From positions 51,905,402 through 51,969,401 of the forward strand of contig OX359249.1 of NCBI GenBank assembly GCA_947179485.1: 64,000 bases of DNA, read 5' to 3'. Origin of the DNA: Allacma fusca (lineage: Eukaryota > Arthropoda > Collembola > Symphypleona > Sminthuridae). Made by a program: the position numbers and the translations under genes. Each line of letters starts with the position of its first letter. Position 1 is the stretch's first letter. Under the pieces are notes generated by a model. The model had not been told where the DNA came from, did not search any database, and saw only the letters and a program-made list of their open reading frames with translations. Positions 1 to 64,000 of the stretch are shown here, in pieces.

Positions 1-582
1 CCGGTATCCCATTTTTTTACAATACACGAATACATACAAGAGGACAGGAGAGTGTCTCACATTTAAATATTTAAAGTAACCACTCCATTTCACTGAGACA
101 GTGCAATGTGCACAGTAAGGATCGCTACTCGTCACAGGAAGTGGGTACATTAAGTGAATGAAAACAAAGTTTGGTGTAAAACGGCGTGAGTCCAAATTCT
201 TCTTTAGTTTAATTCGGTATAAGTCTACAGATTAAGCAACTAAGTATTCTTTAATATAGTTTTTTCATTTTACTATAGGTACAGGATATTAATATTTTCG
301 TTATTTGTCTTTAATTGCTCGCGAAAGCATTACGCTAATAGGAAGATTGATTAAGTTTGGTTCAAACCGGTATACATCCCTTTTTTCGAAATTTTATTAC
401 CGCCGAAGTATTGAACCTGGATTTTTAGAAATTGTGTGACAATATAACATGTCACTACTCTTCAATATAAAAATATTACGAGCTTGTAATTCTCAATCGT
501 TTGGAATTGAAAAAAAATTCGTTTCTCCTGTAAAATTTTTCAAAATAGGCTTACGCCAGTTTGCATCTCACCTCCTCACATG

Positions 583-603
583 TACATACATACATACATA
601 CGT
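583..603 (+). repeat. (TACA)n microsatellite
   Basis: Five TACA units. Interrupted TACATA/TATGTA runs recur through the window. Confidence 0.9.
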
Positions 604-957
604 CCGTGGACGACTTTACGTACAAGCGTTTTAATGCGCACCAGTTTGTGCAGCTATATGTTTTAATGTATGTATATAAACATTTTGGGATATTATTGTT
701 ACTGGCTCTTGCAGCTACGTTCCAATGCGGTGTTTCGCCACTTAGTGACTTAGCACGTAAGGCCTATCACAGATGGTTTTGTTTTTTATCAACGCTCATT
801 AATTTTCCAGTTTCTCTCGCTCCATATCTTATAAATAAATGAATGTAATCTCAGTACTGTGTACACATGTACAGGTACAACGTGCTCTGATGATCCACCG
901 CTCCGTAAATTATGATTTTAAGAACGGTAAGGCTATTGGAACTAAAACCTGTATATG

Positions 958-1060
958 TTCATTATGCCTTCTGCTTCCTTAATGCCACTGATTACGAATG
1001 TCTTCTGCTGCCTTATGTATTTGACTGCGTGTGCCTTCTCGTACCTTATGCCTTCTACTA
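958..1060 (+). repeat. Degenerate CCTTATGCCTTCT repeats
   Basis: ATTATGCCTTCTGCTTCC, AATGTCTTCTGCTGCCTTATG and CCTTATGCCTTCTACTATAG are loose iterations. The hydrophobic frame over them is a by-product. Confidence 0.5.
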
Positions 1061-1256
1061 TAGGCTTTGGCTAATTATGCCCATAACTCTGTCTTTTGCT
1101 ATTATGTCTTTAGCCCTTTATCCCATCGCTAAGTCTTTTCTCGTTTAATTACCATCTGAGACTCAGCTCCCGCCTAGGACTTTCTGTAATAATAATATTT
1201 TGTTCTTTGGGGAAGTTTTAATACTCATTTAACATTTTCTAATTCACATTGAATAG

Positions 1257-1423
1257 GGTTGAAAATTTTGAAAACGACGATTTCGGAAGCGATGGTGAAT
1301 TTCGAAAACCTACAATAACTTTTGACTGCGATTTCGTACCTGAATTGTTAGTAGCTCATTTGAAAGCTATTAACTTGTTTTTGATATTATATCAGTTATT
1401 TACAGGATGTAAGATTTGCTAAT
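1257..1423 (+). CDS. Possible exon fragment A
   Basis: Seen: after a gaatag acceptor-like site an open frame reads VENFENDDFGSDGEFRKPT then ITFDCDFVPELLVAHLKAI, ending at TAA 1421-1423. The acidic, varied composition differs from the Ile/Lys/Phe/Tyr-rich chance frames around it. A weak donor (GAATT|GTTAGT) sits near 1350. It may belong with the candidate exon at 1540-1610. No family recognised. Confidence 0.25.
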
Positions 1424-1539
1424 GGTTAGGAAAGAGCAGCTGCTACAGTTAGGCATTAAATTCTTTCGTAAATTGCGGGTTACTTCTTTAAATTGTAAAG
1501 AGTTTCTTATGTACAGATTAAGCCAATTACCTTTAACAG

Positions 1540-1610
1540 TATTTCGATGATGATGCGAAAGTGGCGGAACACTTTCACAATGAGATGCTGTCGCCGATTC
1601 TGTTTGCCCT
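1540..1610 (+). CDS. Possible exon fragment B
   Basis: Seen: the 71-bp interval is bounded by acceptor cctttaacag and donor CCCT|GTAAGG and reads YFDDDAKVAEHFHNEMLSPI in one frame. The splice signals are good and composition is higher in GC than flanking DNA. It lies ~190 bp downstream of fragment A on the same strand. The exon is too short to assign a function. Confidence 0.3.
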
Positions 1611-3104
1611 GTAAGGAACTGAACAAAATCTACACCGGGGGTGGAATAATCACCTGTGAAAACCAAAAGGTATTTAAACTTACATTGGTTAGTATTCCAC
1701 AAATTTTAATAACACTTAGCATCGTTCACAATTACAATGTATCTTTATATTCGTTTTTCCAGGAGGCTAAGTTAACTAATACTAATACATAAGGCGGTTC
1801 AGTTTTTGTGGGTCACGTAAAACCACCAGTGTTTGTGTACGTGAAGACAAATATTATCTTTGTCGTATTTTTAGACTGAAAGCTTATATCTGTATTTCAA
1901 GCTTTAAAACCCCATATGTTAATTGCTATTAAATTTTTCGACTACAAAATACATGGGTTGGAATACAAAGCATCTCTGAAATACGTTTCCCAAAAATAAG
2001 AACACATAGTAAATTTAATGGTCTATCATTCCTCCCAGAGAATTTCTCAACATGTTACAATTACTAGCAGTTTTAATATAATTGCTACACTTTTTATGTC
2101 ACTTTTAATTAGATAATTCAAATCGTTTGTATCAAAATCAAATCATCGTCTTACCCTTTGTAACTACACAACATTTAGTAGGGTCAAGAAGTTGCCAAAA
2201 ATTTTTCAAAACTGGCTAATTTTTAGGAGCATAAAAACGCATTTTTATTAAACTTCAAAATCGCCATAGTTTTTCCAGTTCGTTGTAAAGGATGATTCAT
2301 GTCCTTTTTCTCTAACAAATGGACAGTGAGGAAGAGTGATTCATGGCAACGTTAATTTGCACACGGAGTTGAGGTAAGAAAAAATACCACAAATATAATT
2401 ACTTTGCTTTTTTAATCTTGCTTCACATTTTTGGTTTCCGTGACTGCAATGTTTAACTTGGAAAGATGAGAAATATGACAAATGAGGGGCCAGTTTTTGC
2501 TACAGTGACGGCGCTCTAGAGGGTTTTTTTAACGTCAAATGGCTCCTATTTTCCCTTGTAACGTTCTATAGGTACTGAGGTGATAGATTTTAAATGGCGT
2601 TACTGTTTGGCTGTATTGTGTGTGTGGATATGAATGTGGCAATTGTAATGAGTAATTGACTTGTTTTAGAGTGTAACAAGAATTATTACTATTTATTCCA
2701 AAAGAATTAACAAGAGATTATCCGATAGTACACTTATCGTTCTGTCATTGATGACGACCTCCCTTTTCTTGCATAACACAGCATGGTTGCATTGAAAATC
2801 AAGGTTTATGAAATTAATGATAATATTAAAATATTGGATAATTCAATGATTACATTAAATGGCAACTCAATTGCAACTATGAGCGTTAGAAGCCTAAACA
2901 ATTAATCTCATCATGCTTCACTATACAACATCTCTGCATGGTTTTTCCTGCAATTCTTGTTGTCAAAACCTGTTAGATAAAGCCATAAAATTTCCTACAA
3001 ACCAGCGTCAAGATATGTGGGGGAAAGAAGTTGTGACCGCAATTATTCTTGAACCATGTCAATGAAACAAACTTTGAAACACCCAGAGCTATGCGAAAAA
3101 CTTC
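1611..3104. other. No gene recognised
   Basis: AT-rich sequence with only short chance frames. A slightly GC-richer patch at 2330-2600 has no open frame of interest. Confidence 0.5.
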
Positions 3105-3900
3105 GGTGACCACACACAAAATAAAATGTTGAAAATACAAAATACGAAGTAATTACCTCAGGTTACATTACTAAAATACAAATATAAATACAATATGTAC
3201 ATGGTATGTATCATATTGGTGTTTAAAAAACTCAAATACGAAAGACTTTTCTTAAAATACGCACCCAATACTCCTATGAACATAAACCCTTTTAGAAATA
3301 TTAGATAGCTAATTGTAAGCACTTCAAGACGACCTGTGTAGCAATGAACTGGTCAGTTGTTGCCGATTATGCCAGTCCATTGTAATGACATCAACTTATT
3401 TGGACTTTTTAAAGTAGCTTAATAAAATATTTTTCTTCATTTATTATTAAATGTATTTTCGGAATAATTATTGTAGAAAGGAGTTAGTATCTGAAAATTA
3501 AATTAAGTCGGTCTTCAGTGTACCTTCAATATGAAATATCGACAACCTGGTGACAACCTTTATGACAACCTATTTTGATGTAATAAAAAGGTTTCATTTC
3601 AACGTATATTTTTCCATTGCTAAAGTGGAACCACATTCCCCACAAGTATTGGACATCATACACACTACATGGAGTGTCAAAGTCATAATGATGCTGGTGA
3701 AAAGTATTTTGAGCGGAATACTTTAGATGAAATACATTTGACATGTCGTTGAAAGTAAGTGTGTAAATACTAAATACTTTTGTATTTACAGGCCGTTAAA
3801 ATACTAAGTACAAAATCCTCGTCCATTGATTGCCGACTTCAAGATACAAAATACTTTGTAGTCTCAAAATACGTATTTTAAAATGTTGCATCGCTCAGGT
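3105..3900. repeat. TACAAAATAC-rich interspersed repeat
   Basis: AATACAAAATACGAAG near 3135 and AAATACTTTGTAGTCTC near 3850, with many AAATAC/GTATTT words between. AAAATGTTG occurs near both borders. Similar words fill 40790-40945 and 50085-50240. Confidence 0.5.
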
Positions 3901-4431
3901 AACACCATTGAATTAAAAAGATATCGGTTTAGAGAGCTTTCTAGGGTTTTTGTAAGAATCTGTCAATTGTACTAGTAATACATTGAATGTGTATTGACAT
4001 CTTTTTGTGTGATCAGAAATAGCGATGTTTGTAATTTGGAAAGAAGTTTATTGTTCAACCTGAAATTGCTGTACTTCGATAAAAATTTATGAGCTATGGC
4101 TAATTGTAAGTACAAAAATATGTTTATATTATTAACAAATCTCAAGGAATCATTAGAAATACACTTAAAATGGAGTTTAAAGCCTGACGACGACATACTA
4201 AGATGTTGAATGCTCCTCGGCCTCAGCCACTACTTATCCATAATCACTGCTGCTATCGATAAATCGATGACTTGGTCGATATTAAGATTAGTCGACACTC
4301 TCAACGGGAATGGAACCAACATCAAACTCATAATTTTGTTCACCAGGGTTGTAAATGTATACTTTGTAAAATCGCTTGTAATTTGTAATTATTGTAGAAT
4401 TGTACAAGGCAGGTCTAATTGCTGAAATAAT

Positions 4432-4560
4432 ACTGCGCATGTGTGGGGAAGAGTGGAATGGTCCTGGCCATGTGTAGGGTTTATAGAATGGTCCTGCGCA
4501 TGTGTTGGATTACTAAAATGGCACTGCGCATGTATGTGGTCATTATAAACGTACTGTACG
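4432..4560 (+). repeat. 30-bp minisatellite, four copies and a partial
   Basis: Units start at 4432, 4463, 4493 and 4523 with a partial at 4553. Each begins (A/C)CTGCGCATGTGT and ends near AAAATGG; copies differ by a few substitutions. Confidence 0.85.
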
Positions 4561-4884
4561 ATACCCGCTAACCGCTAACTGTGGTATATGTGCCATTGAG
4601 TAAATATAAAAATGTTTAATACACCGAACTGGATGAATAACAATTTATATAATTCAACGGGGTCAACTCATGGGAACCAAAATAGTGAGTATTACGAAAA
4701 AACCATTATTAATATTTATGTAAATGTCATGAGCCTAGGTTCAACAGTTCAAAAGTTATTGGCTGGTCAAATTTTACGTCTGGCCCATTAACAGCTGTAA
4801 CTCCGCTTCGCTCATAAAAACGCACCCGATTGGCCGATTGAGACGGCAGAATTGGTGTGACAGACGCATGGGCACACGTACACG

Positions 4885-4960
4885 CATTTTATAATAGTGG
4901 AGCCAACCCGTTCTACGAACGACCGTAACAGTAGGACAAACTAACCATAACTTGATGCTT
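4885..4960 (+). repeat. Direct repeat, copy 1
   Basis: TTTATAATAGTGGAGCC, then a CCG-TCTACGA-CG core and CGTAACAGTAGG, recur at 6283-6365 in the same orientation. Similarity continues weakly into CTAACCATAACTTGATGCTT. Confidence 0.6.
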
Positions 4961-6282
4961 AATTATCTCGCTACAATGATAAGAGAATTCGCTTTTGCGG
5001 TAACCTTTCAATGTTTAAATGAGTTAGTTAAATGTCAATTCAATCAGACTTTACAAGTTCATCTCATATAGGTAGTTAATTCTTTCCATTGCAGCGAGAT
5101 TAATTAAAATCATACTTATGATTAGTGTAGCTGGTATATAATACAAAATAAAGACATCAGAGGTCAAACTGCCCATTTATTTTATGTAAAACCGTAAGTA
5201 AAATACGTACTATACCTTAAGCATAAAGTTCCCATTATTCTGAACCTAAAAAGATTCCCCTCACATTATTGCCCCACTATTGGTAACCTAAAATAGACTC
5301 TCTTCTCTAACCGAAATAAATAATGTACCACTAACCTAAATAACCATCCTTTATCAATAGCATTCAATAATCCCTAACCCGATAACTTTAAAACCGTTCC
5401 AGTCCGTTACCTAAAATACTCCCCCTATCCTTAACTTATGAAACTCTCGTATCTGTAACCAAACAGATAATATCTACATCCTGAAAAAACCACACCATCC
5501 ATGATCATCGGTGAATCAAAAATGTTTCCTAAAAAACCCTACCCGATGTCTACAAATGAGGCCGGAAAAATCGTGCGCACATTATGTGCCCGCACAGAAG
5601 GATATACGGACGTCACCCACGTTTTAATATACTGTAGGTAGAGATCTGCACATTGCAGTGATTACTTACTTGAGTTGTTTACCATTACAATTTTTTTAAT
5701 GGTAAGCTGCTGACGGACTAAATTGTTATCAAAATTGAATAACTTCGTTGTTGTTAACGATTATATAAATTTATAATAATATTTATTTAGTTTGTGTAAT
5801 AAAAAATTACCGAACCGGAAAAATTCTCCAAATAATAATACTCAAATATATAATTGCCAGTGGAAACTTCATGTGGAAAGTGGAAAAGTTTTGAGTTACA
5901 GATGAAGGTAGCTTTTGAGGTAACTGACAGAAGGAACTTTATAGGCTACGCATAGCTTTATAGGTTGAAGGTATAAATTTATACGGTTTTAAATGTGAGC
6001 TTCACAGTTAACGAATTGATGGAACTTTTTAATGTGAGGGGATACAGTAAAGGGCGAGGAAGATTCATACGTTAGAAATAGGGACCGCGGATAAAGGAGC
6101 TTTATGGCCTCATGATAGGGGAAACGTTTTGCTTTACGGAAGCAGATCCTTTCTTTGCGGATAGGGTTTTTAGGCTGGGAATAGGGAAAGTGGGTGATTT
6201 AAGGATACCGGGTCTCTTCATTCAGTGCATATGGGGGAGCTTTTTTCCGCTGCTCTATTTAATGTATTATATTCCATTTAGG

Positions 6283-6365
6283 GTCTTTATAAACACCAGT
6301 GGAGCCCTTCCGCTCTACGAGCGGACGTAACAGTAGGCTAAAATAATTTTGAGCTTGATTTTCAG
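6283..6365 (+). repeat. Direct repeat, copy 2
   Basis: CACCAGTGGAGCCCTTCCGC and TCTACGAGCGGACGTAACAG match copy 1. The palindrome CCGCTCTACGAGCGG is intact here but eroded in copy 1. The 1.3 kb between copies has no recognisable coding sequence. Confidence 0.6.
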
Positions 6366-6644
6366 GGATTTCGATAGAATGAAGAGAACTTTTATTTTAT
6401 TTCTTATTAAAATTTTTTCAGTAATTAATTGAGGTACGGCTCTCAATTCAGTTAACAAATAATAAATCACAAGGGATCACAAAAGTTTAAATTTAGCAGG
6501 GATACGTGGAACCAATTACTGCAAAAGAATTTTACTATGAAATCCACTCTGTAAAAAAGTATTGAACGCCCGAATAATTACCGAATGATGGATTCTTTAA
6601 ATACTGCAAAACTGTCTTATGTTCAATTTCCAGTTCTTAAAAAT

Positions 6645-6835
6645 CATCAATGCTCAAGTGCATCGTCCGTCCCCATTTTTTGAAGCTCACTGTTCCACAG
6701 CCGTCCTCAACTACAAAGGACAGGGAAACGATGGGATTTTGGGGAGTGATTAACCGATCAGGGGAAGGAATGCAAAACTCATTATATGATATCCGTCCCC
6801 ACTTCAAAACTCAAAATATGACATTCGTTCTCATG
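6645..6835 (+). repeat. Outer left arm of nested inverted repeats
   Basis: Shares CAAAACTCATTATATGATATC, CCGTCCCC and TTCAAAACTCA with the reverse complement of 8070-8270. Both arms contain several GTACGATAACCGTCC-like units. Confidence 0.65.
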
Positions 6836-7160
6836 TTTTGAAGGCATTCAATTGTCCGGATTTAAGTCGGCACGTCATGCCAAGTATAAAACCTAACCGG
6901 TCGTTTCGGGCTTTCACGTTAGTTTAGTTCAGAGTGAAAAGCAGTACCAATCTGACTGGGATTCTCCATTCTCCTTTTAAGCCGAGCTAACATCACCCTC
7001 ACTGTCCGAAACGACCAACACAACAAATCACACAAGGATTAATCCATGTGGAATCCACATAAGAGGAAAAAGGGATAGTCGATATGGCAGGTGGAAGACA
7101 TTTTATCAATGAAAGTTTACCTACAGAAGATCCCTTTACAGCGTTTCTTGAAGCTGCAAG

Positions 7161-7450
7161 TTATACACAGGATGACCACAATCATGTATCCCCCCCCCCC
7201 TCTAGCCATAAGGGAATGATTCATCAAATATTTGATTCCCCCTGTGTGTAGTAGATTTAGTTCTGGATATTATAAATTTACTTCATTGACTTTTGAAAAT
7301 TACTTCAATATTTCAGATCACAGGTTCAAGAAACGTAAAGCAAAGTCGTTTTTTTTCCACAATGTCTATTTCTTAATTTTTTGATTCTCGTGGGTATTTT
7401 GTTTCAGAAAATGTTTCGACGCTAATTTGTAGGGCATACTTGCTATTCAT
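7161..7450 (+). repeat. Inner left arm; ACAGGATGACCA / poly-C repeat family member
   Basis: Begins ACACAGGATGACCACAAT, then an 11-base poly-C (7190-7200) and TCTAGCCATAAGGGAATGAT, and later CAGAAAATGTTTCGACG. The reverse complement of 7810-7965 carries the same succession. Other members of the family are at 27365-27430 and 43732-43800. Confidence 0.65.
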
Positions 7451-7756
7451 GCCGCTATACACAGGTTTATGTGTTGAGAAATTGGGGTTGAAGAATTTCG
7501 GATTCCAGAGAAAAAGTGAGAAAGATAAGGAAAAGAAGGAATACAAAGTATGTGAATTCCATTAAAGAGTTGTCATAAAAACAAATCTATTGTTTCTTTA
7601 CTTCAATTGGTTCTTTACTTTTTTCGTTCTGAGGCCGTAATTGTTTACTTAGGAAAATGATATTAGAGTGAAATGAACCCCGAGGAAATTAACTACGAAC
7701 ATGTTGTCTTTCTGGAAATTTTTATGAACACCATGCAAAAATAACAAAATCAGAAA

Positions 7757-7965
7757 TTATGTCTTTTCCTGACATTTCCACATTCTCAAAATAGAGACCT
7801 GTGTTTTAGCTGTCTGGACAGCACATAAATACGTCCTACAAATAAACGTCGAAACATTTTCTGAAAAAAAGCTACGAGAATCAACACAAACGAATATCAA
7901 ATATTTTATGACCCACTCCTTTATGTGGGCTAGCGACAATAATTATGGTCACCCTGTATATACAG
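7757..7965 (-). repeat. Inner right arm of nested inverted repeats
   Basis: Reverse complement reads TATACAGGGTGACCATAAT, GCTAGCCCACATAAAGG, AAAATATTTGATATTCG and CAGAAAATGTTTCGACG, matching 7161-7450. Confidence 0.65.
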
Positions 7966-8069
7966 CCCAACTTATTCGGACATGATTGAAGATTATTGTG
8001 GCTAATAGCAGTGGTATCGGGAAGTAATAAAACGTGAGAAAGGAATAGCATACCTCTGGTTTTAATTAT

Positions 8070-8275
8070 GCAATAGTGGACGGTTATCGTACATTGAGCT
8101 TTTGAATCGGGGACGGATATTGTATAATGAGTTTTGCCTCCTGACCCCTTACATACCCTCCCCGAATTGTCATCCTTTCCCACGGCTATTAGATTTGTCC
8201 TTCATTGTTGGGGGCGAATATAGTGTAAGGAGTTTCAAAAAACCGAGGACGGTAATCGTACAATATTCTCTAAAA
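8070..8275 (-). repeat. Outer right arm of nested inverted repeats
   Basis: Reverse complement matches 6645-6835, including CAAAACTCATTATACAATATC and CCGTCCCC. The arm is diverged with small insertions or deletions. Confidence 0.65.
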
Positions 8276-9259
8276 GTTTGTCCTATCGGTTGATAGTATA
8301 ACAGTTCATACAAGGTTTCTAAAGTAGGGCCATTAGTGACTGGGTAGTCCGGTGTCTGCGTCACCTGTCGGGAACAAATGCGTGTATGTATGGGATCCCT
8401 ATTAATTTGTAGAGGTCAAATGGATCACTCAATAATGTTGTCAAAAATCAATATGGTTTTCGATTGACTACGCATAATGTCACTATAAAAGTTTGAATTG
8501 TCCAATGACATTGTTTCCTCATTTATCGTGTTGAGGAACAGCGACTACACCCGATTAGAAATCGCGCCGATCATAATAGACAACTTGATTTCACTTCACC
8601 CCTAAAAAACAGTCACATGACCTGTCATTATGAAAATACCTTAAAAGCCTTAGATTTGCATTTTACTACAATAATTAATCATTGCACAAATGCTACGAGT
8701 ATAGATTTTCCAATAGAAACTACGTGAAAGATGTATCTAATTAGCAACATGAGAGTGTTTAGGGTGGTCATGCAATTTAATTTGAATCGGCATGCATGCG
8801 AGTTATGGGTTGTGGCTTCGTATCACAGTTTTTTTTTGCTTCTGCTGTTTTTCAAAGTTAAAATAATGTACATGTAGCAATCCGGGGGAACCAAGTCCGC
8901 GTGTGCCTTTCAATCAGATTGGAGAAAAAATGAGAATAATCCTATTATCAGCGAGGTTCAAATATCATACTACTTTTTTAATAGAACTGTCAGCAAGTTT
9001 AGTAAAAATGCAAGTAGCCAAAAGCATTTTTTTAATAACATACCAGAGGGAAATATTTTCCATTTATAACCATTCTGACCGGCAAACTATGTAGTAGTAA
9101 CTTCAAAGTTACTCGTTTTAAAAAAATGTATCCTATTTGAAATGCCTAGTGATCAAAGATGGTGTAATCAGTCGCTTGAAAAACACCCACTTGTAAGTAA
9201 AGTATGTGAAGCAATTTTCTTTTTGCAGGAGTTTTTTTTTTTAAATTAAAAGAACTTAC

Positions 9260-9498
9260 TCTTTCCATAAAGTTCTTTATGCACAGCCGGATGTGAAACA
9301 GGGGCAGAGCCTGGAGTGTTTGATGTGGACGGGGCTGTTTTGACAAGTTGAGCTTGAAGTATGGAAAAAGGGACTATGATGGCTGGAACAGTGCGACTTC
9401 GAATCAAAGGGGGTACTCGGCTTTTCCGGTTTGGTTTTATCAAATTTATTTGATTTAAATCCAGAGACTTGGGAAGGACCACCTCTTGAGCGATGTTG
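9260..9498 (-). CDS. Candidate internal exon, 239 bp
   Basis: Seen: minus-strand acceptor (gatttaatttccag) and a near-consensus donor AAAGA|GTAAGT bound a patch with richer composition than its surroundings. The frame that crosses the whole exon starts with one base of a split codon and ends with one. It reads IAQEVVLPKSLDLNQINLI, then IRSRTVPAIIVPF and STSNTPGSAPVSHPAVHKEL. A second frame (GFKSNKFDKTKPEKPST) is also open for most of the exon but stops before the donor, so the first is preferred. The peptide is Pro/Ser/Thr-rich near its end, as in disordered regions of regulatory proteins. No family recognised and no partner exon located in the window. Confidence 0.45.
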
Positions 9499-9628
9499 CT
9501 GGAAATTAAATCAATACAATTAATTTCACTTGAAATAGAAAATAGGAAGTCAGACTCACAGGATGCAATATACATACCTACATACAAGTAATTAATTATA
9601 TATCTTATACTCTTATTTTTCCTAGAGC

Positions 9629-9924
9629 ATCAGTGCACACAATTACGAAACCCTGCAATCCAGAGCGCTAAAAGGCTTATGCAGGGATGTCAGTACAAGT
9701 GGATTTTAAAATTAAATAAATCTGTATCGTTCGGCAAAAATAAACTGGTATGGGTCAGCGAGGAGCGATATGCTGATTTACACATGAATGTTCTCAATAT
9801 ATTGCAAAGACGACTACTATTTATTAAATTAAGTTCTTTATTCAGGAATCTTTCCGGGCTGAGTCTATTTGTATCTCATCCATACATAGCACATTGGGAG
9901 ATCATCAATAACCCTCAAAAATAA
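9629..9924 (+). CDS. Possible coding fragment, unrecognised
   Basis: Seen: the frame is open from an acceptor-like tttttcctag at ~9618-9627 to TAA near 9924. Without an initiating ATG at its start it reads HQCTQLRNPAIQSAKRLM then KLNKSVSFGKNKLVWVSEE and further. Composition is varied and hydrophilic in the first 60 residues and more hydrophobic afterwards. It lies on the strand opposite the 9260-9498 exon, only 130 bp away. It might instead be a transposon remnant or a chance open frame. Confidence 0.25.
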
Positions 9925-10794
9925 TTATTTGTAACTGTATTCGACATTAGTACAATTTCGTTTTAAAAATATTTACGTACTACATACATACTATACGGAA
10001 AGCTTAGAGAGGCATCGACCCCTTAGGTTGTATTTACCTTTGGACTATGTGTATCAAATTTCAAGTCATTTAATCCTCATGATCACCTCGAAAAAAAATT
10101 GCAAGGCTTTCTAAACGGTAGTTAGACAACCTCTTTACCCAGCAACAACCTAAAATGATGTTTATAATTACAAGCATTTCAGGAATCTCAAGGTATTCCA
10201 TCGGATGAAAATTCAAGGAGATGAGTAGTAAAATTACAAGCCGTTGAGCATTAAAATTGATGAACTCGTTTAGTTTCAATTGGGAAAAGCATATGCTTTA
10301 ACAAAAGTAGGTCTTTAATTGCGTGACGTCTAACCTGAGAATGAGTGGGAGCAGTTGGGATCAGATGTTGGATCATTACAATATTTTATATGCATACGAG
10401 CGAAAACATAGAATTACTTCTTTTACAGCGTAGTTCCAGCTGCTAACAAATATCAAAAACAACTCTTCAAAAGAGGTTTGGTAAATAGATACTTTATTGG
10501 GAGTTTTCTGAATGTTTATATAATAGGGTGGGGCGAGGTTGGGAAGAATTCGTTCCAATCTTTTATGCCTGCCCGGGTTTGGATTCTCAAACTTGTGAGC
10601 AAATCAAGGCCTGAAGGAGCTGATCCACTTATTTCAAAACAAACGATTAACCTACAGGGTCTTCTAAAACCCACCTGTTTCTAGTTTTAATTTTTCCACC
10701 ACTGCACCCCTCCAATATACCTCCTTTTTTACAAATTTAACCAGCTGGAGTATCTTGTAGTCATAAAGGTGTCAAATAAATTAGCCAGTGTGCA

Positions 10795-11115
10795 TTATAT
10801 ATAACGACTCTTCAGAAGTTTCATTATGCAAAAGGAAACCAGCATTAGGACGTAGGAAAATAAAGCGTGCCTATAATCCAAATCCACCTTCTTTAGAACT
10901 ATTTTGTATATTATATTTTCTTGTGGTTGGGTAATAATAATTATTTCGGTTCCATTACGCAGACCCCGATTTGTATTCAAATTTCGCAAAAGCATTGCTA
11001 CAAAGTCTGCTTCGAGTTTCAGACCGTCATCTCGCATTCCAGATGCTGTTATTGTATTTAGATATTCAATTAGAAAATCAGGACGTGGCACAGGAGACCA
11101 ATTGTACTTGTAGGG
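10795..11115 (-). pseudogene. Helitron helicase (PIF1-like) fragment
   Basis: Seen: the frame reads LIEYLNTITASGMRDDGLKL then VAMLLRNLNTNRGLRNGTEI. Known: Helitron Rep/helicase proteins carry a YLN-sl-psGlp-hkL-lK-g-pvMLLRNLn-k-GLcNGTrl segment in the helicase C-terminal half. The match covers that segment with substitutions (D/F for the usual glycine/proline), so it is diverged. Downstream residues (EIIIITQPQENIIYKIVLKK) continue the strand pattern, then the similarity fades. It is an isolated remnant, since no N-terminal helicase or Rep motifs are visible nearby. Confidence 0.65.
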
Positions 11116-12199
11116 AATTACTTATGCTCACTGATGCCTCACTCTAGAATATATACATACGTCATAATGATGTGATAAAATTAAAACGAATAAATAATCC
11201 AAGCAACATCCAGCAAAGGAGTGAAAATACCATGGTTGAGCCCAATATGGAATTTCCCACTCCCACTAATCCCAGGTTCTGTTTCTACTATATATATATA
11301 TAATCTTTATTCAGGTCGATTTTTTGGCGTAAGCCCTTACAACCTTTAGATGCGTGTACATTATTTCTTAAAATAGTTTTGTAATAATACTTAACCTACT
11401 TAATTTAGTTATTCACAGTCAGTCATATAATTATAATACAGTTGTCTTAGTTTTGTTTCTACTATATATAAAATATAATTATGAATACACAAATTGTTGT
11501 TACATGCAAAAAATATTGTAATTAAGGAATGAGTACAGGAAATGTAATTCCATGTAATGAACTTTGTAAAAATATCTGTCATGTTTACAGTATTGAGAAA
11601 CGTAGTCCTGAAATGAAGATGGAGAAAAATCCATAATAAGCTGGAACTCTTCCTGTTCCCAGCACACAACACACTGTACATATAGGCTAAAGTAAGAAAC
11701 TCCTGCAACAACATTGGTATTTGTCAAACAAGCTTTTATAGGCCTTTATGAACGAGCCATTTAACCCCAAAGTCCAAGAGCTCTATTATGAGCGTAAGTA
11801 TTACTGCAACAATGCTATAAGAACATGGATTCCTTTACTACAGATACATACATACATAAGTATAAGTAGATACATTTTACTTGAATAAACCAACATTGAT
11901 TGTTATACCTACGTTAGCAAGTATCGGGACGAAATTGTTTTAGCAAATAAAAGCATTTTACTTAACACCATGTATCCTCATCAAATACCGATAAGCTTCG
12001 AAATTACTTCCAAAAGTTTTTACCCACTTCATAACGCCTGAAAGTTAGACATGAGTTGAAGAAATGGTTTTTTTTGAATTTTGCCCCGCGGTTTTTTGAT
12101 AAAGTTTATTACGAACGTTCATTACATGATCTTGGAAAAAACTTCCAGAATTCTAGAATTTGGATACAGTGGATGTAAACAAAAGGAACTATTTGGGGT
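11116..12199. other. No gene recognised
   Basis: AT-rich, with a short (TA)n at ~11289-11302 and poor open frames. Confidence 0.5.
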
Positions 12200-12790
12200 G
12201 GCGTTAGTACTTTGCGTGCTACGGTCCCGGCTTACCTGCCGTCCTCTCTCAACGTTACTTCCTCCCACTCCTGCATAAAGCACGAGTACTCTGCACGCTT
12301 CAGTAAACTTTTGTTACCATTGCATGTACATACTCAAATCCGGATTCGGTTTAATTATTTTTCGGGGCCGGCGCAGGCTATTTCCATGCGTTTCTTTTCG
12401 CAATTTAAATATTCTATGTAATAGCTTTAAAAATCATTGGTAACGATGGTAGAAATAGCCTGCGCCAGCACAGAAAAAAATTCAGGAAGTTTACCGGATT
12501 ATAAGTTTTTTATATGTCACATTCAAAAAATTACCACATACTATTCCCTTCGGCCCTTGATTAAATTTCAAATAATGAATATAAATACGACCGCGTCACG
12601 TCACCCTTAAAAATTTCTAACTGAAATCACAAAATTTGGGTTTTCTCACGAGATTATCCAGGAATTTCAAAGCCCCAAAAAAATGTACCCACGTGTGACA
12701 AAAATTAGCAACGCCTAATTCCGACATGCGACGGTGGTTACTACAAAGAGGCACTAAAATGACCCCAACCAACATTTCAGTAATCTACAG
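12200..12790. mobile_element. GC-rich hairpin element, copy 1
   Basis: Core inverted repeat 12364-12472: GGGCCGGCGCAGGCTATTTCC against GAAATAGCCTGCGCCAGCAC. Flanking sequence is also shared with copy 2 at 22.2-22.6 kb (upstream CGTTACTTCC region; downstream TCCGACATGCG and AAAGAGGC), so the hairpin is part of a larger element. No coding capacity. Confidence 0.65.
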
Positions 12791-14364
12791 AGAAATCACA
12801 ATAAGTTGCCTAATCTAACGATATTTTGTTCCAAATATGTCCCTCTGACAGGCACGGTTTTTTAAACCCGACTGAAATTAATATCAAAATATCTGAAGGA
12901 AATCTTACAAGAATGCCGACGTAAATAGTGTGCTGGTCACTCCTTACTCTTACAGTGAGCTAGAAAGGCTGCAACTGATGGCAATCAGTTCAATTTGGTC
13001 AATACTTCCAACATTTTCAGGGGTTTTAACATTGACAAATCCAAATCCTCTCCCCTCTACCTACCAGAAATACTAAATAGTAAGAAATGTTGCAAAATAT
13101 TTGTATACAGTCAATGCGAAAATAGTTTACTAAAATTTTCTACCGTAGACGGCTATAATACCTCAAAAAATTGGAACTTCCAGGGAATTTTTCGAATTTT
13201 ACGAACCTCTAAATGTAATGGGTGCGGTGGCAGTAATTTTTTTCTGACATTTTCAAAGAATTTATTAATTTGTTTTCTCCAATAATTAATGACAATAATT
13301 ACCAAATTTTATTTGAAATAATCTCCAACTTTTTAGATTTATTATAAATTTGATTCCCTAATACACGCACAATTTGAATTCCCGCAGCTAAAAGCAGCTG
13401 TCTAATCTTAGGATCTTACGAAGGTACTTTCTTTTTTCTGGAGTCAAATGCTAGTCACTCGTTCTTTTGTATTTTTTTAAAAAGTGAAGAAACAAACCCG
13501 GGACGAAGAACATTGTTGGAGCTCTGAGTCAATGGTGACCTCATCAACAGATCCTACTCTATATAATTATTCGAGAAATTGACTTATATTTACGAGACTA
13601 ATTATCATGACAAGCTCAAGTAAATATTCCAGGAGCTACTCGTCAAAGAATATGATGCAATCCTGTATCATTCTGTAGCCTCACCAGTATTTTGATACCT
13701 GTACCAAAATTGTCTAGCTTATGATTTTTTTCATTTCAATTAGCGTTACTGTTGGGAGACTTCTTATTTTACTGAATCATAAATAATTATTACATTAATT
13801 GTAAATGAATGAATATTATTATTATTTAGGTCATAGCCCTTGGAATCGCCTAGCTACATTTTCAGCTGCATTTATTTATGTATGTGTTCTTGGGAGGACT
13901 ACCTTTTTTCGCTTTCCTTAGACAGGATTGAAAGCTGTGACAGTGTTCAAATGTTTCCCTTCTTCCGTCCCATCACTCATTACGTCCATATCTCTATTGC
14001 TTTCTTACTACGCACGCTGTTCGCCCCAAACTTGTGTCTGGCTGCAAAAGAATCGCAGAGTTGCTTTGAAGATGAAGACTTTTACATTGACAAGACAATA
14101 TCCGTTTCAAGTTGAAGTAAAAATCCAGTGGTGAGATTGCACACATCACAATGTTTCCGCAAAAGAATCTAGTTTGAAAACTCAATTTCATCCAAGTATT
14201 TTGAAGCCCATATTGGTGAGGAGTAGAGGAGTCGTGAGTTTACGAAGGAGCTCAAGAGCTTAGTAGTACAGTATTGACTTTGTTGTTGGGAATGCGGCTC
14301 TTAAAAATGAGTTGAAAGAGTTTTGTATGCGCCGCTTTAGCTTTCCCCGAAAAAAAAAGTTTTC
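12791..14364. other. No gene recognised
   Basis: AT-rich, with overlapping chance frames at 13840-14190 on both strands; none resembles a known family. Confidence 0.5.
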
Positions 14365-14469
14365 TACTTACTCACATTTTCCATTGCAGTTATATGGAAC
14401 TCCGAGATTTTTATGTAAATAACTATTTACCATGCCAAGTGTTTCGTTGGCACGGTTGAATCTTTCGCT
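14365..14469 (-). pseudogene. Probable continuation of the LINE beyond the nested Harbinger
   Basis: Seen: the minus frame reads RFNRANETLGMVNSYLHKNL then GVPYN. Known: LINE reverse transcriptases have, downstream of YADD, a segment of type -kA---lg-l--yl-k---vp. It lies immediately on the other side of the Harbinger-type element, in the expected order and strand. The match is short, hence modest confidence. Confidence 0.4.
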
Positions 14470-14492
14470 TCCTTGATTTTATTACATTTCTT

Positions 14493-15206
14493 AAGCCAGG
14501 TTCTCAGCAGTACGAATTCGTGTACGAAAGGTCCGTTTATGCGAATCGTTCGTACAGAAAATCGTCCGATGCTGAGAATCAGATTGCGATGATTTCGTGT
14601 ACGAATTCGCGCGCGAAGGACCTTTGTCCGAAATTCGCGTCAACGCAGGAGTTCAATTATTTTAACTTATGGTACGAAATTGAAAGAGCCATTACTCATT
14701 ATTTTTTGTTCTTCTTTGGATTAAAAAGCTATTTGAGTTTTAAGAACTACTTTCATACTAAACTAATGTTTTTCTTACCAGGATTGTTTTTATTGTATTT
14801 AAATTCTATATTACTTGCTGCAGTATAAAATTCTCCTCGTTGTTTTTTACGAAGACATGGACGAATCCATTGAGTTCTTTTAATTTGTCGTTTTGGTTTC
14901 CTCCAGTAATAAACTACTGTTGCACATACTGTCATTAATAACAGTATTTTCTGAGTTTTACAAGTGCTGTTTTTAATTACTTCTATTTTTATAGTTTAAA
15001 TATTAAAGACTAAATTAATATTAAATTTAATTAATTAATTAATTCAGTTACACAGCTTCGTACAGTACTGTCAAAATACCATCTTTGTGAGAACCGCTCA
15101 CAACGATGCCCCGCTGCATGTTCGTACGAACACTTCATTCGTACCATCGAGCACGAAGGAAATTTTCGTCGGACGAAGAAGTTCGTACTGCTGTGAACCA
15201 GGCTTT
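14493..15206. mobile_element. Harbinger deletion derivative (~0.71 kb) with inverted ends
   Basis: Seen: the left end TTAAGCCAGGTTCTCAGCAG and right end CTGCTGTGAACCAGGCTTTAA are inverted copies, followed inward on both sides by TACGAA-rich subterminal sequence (repeats of TTCGTACGAA type). Flanks contain TTA/TAA, compatible with the 3-bp TWA duplication known for PIF/Harbinger. The interior encodes a remnant of the transposase N-terminus on the minus strand (see 14753-14935). The LINE reading resumes beyond both ends, so this is probably a nested insertion. Confidence 0.7.
14753..14935 (-). pseudogene. Harbinger transposase N-terminal remnant
   Basis: Seen: the frame reads KPKRQIKRTQWIRPCLRKKQ then RGEFYTAASNIEF. 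Known: PIF/Harbinger transposases have an N-terminal basic segment followed by W-v-pil--R---G-f-tl--eLr. The match is short but falls within an element whose ends are Harbinger-like. A donor-like CCTG|GTAAGA follows the match, consistent with the family's intron-containing coding region. The catalytic part is absent from this element. Confidence 0.55.
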
Positions 15207-15210
15207 AAAG

Positions 15211-15665
15211 TCAGTAATCTTTGTTTTTCGAGGCTGACTTTACGAGGTTTGCTATAAAGCATCCTCTTAGGTCAATTTGTTTTTGAAGCTTCCTTACTGT
15301 TGTGACAATCATGATAATGTTATTTGCGTAGCCAAGGATTAGAAGGTAGTAAGAAGCTGGATTCCAGTACTGTTGCTCCCTTTCAGTATTCTCACTACAT
15401 ATATGGTCGATGTAGACAAATAGCATTGGGGATAGTTTCACCCGAAAGTACTCTCGTTAGAATTTGAGTGCAGGCACTGAACCTATGTATGTACCTTGCG
15501 CTCTGATATTTGTTTTTGCCAATACATAAAGCTCCTTAATTCTCTTCAAGCAATATTTATTGACGTGTCTGTTTTTAAGCCGTTTCCATAATTTATTATA
15601 GTTGATGAAATCAGAGGCTTGTAAGAGGTCCACGAAGAGAGCAAATAATATTTTTCAAGGCACTA
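15211..15665 (-). pseudogene. LINE reverse transcriptase fragment
   Basis: Seen in one minus frame interrupted by a single TAA (near 15460): LFALFVDLLQASDFINYNKL, WKRLKN, LKRIKELYVLAKTNIRAQG, REYFRVKLSPMLFVYIDHI, then LLILGYANNIIMIVTTVRKL. These correspond to LINE reverse-transcriptase block A (lfvDl-kAfD-i-h--Lw), the -iik-lY--tk--i segment, the lSPmLFn-yid-i block and the YADD box. YADD is YANN here, so both catalytic aspartates are lost, and the usual RGxxQG block is not recognisable. This is an old, dead non-LTR copy. Clade not assigned. Confidence 0.8.
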
Positions 15666-18600
15666 TACAAATAGTCACTAGGCAAAGACATGCTCAGAAC
15701 AATGCCTTTTCTTGGGCTGACTGATTGACGAACAAAATATTGTTAATATTACAGACTAAATACTGAAAATTGATTCTAACTGATACTGTGAACTTGTGAA
15801 GAGTTTTGAAATGGTCATGGGAAGTCTTATTGGTTATGCAATTATTGAAATAATTATGTATTTGATGGGACGAAGGTCTTCCCATATGTTTTGGGTTGAC
15901 ACATGGAGGAGTTCAAGCCCGTGCTCTATTGATCTAGCCCGACTCCTTGCAATTACGTAAATAAACGGACACACGCTCGCAAACGGTACACAAGCAAGGC
16001 ATATACACCTACAAAACCATGAAAATTGTGATGCAGCTTGTACAAACTTTGTCAGTTCAGTCCCCAACCCTGAATTCATCCCTTACTGTAGATCCCGGTC
16101 CAGTAAGGATTATCCAGTACAGACATAGACACTAGACTCAACAGTGTGCAATTATTACTGTCTCAGGACCACAGGAAAATTTGTACTAGCGGATGTTTTG
16201 CCTCCCTCAAAAAATCTGTGGGCTGCCGTCACTTAATCAAAAATGGAAATGCACACCATGTGGACATTGAGGGAAGTTCCGATGAATTATATGCAGCTTC
16301 ATAATCAATCATTTAGATTCAAAAGCTAGTCCACAAAGATTATCAAAATGTTCGAGTGTAAACGTTCGATTTTGTAGAGACTGGATCAAACAGTTTTATT
16401 TTAGTTAACAATTTCTGCAGAACTAGGGGACACTAAGGTATCAATCCCCTAAGGACTTCAACGTGAGACGGAGTTGAGCGTCATATCCCGGGATAATTCT
16501 GCTTAAAATTATTGCAGTCTGAATGGTTTCGATGGTAATGGGAAGTAGAAAATCTTGCGAAGTCAACTTACTCACCAGCCTCTGTCCGCATGGGAAATCA
16601 CTGAAATTAAAACGGCTGTGTCAGTGAAAAGAATTAAATGTATGAAATAAGTTCCCTGCATGACACACTGAGAGAGGACAAAACCTCAGTGCGGATGAAA
16701 CAGACGCCGGAATTTCCATCAAACATAAAAGCATCCACAACTTCTACAACTGAAACTCCACATCAAATAAGGCAGATGCATGTCCCCAAGCTATGTCTGC
16801 AACAACCTACATGAAACGTAAATAACGCTAATCCCAGGCTAAGGAATCAATTGCTCCAAAAATTATTCAAACTGTGTCCACGGAATCACATATCCCCAAT
16901 ATTGATTTATCTCAAGGACAAGAAACCAGCAGTGACCAATACGGGCAAACTTGGGATCCAAAAAACCAGCTGTGAGGAATCACGTGTGGCCAATCTGAGG
17001 GTAAGAAACCAGTGGTGACCAATAGTAGCTGCAATTTCTCCCGCACAAACCAGGTCGAAATGGTCTGAACTTTATTCGCGCTGGGAGAATGGGCCAGGCA
17101 CCTAAGGTCACAAAATGTCATTCCGATCCCGAGTGGGCATGGGCCGAGGGTTACTTGTAAGTAGCTAATACTCACAGTACATGACGTCTATAGAATGACC
17201 TTCCCCCGTTAGATCATGATAAAAATGTACATAAATTTCTAGATTTGGTGAGGTACACTTAAAAACAAGAACCCTTAAATATAATTATTATTTCTGTAAT
17301 AATAAAATCAACATTTACAACAACGTCCTGTCAGCATTATAAACACTTTTCAAAACTATTTTCTAACACATTTAAGAAAAATTCTTAATTTTAATGTCTA
17401 CTCAATTCGTTTGGAAAATTCCATAACCTCAGTACACGTGGCAGGGGTCACTTCATTTTACTTATTCAATAAAAATGTTTCTAAAATCCGTGTTTTTTAA
17501 ATTCTTGGAAAATTTCAAAAAAAAAATGTTCCAAAATTACAAAGGGAATGCATTTTGGTACTTCCTTGGGATGTTTACTACCCGTGCGGTAGGTATTGGG
17601 ACTCTGCCATGAAGTGTCGTAGAAAAATCCCGGATAATTTGCGTTAGGTCGGAGAAAACGTTTCTGTAACGAGGGTATATCTAAGATACAGCCGACTACA
17701 ACATGTAGAATATTTGTTCTGGTATTTTTTATGACTATAAGCTGCACATACTCGTCTAGCCCCTTAAACGTAATAAGCAATTGAGGAGAGATCACCCAAA
17801 AATTTGGATCCATCTCGTATCCTTCGGAATATCAACCTTGCGATTAGTTCGCTCATGGCCTTCCCTGGGAAGGAGTTGGAGACTTTTTTTTTTACCACAT
17901 CTGACCTGTCCATATAACAGGGCTTCAGAAAACTATCTGTTTCTATTTTAATTTATTTTACCCAGACACTACCTCTGGAAACTTTTTTTGGACCGATTCC
18001 ACTGGTTGGGTGGGGTACTTTGGAGTCATAATGGTCTCAAGGAAATTACAGTAGTCATTGTGCACAGACGTGGTGAGATGTCTTGTAATTTTCCTCTTCG
18101 AAAGCTACATTATACAAAACGGCCCATCGAGTAATAATATATGGGGGAAAAAAGTGTCTAATAAGCTCAATATCAGAACAATAACCCGAGGAATAGTTTT
18201 TTATTGTGGGAAATGCAAAAGGAAAGATTCGTTCCGAAGATGAACAACTAAAAATAAGTACAAGTGGAAGGAATAACTCTGAGCACAAGAGTAAGAGTCT
18301 TACAAATTAAACTTAAGATTTTTGCATCTACCATTATGTATCTAACTACATCAAAATGATAGGGAATTACTTCACAGGTAATTCCCACTCACTGAAGTTC
18401 CCTAGGATGGGCTTCAGCTCACTCTGGAGCCTGTGAAAGGGCTGAGTCAGGGTATCTCTCGCTCTCCACTTACAACTCCAGAATGATGAGTCTTTCACAA
18501 TAAAGTTCAGGAGTCCATTAGCACAATAGATCCGTCGTATCTTAATAAACTATTTACTCAAAATTGTACAACTAATTATGTAATAATTATTATACCTAAC

Positions 18601-20649
18601 AATATCATATTTGAAGTACTTCTTGATCCTCGGACGTGCTAACTGGGAATCTTTCCCTTAACTTATTACTAAACCTCAGCTGAATAATTGTCATTTCCAT
18701 TAATTTAAACTCCGACGACAAAATGTTATCGGATGAAGGCGCTTTAGAGAGAGATCTGAGGAAGGTACATACAATATCGAAGCAATAATGCAGGCGCTGT
18801 GGGCTAAAAAGTATGAAATTTAATAAGTAATAATCATAATAATAAAGTTAAAAACACAATAAAGATACTTTGCTGTTGCTTGATACTGAAAAGCAACAAG
18901 CAAGGTTGACTCTCGCAATCTGTTCTCTTTTGGCATTCCCACTCATTCAGTAATGCAAAAGCATCTCCTCACGGACATTAAAATAGTTCAGTTCCTGTAA
19001 ATTATGCAAAATCGGATTCCAGCCCTGAAGATACATACATTAATTTACGTGGACGAACCAGCAAATGTGGTAGTCATTGTTACTGTAAGTAACCAAATTA
19101 TTTGATGTAGCGGTTGGCTCTGCATGACGACTAGCATATTCCTAATATAACGACATATTGAGAAAGAGAATCCCCCAAGGCCCCATGTATTACATGCTAA
19201 ATCCCCTCCCTAAAACATTACCATTATAACCGCAAAGACATCATGTGCGTTTTGTCATAATTGTTATCTAAAAATGTGCTGAGCTCTCCACAGCCGAATT
19301 GGAGAATCTAAATACAATTGGTAGTCAATGAGGATCATGTTAGACCGGGGAGACCAATTGATAAAGAGTAAGAGCAGCTACACATAAAGCTGGACAAGAG
19401 TTAATAGCTAAAACCGGAGTTGCGAGAAATACGGGCAAGGTATTCTCCCTGGGCTGTTCAACAGCCCAAGAGTTTCTACTGTAGACCCTGGCTTGGCATA
19501 TATTCGTATTATATTATAAGCTCCAGGTTATATGTGTACATATGTACGCATGAGTAAGTGATTAATAACGACACAAGCTATACGTGAACCTCCCCTCCCA
19601 ACTAGATGGCAATTTCAGGTATAACAACAATACTATTTTGTATTCTTACATAATTAATTTCTATGCCTTTTCAATGCGTAATTCTAACCAAGCAAAACTT
19701 ACCAAATCTTCCCTAGAAAAAGGAAACGATCATTTGTAAAATGGATTTTTCTTTACATTCAAGCTGAGTCGCAACCCCTGAGAACTTTATTGTCCATCGT
19801 CAGAAAGCATTCATTTCATTCGATTTATGACTTTAGAATTATACCTAAATAAATCCGAAAGCAAGTCAAATTAGAAAAGTAGCATTATCTCTAATATTAA
19901 AAGTCTGAGATAATCACATCTTGTAATTACTTGAAGATTTAGCTACTACCAATGTATGTATGTACTATCTACTATTTGTATAATCGATTTTAATTATTCG
20001 AATAAATTGCAATAAATTTCTCCCATTTTTTGACCCACTCCAGAACCAATAAAGTACTTTTATCAAAACATCGTTCTGAATTATTTATAAAATATCTAGA
20101 TTTTTCCAAGCTGTAAAAATTTGTAATAATATCCCTATTGAATTTATGAAATATGAGATTGAGCGTTTAGAAAAGTTCCGTGAAAGCATTACTAAATTAA
20201 ATTAAATTCTGGACAGACGTTAAGAAGATTAAGGGCCTAATATTGTAGAATGAAGGGAAAATTAGTTTTGATAGGACAATTTATAGCTTCATGTATAAAT
20301 GGGGGAGATTGAGTCAGTTCATTTTTGTACTGACTCAAGAGTAGCACGTTAGTCAAGTCATGAACTGAAGGGAAGTGAATTCAATAGCATTATACTGGAC
20401 CCGACCTGATAAATAAAAATGGAAGATCACTGTCAACCACAGAGACGCTGAGTCAACGAAGGGACTCCGGAAACTCCAAAAAGGGGATAAATTATAAGGA
20501 CACGGTGTGTTGTGAGGGAAGCAATGTGAGGGAGGGGAAGTAAACAGGAGGAATGATACGACAAAGGAATTGAATCAACGAACAGAATATAAGCCAGAGG
20601 ATAGTTTTTCCCGAGGACGGTTTGTGGTTGACTCTATATTTTGTACACA
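15666..20649. other. No gene recognised, one small repeat
   Basis: Contains the diverged triple repeat at 16920-17030 and a small perfect hairpin GAGTCAGT/ACTGACTC near 20310-20337. Open frames are short and unrecognisable. Composition rises slightly in GC at 16000-17200. Confidence 0.5.
16920..17030 (+). repeat. Three diverged ~41-bp repeats
   Basis: GAAACCAGCAGTGACCAAT (16922), AAAACCAGCTGTGAGGAAT (16962) and GAAACCAGTGGTGACCAAT (17005). Confidence 0.55.
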
Positions 20650-21080
20650 CATTTAAAAGCATGTTGTTTAAGTGAATTGGAAAGGGAGAAAGTTGCGTGA
20701 GGAAGTGATATTTGTTCGGATCAAGTGCTAACAGTATTGCTCCTTTGCTCCTAACGAAGCGCAAAGTTTTCATATTTAACTTAGAATAATAGCGGATTTG
20801 GCAGAAAGGTAGTAAGACGGCACTTAGAAGGTAAGCTGTTGACATTATCCTCCTGCATTCAAACAAAGTGGAGCACATCTTTTACAATTAGTACTCCCCT
20901 AGGAACTTTCACAGTTCAAGTAATCCCAGTGCATTTTGCGGAGTTCTCCCAGGAGTTCCAATATCCAAGAGTGTACCACAGCACAGCACAGGTACGAACC
21001 AGTTTCCCTTCAAATTTCAAATGTTCAACCCCATAAAGATTTTCAATTTTTGAAAGTCCACCACAAAGGTGGATTTATGG
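20650..21080 (+). pseudogene. Decayed paralogue-like locus, plus-strand member of an inverted pair
   Basis: Seen: the segment matches the reverse complement of 23290-23775. The best block (about 20875-20975) reads TSFTISTPLGTFTVQVIPV, against TCFTISTPLGTFTLQIIPV in the partner. Several differences fall at third codon positions (CTA/CTC, GGA/GGC, ACA/ACT, GTG/GTC). Upstream, PLLLTKRKVFIF resembles FLLLRVRKVFKK of the partner. This copy has in-frame stops in the upstream part, and its frame relation between the two blocks differs by two bases from the partner. It could equally be an uncharacterised repeat family. Confidence 0.3.
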
Positions 21081-22199
21081 GATTTTTCACCATGCCCGCG
21101 CGGGCCAGGGTAAAAAAAATTGTAGGACTAGTTTATAAATAATAACGAAGCCCCTCAAATCATGCGGAAAAGCCCACCCAAAATCTATTTTGAGGTTTAG
21201 GGCCAAAGTAAAATTTATTTGATTAACCTAGCCCTGCCCGGCGCTGTATTTATTATGTGAATCAACACAGTGTTCCATATTGTAGCAACCATATTTCATA
21301 CCGCATAAATTATCTGTCACCCAAATATTCTTGAATTGAATTGTGTGCGGTTATATAAACTTTCATTTTAGTCAATCCTTGTAGCTTATACCGCCGGCGG
21401 TTCTGTCATAAAGCTTGTTTGAGTATGTATTTATATGGTGTTAGCACAAAGTTTGTAAATAGAATAATTTGAACACAGTCAATGTAAACAATAGGATCTA
21501 TTTTGCATAGTGTAAGCACGGGGTGGGACAAAAAGATTGCCCCTTCTCTAGCATATATAAGAAAGTAACTCATAAAAGATGTGACAGTTTGTAGAGAATT
21601 CTTTTTCAGCTTTCCTAACAAAGTTTTCATGAACCTAAGTCAATTTCTGAGGTCACAAGTATCCCGAATGTGAAGCAAAGTGGAAGAAAATGTTTTACGG
21701 AATTTGGTTTCAATAATAATTGAGCTATACGGGAATTATCTCAGGTCTCTGCGCAAATAATTCCCAAAATGAGCCTTCAACAAAGGGAGCGCTGTTGAGA
21801 GAAGCAGAACTGAGGAAGATCAACTTTGGATCCGACTAAGCTTTTTTACTTGTCATTCTTTCATAGTAAATCCGGTAGTTATACAAATATTTTAAAATGC
21901 AAATTTTCTATCAAATTTATTACCAGTGCCGTCTAAAATATAAAGTCCAAATCAAAAGTTGTGGCTGCAGGACTCCAAAATTTGCGATAATATTTTTTTC
22001 TTATGAAAACTTTTGAAATAATAACACACATCATGCATACAGTATGTTGTGCTGAAATAAACAACTCTTGAATCCCGAATCCGTAAAAAATTTCGACTTT
22101 ACTTCACGTGCGGGACCTCTGAAGCTCAAAAATTGACAACGGTCAGTAGAACAAATTTTCGGAAATGAGGACATAAATTCGACACAAACTGATGGAATC

Positions 22200-22580
22200 A
22201 AACATTTTATGAGTTACTACTGCAATACGCTAGAGGGGAGACAATCGCTTTGTGCCATCCTAGACATGCGGTTCTCCCTCAGCGTTACTACCCTTCACAT
22301 TTGCATATGTACCAGAGGTGTCCCGTTCGCTTCCGCAACGTTGATTTGTTCTACATTGCCCGTAGATATTGAAAACTTCAAAAAATATTTTTCGGAGCCG
22401 GCGCAGGCTATGTTCTTTTTTCGTAATTTAAATCTTCTGTATAATAGAGTGAAAAATCATTGATAACAATGTTGGAAATAGCCTGCGCCGGCACTAAAAA
22501 AAATCCTGAAGTTAGCATCGCATAACTCCGACATGCGGACGTGATAAAATGAAAGAGGCTCACTCAAATGAACCCATAAC
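22200..22580. mobile_element. GC-rich hairpin element, copy 2 (shorter)
   Basis: Core 22394-22494: GAGCCGGCGCAGGCTATGTTC against GGAAATAGCCTGCGCCGGCAC. Relative to copy 1, the stretch between the hairpin and TCCGACATGCG is ~200 bp shorter, an internal deletion or an insertion in copy 1. Confidence 0.65.
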
Positions 22581-22839
22581 ATGGATGTTAATTTGCATCT
22601 TATACACAGCAGTGTCTCGTGTCTCGAGGAAATAATCCTCCATCATACTGTCTCGGTAGATGATTTTTCCTGTATTTACACTCCGCAAGTAATCCTTCAG
22701 TGGCTCCTCACATATAATTAATAATAACCTCTGGCAGTTATTCCTCCTACATTAAAGTCTCCATCCCATCCTCACAATTATAAATTCTCCAATACACACA
22801 ATCTTCCCTGATCCCTCCCACAAACACCACCTAATACAA

Positions 22840-23000
22840 TGGTGTAATCCCTCCGACCATAACCCCTCCAACATTTACCCGATTGCGTAATCCCTCCGAC
22901 CATAACCCTCCCAACATATACCCAATAGTATGTAATCCCTCCGACCATAACCAATAAACCCTTCAACATTTATACACACTCTTGTGTAATCCGCCCGAAA
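22840..23000 (+). repeat. Tandem repeat, ~45-bp unit
   Basis: GTAATCCCTCCGACCATAAC recurs at 22844, 22887 and 22932, with a weaker GTAATCCGCCCGAAATAAA at 22986. Each is followed by CC(C)TTCCAACATTTA-like sequence. Confidence 0.85.
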
Positions 23001-23289
23001 TAAAATCCCCGATGATAAGTCCTTCTCTATAACCTCAAGGCCAGAAAACCCTAGCAGAGTGTAAATGGAGGAGAGATTATCTACTCAGAATGAGACAGTA
23101 GGATGTGGAGATTGTGTCATCCAGACACTCTGGTCTATGAAATGCCATGAGAGATTACCATCCATGCTACACGTATCTACATAACCGTCCGTAGTTGAAT
23201 TTAAAAAATACTCGGATGATGATAATAATAATAATTATTATTGCGGTATGAATGGTTTGTGCTACAGAAGGGAAAATTGTATTGATTGA

Positions 23290-23775
23290 TAGGATAAATA
23301 CATATACGTGGGACTTAGAAAAATTGAAGATGTTAAAGTAATTATTTCGAAGATTTGACATGAGGAGGGAAAGAGGTCCGTGTGCTTGTGGTGTTGGTGT
23401 TGTTTAGGATTTTGACACTCCTGGGAGAAGAAGGTAAAATGGACTGGGATTATTTGAAGAGTGAAAGTGCCGAGGGGAGTACTAATTGTAAAACATGTGC
23501 TGGGCTCCAGCTTTGAATGTCGGAGTATCATGTGAAAAGCTTACCTTGTTAGTAAAAAGTGTGGGAAAGAAATGGAAGATTCACGTACTTTTTCTCTTTC
23601 TTGAGTTGGACCTTCTTCTTAAAAACTTTGCGAACTCGGAGGAGGAGGAAAGCCGCTTTGTCGATCGTCAGCGGTTTTTCTTCTTTGCTTGGGCTCTCCA
23701 TCTTTCCCTTTGTCTTTCTCCTCTTCTTTTTCGTCGTGGACTTGTTCTCCTTGTCTTGCTCCAACTCAATGGAGG
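23290..23775 (-). CDS. Lys-rich small frame and conserved TISTPLGTF block, minus-strand member of the pair
   Basis: Seen: an ATG inside the minus frame (Kozak-like AAGATGG) opens a 50-aa Lys-rich frame beginning MESPSKEEKPLTIDKAAF, ending TAA near 23550. The open frame extends further upstream through ELEQDKENKSTTKKKRRKT. About 20 bp after the stop, an AAGGTAAGC string is followed by a second frame (23531-23340) containing ISTPLGTFTLQIIPVHF and FFSQECQNPKQ. Both frames have counterparts at 20650-21080 on the other strand. Inference: exons of one small gene, perhaps nuclear given the basic composition, or two neighbouring small genes. Identity unknown. Confidence 0.35.
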
Positions 23776-24228
23776 ATTGCAAGAAAGGGTATTTAAACTT
23801 TTGGGGAAACACTTTGAATGAGTCACTGTGTCAGAGCAAGGACAAATAAAAGATGTACATTCAATGCAACATCCATCCGCTCTCTTTCCTCTGTTCAAGT
23901 CAGAAATATCCGGAAATTCCGTCATATATCCTCTGTAATTTTCATTTTCTCCTCCGAGAGCTTCACATATAATTATAGGAAATATAGGAAAGAAACGTAG
24001 GCTGTGAATGAGTCCTAACTCAAACTCTCCTACCCGTGTCCATGGAACTTCCACTTCTCTATTTGACTCGTCCTCACTCTTTTTTTTTTTAATAATTTCC
24101 AGAAGAAGATAAGCGGATGCTTGTGTGCCAACAACTGATGAAAAGATGAGGCCAAGAGGAGGAGGGGAATGGAACTAAGGCCGTGAACAAAAGTGGTTGT
24201 GGAGAGGAGGGAAAGAAGTAGGAGAGAC

Positions 24229-24302
24229 GGGGAATACGTGGAATACGTGGAATACGTGAAATACGGGGAATTCGGGGAATACGGGGAATACGGGGAGCAC
24301 GG
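24229..24302 (+). repeat. 9-bp minisatellite (GGAATACGT / GGGGAATAC)
   Basis: About eight 9-bp units drifting from GGAATACGT to GGGGAATAC. Because 9 is divisible by 3, both strands stay open across it. Confidence 0.9.
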
Positions 24303-24596
24303 GCCCTCAGTCAAAGTTAGTAATTTCCCCGCCAATTATTATTTGTTCCTGGAAGTGGTTATAAGGGGAAGTTGATTTGGAAGGAGAGGAGCACTCGAGC
24401 AATTTGAGCACAATAATAATTACCATGAATGTAGGTTCACTTGGGGGCTGAGTATTGGTGTGGTTGGAGGGAGGACGAGAGACCACCCATTTACGAATAA
24501 TTTAGCAGTTTCTCAGTTCCCTGGATTTTTCTCTCTTCCTTCGGATCCCGTAGAATGGGACAAATAGTACGTGCATTTAAATATCTATAATCCTTG

Positions 24597-24830
24597 TCAA
24601 ACCTCTTGCCTCCCCCAACTTCTCATGTCATTCCTTGGGGCACACTCATGTTTAATAAGGAAGGCGAGAAGGGTCCCTTGGACCTTGAAGACTCCCTTTA
24701 ACTTCCCTCCCAATACCGGGTCCATTCTTCCTCTCCGGATTTTGATCTCCGAGATGGATCTATTTGCGGGGTGAGGGGGATGGGAAGGGGCTATAGAAAT
24801 GCTGGGACTACTGAGGGACGGATCCTCCAA
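24597..24830 (-). CDS. Weak candidate first exon in a GC-richer block
   Basis: Seen: ATG at 24830 begins MEDPSLSSPSISIAPSHPPH followed by a basic segment (EIKIRRGRM) and runs 77 codons without a stop. The Pro/Ser-rich N-terminus looks like regulatory proteins, and the block 23.6-25.7 kb is less AT-rich than the window average. No convincing donor stands out, and the opposite strand is also open, so this may be chance. Confidence 0.2.
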   Translation of the reverse strand: MEDPSLSSPSISIAPSHPPHPANRSISEIKIRRGRMDPVLGGKLKGVFKVQGTLLAFLIKHECAPRNDMRSWGRQEV

Positions 24831-25562
24831 TGTGTAGTAACTACTCCGATGTAATTATGTAATTATTATGTATGTAGGTATACTTGATTTGAAGGGTTGG
24901 GGGTTGTTGATTGGAGGGATGACTTGGGACTTCCGACTTGTCACTGGTCTCCGTGTCTCTGTGCCTGGACTTGTGGCTACGGACTTATTTGCTCGAGTTG
25001 TTAAATAAAAATTGTGGCTGACTGAAGTGGAAGTTGTGTGTTGTGTGAGGCGTACTAGAGTAGAAAGGAGAGTGGTTGGTGGAATGTGTTGAAGGTTGGA
25101 TTCGGAGGAAAGTTGCGGAGCAGACTGGAAGGGGAAAGAAATGAGAGAGCTTAATGTAACTAAAAAGTGAGATGGTGCGAGGCGGCTGTGTTAGTTTTCC
25201 CCGAGCAGTAGTTGGAGAGTGAAGTTATAAGGACTGAGTAGTTGCAGTAGTTGTGCGCTGGAAGTTGATAGTTGATAGGACCTAGGGAAGGAAATTGAAT
25301 TGAATGCTAAACTAGGGCTGAAGACCCAAGGAAGAGTAAGTGTAAGTTTAGTGTAGGGACGTAGTCGGGCCGTAGGTATGGAATGCAAGCACTTGAGAGA
25401 GAAACAGAGCGGTGGAGTTGAAGAAAATCAACGTTCCTTCTCCCTTCTTTCTACGTCTTCCTGCCCTCGCCGAGGACAACATAATTCTCCGCTCTTTTCC
25501 TCAAATTCGAGAACGGGAGGTGTATCCAGCACACGTCGAGGCCTGGCTCCTGCCCAGTCCAA

Positions 25563-25612
25563 GCTTTTCCCCTTTTCCCCTTTTCCCCTTTTCCACTTTT
25601 CCCCTTTTACCG
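25563..25612 (+). repeat. (CCCCTTTT)n 8-bp repeat
   Basis: Six near-identical TTTTCCCC units, one changed to TTTTCCAC. Confidence 0.9.
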
Positions 25613-25720
25613 AATCGAAGGGACTGACGCTGTCTCCACTTCACCATAGCTTCGCTCTCCTCACCTAATCCTGCAGCCCCTATAACATAATATAACTCCA
25701 ACCATCCATACCCCATATAC

Positions 25721-25744
25721 ATACACACACACACACACACACTT
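25721..25744 (+). repeat. (CA)n microsatellite
   Basis: About nine CA units following CATATACATA. Confidence 0.95.
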
Positions 25745-25984
25745 ACATATATCCCATGCATTAAATATCTAAACTCCACAATCCAAACATCAGTACTGCC
25801 ACATTCTCGCCATTCATCACAATATGCCTAGAAACTATTTCCCTTTTCCAGCATTTCCATCTCTCCACTGTCCCATTTCTCCAGTCACATCAACTCCGTC
25901 TACGTATTAATCCCCTTTTTAACGCACCATACAACTTTATAGTCAGTCCTCCTTCCAAATACAGGCTCTGTCACAACTTCAGTC

Positions 25985-26072
25985 CTGCATTCCTTCACTC
26001 CTTCACTCCTTCACTACTTCACTCCTTCACTCCTTCCCTACTTCACTACATCACTACTTTACTCCTTCATAT
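25985..26072 (+). repeat. (TTCACTCC)n 8-bp repeat
   Basis: About ten 8-bp units, TTCACTCC with TTCACTAC and TTCCCTAC variants. Confidence 0.9.
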
Positions 26073-27364
26073 CCTCACACAATGTATGGCACAATCATGC
26101 AAAATATCTTATTCTCCCATTTGTAACCACACTCTTCCCCGGATTTTTACAAATTTCCTCCATTGATGATACACATCAATATATCATTCCTCATATCCCT
26201 CTACAACGACAATATTGAGCATGTCAAAGGAGGAGCGGAACACTCGTCTTAAACGAGTTCATTTTTTTTTAAATCTTCAACTTCCCTCCTCACTCGTTTT
26301 GACGGGCTGTCCGCAATTTCAAACGGAAAGTTTTCATTCCCTTTCTTTGACAAATCTGGACGAAAATTTGATCAATCCTGGGAGAATTAAATTTTACTTC
26401 CAACTCATCCTTACATCTGGGATTAAGGGATGCAGTGGGCTAAAGATATTTCTTGACACTTTGAGCATACTTGCCGAGTGTTTATGATTATTCCGGCCTT
26501 ACCACTGCACTGGCAAACTCCTCCACCTCGAGCAAGTTCCTTTTGAGATAAAGAAAGATGTTTAGAGCTAGCTGTAAAAGTTGTATGAGATCCAGTAGAA
26601 TTATTATTCTACTTCGGTTACACTAACGGACTCGACTGTATTTCAAGGCGCCCGTCAGGAATTCAAACAATGTTCAGTCCGTGTCCGTATGAGATGCAAA
26701 TTGGAAGTCAGGGCTCTTTCGTGCCCAGTGGATAATTCTAATTTAACCCGTGCCCGGGAATATTACATTGCCTTGGGCCCGAGCTCAAGTTAAATGGCAG
26801 TGAGAATAGAAAATTGTATTTAAACTCGGAACGAGGACAGAGCCAGGGAATGTTCTTGGGGAAACTTTGATTAAATTCACGCAGCATGACAGGAGATACG
26901 ATGATAGGGACTCACTATCCATTTTCATTCTTTTCCAGAAATGATTGGAAAAAGATTGGAGTCAATCTACCTTCATCCCTAAACAACTTGTGTGATTTTA
27001 ATATAATTTCATTTTTGGTTTTTTATGCTACATGGTATGGCAGTGATTGAATGGCTCAGGTAGGATATTATGTCCTTAAAATCAACGTTAAATAAGCGCA
27101 TGTGAGGAGGTGGAAACATCGCATGTTTTATTTTTCTAGAAGCAAAGGAGAAATTTCCGGCCAAAAATCAGTTTACAAGCATTTATTTTATTTTTAAAGC
27201 CATCATGTAAAGGTGGAATATTTATGTAACAATCAAAAGGTAGAATTACTTCTAATATCTATTTATACTTCACTCATTTTAGTTCAACTAAGCTATTTCC
27301 TAGGCGTGGGCAATTTTCTCTTAAACGTTACAAAGTCCATAGAAAAATTGCAGGCGCATACTTC

Positions 27365-27430
27365 TACAGGATGTTCCATACCCTTTTTCTCCCCCCCCCC
27401 TTTCTAGCCCATATAAGGGACAGGGACACA
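27365..27430 (+). repeat. ACAGGATG / poly-C repeat family member
   Basis: ACAGGATGTTCCATACCC, a 10-base poly-C (27391-27400) and TTTCTAGCCCATATAAGGGA repeat the layout seen at 7161. Sequence after ~27430 diverges. Confidence 0.5.
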
Positions 27431-30400
27431 AAATGTTTCATACCCCCATTTTGAAGCCAATTATTTCCCGGATGTTTCAAAAGTTGTTTCATTGACCTGG
27501 GTCAAAAGTTGAGGTCCCAATCTTTAAAAACGTGAAACAGTCAAAATTCTTTTAGATAGGTTTAACTCTTCTGGGCAACATTTTAAAATTAGTCACGTCC
27601 ATTTATCAACGAGTTTTGGTTGAAAAAATCACGCTACCACACAAAAAGCTTTTTTGTGATTGAAATTTGGTCAAACTTTAGAGTTTTCAACGAATGAAAT
27701 TGTGAAATTGAAAACGCTACCTGTGGACATTAAACATTGGCTCACACTTTTACATACATTCTAATTCTCTATTTAGGGCAGAGGTCTTAGTAGGAGTGCA
27801 TGTTCGAAACTCCTATAATTTTGGTAAAATAACTCATTCTTTTAAATATTCAAATTGGGTAAAACATAATTAATATTTTACGTTTTTTAACTTTTTCCGC
27901 TTTTTCTGAGTCGAAAAAATAATGTTGTTAGCTGGATGAAAAAAGTTTTGAAAAATGTAGAGGAAATTTTCCTGTAAAATTAGGAAATTTAGTATTTTTT
28001 ACCATGGTCCCTTGTTTGTGCCCGGGGGTGAGGACAGTGGTACTGTGACACCCGGAATATACATAGCTAACCGCACGTTATAATACACTTGTGGTGTGCC
28101 CGGATAAAAGCTACTGTTTTACAATATCTCACGGAATTCTTCCTACTCTCACTCGTAGATCTGAACTTTCTTTGACTTCTTCTGCTCAAAAAATCGATGG
28201 TCCTGGTTCCTTCTAGGAAAACTTTCTCCTTGAGCAGTTATTACCATTTCCCTCAAACAATTTTCAGATTCAACCTTTGAACTTATTTACTTCCCGTTTT
28301 GGTTTAATTATATAAACTTTTTCCGTCACAAAAATTGAAATCTTAACAATAAAAACAGGGGGAAAAAAGAATTTCTTCATGTTGAAACGTGAGAATGAGA
28401 TACTCAAGTAGCATTACTCACTAGGAAAGATTCAATTTCGCAACAGTAAGAACTGCCAGGACTGTACTAATAACTTCCATTCAGATTTTTCAAACAATTT
28501 ACTACACAACTGGAATAACTACAAAGGTAGATCTCAATATGCTTTACCAAAACTGTTGCTTCTGGGAATACAACAAGTAATGACTCCAATTTGCACTCGT
28601 TGTTTGACTATAACCTCAAGTTTCCAAATCTGATAGTAAATAGGAAATGTGCTTCTTCCTGGAAGTTTTTGAGGTAAGTTCAATGCCAGTTTCAGTTGCC
28701 AAAGTATTACTCCTTGTCTTAGGAAATTGTCACGGAAGTTGAGGCTGGACGATTTCATACGTAGTTATATGTATAGGCATTTGGGATATTTGTTTTATTT
28801 GATGGCATATCCTATATTACGGATTTATTTTAGATAATAGAGGGGATTTTTATCGATCTAATTGTATAATAAAATCTAGCTTAAACTAATCAACACGGAG
28901 TTTGGAACATGCCACGTTTTTGGGATTTTAACATGTAGATAGATAGTATGATGAAATTACAATATACGAAACTCCTTGTAATCATGACTCATTTTGCTCC
29001 AGAGCTTATTTTCTCCTTCTCTCTCAAGGTTTATCCATTCTTAAGAATGGAATTTTAAACAGATCTTCAGAAGTCTCAAACAACGGACTATAGGGTAAAA
29101 CATTTAAAGCTAATTTAAGCTCATTTTAATCTGTAATTTCCCCCTTCACGTCCTTGATGGCTCTTACCGGAAACATTGGGCAAAGTCAATGGTCATAATT
29201 TCATAAAAACTACTTTCAAGTTAGAAAGATTTCGGAGTTTAATATTGTTTTTGTGTTTGAGAGTTCCATTATATTAATAAAGGGAATCAGTAGTGCAAGA
29301 CTTTTAAGAGTAAAAATATTTTATACACAGATGAAATGGAGACCTGAAATGTCTTGGATCAAACCAGGATTCTAATCTCCAAAATTCCAGGGAACGAATT
29401 TGTTCACTTTAAATCTTACATTTGAATTGAATAGTTCACATTTATTGATAATGTAATATTTATATCGTACCACTTTATTTGGAAGGATACTCTTTAATCC
29501 AGCAGCATCAATTTTCGGCTTCAAATGTGGACCTAGTATTCCAATGTGGTCCTAGCCTATCTTATTTCTCAGATTTTTGAAACCGAAATAAATGAGCAAG
29601 TTGCTTTTGAAATTAATGACGTGCTACAAAAGCCAAAACAGGGAATAATCCAATCTAACAAACTGTGGGTGAATTATGTTTTTCTGCAGTTCATGCATGC
29701 GGAAATTATTTCTCACAATCAACCTGAATATGTATAATTCCGGGTTTTGACTCGCCCGAATTCTATTTTTACTTTTCATTGATCGTGTCTGGTGAGGTGA
29801 AGTACCGTGCACAAAACTGTCGCACTAACTTTTTAATTTAGTCCCAAAACACAAAATTATAAAGAAATAGCCGAAAATATGTTTTACACACAATATATTA
29901 TAGCTCCTAACATATATTACAGCTATTAAGATTTAAGGTATTAATATTACACTATATTAATGATAGTGCAATATGAGGTTAACAAGACAGAGTAATTGTT
30001 TTATGGGTGAGTATTGGATTAATTATCTATTATCCCTAGCCCTGTTATGTACATATAAAACGCGGATGACGTCCGCCCGTCACACTTTTTTAACGTCATG
30101 ATTTCTAGTCTAGGGACTTTTACGGTAAATATTGATGGATTCTATTGCGATATTATTTACAGGTTCAATTCCAGGCCTTTACATTAATTAATTACTGGAA
30201 ATGACATTCCGACGGGCTGTATTTGGTTACAAATTCGAATTAGTTTATATGGTTTAAGCAACTTTGGGTTATGGATAGGGTCATGATAATGTAATAATAA
30301 TGCGTACACTTTAATGAGGAAGGACTTTCCTTTTGGACTTTTTTTAGTACCGATAGGGTGGGGGGAGATTTTGTATGAGTAAAGGCAAATACAAATATGT

Positions 30401-31719
30401 TTTGTGTTACGGATAGATGGATATTTGTGTTTCCGATAAGGGCTATTAACATATGTAATGTATAAATGGAAAAGCGTCATTCCAGCGGTGACAGCGGGCT
30501 TGTTTTCTACCCTTGAGCCAACGATCAGATTGTGGGGAAATTTGTCGAACCTCCCATGGTATGAATATCCGCCAAAATTTAACCCTAAATTATTTTCAAT
30601 TTTTGTGGTTAAATTTTGTTAAAATGAACCCGTCACCAACCACACCTACAAATGGCAAGTTGATTTCTTGTCGGCAAGAAAAAGCTGAAATTTTGATTTT
30701 AAAAAATCGGTGAATTTGAATACTCCGCCCAAATTTCGACTAGGAATTCGAAATTTCATTTGAAATGATTTTGTATTTTAAAGCCATTAAACATCTTTTT
30801 AGTGAGATACTAACAACCAAGATCTAAGATCTTTTCAAAATCGTGAAGACCAATGAACATAAATTATATTTTTTAAAACTTAATCAGCTTAATCAGAAGA
30901 CAATTTGTTTTGAGGGGGCGACTATTATTTTAGCTCAGTGGTCAAGACAAAGAATCACATGTAAAAGTTATTGGAATTTTTAAAGAGTTGTAAGTCGTCC
31001 AAAATTCAGTTTTTTCAAAATTTCGAAGACCAGCTGAAATGAATTAATTAAAATTAAAACTTTATTAGAAGGACAATTTATTAACAATTTATTAATTAAC
31101 TTGTAGAGGAATTAAATACCTTTTCAATGAGCTAACATCGACCGAGATGTGTCTTGCGAGACCATAGTTATTCCAGATTTTCGAAAGTATTTCTGGGTCT
31201 CAAAATCTTTGTTTTTTCAAAATTTTGAAACCCATTTGATATGAATTAATGTTTTTAAATTATTTAAAAATTTCATCAGAAGACGATTAGTCCTGAAGGG
31301 GGCTCAAACGATTCCTTCTAGGTGAAACAAATTCTAAGCGAAATCCGTTTCAAGGACGAAATTCTTGAGAAGTAATGACCTTATAAATCTGGTCAGTTAT
31401 GCGTTAATCAGAATGTCTGAAAAAGGCGCTATTCTGGAAAGCAAAGTCAAGTTCAAAGGAAAACTGATTCCCATAATACAATAGTGGGTGGACTTTTATT
31501 TGATCCGAGTGATTTTAAGCGCTCTGAATGAACACTCACAGTAAACATTCAATGATATGAATTTGCTAGAACTGTTCTGAAAAGTTTACATTTGCAAATC
31601 TTATACGAGCTAGGAACAATATTTAAACAGCTCACTATTTAAAGAAGAAGTAACTCCAGAACAGAAGAGCAATACAATATGAAATGAACTATTTATAGTT
31701 ATGAAAAACGGATGACGGG

Positions 31720-32240
31720 ATATGAAGAGCTTTAAAATTACTAGCAAACAATAAACCTCCTGGAAGTGAATGGTTTTCAAATCAGACTATTATCAAAGTA
31801 ACTGGACGACTCCTTGCTAGAACCCCTGGAGGTTTGTTTTATTGAAATAATAATAAATGAAAAACGGGACTACTGGAGGATATTATCAAAGCTCCATTTT
31901 CTAAAATGGCTGCTCAATGAACCAAAGCCTCCCTGATATCGCTCCTAAACACAAACCCCGAACTTTTCAATGTAATTCTGACAACACAATAATTTGTCAA
32001 GCAATAAATCAAGCATTCGCCTCAATATCTGTATTTACCAATCACTGCTATGGGAACGGTTAAAAGAAGAGATACTCGGCGAACAAGTTGTGAACATCAT
32101 CCACACGACCTGTACAACAAAGCCAAGACAAAAGATGGCAGAAATGTCTCCGTGTGGCAATCCGAATTATGAAAGGGGTACATATGGAATTCAGGGCGCG
32201 AACTTCACAATAGGGCATATTGGACATGGACATTTAGGGC
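31720..32240 (+). pseudogene. Second LINE reverse transcriptase remnant
   Basis: Seen: RALKLLANNKPPGSEWFSNQ followed by TIIKVTGRLLARTPGGLFY (31728-31850) fits the LINE block l--nKapGpDgi-ne-ik. A further piece (~32060-32200) reads ILGEQVVNIIHTTC then NPNYERGTYGIQ. It resembles v--i---Y-------v-g-----f-i-rGtrQGcplSP, with the Gln-Gly-Cys part degraded. Intervening sequence has stops in all frames but includes KAPFSKM and TKASLISLLNT pieces in one frame. A strongly decayed non-LTR element. Confidence 0.5.
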
Positions 32241-32287
32241 ATTTTCATTCAAGGCCAAATTGGGCATTTTGGGCAAAATCGTGGAAT

Positions 32288-32372
32288 AAAACAATTGTTT
32301 CTGCAACTACTATTAACGAACAAGTAGATAACCAGACATTCGCATTTGTGACTTCCCTCGCTGTACCCCGTA
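32288..32372 (+). repeat. Dispersed ~85-bp repeat, copy 1
   Basis: ATTGTTTCTGCA, AACCAGACATTCGCATTTGTG and TTCCCTCGCTGTACC match 60006-60092 in the same order and strand. Confidence 0.65.
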
Positions 32373-32429
32373 CCCAAGGAACTATTGATTGTACCCGGAT
32401 ATTACTCGGGTACTTGAAATAATAGTAGG

Positions 32430-34787
32430 ACATGACGGAGCTAACAAATTTATTTGATAATTATCTCATAATTCTTATAATAATTTTGACATTGATCATT
32501 TAGATATCTGACGGATAAATTCCAAACAAATACATAGAATTTTAAAAGATTTAAGAACTAAAAAGCTGACCAATTGCTTGCCTAACTGCGAGTGACTACA
32601 AAGTCATATCAGTACATTACAGTATATTATATCACTGCTCTAATTTGTTGTTAGTTTTGTTGTGAGCAAACTTTTCACAGAACTAGCTTAGTTTGTTATT
32701 ATATTGTTGTTGTTGCATGTAATATTTATTTTGTAGTTATGGTTGTACATTGTAGGAACACTTCTTCAACACAAACACTACGCTACAAAAATGAAAAAAA
32801 TGAATGAAATGTTTTCGTTACTTCCGTTTCAATCTGTTCCTGAAATTATCACGCATTTGGAGTTAGCTTACTTAATTCCAGTAGTTTTCCTAGCGAATAT
32901 TTTAACGGACCCCACATTTACACCTGAATATTATGCAGCGTTTGGAGTTAGCGATGGAAACTTAACCATTTAGAGTCAATCTTAGTAGTTTTCGTATTGA
33001 ATATTTTCAAGGACTAGGGTTATCGGACATGAATCTCAAATTAACAGATATTCTGAGAATGACATTATTAACACGGTGCGTAAACGTTGGGGGAATTGAT
33101 TGTTGTGAACGTTGATACCAAACGTTTAGCTTTGAACTCAGCTGATCCTGAAGCTTTGGAAGAAACTCAGAGGTTTGGATGCACAAATCATTGCGTAGTA
33201 TTGTTTATTGCATTTGGTTTATTTGCTTTACATTAGCCACTAATAAAGTTGCTGGAATTTTGTTTTACCTAAAATACGTTCACAGTGTTGGAATTTACTA
33301 ATAATTCGTTAAATATGGTACACTTATAGTGTAGACTTCAAACGTAGAAAATAAAACTTTCAGTCCCAAAGCTTAACATCAAGTTGTATTTGCGCTCTCA
33401 AAAGTATAAATCAAGAGAAGTCTAGATGGAGTTACAGATTCGACGGATATTTAAGCCTACGGAGCAATGCCATAATATATTACCTATAATAAATATTTTC
33501 CTGATTCCTATTTATTTGCTGATGTTTTGAATGTTATTTTATTTTATTATTTTAATAACTATTGCATTTTTTCGAGCACCGGACATGTCATCATCCCCCC
33601 ACCCATTCCGGGGTGCTTATAGTGGATTATATGAGCACAGTTAATAATAATAATTTTAATTGTAAGGTATTTGTTAAAAATAAATATATTATAAACACTC
33701 AAAATAACGATATCTAACTCCTGTTTGTGATACATTTGCTTGTAGTTCATAAGGGGCATAATAAACATGTGTAATATGTAACTACGTGGGGACGGAGGAC
33801 CCATACTCTACGTATATATGTATATGTACTTGGTAATAATGTTCATACAGGAAATGGCATACTAGAAGTGAGCCATGGGTGCAGTCTGACAGGAAACCCC
33901 TTGGGATCTTCGATAAAACACTCCATGAAAATCCCGTATAGCACTTATCCCATAAGCGTTCCATGAATATAGCTAGACGAGGGCCATCTCCCAAAATCCT
34001 GCGAATTATCAAGCTTCAAGACTCATCGATCTCCCTAGCTCCACACATCCCGACTTCCTCACCTGGAGTCCTTCGGCAAATTATAATGAGTTCTTCATAT
34101 CTCCCGCCAAAACACTGATTTCCCGACTTCCTGTTTTGGGATTCAGTGAGATATCCGTTCCATAAGAGGTCCATTTTTGGGTTCAGTGAGGTCCGTGAGG
34201 TTCCAGTAGTGTATTTCAATGGGACTCATAAAAATCTGAGCCACCACCACCCGTGAAAAATGTCTCATTCATAGAAATATATTCAACTCTTTTAAAATAG
34301 TCAAATGTCTCCAGAGCTCAAAATGTTCCTCTGAATCATCCTTGTTGTGACCGTAGGAAAGAGATTTTGCGGGATGAGGCGGATGGATTCTGCGACGTGT
34401 CCAACTGGGTATGCATGTATCTACATATGTGTGAGTCCCTGACTGAGCCAATAAATCCACACACAGAGAATGTAATTTTAAGAAAGTAAATGGTTTAATT
34501 AAGTCAGTATATGTATGTATGTGGGAGTACTCTACTATAAAGAACTAATAGTAAGCCCTACTCTATAATGCATGTGCCACTGGTCCTGGTGTGTGTCGGA
34601 GGAAGCGCTGCTCAAACCTAGAACACAAGGGAACACGTAATCAAGTAATTACTCCAAAACACAAAATTACTTGAGCTAGGTAGGATAAGGTAGTGAAGGC
34701 GCGGAAAGATTGACTACACGACACAATGGAGATTATAATCACTATTTTGTAAAAAAAATGTTGGACTTGAATGAGTTGAACTGCTAC
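32430..34787. other. Gene-poor, with a GC-richer block at 33780-34500
   Basis: The minus strand across 33782-34219 is open except for one TGA near 34014 and reads pieces such as GDGPRLAIFMERLWDKCYTG. Composition is clearly less AT-rich than neighbours. No family is recognised. It sits downstream of the candidate exon at 34788-34946 and could hold its later exons or a 3' untranslated region. Confidence 0.3.
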
Positions 34788-34946
34788 CTGTTTCGAGGAT
34801 GACTGAGGAGGAGACAAAGTGGCGTGGAAGCTTTTTCGTGATGACAGCGGAGCGCTCGCTAAATGATAGAGTACAGAGGATGCTGATCTTTTTGGTAACA
34901 TGACGGTCACCTGGAGAGCTAATAACTCGGAGGACAACAAGACCAT
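34788..34946 (-). CDS. Candidate first exon, possible mitochondrial presequence
   Basis: Seen: the ATG at 34946 opens 53 codons ending exactly at a phase-0 donor, CAG|GTAGCA. Base composition is clearly more GC-rich than the flanks. The peptide is rich in Ser, Leu, Arg and Lys. After an internal Met (LPKRSASSVLYHL) it has no acidic residue and reads like an amphipathic mitochondrial targeting sequence (SSRKSFHATL). Inference: a 5' exon of a nuclear gene for an organellar protein. I could not find its next exon, and the GC-richer block at 33780-34500 on the same strand is the obvious place to look. An untranslated or chance open frame remains possible. Confidence 0.35.
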
Positions 34947-37629
34947 AGCTTTATGCTAGCAATAAGAGTGTAGTAAATAGTAAGTATCTGTACATATTAT
35001 GTATAAAAGCAAACTCCAAATAATTGTTAATGAACAAAGCCAAGATATTTGCGGAAAAGTTAAACATTGACAACTTTAATGCAACGAACGGATTGGAGAA
35101 AGGGATAGTACGAAATACGAACCTAAAATCCTTACCGGCTTATACATAACTTACAAAAATAAAATAGAAACCATTTATTTATAATGATACATTATTGGGG
35201 AAAAATGTATGAATAAGTTGTGGCTTTCCCACTGGTCGTCGACACTAGAGAAATTTTCGTCCGAGCATATTTGAAAAACAAGGGATCCTCACTTTGTTTT
35301 TGCCCTGTGAGGAGGACTTTGTGTAGTCTTCTCGTAGTCTTCGTACACCACCATATACTAATAGATTGCAATTAATTATTCTTAATTTTCTGTGGTAAAT
35401 AAAACGGAGTCCTCAAATTAGAATGAAATGATTGTGGAAAATGATAATAACCTGGGTAATCAACTCTATGTCTAGTGAGTATAATGAACTATGTACATAT
35501 GTGACTACCACGGAGTCATGATTCGTCCTAGTCAATTATTCCGTTGGTCCCCTGGGATCATATGACTAGTTTATATAACGAGCCTGGACTGTCCCGTACC
35601 TAATTACATTTTTACCATGTGAATTCCAATTGTTTCTTCGTCTTTACAACTTACAATCAGAATGTCACTTTTACAACGTGTGGGTCATTTTCCTCGTCAG
35701 CGATGAACTGATGACATGAGTTTAAAATGATTGAGCAAACCATAACAAAATTGAGCCTAATATAATTATATAAAATCGTATTTTAAGTAAGTACAAAAAA
35801 GCAATAATAATAATTACACTCTTGTAATTGCACCATAACAAAACACATTATCACTTATGCTTTAGTTCAAAAAAGCAAGAGTAAATATATAATATATATT
35901 TGCAAATTCAAAATCTGCCTTAATTTTCTGGACGCGTGCGAAGGCATAAACTTCTACAACTACAGTCTACTTACAATTATTAGGGAATTCAAAATTATCC
36001 AAATAATTAACTTTTCATGTGCCAAGCAATGCAGGCACTCAAGCATATAATGTGCTATGTAGATCTCCACGAGGTATTCGCAAAAATAGTAATAAACTGG
36101 TTCAATTGTTCATTCGGATTTCCTCTGTCACTTCCATCTGTCTGCAACTCCAACTCACAACAGACCACTAATTGTTTACGACGAAGTTTCTTTTTTTTCA
36201 ATTGAAGTTAAAAATTTCCTTTTTACGTCGCATAGAGCTCTTCAAGTAACAAAGTAATGATTTACAAACACCAGATGAGTTCAACATTTACTCAGTGAGG
36301 ATGAACATTGATGTTCTTGTTATTGTGAAGCCCTGTATCAATGGAATCAACGCCTGCTCCTTAACTATTTTTAAATTGCGAAGGTCTTTTGTAAAATTGT
36401 CTCTTTTCCTTCCTGTAAATCATACACTTTTGAATGGAAACCGACCAATTAAACTAGTCACAAATGAATTGTATCATCGTGGAGTTGACATATAACCTTT
36501 TGATTGTTCTATGTTATGTGTGGTTTTTCAGGGATGGTCTGTCAATCATAAAAATATTTGGGACAGCTGGGTTTATACAAAATTTCATGGGGATTAATTT
36601 GAGCATAATCTTTCCAAATTACAAATTCCACTCAAAAGAACTAAATTAGTAAGGTAAGATTGTAGCGAAGAAAAAAATTACTCTTTAAATCAATTCATAA
36701 ACATTGGCTGACAGTTTCAGTTTCTGAGAATACAATTACGATATTTCCCATTTGGATGGTCTTAAACCGTCAGGAGTGGGAATCGTTGGAAAGTGAGGAT
36801 TGTTCCATATTTCTATTGTAGCCTAATGGGAATCTTATTAGGTTCTGCTTGTTAGGAAGCCCTTTAGATTTTCTACAAGGAAGCGTCACATTATTTTATT
36901 CTATTTTAAAATTGCTATTTTAACTTTGCTCAACTTCCTTGAACGCTGTATAGAAAGTTATCAAGGTAAATTGATAGAAAATGTGGGAATTGAATGTTTT
37001 TCACCATTGCTCCTTCTGTGGGCTGAGGGCTATAGCGGGTGAGAAAAACGTTTTGTGGCCACCTCCACATTATGTTATTACAGGATGTAGTATCTATTAT
37101 TTTATGAAGGTAACATTTGACCCCTCATATCTGTATCTCCGAAAGTATAATTAAGTTTACATTCTACCCGATTCTTCCAGGCACCTAACTTACCCAGTAC
37201 GACAATTCTCACAACAAATCTAGCAAGCAAAGCTAGTAAACTATAGGGCTGTTCCAGGAATTAAACTGTAAATACTGAAATTGTGAAGCTGCCAACCGTA
37301 ATCTTACGGAATAGAATCCCCTTATACTGAACATCTATTGAACTCCTCGGGTTTTTATAAATCATTGTTTTCTAGTTGGTTCAAGTTTTGAAAAACTCGT
37401 GACGGGATATTACAGGATACTTTTCAAAATGTAAATTTTAAGGAAATGAGTTCAAGCCTTGACCTGAAATGAATGGGGTTTACATATTAAGGCAGTAGTA
37501 GGAGAGGGACTGAAGTACATGAATAGAACAAGGTGATTACAACTTTAGTTAAGCCCTCGGAGAAGCACAAGTTTGTGAGTGGAAGGTGGCATTTTTTTTA
37601 TGGGAATAATACGTGAAAAATAAGTAAAG
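34947..37629. other. No gene recognised; 3' flank of the Thr-rich gene
   Basis: AT-rich with short frames. The part next to 37630 should contain that gene's 3' untranslated region and polyadenylation signal on the minus strand; I see no unambiguous AATAAA there. Confidence 0.4.
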
Positions 37630-38909
37630 CTAAAGTCTTGCGATGTCTTGCTGAGGTCTTGATCTAGATCTAAATCGTGCTCCTTGTTCCGAAGGGGTAG
37701 ATTCTGTGGAAGTTGTTGATCTGAACCGTGATCGTGACCTCCCATCTCGCCTCGATTCTTCTCCCTGTAACCTCGAACTTGATTGGCGAAGTGAGGGGGA
37801 TGAACTGGTTGGATTAACGAACTTTGTCACTGTGTGCGTTTCTGTTAAAGTCACTGTCCTGACCGTGTCGGAAACTGGGGGACATTTTTCAACGGGGCTA
37901 TAAGATTGTGAGAAATCTGCTGAGAAACTTGGCTCGAGTAGATATTCCCTGTCAAGGGAATAGTCCTCAAAATCCGAATTTTCGTCCTGACGTTGTTGTC
38001 CTCTCTTGAGTCTCCGAGCGTAATAGCTGTAGTCGTCAGGGTATTGGACGTACTCCGGGTCTGGGTCATGAACCAGGGCTCTTTGACGCCCTGAATTTGT
38101 TACTTCCTGAACAGAGCTCCGGCCTGAATTGACTGGGGGTGGATTTTGAGGGATTTCTCCTGTAAAGTATCGGTTTCTTTGATCCCGAGGTTCACTAATA
38201 AATGGCTTAGAACCTTGCTGCGGGTTTGTTCTCGAGCGTTCTCTATTATCACGGAGGATCTTATATTGAGCAGAATCCACTCTCCGGCTGTTCTCCGGTT
38301 TCTTTACTCCTAGGTTAACGTGAACGTTGTCTGTTCCAATTTTCCCCGGAGGTCTTCCTTTCCTACGTTTTCCCCGTTGATTTCTTGCAATTTTCGTGCC
38401 TCTCTCTGAGGTTGGAGGAGCTTCTGTAGAAATTCGACGATTTGCTGTCATATCAACCAGTTCATCTGCTTCAAGCAAACGGTTGGTTTTCGAATTGGGA
38501 AGGTCTAGAGCAGCTGAAGACGCTTCGGGGATGCTGGAGCTAGGGATGGGGTCAATTTGATCAGAAGACGTAAATAGGGCGGAAGAGAGCTGTGTCTGTG
38601 TGGGCCGAACTGTAGTGGTTACGGTTTTCACCTCCGAAGTGGTCACTTGATAAGTTTTGGTCCGCGTAATTGTGGTGGACACAGGTTTGTTGCCGAAAAG
38701 CAAGGGAATAGTGACGAGAGCGGTAGTGGTCATATCTGTCACGTAAGTGTTGGTCGTGACGTAAGTTGTCAATGTCTCAACCTGAGGAACTATCAAGTTT
38801 TGATTAATGGCAAGCGGTTGAATGGCTGGGTTAAAAGAAGACTGCTGCTGCTTCTGCTGTAGCAACTGATACATCAACAAGTTGGTGAGTTGGCAGGAAG
38901 CTAGTAAGC
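37630..38909 (-). CDS. Terminal exon of a secreted Thr/Val-repeat, Arg/Ser-tailed protein (exon 2)
   Basis: Seen: the longest open frame in the window, 425 codons ending in TAG at 37630-37632. An acceptor (gattatttcag) precedes 38909, so the upstream TTG start of the raw frame is intronic. In the joined protein, residues ~96-120 are Gln-rich. Residues ~140-201 are a Thr/Val tract (TTYVTTNTYVTDMTTTALV) with a short Gly-Asn-Lys hinge, and a shorter copy recurs at ~441-459 after a lone Cys-Pro-Pro. A basic patch GKRRKGRPPGK lies near 274-285 and a furin-like RRLKRG near 393-398. The last 40 residues are Arg/Ser-rich. Known: Thr/Val tracts broken by a Gly/Lys hinge occur in arthropod extracellular, cuticle-associated and mucin-like proteins. 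Inference: an extracellular, O-glycosylated, proteolytically processed protein. Function unknown. Sequence complexity and coding quality are far above the surrounding DNA. Confidence 0.8.
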
Positions 38910-39712
38910 CTGAAATAATCAAATTATTTATCAATAAGAATTATTACATATGAACCCTACCAAAACATTCATACGGGATTAACTCAAACTAATTATTGTA
39001 ACTATTGGAAGATGCAGAGACAAACAATAAATAAAGCACATACTCTGGCACATCTAAACTTCAAACATTTTTATCTTTAAGAGCTGCTTTTGATTCTTGC
39101 TAACTTCGACATTGCTGCCTCGAGGCTGCTAAAAACCAATTGTGTATATGCTTTCACTCGCCTATCAAAAACATACGATTCCCAATATAACCTAATCAAT
39201 TTGACTAAATTCAACGTTCAGGGGCTTGAAATCAATGCCATTATAATACCTCTCTTCACGAATTTTCGTTCTGTGGGATACTTAAGGGCAAAATAAATGT
39301 TTGCAATTATTATAATTTGCTTTTTGAGGCTGTTGATGGGCACAGTGTCTCCAAACTACCATTACAAAGCATTTGACTTTTTATCGAGGTTCTCCCAAAG
39401 AACAACTTCCATGAAACTTGCCATACAAGATCTACATATAAATGTAACCCTTTTGAATTAAAATGGTAGTAAAATGGCGTATCAGGGTTCCTTAGAAAAT
39501 GAATATTTTAGATAGTTAAGCTCCATGCAGTTGCTGAGGATTCATGTTAGAAAGTTCAGTTGAAACGGTAAAGGAAATTAGTATTAATAGTAGTAAATAC
39601 TGAAGCATGGAAGTACTACACAAAAACTATCTTACTACAGTTATAACTTTTAGGAGTTTTCTGGCATCAATTTTAAAACCAATGATATTTCGATGTCGAT
39701 TTTATCGTGGAA

Positions 39713-40140
39713 AGGTATTAAATAAAGTATTAGGAAAAAGTATAGGAAGAGTTGCTTCTGCATGCATAATAGAAATCAACCCTCGTAAAATCATTAAACA
39801 AGGTAGTTTCATTATAACACTCATTTTTCAGTGACTAAGTGCTAATCATAATTTTGGATTACGATAAATCTTGCTACCTAAAGCAACCCCTATCATTCAA
39901 GTGTTATGCGAAACAGTACTTGAATAGATCTAACTTATTATTAGGCGCATACATACAATGATCGCGTTGCTTTTGGTTCCAAGATTTTACAGTAATCCCA
40001 AAGTATTATTATTATCATTTAGTCATTTAACAACGAGTGTTATAATGAAACTACCTTGTTTAATATTTTTACGAGGGCTGATTTCTATTATGCATACAGA
40101 AGCAACTCTTTCTAAGCTTTTTTCCTACTATTTTATTTAA
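39713..40140. repeat. Foldback with ~184-bp arms
   Basis: 39713-39896 and 39957-40140 are inverted copies at high similarity over their full length. For example, GGTAGTTTCATTATAACACTC in the left arm recurs inverted in the right, as do ATGCATAATAGAAATCA and CCCTCGTAAAA. The ~60-bp loop carries its own CAAGT/ACTTG pairing. Short open frames in both arms are a by-product. It lies in the proposed large intron. Confidence 0.85.
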
Positions 40141-40789
40141 ATGTATTTCAATACTCATGTATTTTTTTAAATCTCAAATATTAAACGAATGGGAGATTTT
40201 AAATGACAACCATAACTTTATAGACTTGCAATTAGAACCAATTCCTCACGTCCGCCTTATAAGATTATGGTCACTTACTAAATTACTGAAATCAGGAGAC
40301 TATTGTGCAAATCAGGAAAATCTGAGTAGGGAAAGGCTAATTTCATTCATTCCAAATGATTCATTAATTGTGTTGAGAGGCTCATGTGGAAATGTTAGGT
40401 GGAATGTATTCTTTCCAAATGTGGGTACTTCAGTGCTGCTAATTTGTTGGAGTCACGCAAGATGACTTACATTATCCCAATCAGTTAATTTTCTTGTCAT
40501 TGTTATTGTTGGTTGTTTCAATCTATATAGGATGATATGGATACGTGTGTTTTCAAAATACGTAATTATTATTTAAAACAGATTTTGTAGTTTCTGTTGT
40601 AGCTGTCAATCACCAGTGCTCTTTAATCTTTAACAAAATCCAAGCTTTCGTGATTCATGCCTTGAGTTAATCATCTTTTATTTTTAAACCGAAAATTCTT
40701 TGCATGAAAACGAAAAGCCAGATCTGCTGACTTGAAACTACTTTATATTATAAATAATACACATTGTATTTTCCAATTCGGGCAGTCAA

Positions 40790-40945
40790 CAATATATTTT
40801 GTACTCTGTATTTTGGGATAAAAATTAATCTGTTCTGAGAAAAAGTATTTTGTATGTTACTTGCGGTGGAGGATTTTGTAATTTGTATTAAATGCCAGCG
40901 CATCTTGTAGTATTTAGTAGTTTGCATTTTGGGTGGCTCTGACGA
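40790..40945. repeat. TATTTTGTA-rich interspersed repeat, second locus
   Basis: Many TATTTTGTA, GTATTTAGTAG and TTTTGTAATTTGTATT words, the inverse of those at 3.1-3.9 kb. Confidence 0.45.
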
Positions 40946-42454
40946 AAATACATGGGTTATTGTATATACATATAGATATGTAATTACACGTAGTCTCGTT
41001 TAAGCCCTCACGATGTTCACTGATGGTGATGAAAAGGTAGTGGAAAATAAACTAGATGGTGATTTAACCACTATGTTAATTGAACATTGTTGAAATAAAT
41101 GTTTCAATTGACTCTGTATCTCCATACAATTACGTACACATGAAGTACAGAGTAGATGCAATGTGAATATTCTATAAATAAATAGTTGCGCATGTTCTTA
41201 ATAAATACATTTATGCGAATAATTATAAATTATACTTAATGCATCATTCACATTGCACTTGTGCAAGTAAAAGGACGTTGGAGAGGAAAGGGCCCGCAAG
41301 TTAATTCATCTCCACGTATGGAAGTTTCGTTCACATTCCTGGTCAGAGCTCCAAGCGCCAGCAATTCATCTCTTGGCAACATTCGCTTAGCCCATTTTTC
41401 CTACATGTATCATCGTTAATTTAACACGGGGCAGAAGAGCAATCATCAGAAATTTAACATTACGCTGCACAGGAGTTGGTTGACAAAGTTGCGTTACGAG
41501 GAGCTCATTAGGGAATGATAGCATGTGCTTGAGCTGCAGAGGAAAATGGAAGCGAGTTCTAACTCCGCTTCTGCAAGTAAATCTCACCCCCTCTGCCTCC
41601 AAGCTACTTACATATACATAATTACATATGTAATTACCTCTGCAAGTAAAATACTTGCTGAGGAGATCAATGTGAACATTACTTTACTCAACCTTCCCCC
41701 GATAATAATAATCCCCGAAAAAACTTGTCTCAATAAGCACTGTTGCAAACTTTCTATGCTATAAATTATGTAATACGTGGGGAACTCTTTCTTTTATTTG
41801 GACAACATTCTCCACGACTCGGTGATTATTTCCAAGTTTTGTATTCCCTTATTATTTGCACGTCTACGTCCAGCACAAACAACTGCGAGGAGTCCAACAG
41901 AGCAACCTCCAAATATTCAGGGAACACTCAAATAACAAAACAATAATAATCATTAGATGATTTTTTATTACAATATATCTCACTAAAAGCTTCATCGTAG
42001 TCAGTAATACGTATCTTACTGATCCTGAGTAGCAATGTTATGTACATAACATGTTGGAAGTTGGATATTGGAAGTTGCAAGCGGACTTTTATAATATTTT
42101 GCTTGGATTTAAAAAACTTCCTTTTGATTTGTTCCCTACTTAATTTTTTTTTGAATACAAAGTATTGAAAAAGTGCAGCCTAAATGTTTTAATTTTGCAT
42201 ATGTTGGACTCCCTAAACAAGAGATTAAGAAACAGTTTTGCAAATGAGTAAGTTTCACTTCCATCTGAAGAAAATGTCCAAGTTTGAAGAGGGACAATTG
42301 GATGAGGCTACCACTCAAAGTGATTGTGTAGGGATTTGAATAATTATTCAGGGTAGCTCATGTGATTAGCTCTTTTATAACCACCAATAGATAATCCATT
42401 AGCACATGGGATACTCTCTGTCAACACAAAATGATGCAGCGGACATGTGTGCAT

Positions 42455-42720
42455 TCAAATTGTACTGGAAGGCTCAAATGCTTTCCCTTTCGAAGTGGCC
42501 CCAAAAGCAAGTGAAGCAGATTATTTTAACATTTACATATATCCGTGTCAACAAGAGCTCCAACAAGTTACTAACATGGATCTAGGCGTATGTACACATG
42601 GTTGCTTGTATTAAGCTACCACTTAAAAGGGAAAATATCTGGCCGTCGTGTAAACATTGACATTGCACTGGAAGGCTGAAAAGAGTTGCCGCCTGTCGTG
42701 GCCAAAACAGCGATGGACCT
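42455..42720 (+). repeat. Two ~55-bp direct repeats, ~205 bp apart
   Basis: ATTGTACTGGAAGGCTCAAA (42459) and ATTGCACTGGAAGGCTGAAA (42665). Each is followed by a CTTTCC/GTTGCC, then GT(G)GCC and AAAAC/AAAGC pattern. Confidence 0.5.
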
Positions 42721-43731
42721 AATATTTACATGTCTCTTAGATAGCAAATACTTTGTGGTCAATTTCTTGCAATTCGCTGCAAATTGTTGCAACTGAGTAA
42801 TGAAGCGTAATCTTTCCTATATGCATATATATCGGGGACTGTCCGTATGTCACAATAACACAAAAAACAACTCATCGTATTTCCATGAAATTTTGCGCTG
42901 ATGTCGATTTTTGGTTAAAACCCTTACTGCGGTTTTATTATATCTGGCTGTTCTGCCAGTCCCCATGCAAAATAGTCACCAAGTTTGAATATATTTGTTT
43001 ATCCTGATTGCAGGAGAAACCATTGCAGGAATGAACCTACTTCAAAAATCTATGGGAAATGTAATAATTATTAAAAGGGGCACATATAATCATTTTGTAT
43101 GTAGGCTAGGTTGGGTGTAAATTTTAAGGAATCCCCATTTCATTTTAAGAATTTTTACCTACATAAAATATCTTTAATCTTATTCATTTTTAAATTGGGC
43201 TTAGTGGAATCCAGTTTTTATTATAAATAGTGAGCTTTCGAACATCGACTGTGATCATCTCCGGGTTATCTACCTTTAATCTTAAATGTTCGTATTTAGT
43301 GGGGAATGTTTGCCAGTTATTACTGTCAAAAACTGAACTTTCAGGGTATTCGTAAATAAATTCAGGAGACTTTTACAGTTTATGCAGCCTTTGTAATGCA
43401 ATATATAATTATGTATTGCAGTTACCATAAACTACGTATTAGTATAATGTAGATGGAAAATTACTGATTAAAGTCAACTGTACATGTGTGTAATATATAT
43501 GTAATTATATGTATGGAAGTCCCTAGCTTGAACCTTAACTGAGGATTAACACAACTTTCCATCGAAAACAATATGACAAATGTTTTACTGCACCCATTTA
43601 TAAAGGGTGAAATTGGTTTCTACCACAGATTGTCTCCCAATATAAACAAATTAGAGGTTTTACAGGAACCCACGAGCATAATTATAATGAAAAGAAATTT
43701 AACGGCCTCATACTTAAAAATGGTTCATATA

Positions 43732-43800
43732 CCGGATGACCAACTTCATTTCCTACCCCGTCCTCGCCCTCATAAGGAAACGACTCATCAAAACATTTGA
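43732..43800 (+). repeat. Third member of the GGATGACCA repeat family
   Basis: CGGATGACCAACTTCATTTCC, CTCATAAGGAAACGACTCAT and CAAAACATTTGATTTCC parallel the 7161 copy. The C-run is broken up here. Confidence 0.5.
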
Positions 43801-44639
43801 TTTCCATTGTTTGTATTCAATTTGATAGGTATTTTGGTTGAGAATAATAAATTACGGACAGGACCGGAAAAGGTCTGAAGCAAGTTTCAAGAAATTTAAT
43901 TTCAAGAGCGAAAATGAGAAAGCTACGGAATAGAGGGAACTTCGTAACTTGCCAGTTTTTTCCGGACGATCCGGCGTTCATTCAATTTCTTGCAACGCTG
44001 TGTTTTTAGTAAATTTTGCGGGGATTTATTTGAGTGTAAAATCGATTTTTTGGGACAAAAGTTGTTGTCTCAGGGCCTAAACATGTGAGACCAGAATGGG
44101 GCGAATAAAAAAAATATTATTATTATGTCGGCTTTTTATAGCAATAATTTTATGAACCTTGATCACATGTCTGATTCCTGAGACCGGCATTTTTGATAAA
44201 TTATCTTAACAATTTTCCAAATTGGACAACTTCAATATTTTTTGAGCTATCAAGTCAATTATTACGCTTACTACTACAGTTCGTCGATGCGCAAATGAAA
44301 TCACCTTCCTTCAAAACTTCCAGGTCAATAATATTGCAAAATTTCGCCCTTCAAAATATCTTTGATAGTAGAAGGCCTGGAAGTATTTAATCGTCCCTCA
44401 GCCTTCCTTTAATTGTAGCCTTCATTTAATAGTATTTAATAAGGAACAAAAATACATTACAATATCGTTAACAAGGAATGCTTTTGTAAAGCATTTCGGA
44501 CAGAAGCGATCAGGATTTCCATTCCTGTTTACAAATTGCTTAACATTTTGAACAAAAGGGATAGTGTTAAAGAGGGACACATATTTCGGGTCTCCTGAGC
44601 ATACCTTAAAGTTCCAGTTCCCTATATATAGTTAATCTT

Positions 44640-44930
44640 CAAATACTGTAATTATATCTCTACATTTTTATATATGTATAATTATACACACATGATATTA
44701 TGCATAAACTGTATATAATAATTAGAGTGATATTATATTAACAATATAATGTGATCAATATCAACCTAATTATATACAGTCTATATATAATTAGAGAGGT
44801 ATTATATAATTAGAGTGTTATTATATATAGTCTATATATAATTATATATGATATTATACGTAGACTGTACATAATTATATATGATTTTATACATGGGTTG
44901 TGTATAATAATTATAATATTAAATAAGGGA
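44640..44930. repeat. AT-rich satellite-like tract
   Basis: Repeated words GTCTATATATAATTA, TTAGAGTGATATTATA and GATATTATAC, irregularly spaced. Almost free of G and C. Confidence 0.7.
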
Positions 44931-47900
44931 GTCCGCTGTAAACAGTTGAGAATGAAAATAATTTTTTCCAGTTTAAGATAAAAATTTGGGTACTTAACCA
45001 ACTCTACAAATTGTACCGGAACGACATTCTACTCTGATTTTGATTGGGTTTATAGGTTTATAGAGTAGATCTTTCGTGAGAAAATTCATCATGCCCCGTA
45101 ATGTTTTCTTCCTACAAATACATGCTCATCTTGAGACAAGTACATCATGATTTTATGACACATTTAACACATGTGTTCTTCTTCCCTCGTCAAAAATTCT
45201 AACACATAATAATTTTAAGCATCAACCAACTGAAAATGTAAACATTAGGTTATTTTATTGTTTTGAAACCTTTTTTTGTTATTTCAATGGTAGTCCAAAA
45301 TAAGTTTGTAATAACCACCAGCACCAACATTTGTGGACATAAATACAGAAACTCTGTGCCAAGCGCATACAACTTAAAGTTCTATGATGTTTATACGGTA
45401 TTGGGATTTGCATGAGGGGGATTATCTCCGTCTCGGAGGAAACACTACATATATAAGGTGTAAATAATTTCAATGGGAAGTTGTACATATGGGAGAAGGC
45501 TGGTAGTAAACCGACTACATTACCATCACTTTTGCTTTTTGGGCTTCAGTATGTTTAAGTGTAAAAAAAGCTATTCCATAGTAAGATTTTCCGCACAACC
45601 CAGCCTTATATCCTGAGGAATTTAAATCTGTTATAAATTACTGGGTTGGGAACTATGCTTTAGAGATAAACCCTTTGCCTCAAACCTTAAGCCATCTATC
45701 GCGGAATTATTTCCTGTTATCTTGACTCAAGGCCGTCTAGTTTTTAGCTCAGGTTTTTGCTCAAGCTAGTAATTGTAAGAGATTATTTGTAGAAAATCCT
45801 GCGTACATATATTTGTTGTTTGAACTTCAGCTAATATGATTATATGAGGAGAACCTTGCTTAGAATTTTTTTTGACTGAGGAAAACAGAATGTATATAAG
45901 GTCAGAGTATCGAGTCAGAGGAAGGTGAGGTTGATTGTGTCTAAATATCTACTTGTTATGCAGTAGAGACGCAATGATGTTACAATGTCGTGAGGCGGTG
46001 ATGCAATAATTATAAGCAATCAATATTCACAAGTAATAAAAGATGGGCAAGTACGGAATTTAGTGAGAACGGATCTCAGTAGATCCTGGTATTCCCAACG
46101 CTGCTCAACAGGATTGGGATTCAAAGGAAAAATATTAAAGTGTGACCTTTCCCAATGGGCTTGCTTATGTAAAATTGTGCCTACAGACCTTTTTTTTACG
46201 GTTTCCCTTGCGAGGTGTGGATAAACTAGCGCATGTGAAAGACATTGCAAGCACCTACTATGACAGACATAAGTATGTAATTATGTAGACATTTTCCCAG
46301 GAATTTGGGTCTAGTTTATTTTTATTCTATATATTGCTATCGTTATTTAATAATGGGCAGGCATTACTTTCGGAGCATTTAATTGTGATAGTGAGACACC
46401 ACTCGCCACTCACCACCCTTTGAATTCCGGACTTGTCCCTTAGTTTCCCATACGCTTGCCATATTCGAATACAGTTTAGAATTAAGAACAGCAATTAATA
46501 CTAGTATCTATAAATAATAGTACCCTCATGGCGAGGGCAATAATTATTATTAGCGTGATGCGCACCAAATTAAATATAAGACGTTAGCAGGCATTGCATT
46601 AAATACAGATCAAGGATCATGTGCTCGAAGCACGTTTCTATGAAAGGAGCCAACACCCAGCTCGTATAGAGTATTTACGTAAACTTACCACCATTTATAA
46701 TTATTATGCTATGACTAGGCGTTGCCACAACTCAAAGTTTGCAGCTCATTAACTGATTCAATAAATATTCTTTCATACCTAGTTACAATTACCATGCCTC
46801 ACAAGGACAAATTCCATCCATGTCTTTCCAAACGTTCTCTTACAAATATCTGTATACACAGTTCACGTCCAATCACAGAAATTGGAGCTATAATACTAGC
46901 TCTATGACAAAGAAGTGGCAGTTTACTTTTAATTGCTTTCAGAATATCCTCAGTGGCTGGAATTCAGTTCCTTGCACTGGGTTAGAACGTGCTCACAACA
47001 AAAAATGTCTAGTCTTTCACAGTCCCATTGATGCATAGGAAATCAAATCTCCAAAGAGTGGAAACCATGGTTGGGGCGAGATCCAGAGGTGATTATATTA
47101 GCATATTGTTTTCTGTTGTCAATGAGTCTAAAGCAATGTCAATAAGGTCCTCCTCTCTCTCTTTAGTTGGGCTCTTTTAATCCTTTACCCGTTGTTGACT
47201 AATATTAGCAACCCTGCATGACAGAAGTAAAACTTCAAAAATTAATCCACCTCGAAAGTTAAACGTAAATATTGCAAAACATATATTGTGGGGAAAACAT
47301 CGCAAAAAAAAATCCATTTGCAAATCAATTCTAGCGTAAAAATATAGAACTTTAGAGGAAACCAGTTTTCCCAATACACGTACAGTAATTATCTATACAA
47401 AATAAACCAGCATTATCTTCTGACAATGAGTCCTTTAATATTTTCGTTTTAAAAAACACTTGACTCTTGAAGAAGATTCTTAAAGTGGGATTTTCTCTAT
47501 ACTAGAGGAAATTGATTCTAACACATCCCGGTTCCCCACATACATAGATAGTTATTCTCCTTATGAGGCAGCATACACTTGTTACGTCCACAATTAGATA
47601 GTTTTGTCATACAGCTATGTAAGTTGTATGGTTATTAATTACAGAGCACTGCATTATATTCTAGAATCCTATAATTTTTTATAATTGTCTAAGTAACGCC
47701 TAGTTTTCATGACATGCTATTCTATATCACCAATACTTCAAATTTTAATCAGAATATCTACACTTTTAATCACAATAAATTTACAAATGGTTGTAAGGGC
47801 GAATCAGCCAGAATAAATCAATTCATTCATTCACACTAGAGACGGCATGTCCTGTATGTAGTACTAATTAATTGCTACTTCAGCTTCTGACATTAAGGAA

Positions 47901-49809
47901 TCTACATGCGACATTAGAAGTGAGTCCTTAAACATCCCCCTGCCGTTTCATGTTATATAATAAATTATACCGTGCTATGTTTTGTACATGGAGCTTCCAA
48001 GAAATCTCATCCCTTATATGGATACATCCATGACAGCTGCGGAACTAGCTCATTGTCGTCGAGAATGATGAGAGGTGTCGACTGTAAGGAATAATTGAAA
48101 GACGCACGAACTGATAATGCTAGCGAGAAGTTTCCGTAGCCCATTCCATGTCTGCATACCAAAACAATGCTGATTTGGAGTGTCCCCACTTACTCATTTC
48201 GTATTATTGAGTACAATTTCAGTCGTAGTTCAAAGTATGTTTATTTTGTTTTTCATTATATTTTGTATTTATTAATTTAATGTAAACAGGAAGCTAGTCT
48301 TTAGAACTCTAATGCTTACGAGGGTCTAGGGCAAGACTCGTCTGTCGTGTCTTCAACAGCAACGACACTCAACTGTTTTAACATTTTAAGTAGCGGATTC
48401 TTACAGCGCCCCGTAATTAATTATTAACTAAATTAAAAAGATTTTAGTCTAGATTTTGTGGTGTTGTTAGAAGTGCGTGGAATTGAGTTGTCACTTCCTA
48501 AACGCGGGCATTGAGCGAAAAGGGTTATTTTACTCGTTAGATGGTGATATATTCGGACGGAGGATTTTTCCCCGGATACAACACCTCCAGCAACTCCATT
48601 TCTAAACCAAGAAATTCTCTCCTCCCGGATGATCAGAGGGGTAACAAAAGAGGAGAAAATTCAGATTTTTGAAATTCAGATTCAGAAAATTGAAGAACTT
48701 TCAGCTGTCTGCCAGAGATGTACAGTAGAACCAGATTTTCTAAAATTTGCTACATTTACATAGGTCAGTAATTGGGGTCACAAACCTAAATCAAAGTTGG
48801 AATTATTTCAGGAATTCAAAATTACGGATAATTTTTTCCCGTAGATACAAACAAAAAAGGTAGGAATGCAATGTCTTGGTTCGTCATGAAAAAAAATCGA
48901 TTTAGGAAACAGATTATGATTTATGATTTACAATTCTTTCTTCACTCGGCCTGAACTATTCAGCGCAGGATCTTATCTTGTCCTCGATTGAAAGCGCTTT
49001 AAATGGATCTTTACGTCAAAGGTACGTCAAATTTTATTTTGTTTGTAAAAATTCGAAATATAAAAATTAAAAAATCATAAACTTCAGTAAATATTCATTT
49101 TTTCAAAAAAATGTTGACTTCGCTCCATTTCTTTAGCGCGGTATCTAGAGTTTTTGAGTTACAGGGCTGGAATAAATTTTGAAAAATCTGGAAGAAAATT
49201 TGCTACAAAATAGGGAAAGACATGCGTCAGTCTGTATAATATTGGGAGGGATTATATCCCGAGGGAATACATTCGATCATGATTTGTGCTGTGTTAAGTT
49301 ACAAAAATAATGCAGGTATAAAAATTATGTTCTGTCTATCTCTGAAAATCATTGCTTGTACTGTGTTGATTTGACAATAAAGCCTCTACATAATTACATA
49401 TAACGTTGTTGTTAGGTACGAGGATACTATAAAAGATATTTTCTGCAAAGATACGACTCAAGTGTCATACCCCATTGAATTTTTAAGATCTGTTTGGAAG
49501 CAGCGTGTGTACTACGGTCAGATCTCGTTATAAGGTACTTCCTTTTTGCGACAAGTTTTTTAAGCATCGTGTAGGATGCGGATGGTTGGATTGACAATGA
49601 GCGAAGGGTCCCTATAAAGAAATTTTACTGCAAAATAACTACATATGTAGCTTCGCACCTTGACCAAACCTGATCAAATCCTTGTTTTCTTTTACTCTTT
49701 GAGTCCATCGAAATTAACCGTAGCTTATTATTTGCTAGCAATTTTTTCCAAATATTGTAAACTCAAAAACTAAATTTAAAGAAAAAAAATCTTTTTCGAA
49801 AAACCGCCC

Positions 49810-49823
49810 ACCCCCCCCCCCCC
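49810..49823 (+). repeat. Poly-C tract, 14 bases
   Basis: Uninterrupted run of C in otherwise AT-rich DNA. Unlike the runs at 7190 and 27391, it is not followed by CTAGCC. Confidence 0.95.
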
Positions 49824-50084
49824 AAAGTTTCAGATATTCAATATCAACGTTAAATATGCAATTCATAGTAAATCTAAAATATATTTTTGGGTGTTATCAA
49901 AATTGAACTCTGGACGACCTGTCGGAAGACCCAACTTTGTGTAATACTTTTTAACTAGTAGTCAAGTTGGAACTTGTTTCTCCCACGGTTTCCAAACGGA
50001 GTCCAACTCTTCAACAAAAAAAATTAAACTCGATATAATCTGACCTTGTTTCGCATTGACATAGCAGTCCAAAAGATGTACATG

Positions 50085-50240
50085 CATATTAAATGCATGC
50101 ATGTTAAAAATACATTTTGTATTTTTTGTATTTTAGCTCATCCCAGAGCACACATGTATCTGGAAGTTGATATTTTTACGGGATGAATGTATTTTGTAGT
50201 TGGAATTTTCTATGATTTGCAAGGCTTTAATGTACTAATT
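50085..50240. repeat. TATTTTGTA-rich interspersed repeat, third locus
   Basis: ACATTTTGTATTTTTTGTA, AATGTATTTTGTAGTTGG and TTTGCATTCTGTATC. TGCATGCATG precedes them. Confidence 0.45.
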
Positions 50241-52724
50241 TTGCATTCTGTATCTGAGCTACAAGTGACAACGGTTTCTAACCTTCCACAAAATCCAACC
50301 TCTCCTGGACCTCGCACTTCTGGAAAAACCAGAACTACTTAGAATTATTAGAATACATTGTATTTAAAGTACATGTTTGAATTTTTGATTTTTAGCAGTT
50401 TAAGAAATATCTCGTAGTTTCTACTTCGGGATTAAAATATTTTGCCTGCTGGGCAGCATTTTGTAATTCGTAGTTTATACTTTCCTTGAAATAGATACCT
50501 CTACATCTTGCATCTACTAATTCTAAAGTGTATATGTGATAGGAATGCATTTTGAGCAGCTCAGTGCACTCACTTTGAATCCATGACATTGAAGAAACCC
50601 TTGTTTGAAAAATGATTCCCAATACTCGTTTTGTAAGCAAAAGTTACTGTTTTTTTTAACAAAAATCATCATAGTTGCTTTTCCTGAGTGACAAAATATA
50701 TTGAAGGAATTTATGAAAAAATATGAAAAGATGATATTATTTAGCTGGGCGTTCCTTCTGCAGTTTGAATTAGTTGCCTTTCCTTGATTTCATTTGACAA
50801 AGTATCATAATAATTGAGCACTAAAATACTGCAGATATTACAAATCGATGTGTCTATCTGGTTGATCAAAAGTAATTTCTGCTCTGCCTACATCTAAAAA
50901 TGTGTGCAATTTTTGTCGTGGCCAACTTTCCCAACATTTCTAATACTGAGAAATTGTAGAAGTGTATCAAATGGAGAGTCAACGCGAGTTTTGAGGTGGG
51001 GTTGCTTGAAAGAGTTCGTGATTTATGAGCTTAAATATAGTAACTCGCCGTTTTCGAAACATTTAATAGAGCGGCAACAGAGACATTTACTGATCGGCTT
51101 TGATTGCCCCTCAGCCCATGTAGTCCTTGATGAAACTGTGGTGGTGGGAAAGAGAGAGCGAGGCCAGCATTCTACTTCCACCAAATACCACTCAAATATC
51201 ATGCGGCTCTCAGTTTTTTTTCGTCACTGCTTTTATAACTGACCATGGCTCATTCGCACATTTGAATCAAAACGAGGAGCTTGTAAAGTAACCGTTTACG
51301 TCATGGTTCACAAATTGGAAATCTTTCTCATATTCAACCAAGTGAAACAGAGTGCAACACTACTCTGTATGCATTTCTTCACCCATTACTTTTGATAGCA
51401 GAATTATTATTAACTGCACGAGGATATCATTCCATCGTTTTTCCTATCAATCCTTACACCTCGTCTATTAATATTCTCAAATAAATTTCTATTCACTCTG
51501 AATACAGCATTTACACCTGAAAAGAAGCTTGAAATGCATTGCAGTGTGCTGTAGAGTGAGCAGAGATTGGTTTACTCACGTTAAGTGCTTCAGGAAAACA
51601 AGAAGTGAGTACACTGACAATTTTCTGCATCCTAATTATCACAATAATTGATAACTAATTCCTTTAGCCACTATCAGAGTTGGTGGAAGGGCTTGCGACG
51701 CCACCCAACAGGATCCAAAGGACATTTTTCTCTAATTACTTCCTCACAACTATTCCTCCCAATTTATTTCCTCACAATATACACTCATCCAAGAAATCAT
51801 GGGTGAAGAGGGGAAAACGATCTAGATTCATTTCTGATTAAAATCCAATTAATATATTTTCATACAGTTTCAATAAAAGCACAAGGATCTACTTGTATAA
51901 TTCCCTAACTTGTGCTCAGTAAACATGCGATGGAAGTAGTTTATTTTACTTGGGGTGGAACTGCAAGCAGATCATTTTGATTTGCTGTTGATTTGAGACA
52001 CACACCACATTTGTTGACATAACGCTAACTCTCATCATTGTAAGCTCGTGCTAATTTGACTCACTGCTTTATGGGATGGAGGTTCTGTGGTGTGAAACCA
52101 CTAAAAGCATGGCGCGCGGAATTTAAATCCCATGTTGGTGGATTTTGCGCGGACATCCGATCATGATCATGTCAATATGGGATAAATGGAAGCGAACTTG
52201 ACGCTTTTAGGATGAGTAAACCGGTTATTAATTATACTGTTGAGGCGCAGCTATGTACGTAAGTTTGTGCAACTTTCTGTGGGCCAAGGCCTTCTTTATT
52301 CCCTCTTTTAACACTTTCTTATCCCGTTGATATTTCAGAGATAAAATCATATTTTGAATGTAAAATAAATGGTATAACATCTTCATTTTACTTTAATTAG
52401 TATTGAATCTTTACCCAGGCACAAATTATAGTCATACTGTGTAATATAATACAGTACATATTTGAAACTACGCACTTTTAGCTGTATAATTATTTTGATA
52501 TTTTTGCTTGATATTATTTGGAGAAGGATATTACAGTAATGCGTATTTATAAAATGGAAAAATAGTGTGTATGTACATACTTCGTAATCTTGCTTTTGTA
52601 TGGCTTGACGTAGTAAGTAGTGCAATATTAATTTGGTCACAAGACTTTTTGCAATAAATTTCAATTACATGAATAAGCCCTGTGTATGTACGTTGTTGCG
52701 TTGCCTAAACTTGTTGTACTAGAT

Positions 52725-52805
52725 AATGACATGATAGTATAATAATGACATTAATAATGACATAATAGTTACAAGATAATATGACATTATCATGTAATTC
52801 TGAAT
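52725..52805 (+). repeat. ATAATGACAT low-complexity iterations
   Basis: ATAATGACATTAATAATGAC and related words repeated; no clean period. Confidence 0.6.
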
Positions 52806-54114
52806 TATAGGGATTGACATTTTCATGAAAAGTTCAAAATTCCCATATTTTTGAACTGTGTACAAGTTACGAATCAGAAAAAATTTTTGGTGGGGAGTGA
52901 AGTATTTGATTAATTGGTATCGTTTGATATTTTTGCCTTCGGAGTTTCAGAATTGTATTCAGTAGTTGAAAATAAAAATGAAGTATTTTCCCCATCCCCG
53001 GTAATACTTACAACAAATTCTAAATTTAACATTTTCCAATTTCCTTGTTAGTCCTAACATCGTAAGAAAGTAATTGCTACAAATATCTACATATAACTTC
53101 TCATTAGATTTCCCATGAATCTAACGATAGGTGCATATAGTGACTTGTCAGATTGTGAATGGTGAGACTACTCCACACTGACAAATGTATCCCAACAGTA
53201 CATAGCATGTGTACATACCTAATCTAGAAAATGAGAGTAGCCCCAACTGAAAGAAGTACTTCCTTTAAAGACAGAACTCCAATAGCTTTTAAAAACCAGT
53301 ACGAGATCGAGGGTGAGGAATGAGGATTAATTATTGCAATTTATATGTACATATGTCCAGCAATCACTACCATATCTCCTGAAATTATTCGAATATTCTA
53401 GCTAGTACAAAATTTTAAAGCTTCTTAAGTGAACTATTTAATATTTAAAATATACAGAATTAAACCATGAAGCATTTTTTCGGGATATAAGGTAGTTGTG
53501 ACTCCAAAAGGAGGTAATGAAAATGATGAACTACAGCTGGAAGTTTAAAGTTTGTAATGCTGGAGTGGGAACCCAGATTCGATTTTACATGGAATTTCCG
53601 AACGTTGTGAAGCCTCGCGTTGCCCCAATCAGAACAAATGTCTCCTATCATCCTTTTCATGTTTCATACTCCTGCTTATGTATGTGTGTATGTATGAGCA
53701 TGTGTACATTCCAATCAGCAAGTTTTCATCTTTGAGAAGCAACGACTCCCTATGTCCTCAAAGAATTCAACATCAATATACTTACTTATTGAAGGCCCTA
53801 AGGGTGAAATTATAAGGTTTCTAATTTATGAATAAATATTAAATAAGGCAGAAACTAGATAATTTGTGTGCAAATTAAATTGTCAAGGTTATTCTAGAAG
53901 TCTCCACAGTAAAGGCATTCTGACTATGTATATTCTCAGTTTGCCTGTAACTTTAGTCCTCAAACATTTCGTAACCACACTTGCCACACTACTTACCAGA
54001 CCAACTGATTGTCAGTGTGGGCTAAACTATACTAAACGGTCAGTAAACTATGAGGGCAAAAAAAGTAAATTTTAATAATTTTTAGGAGGAAGGAGGTGAA
54101 AAAAATAGGCTTAC

Positions 54115-54397
54115 TCTCAACACTGTTGGCATTTCCATTTCCGTTTGGAATCAGCCCAAGACCAGCTAAGCCGGATAAGGATTGTCGCTTTATCCGACTC
54201 ACATTTTTGTTAAGGGTGTCCAGTTTGACATAGTCTGGAGTTCCATTGTCACTTGTTGGGTAAGCTCGTGATATTTGGTTACTTGCTCCCGTTTGATTTG
54301 GATGCCCGAACTCACTAAATACGAGCACACTCTCCGTTTGAAACCAGCTAAAGACGAAGATAAGAGCAGTGCAAAATACTGAAGACTGTGTGGACAT
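54115..54397 (-). CDS. First coding exon of a secreted Thr-rich protein (exon 1)
   Basis: Seen: the ATG at 54397 opens 94 codons. They begin with a hydrophobic segment (residues ~7-26, ALIFVFSWF core) typical of a signal peptide. After it come two N-glycosylation sequons (NQT, NVS), a dibasic furin-like site RIKR (~71-74) and a Gly/Asn-rich stretch. The frame reaches a good donor, GAGA|GTAAGC, at 54115/54114, leaving one base of a codon. The next minus-strand exon that I support (38909) begins with two bases completing a Ser codon, so the phases fit. A possible acceptor (tttccag) lies just upstream of the ATG, so a 5' untranslated exon may exist. Inference: this is the N-terminus of the same gene as the 37630-38909 exon, and small exons could lie between them. 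No named family recognised. Confidence 0.6.
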
Positions 54398-55919
54398 TTT
54401 TAGACTGGAAATTGATAGTTTTCAAAATTAATGAGTCATAGTAGTTATTTTGGGTAATGATTGCTCATTCCGTACTGAGAGCTCGTTATAATTGATTGAA
54501 ATACGAAAGAGTTGAGGAGTTGTCGTTTCACTGACTACGAGCCTTCTATGTAATTGTGGGGCACTGGACACAAGTTGAAAATATTTCGAAAGTTATGACA
54601 CTATTGGGATCAGTCACAGAGTCCGTCTGAAAATTGAATATCCAAAGATGGCGGTTAAATTGGAAGTTGTGTAAATATTTGCTAGAAAAAAAGTTGAGAC
54701 TTTCGTGGCAAACTAAGAATAAGCTGCAGAGAAAATGTTTTAGATAATTACAGATTTCTTACCCAAGCGATTGAGCTTGTGAATTTAAAAAAATCACACA
54801 GTACATATTGCATAAACAGATTGCGTGGATGCGGATAATTGGATAAAAGGTAGAAGAAGCCAACAATAAGGAGAGTGATCTACTCATTCACCGACCCAGT
54901 GGGTATTCCGAATGCTCTTATTGTTAGTAATCAATTTCCATGAGAACTACATTTGCTCTCGCAACCTTTACTGATTGGATGAGCAGTACACTTGTAACAA
55001 TAATAATACCGTAATTATAAAATGAGCTAAAACCGCTGGGCTCTTCTCACACCGACACACCAATCTCAACTGCTCCTTCACTTTTGATCACAACAGAAAC
55101 TCTGACTGCTCTTGCTAGCTTGGAGACCACCTGAAGACAAACACTTGATGATGCCAAGTGCACGCAATTTTTGTTGTAACCTTGTGAGTATCTATCTGTA
55201 GGATAAACAAGTAGCTGCAGCTTGCAACCCATGCAAATAAAAGGTGCACCCTGCAAACCAATGTTCCTCCCTTGGCTCAAATAACTACAAAATGCAATCA
55301 GCGTACCTGAGGCCGTTGCAGCTCAAAATTTTCCACAACTTTACATAAGCACACCAGTTTAGCACGCTATAACCCTTCGTATACTCCACTTCCACACGTG
55401 TTCCTTAAAGACAACAACAATATTCTCATTCTTGGATCCAGTTATTCTGTAATTTATTATAACTGAGAAAATAATAAGTCATTATTTCTTTATTCTTGTG
55501 CGATTGTTGATCAGTAAAACGTTAGAGTTCTACTGGTGTCACACAGGTAACATCTAATTGTTACTCTCTACGTACTTTTCTCCATCCCACCCTCTCACTG
55601 TTGATACTGGGATGTATAATCATACTCATTCCAAACTCCACCCTAATTAACCTTTGGCACATATTTATTTGTATATAAAGCCACGAAGGAGTAAAATTAT
55701 TGTTAGTGCCGTAATCCATTACATGTAATGGAATACAGGACTGAATGGATGTACAGTGTTATAGACGAAAATTAAATCAGTTAGAGACAGAAAAATCCTA
55801 TAGACATGCAATGTTTTTCGACAACTTTATTTACAATTTAATGCTCTTATAAAAATGGAGGACAAATGAGCAGACCAGTAAACTGCCCCCAACTAGCATC
55901 AATACATTCGACTTAGACT
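54398..55919. other. 5' flank of the secreted-protein gene
   Basis: Presumed promoter side of the 54397 exon. No TATA box or initiator stands out. A minus-strand frame near 55047-55280 has an acceptor-like tgtcttcag before VVSKLARAVRVSVVIKS and is open to a stop. It may be another exon but is unsupported by family similarity. Confidence 0.3.
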
Positions 55920-56125
55920 TGTTATGTTGAGCATCAAATACTTTTAAAAACATATTTTTTAGCATCAAATACATTAAACATTTAGCATTACATATGTTTT
56001 TACTCCACGCGCTTTTGTGCAGCACTTACTTAGAGCATTGTGCCTCTTCAGCGACGATATGTTTCTTAACATCAAATATATGTAATTTTATTACATTTTC
56101 AGCATCTAATACTTCTTTTTTCGGC
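55920..56125. repeat. AGCATCAAATAC iterations with a solitary element end
   Basis: Five loose copies of AGCATCAAATAC-like sequence (about 55930, 55961, 55981, 56070, 56102), irregularly spaced. Between them at 56040-56060 is the TGCCTCTTCAGCGACGATAT end shared with the elements to the right. Confidence 0.5.
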
Positions 56126-56212
56126 ACCTTTTTTCCATTTATTAATAATATTATTTCATATGTTTATTTTTAGCACAATTTCCACGGTATTATACCCATA
56201 AAGGATGAATGT

Positions 56213-56872
56213 ATATCGTCGGTGAAGAGGCAAAATGATCTAGGTGCATTTTCGATGAGTATTGAAATGATCTACATGACTATTCGTCTACAGGCAAAAT
56301 GATCTAGATACGGGTCTCTTTAAAAGAGAAATGAACAACATTCAGGTTTGCTCTAAAAACAAAATGTTCTACATTGGTCAATCAAACTTAAAATCAAATG
56401 AGAATTTAACAGTACAACTTAATAAACCTTCAATTTGAGTTCACACTCGAGTCGCAACCTGAAACTCACATTTTTAATTTCAGTGCAACTTGAAATTATT
56501 CAATTTTGAACTGAAGTATAACTTTAAGTGGAGCTTGAAATTCCTGTTTGAAATTAGTGTGACTTGAAACTCGAGTGTGGTTTGAAATTTGAGAATGTAC
56601 TCAAATGTAACTTGAAACTCGACTTTGAACTCAAGTGTAACACAAATACAACTTGAAGTGTAACTTGAAAGATCAGTTTGAGATGAAAGGTTTTGTATAT
56701 TAAGTTTATTATAAATTGTATCTAGACCATTTTGTTTTTAAAATTTCATTCAATTAGTTTATTTTGCCTTTACAATTAGTGAAACTGCATACAATCGGAA
56801 ACGCATCTATATGGATCATTTTGATTGTTAAGAAACGCAACTATATTATTTTGCCTCTTCACGGAGGATGTC
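56213..56872. mobile_element. Element A: diverged relative of element B with a different core
   Basis: Seen: the left end ATATCGTCGGTGAAGAGGC and following bases match element B, with further iterations of the AAAATGATCTA unit at ~30-34 bp steps (56231-56375). The right arm (56720-56872) carries inverted versions ending TTTTGCCTCTTCACGGAGGAT. The centre (56395-56690) is a degenerate array of AACTTGAAACTCGAGTTTG-like units. It has the same arms but an unrelated core compared with element B. Confidence 0.7.
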
Positions 56873-56957
56873 GTTGCTGAAGAGCCAAAATGGTTCGAAG
56901 TGCTGTACAAAAGCATGCGGGCGTAGACCATTTTGCCTCTTCAGCGACGATATCCTC
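56871..56957. mobile_element. Miniature ~85-bp copy of the same ends
   Basis: Left GTCGTTGCTGAAGAGCC...AAAATGG and right CCATTTTGCCTCTTCAGCGA are inverted copies with only ~45 bp between. It abuts the right end of element A. A similar solitary right end (TGCCTCTTCAGCGACGATAT) lies at 56040-56060. Confidence 0.6.
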
Positions 56958-57001
56958 ACTGTCAGCAATAAAACAGACTTTGGCGATAATTTGGGCACTG
57001 C

Positions 57002-57687
57002 ATATCGTCGGTGAAGAGGCAAAATGATCTAGGTGCATGATCGATTAGAATCAAAATGATCTACATGCAGTTTCACTAAAGGCAAAATGAACTACTTGCA
57101 TTGAATTTTAAAATCAAAATGATCTAGATGTAGTTTCTCTTAAAAGCAAAATGATCTAGATGCAAATTATAATAAAAACAATACGTGTAAACACATTATA
57201 ATGTCAGTATATTAATATGCGAGAAATTAAAAATCTTTTTTATTCCTAAACAAATTAGTTATTCTGCGTTTAAATTATATTATAAAATACAAAATAAATA
57301 CTAGGAGGCAGTAAACCCAAAATTGTAGTTTTTAGGAAAAGTAATGTGATAATGATTTGAGGTCAAATTATATTATTTAATTATAATGAAATTTTATTAA
57401 ATATTTATTCACTGACCCCTTATAATAATTAACAATAATAATAATTTATAATAATAATTACAGTCCTTATAAGCTACGTGTCCTCCTTGCAGAAGCTATT
57501 TTTCTCACACAGAAATTCAGGACAGCATTTAGATCATTTTACTTTTATGGAAAACTGCATGTAGGTCAGTTTGCTTTTAAAAAGACTTGTACCTAGTTCA
57601 TTTTGCCTTTAGGGAAAACGTTATGTAGATCATTTTGATTCTAATCGAGTATGCACCTAGATCATTTTGCCTCTTCACCGACGATAT
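57002..57687. mobile_element. Element B: inverted-arm element with five 32-bp iterations per arm
   Basis: Seen: the outermost 37 bases (57002-57038) and the last 37 (57651-57687) are identical inverted copies, beginning ATATCGTCGGTGAAGAGGC. Inward, each arm contains five copies of a 32-bp unit built around CAAAATGATCTAGATGCA. Reference bases fall at 57020, 57052, 57083, 57115 and 57147 on the left, and 57542, 57574, 57606, 57638 and 57670 on the right, so the period is 31-32 bp throughout. Arms are ~160 bp; the ~350 bp centre is AT-rich and non-coding. Bases next to the ends include TA/AT, but no clean target duplication is evident. It is a non-autonomous DNA element or structural foldback. 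Superfamily unknown. Confidence 0.8.
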
Positions 57688-57944
57688 ACTTGCTTATTCT
57701 ATTTAATCTTCAAAGTCGAAACAGTTACTCCTTGGAAGAAAAAAGTGACCCAAATTGCAAATATTTTTTGTACGCTAAATGCCAGCATGTACTTTAACAA
57801 GGTTCAGATTGAAATTCAGGATCGGAAAGTTTGAAAAACAAAAATCTGGAACCAGAAGAGGGGCTAGAATATGGAATAAGGAAAAGAAATTATTCAATAC
57901 TTATGAAGAAGCTTACAATTACCTACATACATACTTCGAGGCTG

Positions 57945-59683
57945 TGCTCGGGTACGGTTACTCAAAATTGGTACCCTTACCCGTATCCATACCCGAAATG
58001 CGGGTATTGCAATATCTGGTATCTATACTCGTACCCATACCCGAGTATCCGCGTACAATGTTTTGATACTCATACCCACAGTGTAATTTGAAACCATGTA
58101 CCTGTACTCGCACTGTACCTGTAAAAGTATTCGAAAATTGTGCCCAGGGTATCTCAAAACCGTACCCGTACTCGTACCCGGGTACTTTATCCAGTTTTGT
58201 TTAAATGCAAAAGTACGTTATATGTAATAATGTGTGACACCTTAGTGTGTAATTTTGACTAGTTAGGTCGTTATTTGATATTGCATACTTTCATTGTCGA
58301 GTAAAAAACTAGATGCGTTTTCGATTAGATAAAATTAAATTACATACTTTCAAATTGTATACTTTCGATTCATCAAAACATTACCCGCAGAAGTGTATTA
58401 AAAATCAAAAGTACAACGGACTAGGTAAAAATCAGTACATTAAATTGAATTACTGTATGGCATCGCGTCTTTTAGCATGCCCCACATGCAGTATTTACAA
58501 ATTGTAGAACATTTCCCGTAGAACGACAACGTAGAAGCAGTAGAGGTAAAATAAATATTGCATTTTCCAACATTCTCCAATTGTTTATAAAAATTTGTTA
58601 CGGTACTTTGGTTAAAAGAATACTTCTAAAGGTATAGTTTTTTATTGAAATTTCAAAAGTAAAGTACCCTCTGCTTTATTTGTATTTCACGACTTTTCTT
58701 TAAGATAGATGAGGAAATCAAAAGCTTTCCAAATTTAAATTATTTCAAAACAATTCTGTAAAGCAAACGCAGCAAACCTATAAGAAAAATAAAGGTTTTG
58801 CTTTACTTTCTTGACCGCTGTATGGTTTTGAGCTGCGAGTATGGAACTAGTTTTAAAAAATCTGGAAGAAGCTGCTAAAAAGTACGTAAGTCAAATATTT
58901 TTCCCCTTTGATTGTTTACAAGTTGATGGGCCGAGTGTTGCATGGCACCCAGTACATATGCACATGCATACAATATTTTTGTTCATTGACAACTGATTTG
59001 CAGTTCTTGCTTGGGACTTGACGACTCTGCTTTTCACTTATTAATTTATTCGGCCTTTTACACTCATTTTCTCATCTCATTAGCTCTGTCTACATATAAT
59101 TCATTAATACCTTCTTACGAATGCCCACCTTCTCCTAATTAACCAATAACACAGAATATCTTACCATCTAACTCACCAGAACTCTACTTTGTACATTTTA
59201 TTCATCGTGGCTAATGAAGTAGCATGCACTCGATGTGACAAAGTACTACATTACGAAGAAATTATATACAAAATGTCGTTGAATCCTTTTCACTATTTCT
59301 ATTTTGTTATAATAGTTCCTCACCAGTGTTGATTTATTTATAATTCCTAAAACATGTTTCCCTAAAAGCGTATATTTGAGCTACACAGTACTACATACAC
59401 GTACTCCAGGTAGTAAGACTAAAAGGGTACAAACAATAAGCTATGTAGATATATTCAGAAACTAAATAAATCGAAAGAAGTTTCAAACGTATCGGCATTA
59501 TGGTAAGAAAATCGTTAAAATGTCTGAATTTTCAACGTATCCAAATACTCAGGTATAATGTTCGTGGGTACGAGTAAATGACCCCTACCCTTACCCGGGG
59601 GGTATATGCCTATTTTCAAATCTTTGCATTGCACCCGTACCCGCTTACCCGAGTATTACACAAACCCGTGCCGAGCATCATAA
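57945..59683. mobile_element. hAT-like element with TACCCG-rich inverted ends
   Basis: Seen: the left end TGTGCTCGGGTACGGTTAC and right end (reverse complement) TGATGCTCGGCACGGGTTTG are inverted. Both ends (57945-58195 and 59550-59683) are packed with ACCCGTACCCGTACTCG-type hexamer runs. The ~1.3 kb interior holds no recognisable transposase; a 64-codon frame at 58313-58507 is unassigned. Known: some arthropod hAT elements have GGGTA-rich subterminal repeats. The family call is tentative. Confidence 0.5.
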
Positions 59684-60005
59684 ATTTTTTACTCCGCCCA
59701 TTTTACTAGGAATTACTTTCGATTCTTTTTTTATTCTGCAAGTATCTCAACCAGGCTAATATTTGACGTTGTAAACTTTACAAAATTTCTATGTACAGTA
59801 AATTGAGCTTAAAATTCAGTTTTACCACCCATTGATTTGTGAAAAAGTTTTTTAGACCCAGAGGTTTTTACAGCGCGGGTCCACAGTTTAAACAAATATT
59901 TTCTGAACGGTCATAAGTGACGCATATGTATACATATATTTGTTCTCATGAGTGTGAGAAACTATCTCATAATGCCTCTCATTGAAAAAAATGTAATTGA
60001 CTGCC

Positions 60006-60092
60006 ATTGTTTCTGCAGTTATGTGGTAATAACAAACACGCAGAGAACCAGACACTCACATTTTTGTAACTTTTCCCTCGCTGTACCTCTAC
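60006..60092 (+). repeat. Dispersed ~85-bp repeat, copy 2
   Basis: ATTGTTTCTGCAGTTAT, GAACCAGACACTCACATTTTT and TTCCCTCGCTGTACC. It lies just beyond the Helitron 3' end, in the older host sequence. Confidence 0.65.
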
Positions 60093-60576
60093 ATAATTGA
60101 GTGAATGTCGAAATCTAAGCTAGTGATTCAATCCTAGCGTTCTGAAAACTGTTTTTTTATTATTACTAGTTATTTCTTATTATAATTTGAACCATGATAG
60201 TAGTAATAAAATGTTTTTAATGAGAATTCGGAGTGACAAACGTTTGCATTACGCGTACTGTATTCTAAGTCTGTCCACACAATTCACGAAAAAAGACCTC
60301 TGGATTGGATCTCATTGTTTTTATTTACAGCATACAGATAGAGTGTCATAATCAAATTAGTCAAGTAATTATGATCCGGGAAAAAGATTGAAGCCAGTAT
60401 TGTAAGGTTTTAATTTCCGGTGGTATACCGGTAAGTATTTACCTATTGGCCTTACGACATCGGCAATTATCTTAAAACGTAGGTAATAATATTACATATT
60501 TAATTCTGTATTATAATTTATTATAATATTATGCCCGCAAAATTTAAATCCACCAAAGCGTCGCACCATATAAAAA

Positions 60577-60602
60577 CTAGTAGAAAGCCCTGCTCAGCAG
60601 GG
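60577..60602 (-). other. Helitron 3' terminal hairpin and CTAG end
   Basis: The GC-rich palindrome, short spacer, CTAG and following T are in the expected order and spacing for a Helitron terminus on the minus strand. The nearest helicase stop is ~215 bp upstream, as in many autonomous elements. Confidence 0.8.
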
Positions 60603-61003
60603 ATAATTACTTATAGGTTAGGGATACTCTTACATAGACGCTAGAATATGAATGAGCATAATGAGATCTAAGACTTCAATAAATATCAGAATAATTCAAG
60701 CAATATATCATGGTGAAGCGCACTTGGGAACTTCCCACCAAGGCCCTGCCCATGCCCCATGCTTGACCTGTAGATCGCGGCTGGGAGTTAGTCCCGCTTT
60801 AATATACAGATGTTAATTTATCCTTTGAACATTTGCTTAAATACAACATATGTTGTAAATATTTCATTTCTGCCATCAGGTATTTTCCCTTGATGTTCAT
60901 CATCTACAATTTTAGCTTTAACTTTCTTCCCTGATGTAGCTCTTGAAAATGCAATATATAATTGTCCATGTGTAAAAACTGATTGAAAACCCATGTGAAC
61001 CAA
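60577..61003 (-). mobile_element. Helitron 3' part: helicase C-terminus plus 3' terminus
   Basis: Seen: minus-strand codons 60967-60818 read VFTHGQLYIAFSRATSGKK and end with YVVFKQMFKG and a stop. This matches the VfsHGQLYVAlSRvtsg helicase motif VI region and the C-terminal end of Helitron proteins. Downstream of the stop (toward lower coordinates) lies a perfect 15-base palindrome, CCCTGCTGAGCAGGG (60602-60588). After 7 bases it is followed by CTAG (60580-60577) and then a host T. Known: Helitrons end in a short hairpin followed by CTRR and insert 5' to T. Upstream of the HGQ motif the frame reads NPIGDPLVHMGF instead of the expected helicase sequence, so the element is truncated or rearranged there. 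Confidence 0.8.
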
Positions 61004-61686
61004 TGGGTCACCAATGGGGTTACTGAATACACTGATTATTTAAAATAGGGAAAATGAAAGGAATTCGCAGTAGCGCAACACGTTTCACGTGCTATAGTCA
61101 CTAAAATTCATGGTTCCTACAAATCAATCTTATGGCCTAATGATATTTTTAGGGGATATAAAGATCAAATGTAGATATTAAGGCTTGTAATTAAAAAATA
61201 GTGAGCAAATAACTTCAGCAATACTGTATTTGAGAAGCTAACTGACGTAAATATAAAAAGTGCTAAAATAAGTACTTTCAATTCCATTTGATTTTCCCTA
61301 CTATGAATCCCACACTTATGCGTACAAAGTTCAGTCACTAAAATTCTCCTCTCCTCAAATTCTTAAGGCCTGGAAAATTAGAAAGTACATTTAGTTTGAA
61401 TCATAGAGCATAGTGACCTTTCGGTTGCTATTTGACAAAATAATCAGATTGCAATCGTAAAATCGTAATACATGGAGATAGAATTGAATTCCATAACCAT
61501 GGCACATATGAGTAGAACATTCGCTGTAGGTTTGAATGTCGACACAGACTGAGAGACACGACGTTCTGGATTTAATAGAGGAAATTGCGCTTGGGAAGTC
61601 TACTGGATAGGGCTTCTACTGGGGACAAAAATGTTGTCCCGAAACTGTCCCATTCCTGGCACCGTCCCGAACAGAAGCACTACTGC

Positions 61687-61774
61687 TGGAAGCTCAATAG
61701 AGGGACATTGTTAAGGAATTTTAGATTATGGTAATCTAAAATTCCTTAATATTGTACTCTCTATTGAGCTTCCA
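61687..61774. repeat. Near-perfect 43-bp-arm hairpin
   Basis: TGGAAGCTCAATAGAG...TTAAGGAATTTTAGATTA (61687-61728) pairs with TAATCTAAAATTCCTTAA...CTCTATTGAGCTTCCA (61732-61774). The loop is 3 bases and only a few mismatches lie in the middle. The transcript would form a long stem. Confidence 0.85.
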
Positions 61775-61796
61775 CCGGCTTCCAGTAGATTAACAG

Positions 61797-61924
61797 CAGG
61801 TGGTATACAGCATAGATAGAAGCACAGCGAGCTGAAACTCTGTCGCAGAGGAGAGCCTTTTCAGCAATTTCAGCTCGCTCGCAGCTCGCTGTGCTTCTCG
61901 ACTTTTGCTTGCTGCATTTACCAC
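61797..61924. repeat. Second inverted repeat, AGCACAGCGAGCTG arms
   Basis: AGAAGCACAGCGAGCTG (61818-61834) is perfectly inverted at 61882-61898. The weaker outer match GGTGGTATACAGCAT / ATGCAGCAAG...ACCACC extends the arms to ~61797 and 61924. An internal alternative pairing (AGCGAGCTGAAA / TTTCAGCTCGCT) also exists. It directly follows the 61687-61774 hairpin. Confidence 0.7.
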
Positions 61925-61961
61925 CGGCTTGCTTGTCCATATAGTGAAATAGTTTACTACA

Positions 61962-62151
61962 TACAGTAAAATCTCTTTATAACGACCGCTTTATAACGGA
62001 ATTCTCATTATACCGGACACATTTGTTCATCCCCACCAAAAGTAGTTGTGTAAGCATATAATGTCCGCTATAATCATATAACGGAATACTGTTTATACCG
62101 GACAAAAATCCAAGCTCCCTTGCGATTCCGTTATAAACAGATTTTACTGTA
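61962..62151. mobile_element. pogo/Tigger-type MITE, ~186 bp, TA duplication
   Basis: Seen: TA|CAGTAAAATCTCTTTATAACG at the left and CGTTATAAACAGATTTTACTG|TA at the right are inverted, with TA on both sides. Internal ATAACGGAAT and TATACCGGACA motifs occur twice. Known: Tc1/mariner-superfamily pogo/Tigger elements start CAGT-aAAcctc-ataacg and duplicate TA. No coding capacity. Confidence 0.8.
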
Positions 62152-62229
62152 GCATAGCGGCTTGTTATGTAGTGAAATGAGCGCGCCAAGCTTTAAATTA
62201 ACAGATCCCTCAGAAAAGTGGTCAGTAAT

Positions 62230-63005
62230 GTAAAGATTAACCGTAATTACCGTAAAAAATTTAGGTGCGGTTTAGGTACGATAATTCTCGGCTTTTTGAA
62301 GCGATATCGTAACTCCATACGATATCGTCAGTCTAGCGGAAGGCTCATAAAACTGTGGTGTTACATACTCGAATTTTCATTAAAAAGAGTTAAAAGGAAT
62401 TCGTTCGACAATAAAGATTGTGTGTAGTGTCAATATGGAAAAAACTTAATCGAATTGATTATTTAGAATCTAAACCAAGTCGTGCGTCTAGTAATTCAAG
62501 TGTTTGGAGTCATTTTTTGAGTCGGTCTGACGGCATGATGGCACTTCACCTGTTATGAGAAAGAGATGGGAAGTCACTTCCTAAATTAATATAAGTACGA
62601 CCAAATTCGGTAAAGATTTGGTTTAGGAAAAATTACTAGAAAATAGATTGAAGAATTCGGTATCGTTTTCTATATTTTATGATTTTCATATTTTTCATAC
62701 GAATGTAAAAAAGGACATTTGAGTTTTTTTCAACCTAGCTTATTTTATAAGAAATTTCTGCACATTTAATACTCTCACATTAATTGACATCAAAGACGCT
62801 AAACTGATTGTTGAATAACTGATGTTGGATTTTTTATTTCATATCTTTACACACATACCATAAAAATCGACTTATATTCGTGTTTTTACCATAATCGGAT
62901 TAATTTACGATACCGTACCTTAAAAATATTACCGGAGTTTTTCCACTTTACGGTAACGGTAATACGGTATTTTAAACAAGAACGGTATGAACATGTCTAG
63001 TCGTG
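62230..63005. mobile_element. TACGGTA-rich inverted-end element
   Basis: The left side (62230-62290) has GTAATGTAAAGATTAACCG and TTACCGTAAAAAAT. The right side (62900-63000) has the inverted composition CTTTACGGTAACGGTAATAC and GGTATTTTAA. The outer tips do not align cleanly, so the boundaries are approximate. Probably a non-autonomous hAT-type element; no coding capacity seen. Confidence 0.35.
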
Positions 63006-63288
63006 ACCCACTGGTGACCTGGGAAAATTATTATTGAAGTTTCTGGCAAGCATATAGCTTCCAGAGGCTATGTGAAGCGAAAATATTTCTGATTTGGGAT
63101 ATTTTAAAAATTTCAGTGTGATCCAGGCCCTTAAAAGGTAAAATGTGGGAATCATGGAATTAATTATGCTTAAAAATTACATATTAGCGCCAATCAAATT
63201 TATTTTCTAAAATGGTGATTCGTTTCTTATTTTGAACCGATTATTGTATTATGACGAAATCAACAGCCTTAATTCAAAATTCTCTCAC

Positions 63289-64000
63289 TCAACCCCTACG
63301 AGCGCTTTCATTTTGCCACGGAACTTGCCCCTCCATTGACACAAAATAGTGCATCACATCATCCCGAATCTTAAACGCTTCAGTGACTGCAATATTGCTA
63401 CCTTGCTGAGGAATGGTTACCAGACCTGTATCGTTTTCCAAAGTTGATCTCCAAATTCCCGGAACCACAATACCGTTTCCCTCATTATCAGCTGTAATTC
63501 CACCAAGGTTCCTGTTGGAAGCCAGAAAGTTGTGAAGAATCACACAGGTTGTGGTAATTAGTACAACAGTGTCAGGTTCTGCATCGATAGGAGTTTCAAA
63601 TATCCTCCATATTGCTGCAAAAATTCCGAATATATTTGCAACTACCATTCGGGCACTAGAAAGACGGTAGTTAAAGATTTTTTGTGATAAGTTCAGCTCA
63701 TGGCGATTACGTCCTGCAAACAGCTTCAATAGATATCCCCGACAAACACTGGTGGTATCACAGAACCATTCTCTATTAGCTTTCCTGTTGGCAAATTAAG
63801 GGTCTGTCTTTCCATCTGGATGCCTACGCTAGATCTCTTCAATATTCCTCCATCCGAGATTGATCCAGGGGTTCCAATATCTACAACTGAGAATCTATAA
63901 TGTGCGGTTGCTATCGCCAACAATACAATTGAGTAGAAGCTTTTGTAGTTATAGTACACAGATCCGGAGTTTCTTGGAGCCTTGATGCGGATGTGTTTAC
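63289..64000 (-). pseudogene. PIF/Harbinger transposase (DDE_Tnp_4), C-terminal two thirds, continues past window
   Basis: Seen on the minus strand, starting at the window edge: KHIRIKAPRNSGSVYYNYKS, then VVDIGTPGSISDGGILKRSS, then IPPVFVGD, then IFNYRLSSARMVVANIFGIF, AAIWRIFETPI and CVILHNFL. These are the conserved Harbinger DDE blocks in order: K-H-I-R-I-K--p--SGS-YYNYK, SDGGIf--Ss-G, -fVGDea, NyRlSRaRmvvEnaFGilaarWRif and CvlHNfl. In the last block the usual catalytic Glu of RMVVENAFG is Ala here. Between VFVGD and LKLFAGR about half a dozen expected residues are missing and the frame shifts (near 63726), so this copy is probably dead. The tail YFVSMEGQVPWQ fits the family's normal C-terminus. 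Flanking terminal repeats were not identified. Confidence 0.85.

Follow-up and report, generated by a model that had tools for sequence, protein, structure and literature searches.

An ATAT-flanked, dispersed MITE family with phased subterminal repeats in Allacma fusca

Introduction

The window analysed here, a 64,000-nucleotide stretch of the Allacma fusca genome (GenBank assembly GCA_947179485.1, contig OX359249.1, positions 51,905,402 to 51,969,401), contains at 57002-57687 an element of striking symmetry. An initial annotation made from the letters alone described identical 37-bp tips and, on each of two inverted arms, five units almost exactly 32 bp apart, and it recognised the tips as those of no named superfamily. 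What is this element: a single local inverted duplication or a member of a mobile family? If mobile, which target does it duplicate, what would move it, and what role might the phased array play?

Results

Anatomy of the element

Direct reading together with a repeat search bore out a symmetric element with identical 37-bp ends: the stretch 57651-57687 is an exact inverted copy of 57002-57038, and the outer 72 nt of the element are 93% complementary by the repeat search. The outer four bases of each end are ATAT. As shown below from other copies, this outermost ATAT on either side is the target duplication, and hence the tips proper are 33 bp rather than 37 bp and the element body, which begins CGTCGG and ends CCGACG, is as given in Table 1. 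A pattern search confirmed the five units per arm, with steps of 32, 31, 32 and 32 bp in the left arm and four steps of 32 bp in the right arm. When an 18-mer unit was searched with up to three mismatches the window gave 14 matches, nine of them inside the element, versus 0.09 expected and a maximum of one match in any of 100 shuffles. The second right unit was missed by this search because it has four mismatches to the 18-mer, one above the limit. The 678-bp body of the window element contains no open reading frame of 80 or more residues.

Table 1 Features of the element and of the neighbouring family copies in the window
Feature	Position	Strand	Remarks
Left target site duplication, ATAT	57002-57005	.	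Read directly; 4-bp length from other copies
Non-autonomous DNA transposon (MITE), 686 class	57006-57683	+	Class named by length including both ATATs; body 678 bp
Left tip	57006-57038	+	CGTCGGTGAAGAGGCAAAATGATCTAGGTGCAT
Left arm, B-type	57020-57164	+	Five units, starting at 57020, 57052, 57083, 57115, 57147
A+T-rich interior	57165-57523	.	No ORF reaching 80 aa; stretches bordering the arms in common with the 853 class at about 90%
Right arm, A-type	57524-57669	-	Five units, ending at 57669, 57637, 57605, 57573, 57541 (57652-57669, 57620-57637, 57588-57605, 57556-57573, 57524-57541)
Right tip	57651-57683	-	Identical inverted copy of the left tip
Right target site duplication, ATAT	57684-57687	.	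Read directly
Minimal 85-bp-class copy	56872-56949	+	Sister-type tips, one unit per arm
More degraded family copy	56217-56867	+	Intact left tip; right tip with three mismatches
Right tip of another degraded 85-bp-class copy	56036-56056	-

The element belongs to a large dispersed family

The search of the whole assembly with the tip that the initial annotation had proposed returned many dispersed copies, and this disposes of the case in which no others exist. The 25-base tip, with up to two mismatches and with the sister tip counted in, was found at 1334 forward and 1328 reverse places genome-wide, whereas the reversed-tip control gave none in either orientation (0 + 0). The sister tip, which reads CGTCGC and differs by one base from the CGTCGG tip, accounts for 335 + 333 exact places. 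At two tips per element the family is estimated at about 1,300 element equivalents. An element search of the 392.7-Mb assembly, in which 40 of 1338 candidate regions were scored, gave at least 125 matches on seven contigs, arm-to-arm matches included.

The element at 57002-57687 is thus a copy of a dispersed and sizeable MITE family, having inverted terminal repeats, a short non-coding body, many dispersed copies and a target duplication. The mirror symmetry would also be produced by a single local inverted duplication lacking mobility. However, copies on at least seven contigs, with differing flanks and 4-bp duplications, have already refuted that explanation, and we give it practically no weight.

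Among 75 two-tip copies, a sample shaped by the choice of loci, there are length clusters (both ATATs included) of about 85 bp (82-91), 334-367, 680-697 and 826-854 bp. Mean pairwise difference is 3.5% in the 853 class (11 copies) and 3.7% in the 686 class (25 copies), both sets being biased to well-kept copies as these were entered via exact tips or best matches. The 853 and 686 classes have about 226 and 242 bp of their ends in common at about 90%, and their interiors differ.

A 4-bp target duplication, nearly always ATAT

Across 47 distinct copies, the 4-mer just outside the CG..CG termini reads ATAT, each position agreeing in 45-47 of the 47; the copies from the tip search had been preselected for ATAT at one end and those from the element search had not. 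The preceding base is C or T in 35 of the 47 copies, and the following base is A or G in 44. Altered 4-mers next to exact tips were found at 13 places for an outer base and at five places for an inner base. Fourteen of these stretches were read, and both ends were recovered in 11. Four of the 11 copies have a matching non-ATAT 4-mer on both sides (TTAT, ATAA, ATAC and GTAT), and from these four concerted changes it follows that the duplication is 4 bp; a 2-bp TA duplication within a fixed ATAT is ruled out by the same changes. In the remaining seven, ATAT is intact at one end and the 4-mer at the opposite end differs by a single base, which in six of the seven is the outer one. This excess at the outer base is higher than a plain 4-bp duplication followed by random mutation would suggest, where inner and outer changes are expected to be equal, although the numbers are small. 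These seven one-sided copies are L151, L153, L156-L158, L160 and L161, and L011 is another outer-base case.

Empty sites were compared at two loci. At L016 the alignment of all eight paralogs read is ungapped over one ATAT, which in seven of the eight is part of a TATATAT run. The three relatives read for the C10 site hold one 4-mer, ATAC; these are about 81% alike to the query, resemble one another and lie on one stretch of C9. The two empty sites rule out insertion with no duplication at all. A gap of 7 bp at the L018 site was set aside, the relatives there being only 76% alike. Seven pairs of elements lie back to back across one common ATAT (four exact, three with one mismatch elsewhere), and hence a duplicated ATAT can itself serve as a target. 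Alignment of insertion sites, also proposed at the outset, therefore defines a target duplication of 4 bp, nearly always ATAT.

Minimal copies and the neighbourhood of the element

The minimal copy in the window (Table 1) is flanked by ATGT (56868-56871) and ATAT (56950-56953). The more degraded copy to its left has ATAT before its left tip (56213-56216), and the two abut through one common 4-mer, the ATGT at 56868-56871. Altogether four family copies or remnants are crowded into the 1.7 kb of 56036-57687. Besides these copies, degenerate GTACCCGTACCC-type repeats lie beside the element at 57940-58190, and L074 includes a stretch with CCCGGGTA.

Copies of about 85 bp having differing flanks and ATAT-like 4-mers were seen at L088, L092, L128, L133, L142 and L144 as well as in the window. 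A 34-mer core of this class occurs at 190 + 165 places genome-wide. In 20 fetched stretches ten had one flank set, five lacked a complete tip pair and five had other flanks. The ten with common flanks are one insertion amplified inside another repeat. Given these and the five stretches without a complete tip pair, the 355 places are no count of insertions.

Conservation of the arm array

The two arms of an element are unlike. The A arm is the left arm of the 853 class and the right arm of the 686 class, and the B arm is the right arm of the 853 class and the left arm of the 686 class. Ten arms from five elements of the 686, 853, 367 and 1243 classes each show five recognisable units, and both arm types can be traced into the sister family. 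Between sister families homologous arms are 94% alike in the tip, 91% in CAAAAT, 70% in the rest of the unit and 76% in the spacer. CAAAAT is better kept than the spacer (p = 0.003) and unit positions 6-17 are not (p = 0.18); nor are entire units when every pair of arms is included (p = 0.15). These p values should be taken as no more than guides, CAAAAT having been picked after looking and the columns of related arms not being independent. Position by position, conservation is highest from the last part of a spacer into the following unit, approximately TARAR(G/T)CAAAATGNNCTA, and the tip holds a similar core, GAAGAGGCAAAATG.

Because this core is found also in the tip and is the part best kept between the sister families, it is plausible that the 32-bp array consists of transposase-binding sites. 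The cores would fit repeated recognition sites for one protein spaced three helical turns apart. The alternative is an array without function, its units being remnants of tandem arm growth in an ancestor that persist as the arms are copied whole. Minimal one-unit copies have dispersed independently, and neither unit positions 6-17 nor whole units are better kept than the spacers, as this alternative would have it. However, two sister families with spacers about 24% different retain the CAAAAT core and the 31-32-bp step in each of their arms, and the tip contains the core again. We regard a functionless array as the less probable outcome. The ordered protein-binding array suggested by the initial annotation gains from the phase and the tip-shared core, both kept between sister families. 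The dispersal of the minimal copies speaks against its being essential: as copies having one unit per arm also disperse, the full array is not required for movement. One arm is also shortened in L047, a copy of 408 bp.

Search for an autonomous partner

A longer copy having the same tips and encoding a transposase, as the initial annotation had envisaged, was not present among the copies looked at, the tips being followed on C1 below about 53 Mb. The first 100 tip places listed on C1 (0.1-52.4 Mb) comprise 39 pairs and 22 lone tips. The longest tip pairs among those listed, L061 (1684 bp) and L062 (2589 bp), contain no transposase; both are 853-class copies with nested insertions and without a long ORF. 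In L062, at about 350-1910, inverted repeats of a many-paralog family are nested in the 853-class copy. Six of the 22 lone tips lie in tip-search loci, 15 were read about 450 bp inward and one was seen via an element-search match only. Ten of the 15 read inward run into 853- or 686-class sequence and two (L067 and L070) are sister-type copies. L066/L080, a copy of 1243 bp, has no long ORF, the copies at L065 and L074 are both short and degraded, and L055 showed no convincing mate and no convincing ORF in the 9 kb read. Glycine-rich cuticle-like frames were seen at L080.

For the sister tip the first 100 places listed give 32 pairs as well as 36 lone tips. Of the latter, 35 were read at least in part, mostly over 421 bp each; C1:40638002 was left aside, as was a 1,228-bp pair at C1:49033770. 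At L086, L095 and L124 a mate was not found in the stretch read (mostly 421 bp). The locus L081 (C1:40625900-40638026) is a tandem duplication with a 3,965-bp step and three equally spaced tips; both units read carry a 367-bp sister-family copy, and C1:40638002 is the third unit. No transposase was found in any copy or lone-tip stretch read on C1 below about 53 Mb. Tip scans gave no matches in viral contigs and a single match, without ATAT before it, in prokaryote contigs. As the tips were followed on part of one contig, an autonomous partner may exist elsewhere in the genome.

Discussion

We read the window element, a copy lacking coding sequence but having the tips, the arm anatomy and the 4-bp duplication of a dispersed family, as a non-autonomous cut-and-paste transposon (MITE) moved by a transposase supplied from elsewhere that uses inward sites and arm synapsis and duplicates a 4-bp ATAT. 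We put the probability of this reading at about 85%. The transposase would recognise the tip, CGTCG(G/C)TGAAGAGGCAAAATG, and also an inward row of up to five sites with the core ~TARAR(G/T)CAAAATGNNCTA every 31-32 bp, a repeat that would place the bound molecules on one face of the helix. It would then bring the unlike A and B arms together and excise the element, and the excised element would be joined to a 4-bp staggered cut at ATAT, giving the ATAT duplication. Presumably one transposase moves all size classes, and the autonomous partner is probably rare, lost, diverged or beyond the part searched. Binding of the transposase to the units, which would then help synapsis or binding strength, is suggested by the pattern of conservation in the arms. 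The array is the most interesting part of the family, although its role is one that we infer from sequence comparison, and the natural five-unit and one-unit versions offer a ready test of the role of subterminal repeats in transposition.

The closest published relative is BmMITE-10 of the silkworm, which in the accessible part of that report has an ATAT duplication and the tip CGTCGCTGTCAAACCAAAATCTGCTATGTGCAA, is 258 bp and 70% A+T, is present as 159 full-length and 142 fragmentary copies, and was called novel by its authors (PMC2997013). In an ungapped comparison, 23 of the 33 positions of its tip agree with the L066/L067 tip, and 22 of 33 with the window tip. None of 100,000 shuffles reached 22 or 23 (the largest value was 19), and the best unrelated place in the window scored 20 of 33. 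The first eight bases of the BmMITE-10 tip are those of the sister tip CGTCGCTG. BmMITE-10 thus has in common with the present family an ATAT target duplication and a tip related over 33 bp. It differs in coming from another species and in showing about 70% identity even in the tip, the 33 bp of the tip alone being compared. The statement that the tips belong to no named superfamily therefore holds at the superfamily level, but a related MITE family was published in 2010 (PMC2997013). A match to a catalogued family, which the initial annotation had named as telling against it, is found to that extent, although BmMITE-10 was itself left unassigned by its authors in the text available from that source (PMC2997013). 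A second silkworm family from the same report, BmMITE-8 (266 bp), is filed there as TA-duplicating and Stowaway-like (PMC2997013). The tip listed for it, TATATCGACGCTTGAAAGGCAAAC, can be read as ATAT followed by CGACGCTTGAAAGGCAAAC and by eye is close to CGTCGCTGAAGAGGCAAA.

It is conceivable, though we regard it as doubtful, that the ATAT/CGTCG elements and BmMITE-10 (perhaps also BmMITE-8) are the non-autonomous remains of one unrecognised transposon lineage. If so, the hallmarks of this lineage would be ATAT as a strict target, termini of the form CG..CG, two dissimilar arms and an array phased at 32 bp whose core repeats that of the tip, and its transposase would be either undescribed so far or not yet linked to such elements. 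The orphan MITE group acquires a second host, a defined anatomy of its ends and, in the 4-bp ATAT, a firm rule for the target. The target rule and end anatomy provide handles for finding or assigning the transposase.

We leave the superfamily of the ATAT/CGTCG elements open. A Sola2-like lineage, with a transposase that makes 4-bp A+T-rich duplications, is our first guess and a tentative one. The A. fusca family duplicates 4 bp, nearly always ATAT, and for slime-mould Sola2 elements AWWT duplications of 4 bp are reported, ATAT, AAAT and ATTT being named in the part of the report available (PMC3627910). Sola inverted repeats are given as 11 to 1124 bp in the text at hand (PMC10741241). However, the target of the present family is stricter than AWWT, and a 4-bp duplication also falls within the published ranges available to us for MuDR/IS256 relatives (4-10 bp), Ginger (4-5), CMC (2-4) and KolobokP (3-5). 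The slime-mould elements, which resemble ours in the target duplication, differ in that they are coding and have 12-21-bp inverted repeats (PMC3627910).

Several other superfamilies were rejected on the targets and termini given in the sources available. Tc1/mariner (Stowaway), with its 2-bp TA duplication, does not account for the four copies that duplicate all four letters of a non-ATAT 4-mer. The ATAT duplication and CGTCG tip differ from the TTAA target and CC[C/T]T tip of piggyBac, as do ATAT and the CG..CG termini from the TTAA target and RR..YY termini of Kolobok. The duplications of hAT (5-8 bp), P (7-8) and Merlin (8-9) are longer than the 4 bp found here. PIF/Harbinger, ISL2EU and other PHIS elements were set aside because a 4-bp ATAT does not agree with their published targets (PMC4482050). 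ISL2EU is alike in using a palindromic A+T 4-mer, A|AT|T, but it duplicates 2 bp and the order is AATT, whereas here 4 bp are duplicated and the order is ATAT (PMC4482050). In the open-licence literature we did not find a transposase tied to ATAT/CGTCG tips.

A variant of the last group would have the family moved by one of the many IS5-like PHIS transposases (PF13359) of this genome, one with a 4-bp target. PF13359 is matched at least 160 times in the genome, with 150 of 299 candidates scored, duplications of 0 to 4 bp are reported for PHIS relatives in the section available (PMC10045372), and two PF13359 transposases lie 1.77 kb from 686-class copies, one on C10 and one on C13. However, a single repeat, at least 5 kb long, is present at both the C10 and the C13 locus (97% alike), with the 686-class copy in an identical position. 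Related stretches on C9 are without that copy, which is therefore nested in the repeat. Moreover, by eye and among the matches listed, no PF13359 match lies within 4 kb of a tip on C1 below 52 Mb, and the targets given for the PHIS groups in the accessible text (TWA, A|AT|T, ANT, CWG and C|TNA|G, with none for Spy) do not fit (PMC4482050). We think a PHIS source unlikely.

The C10 (L063/L020) and C13 (L064) repeat has an IS5-like transposase frame of 463/457 aa, with a DDE_Tnp_4 match and, below its cut-off, HTH_Tnp_4, and upstream of it a cysteine-rich frame of 157 aa that matches no Pfam family. In the window itself, the minus strand at 63289-63729 has a partial DDE_Tnp_4 match (5.5e-10), a fragment of a Harbinger-type transposase.
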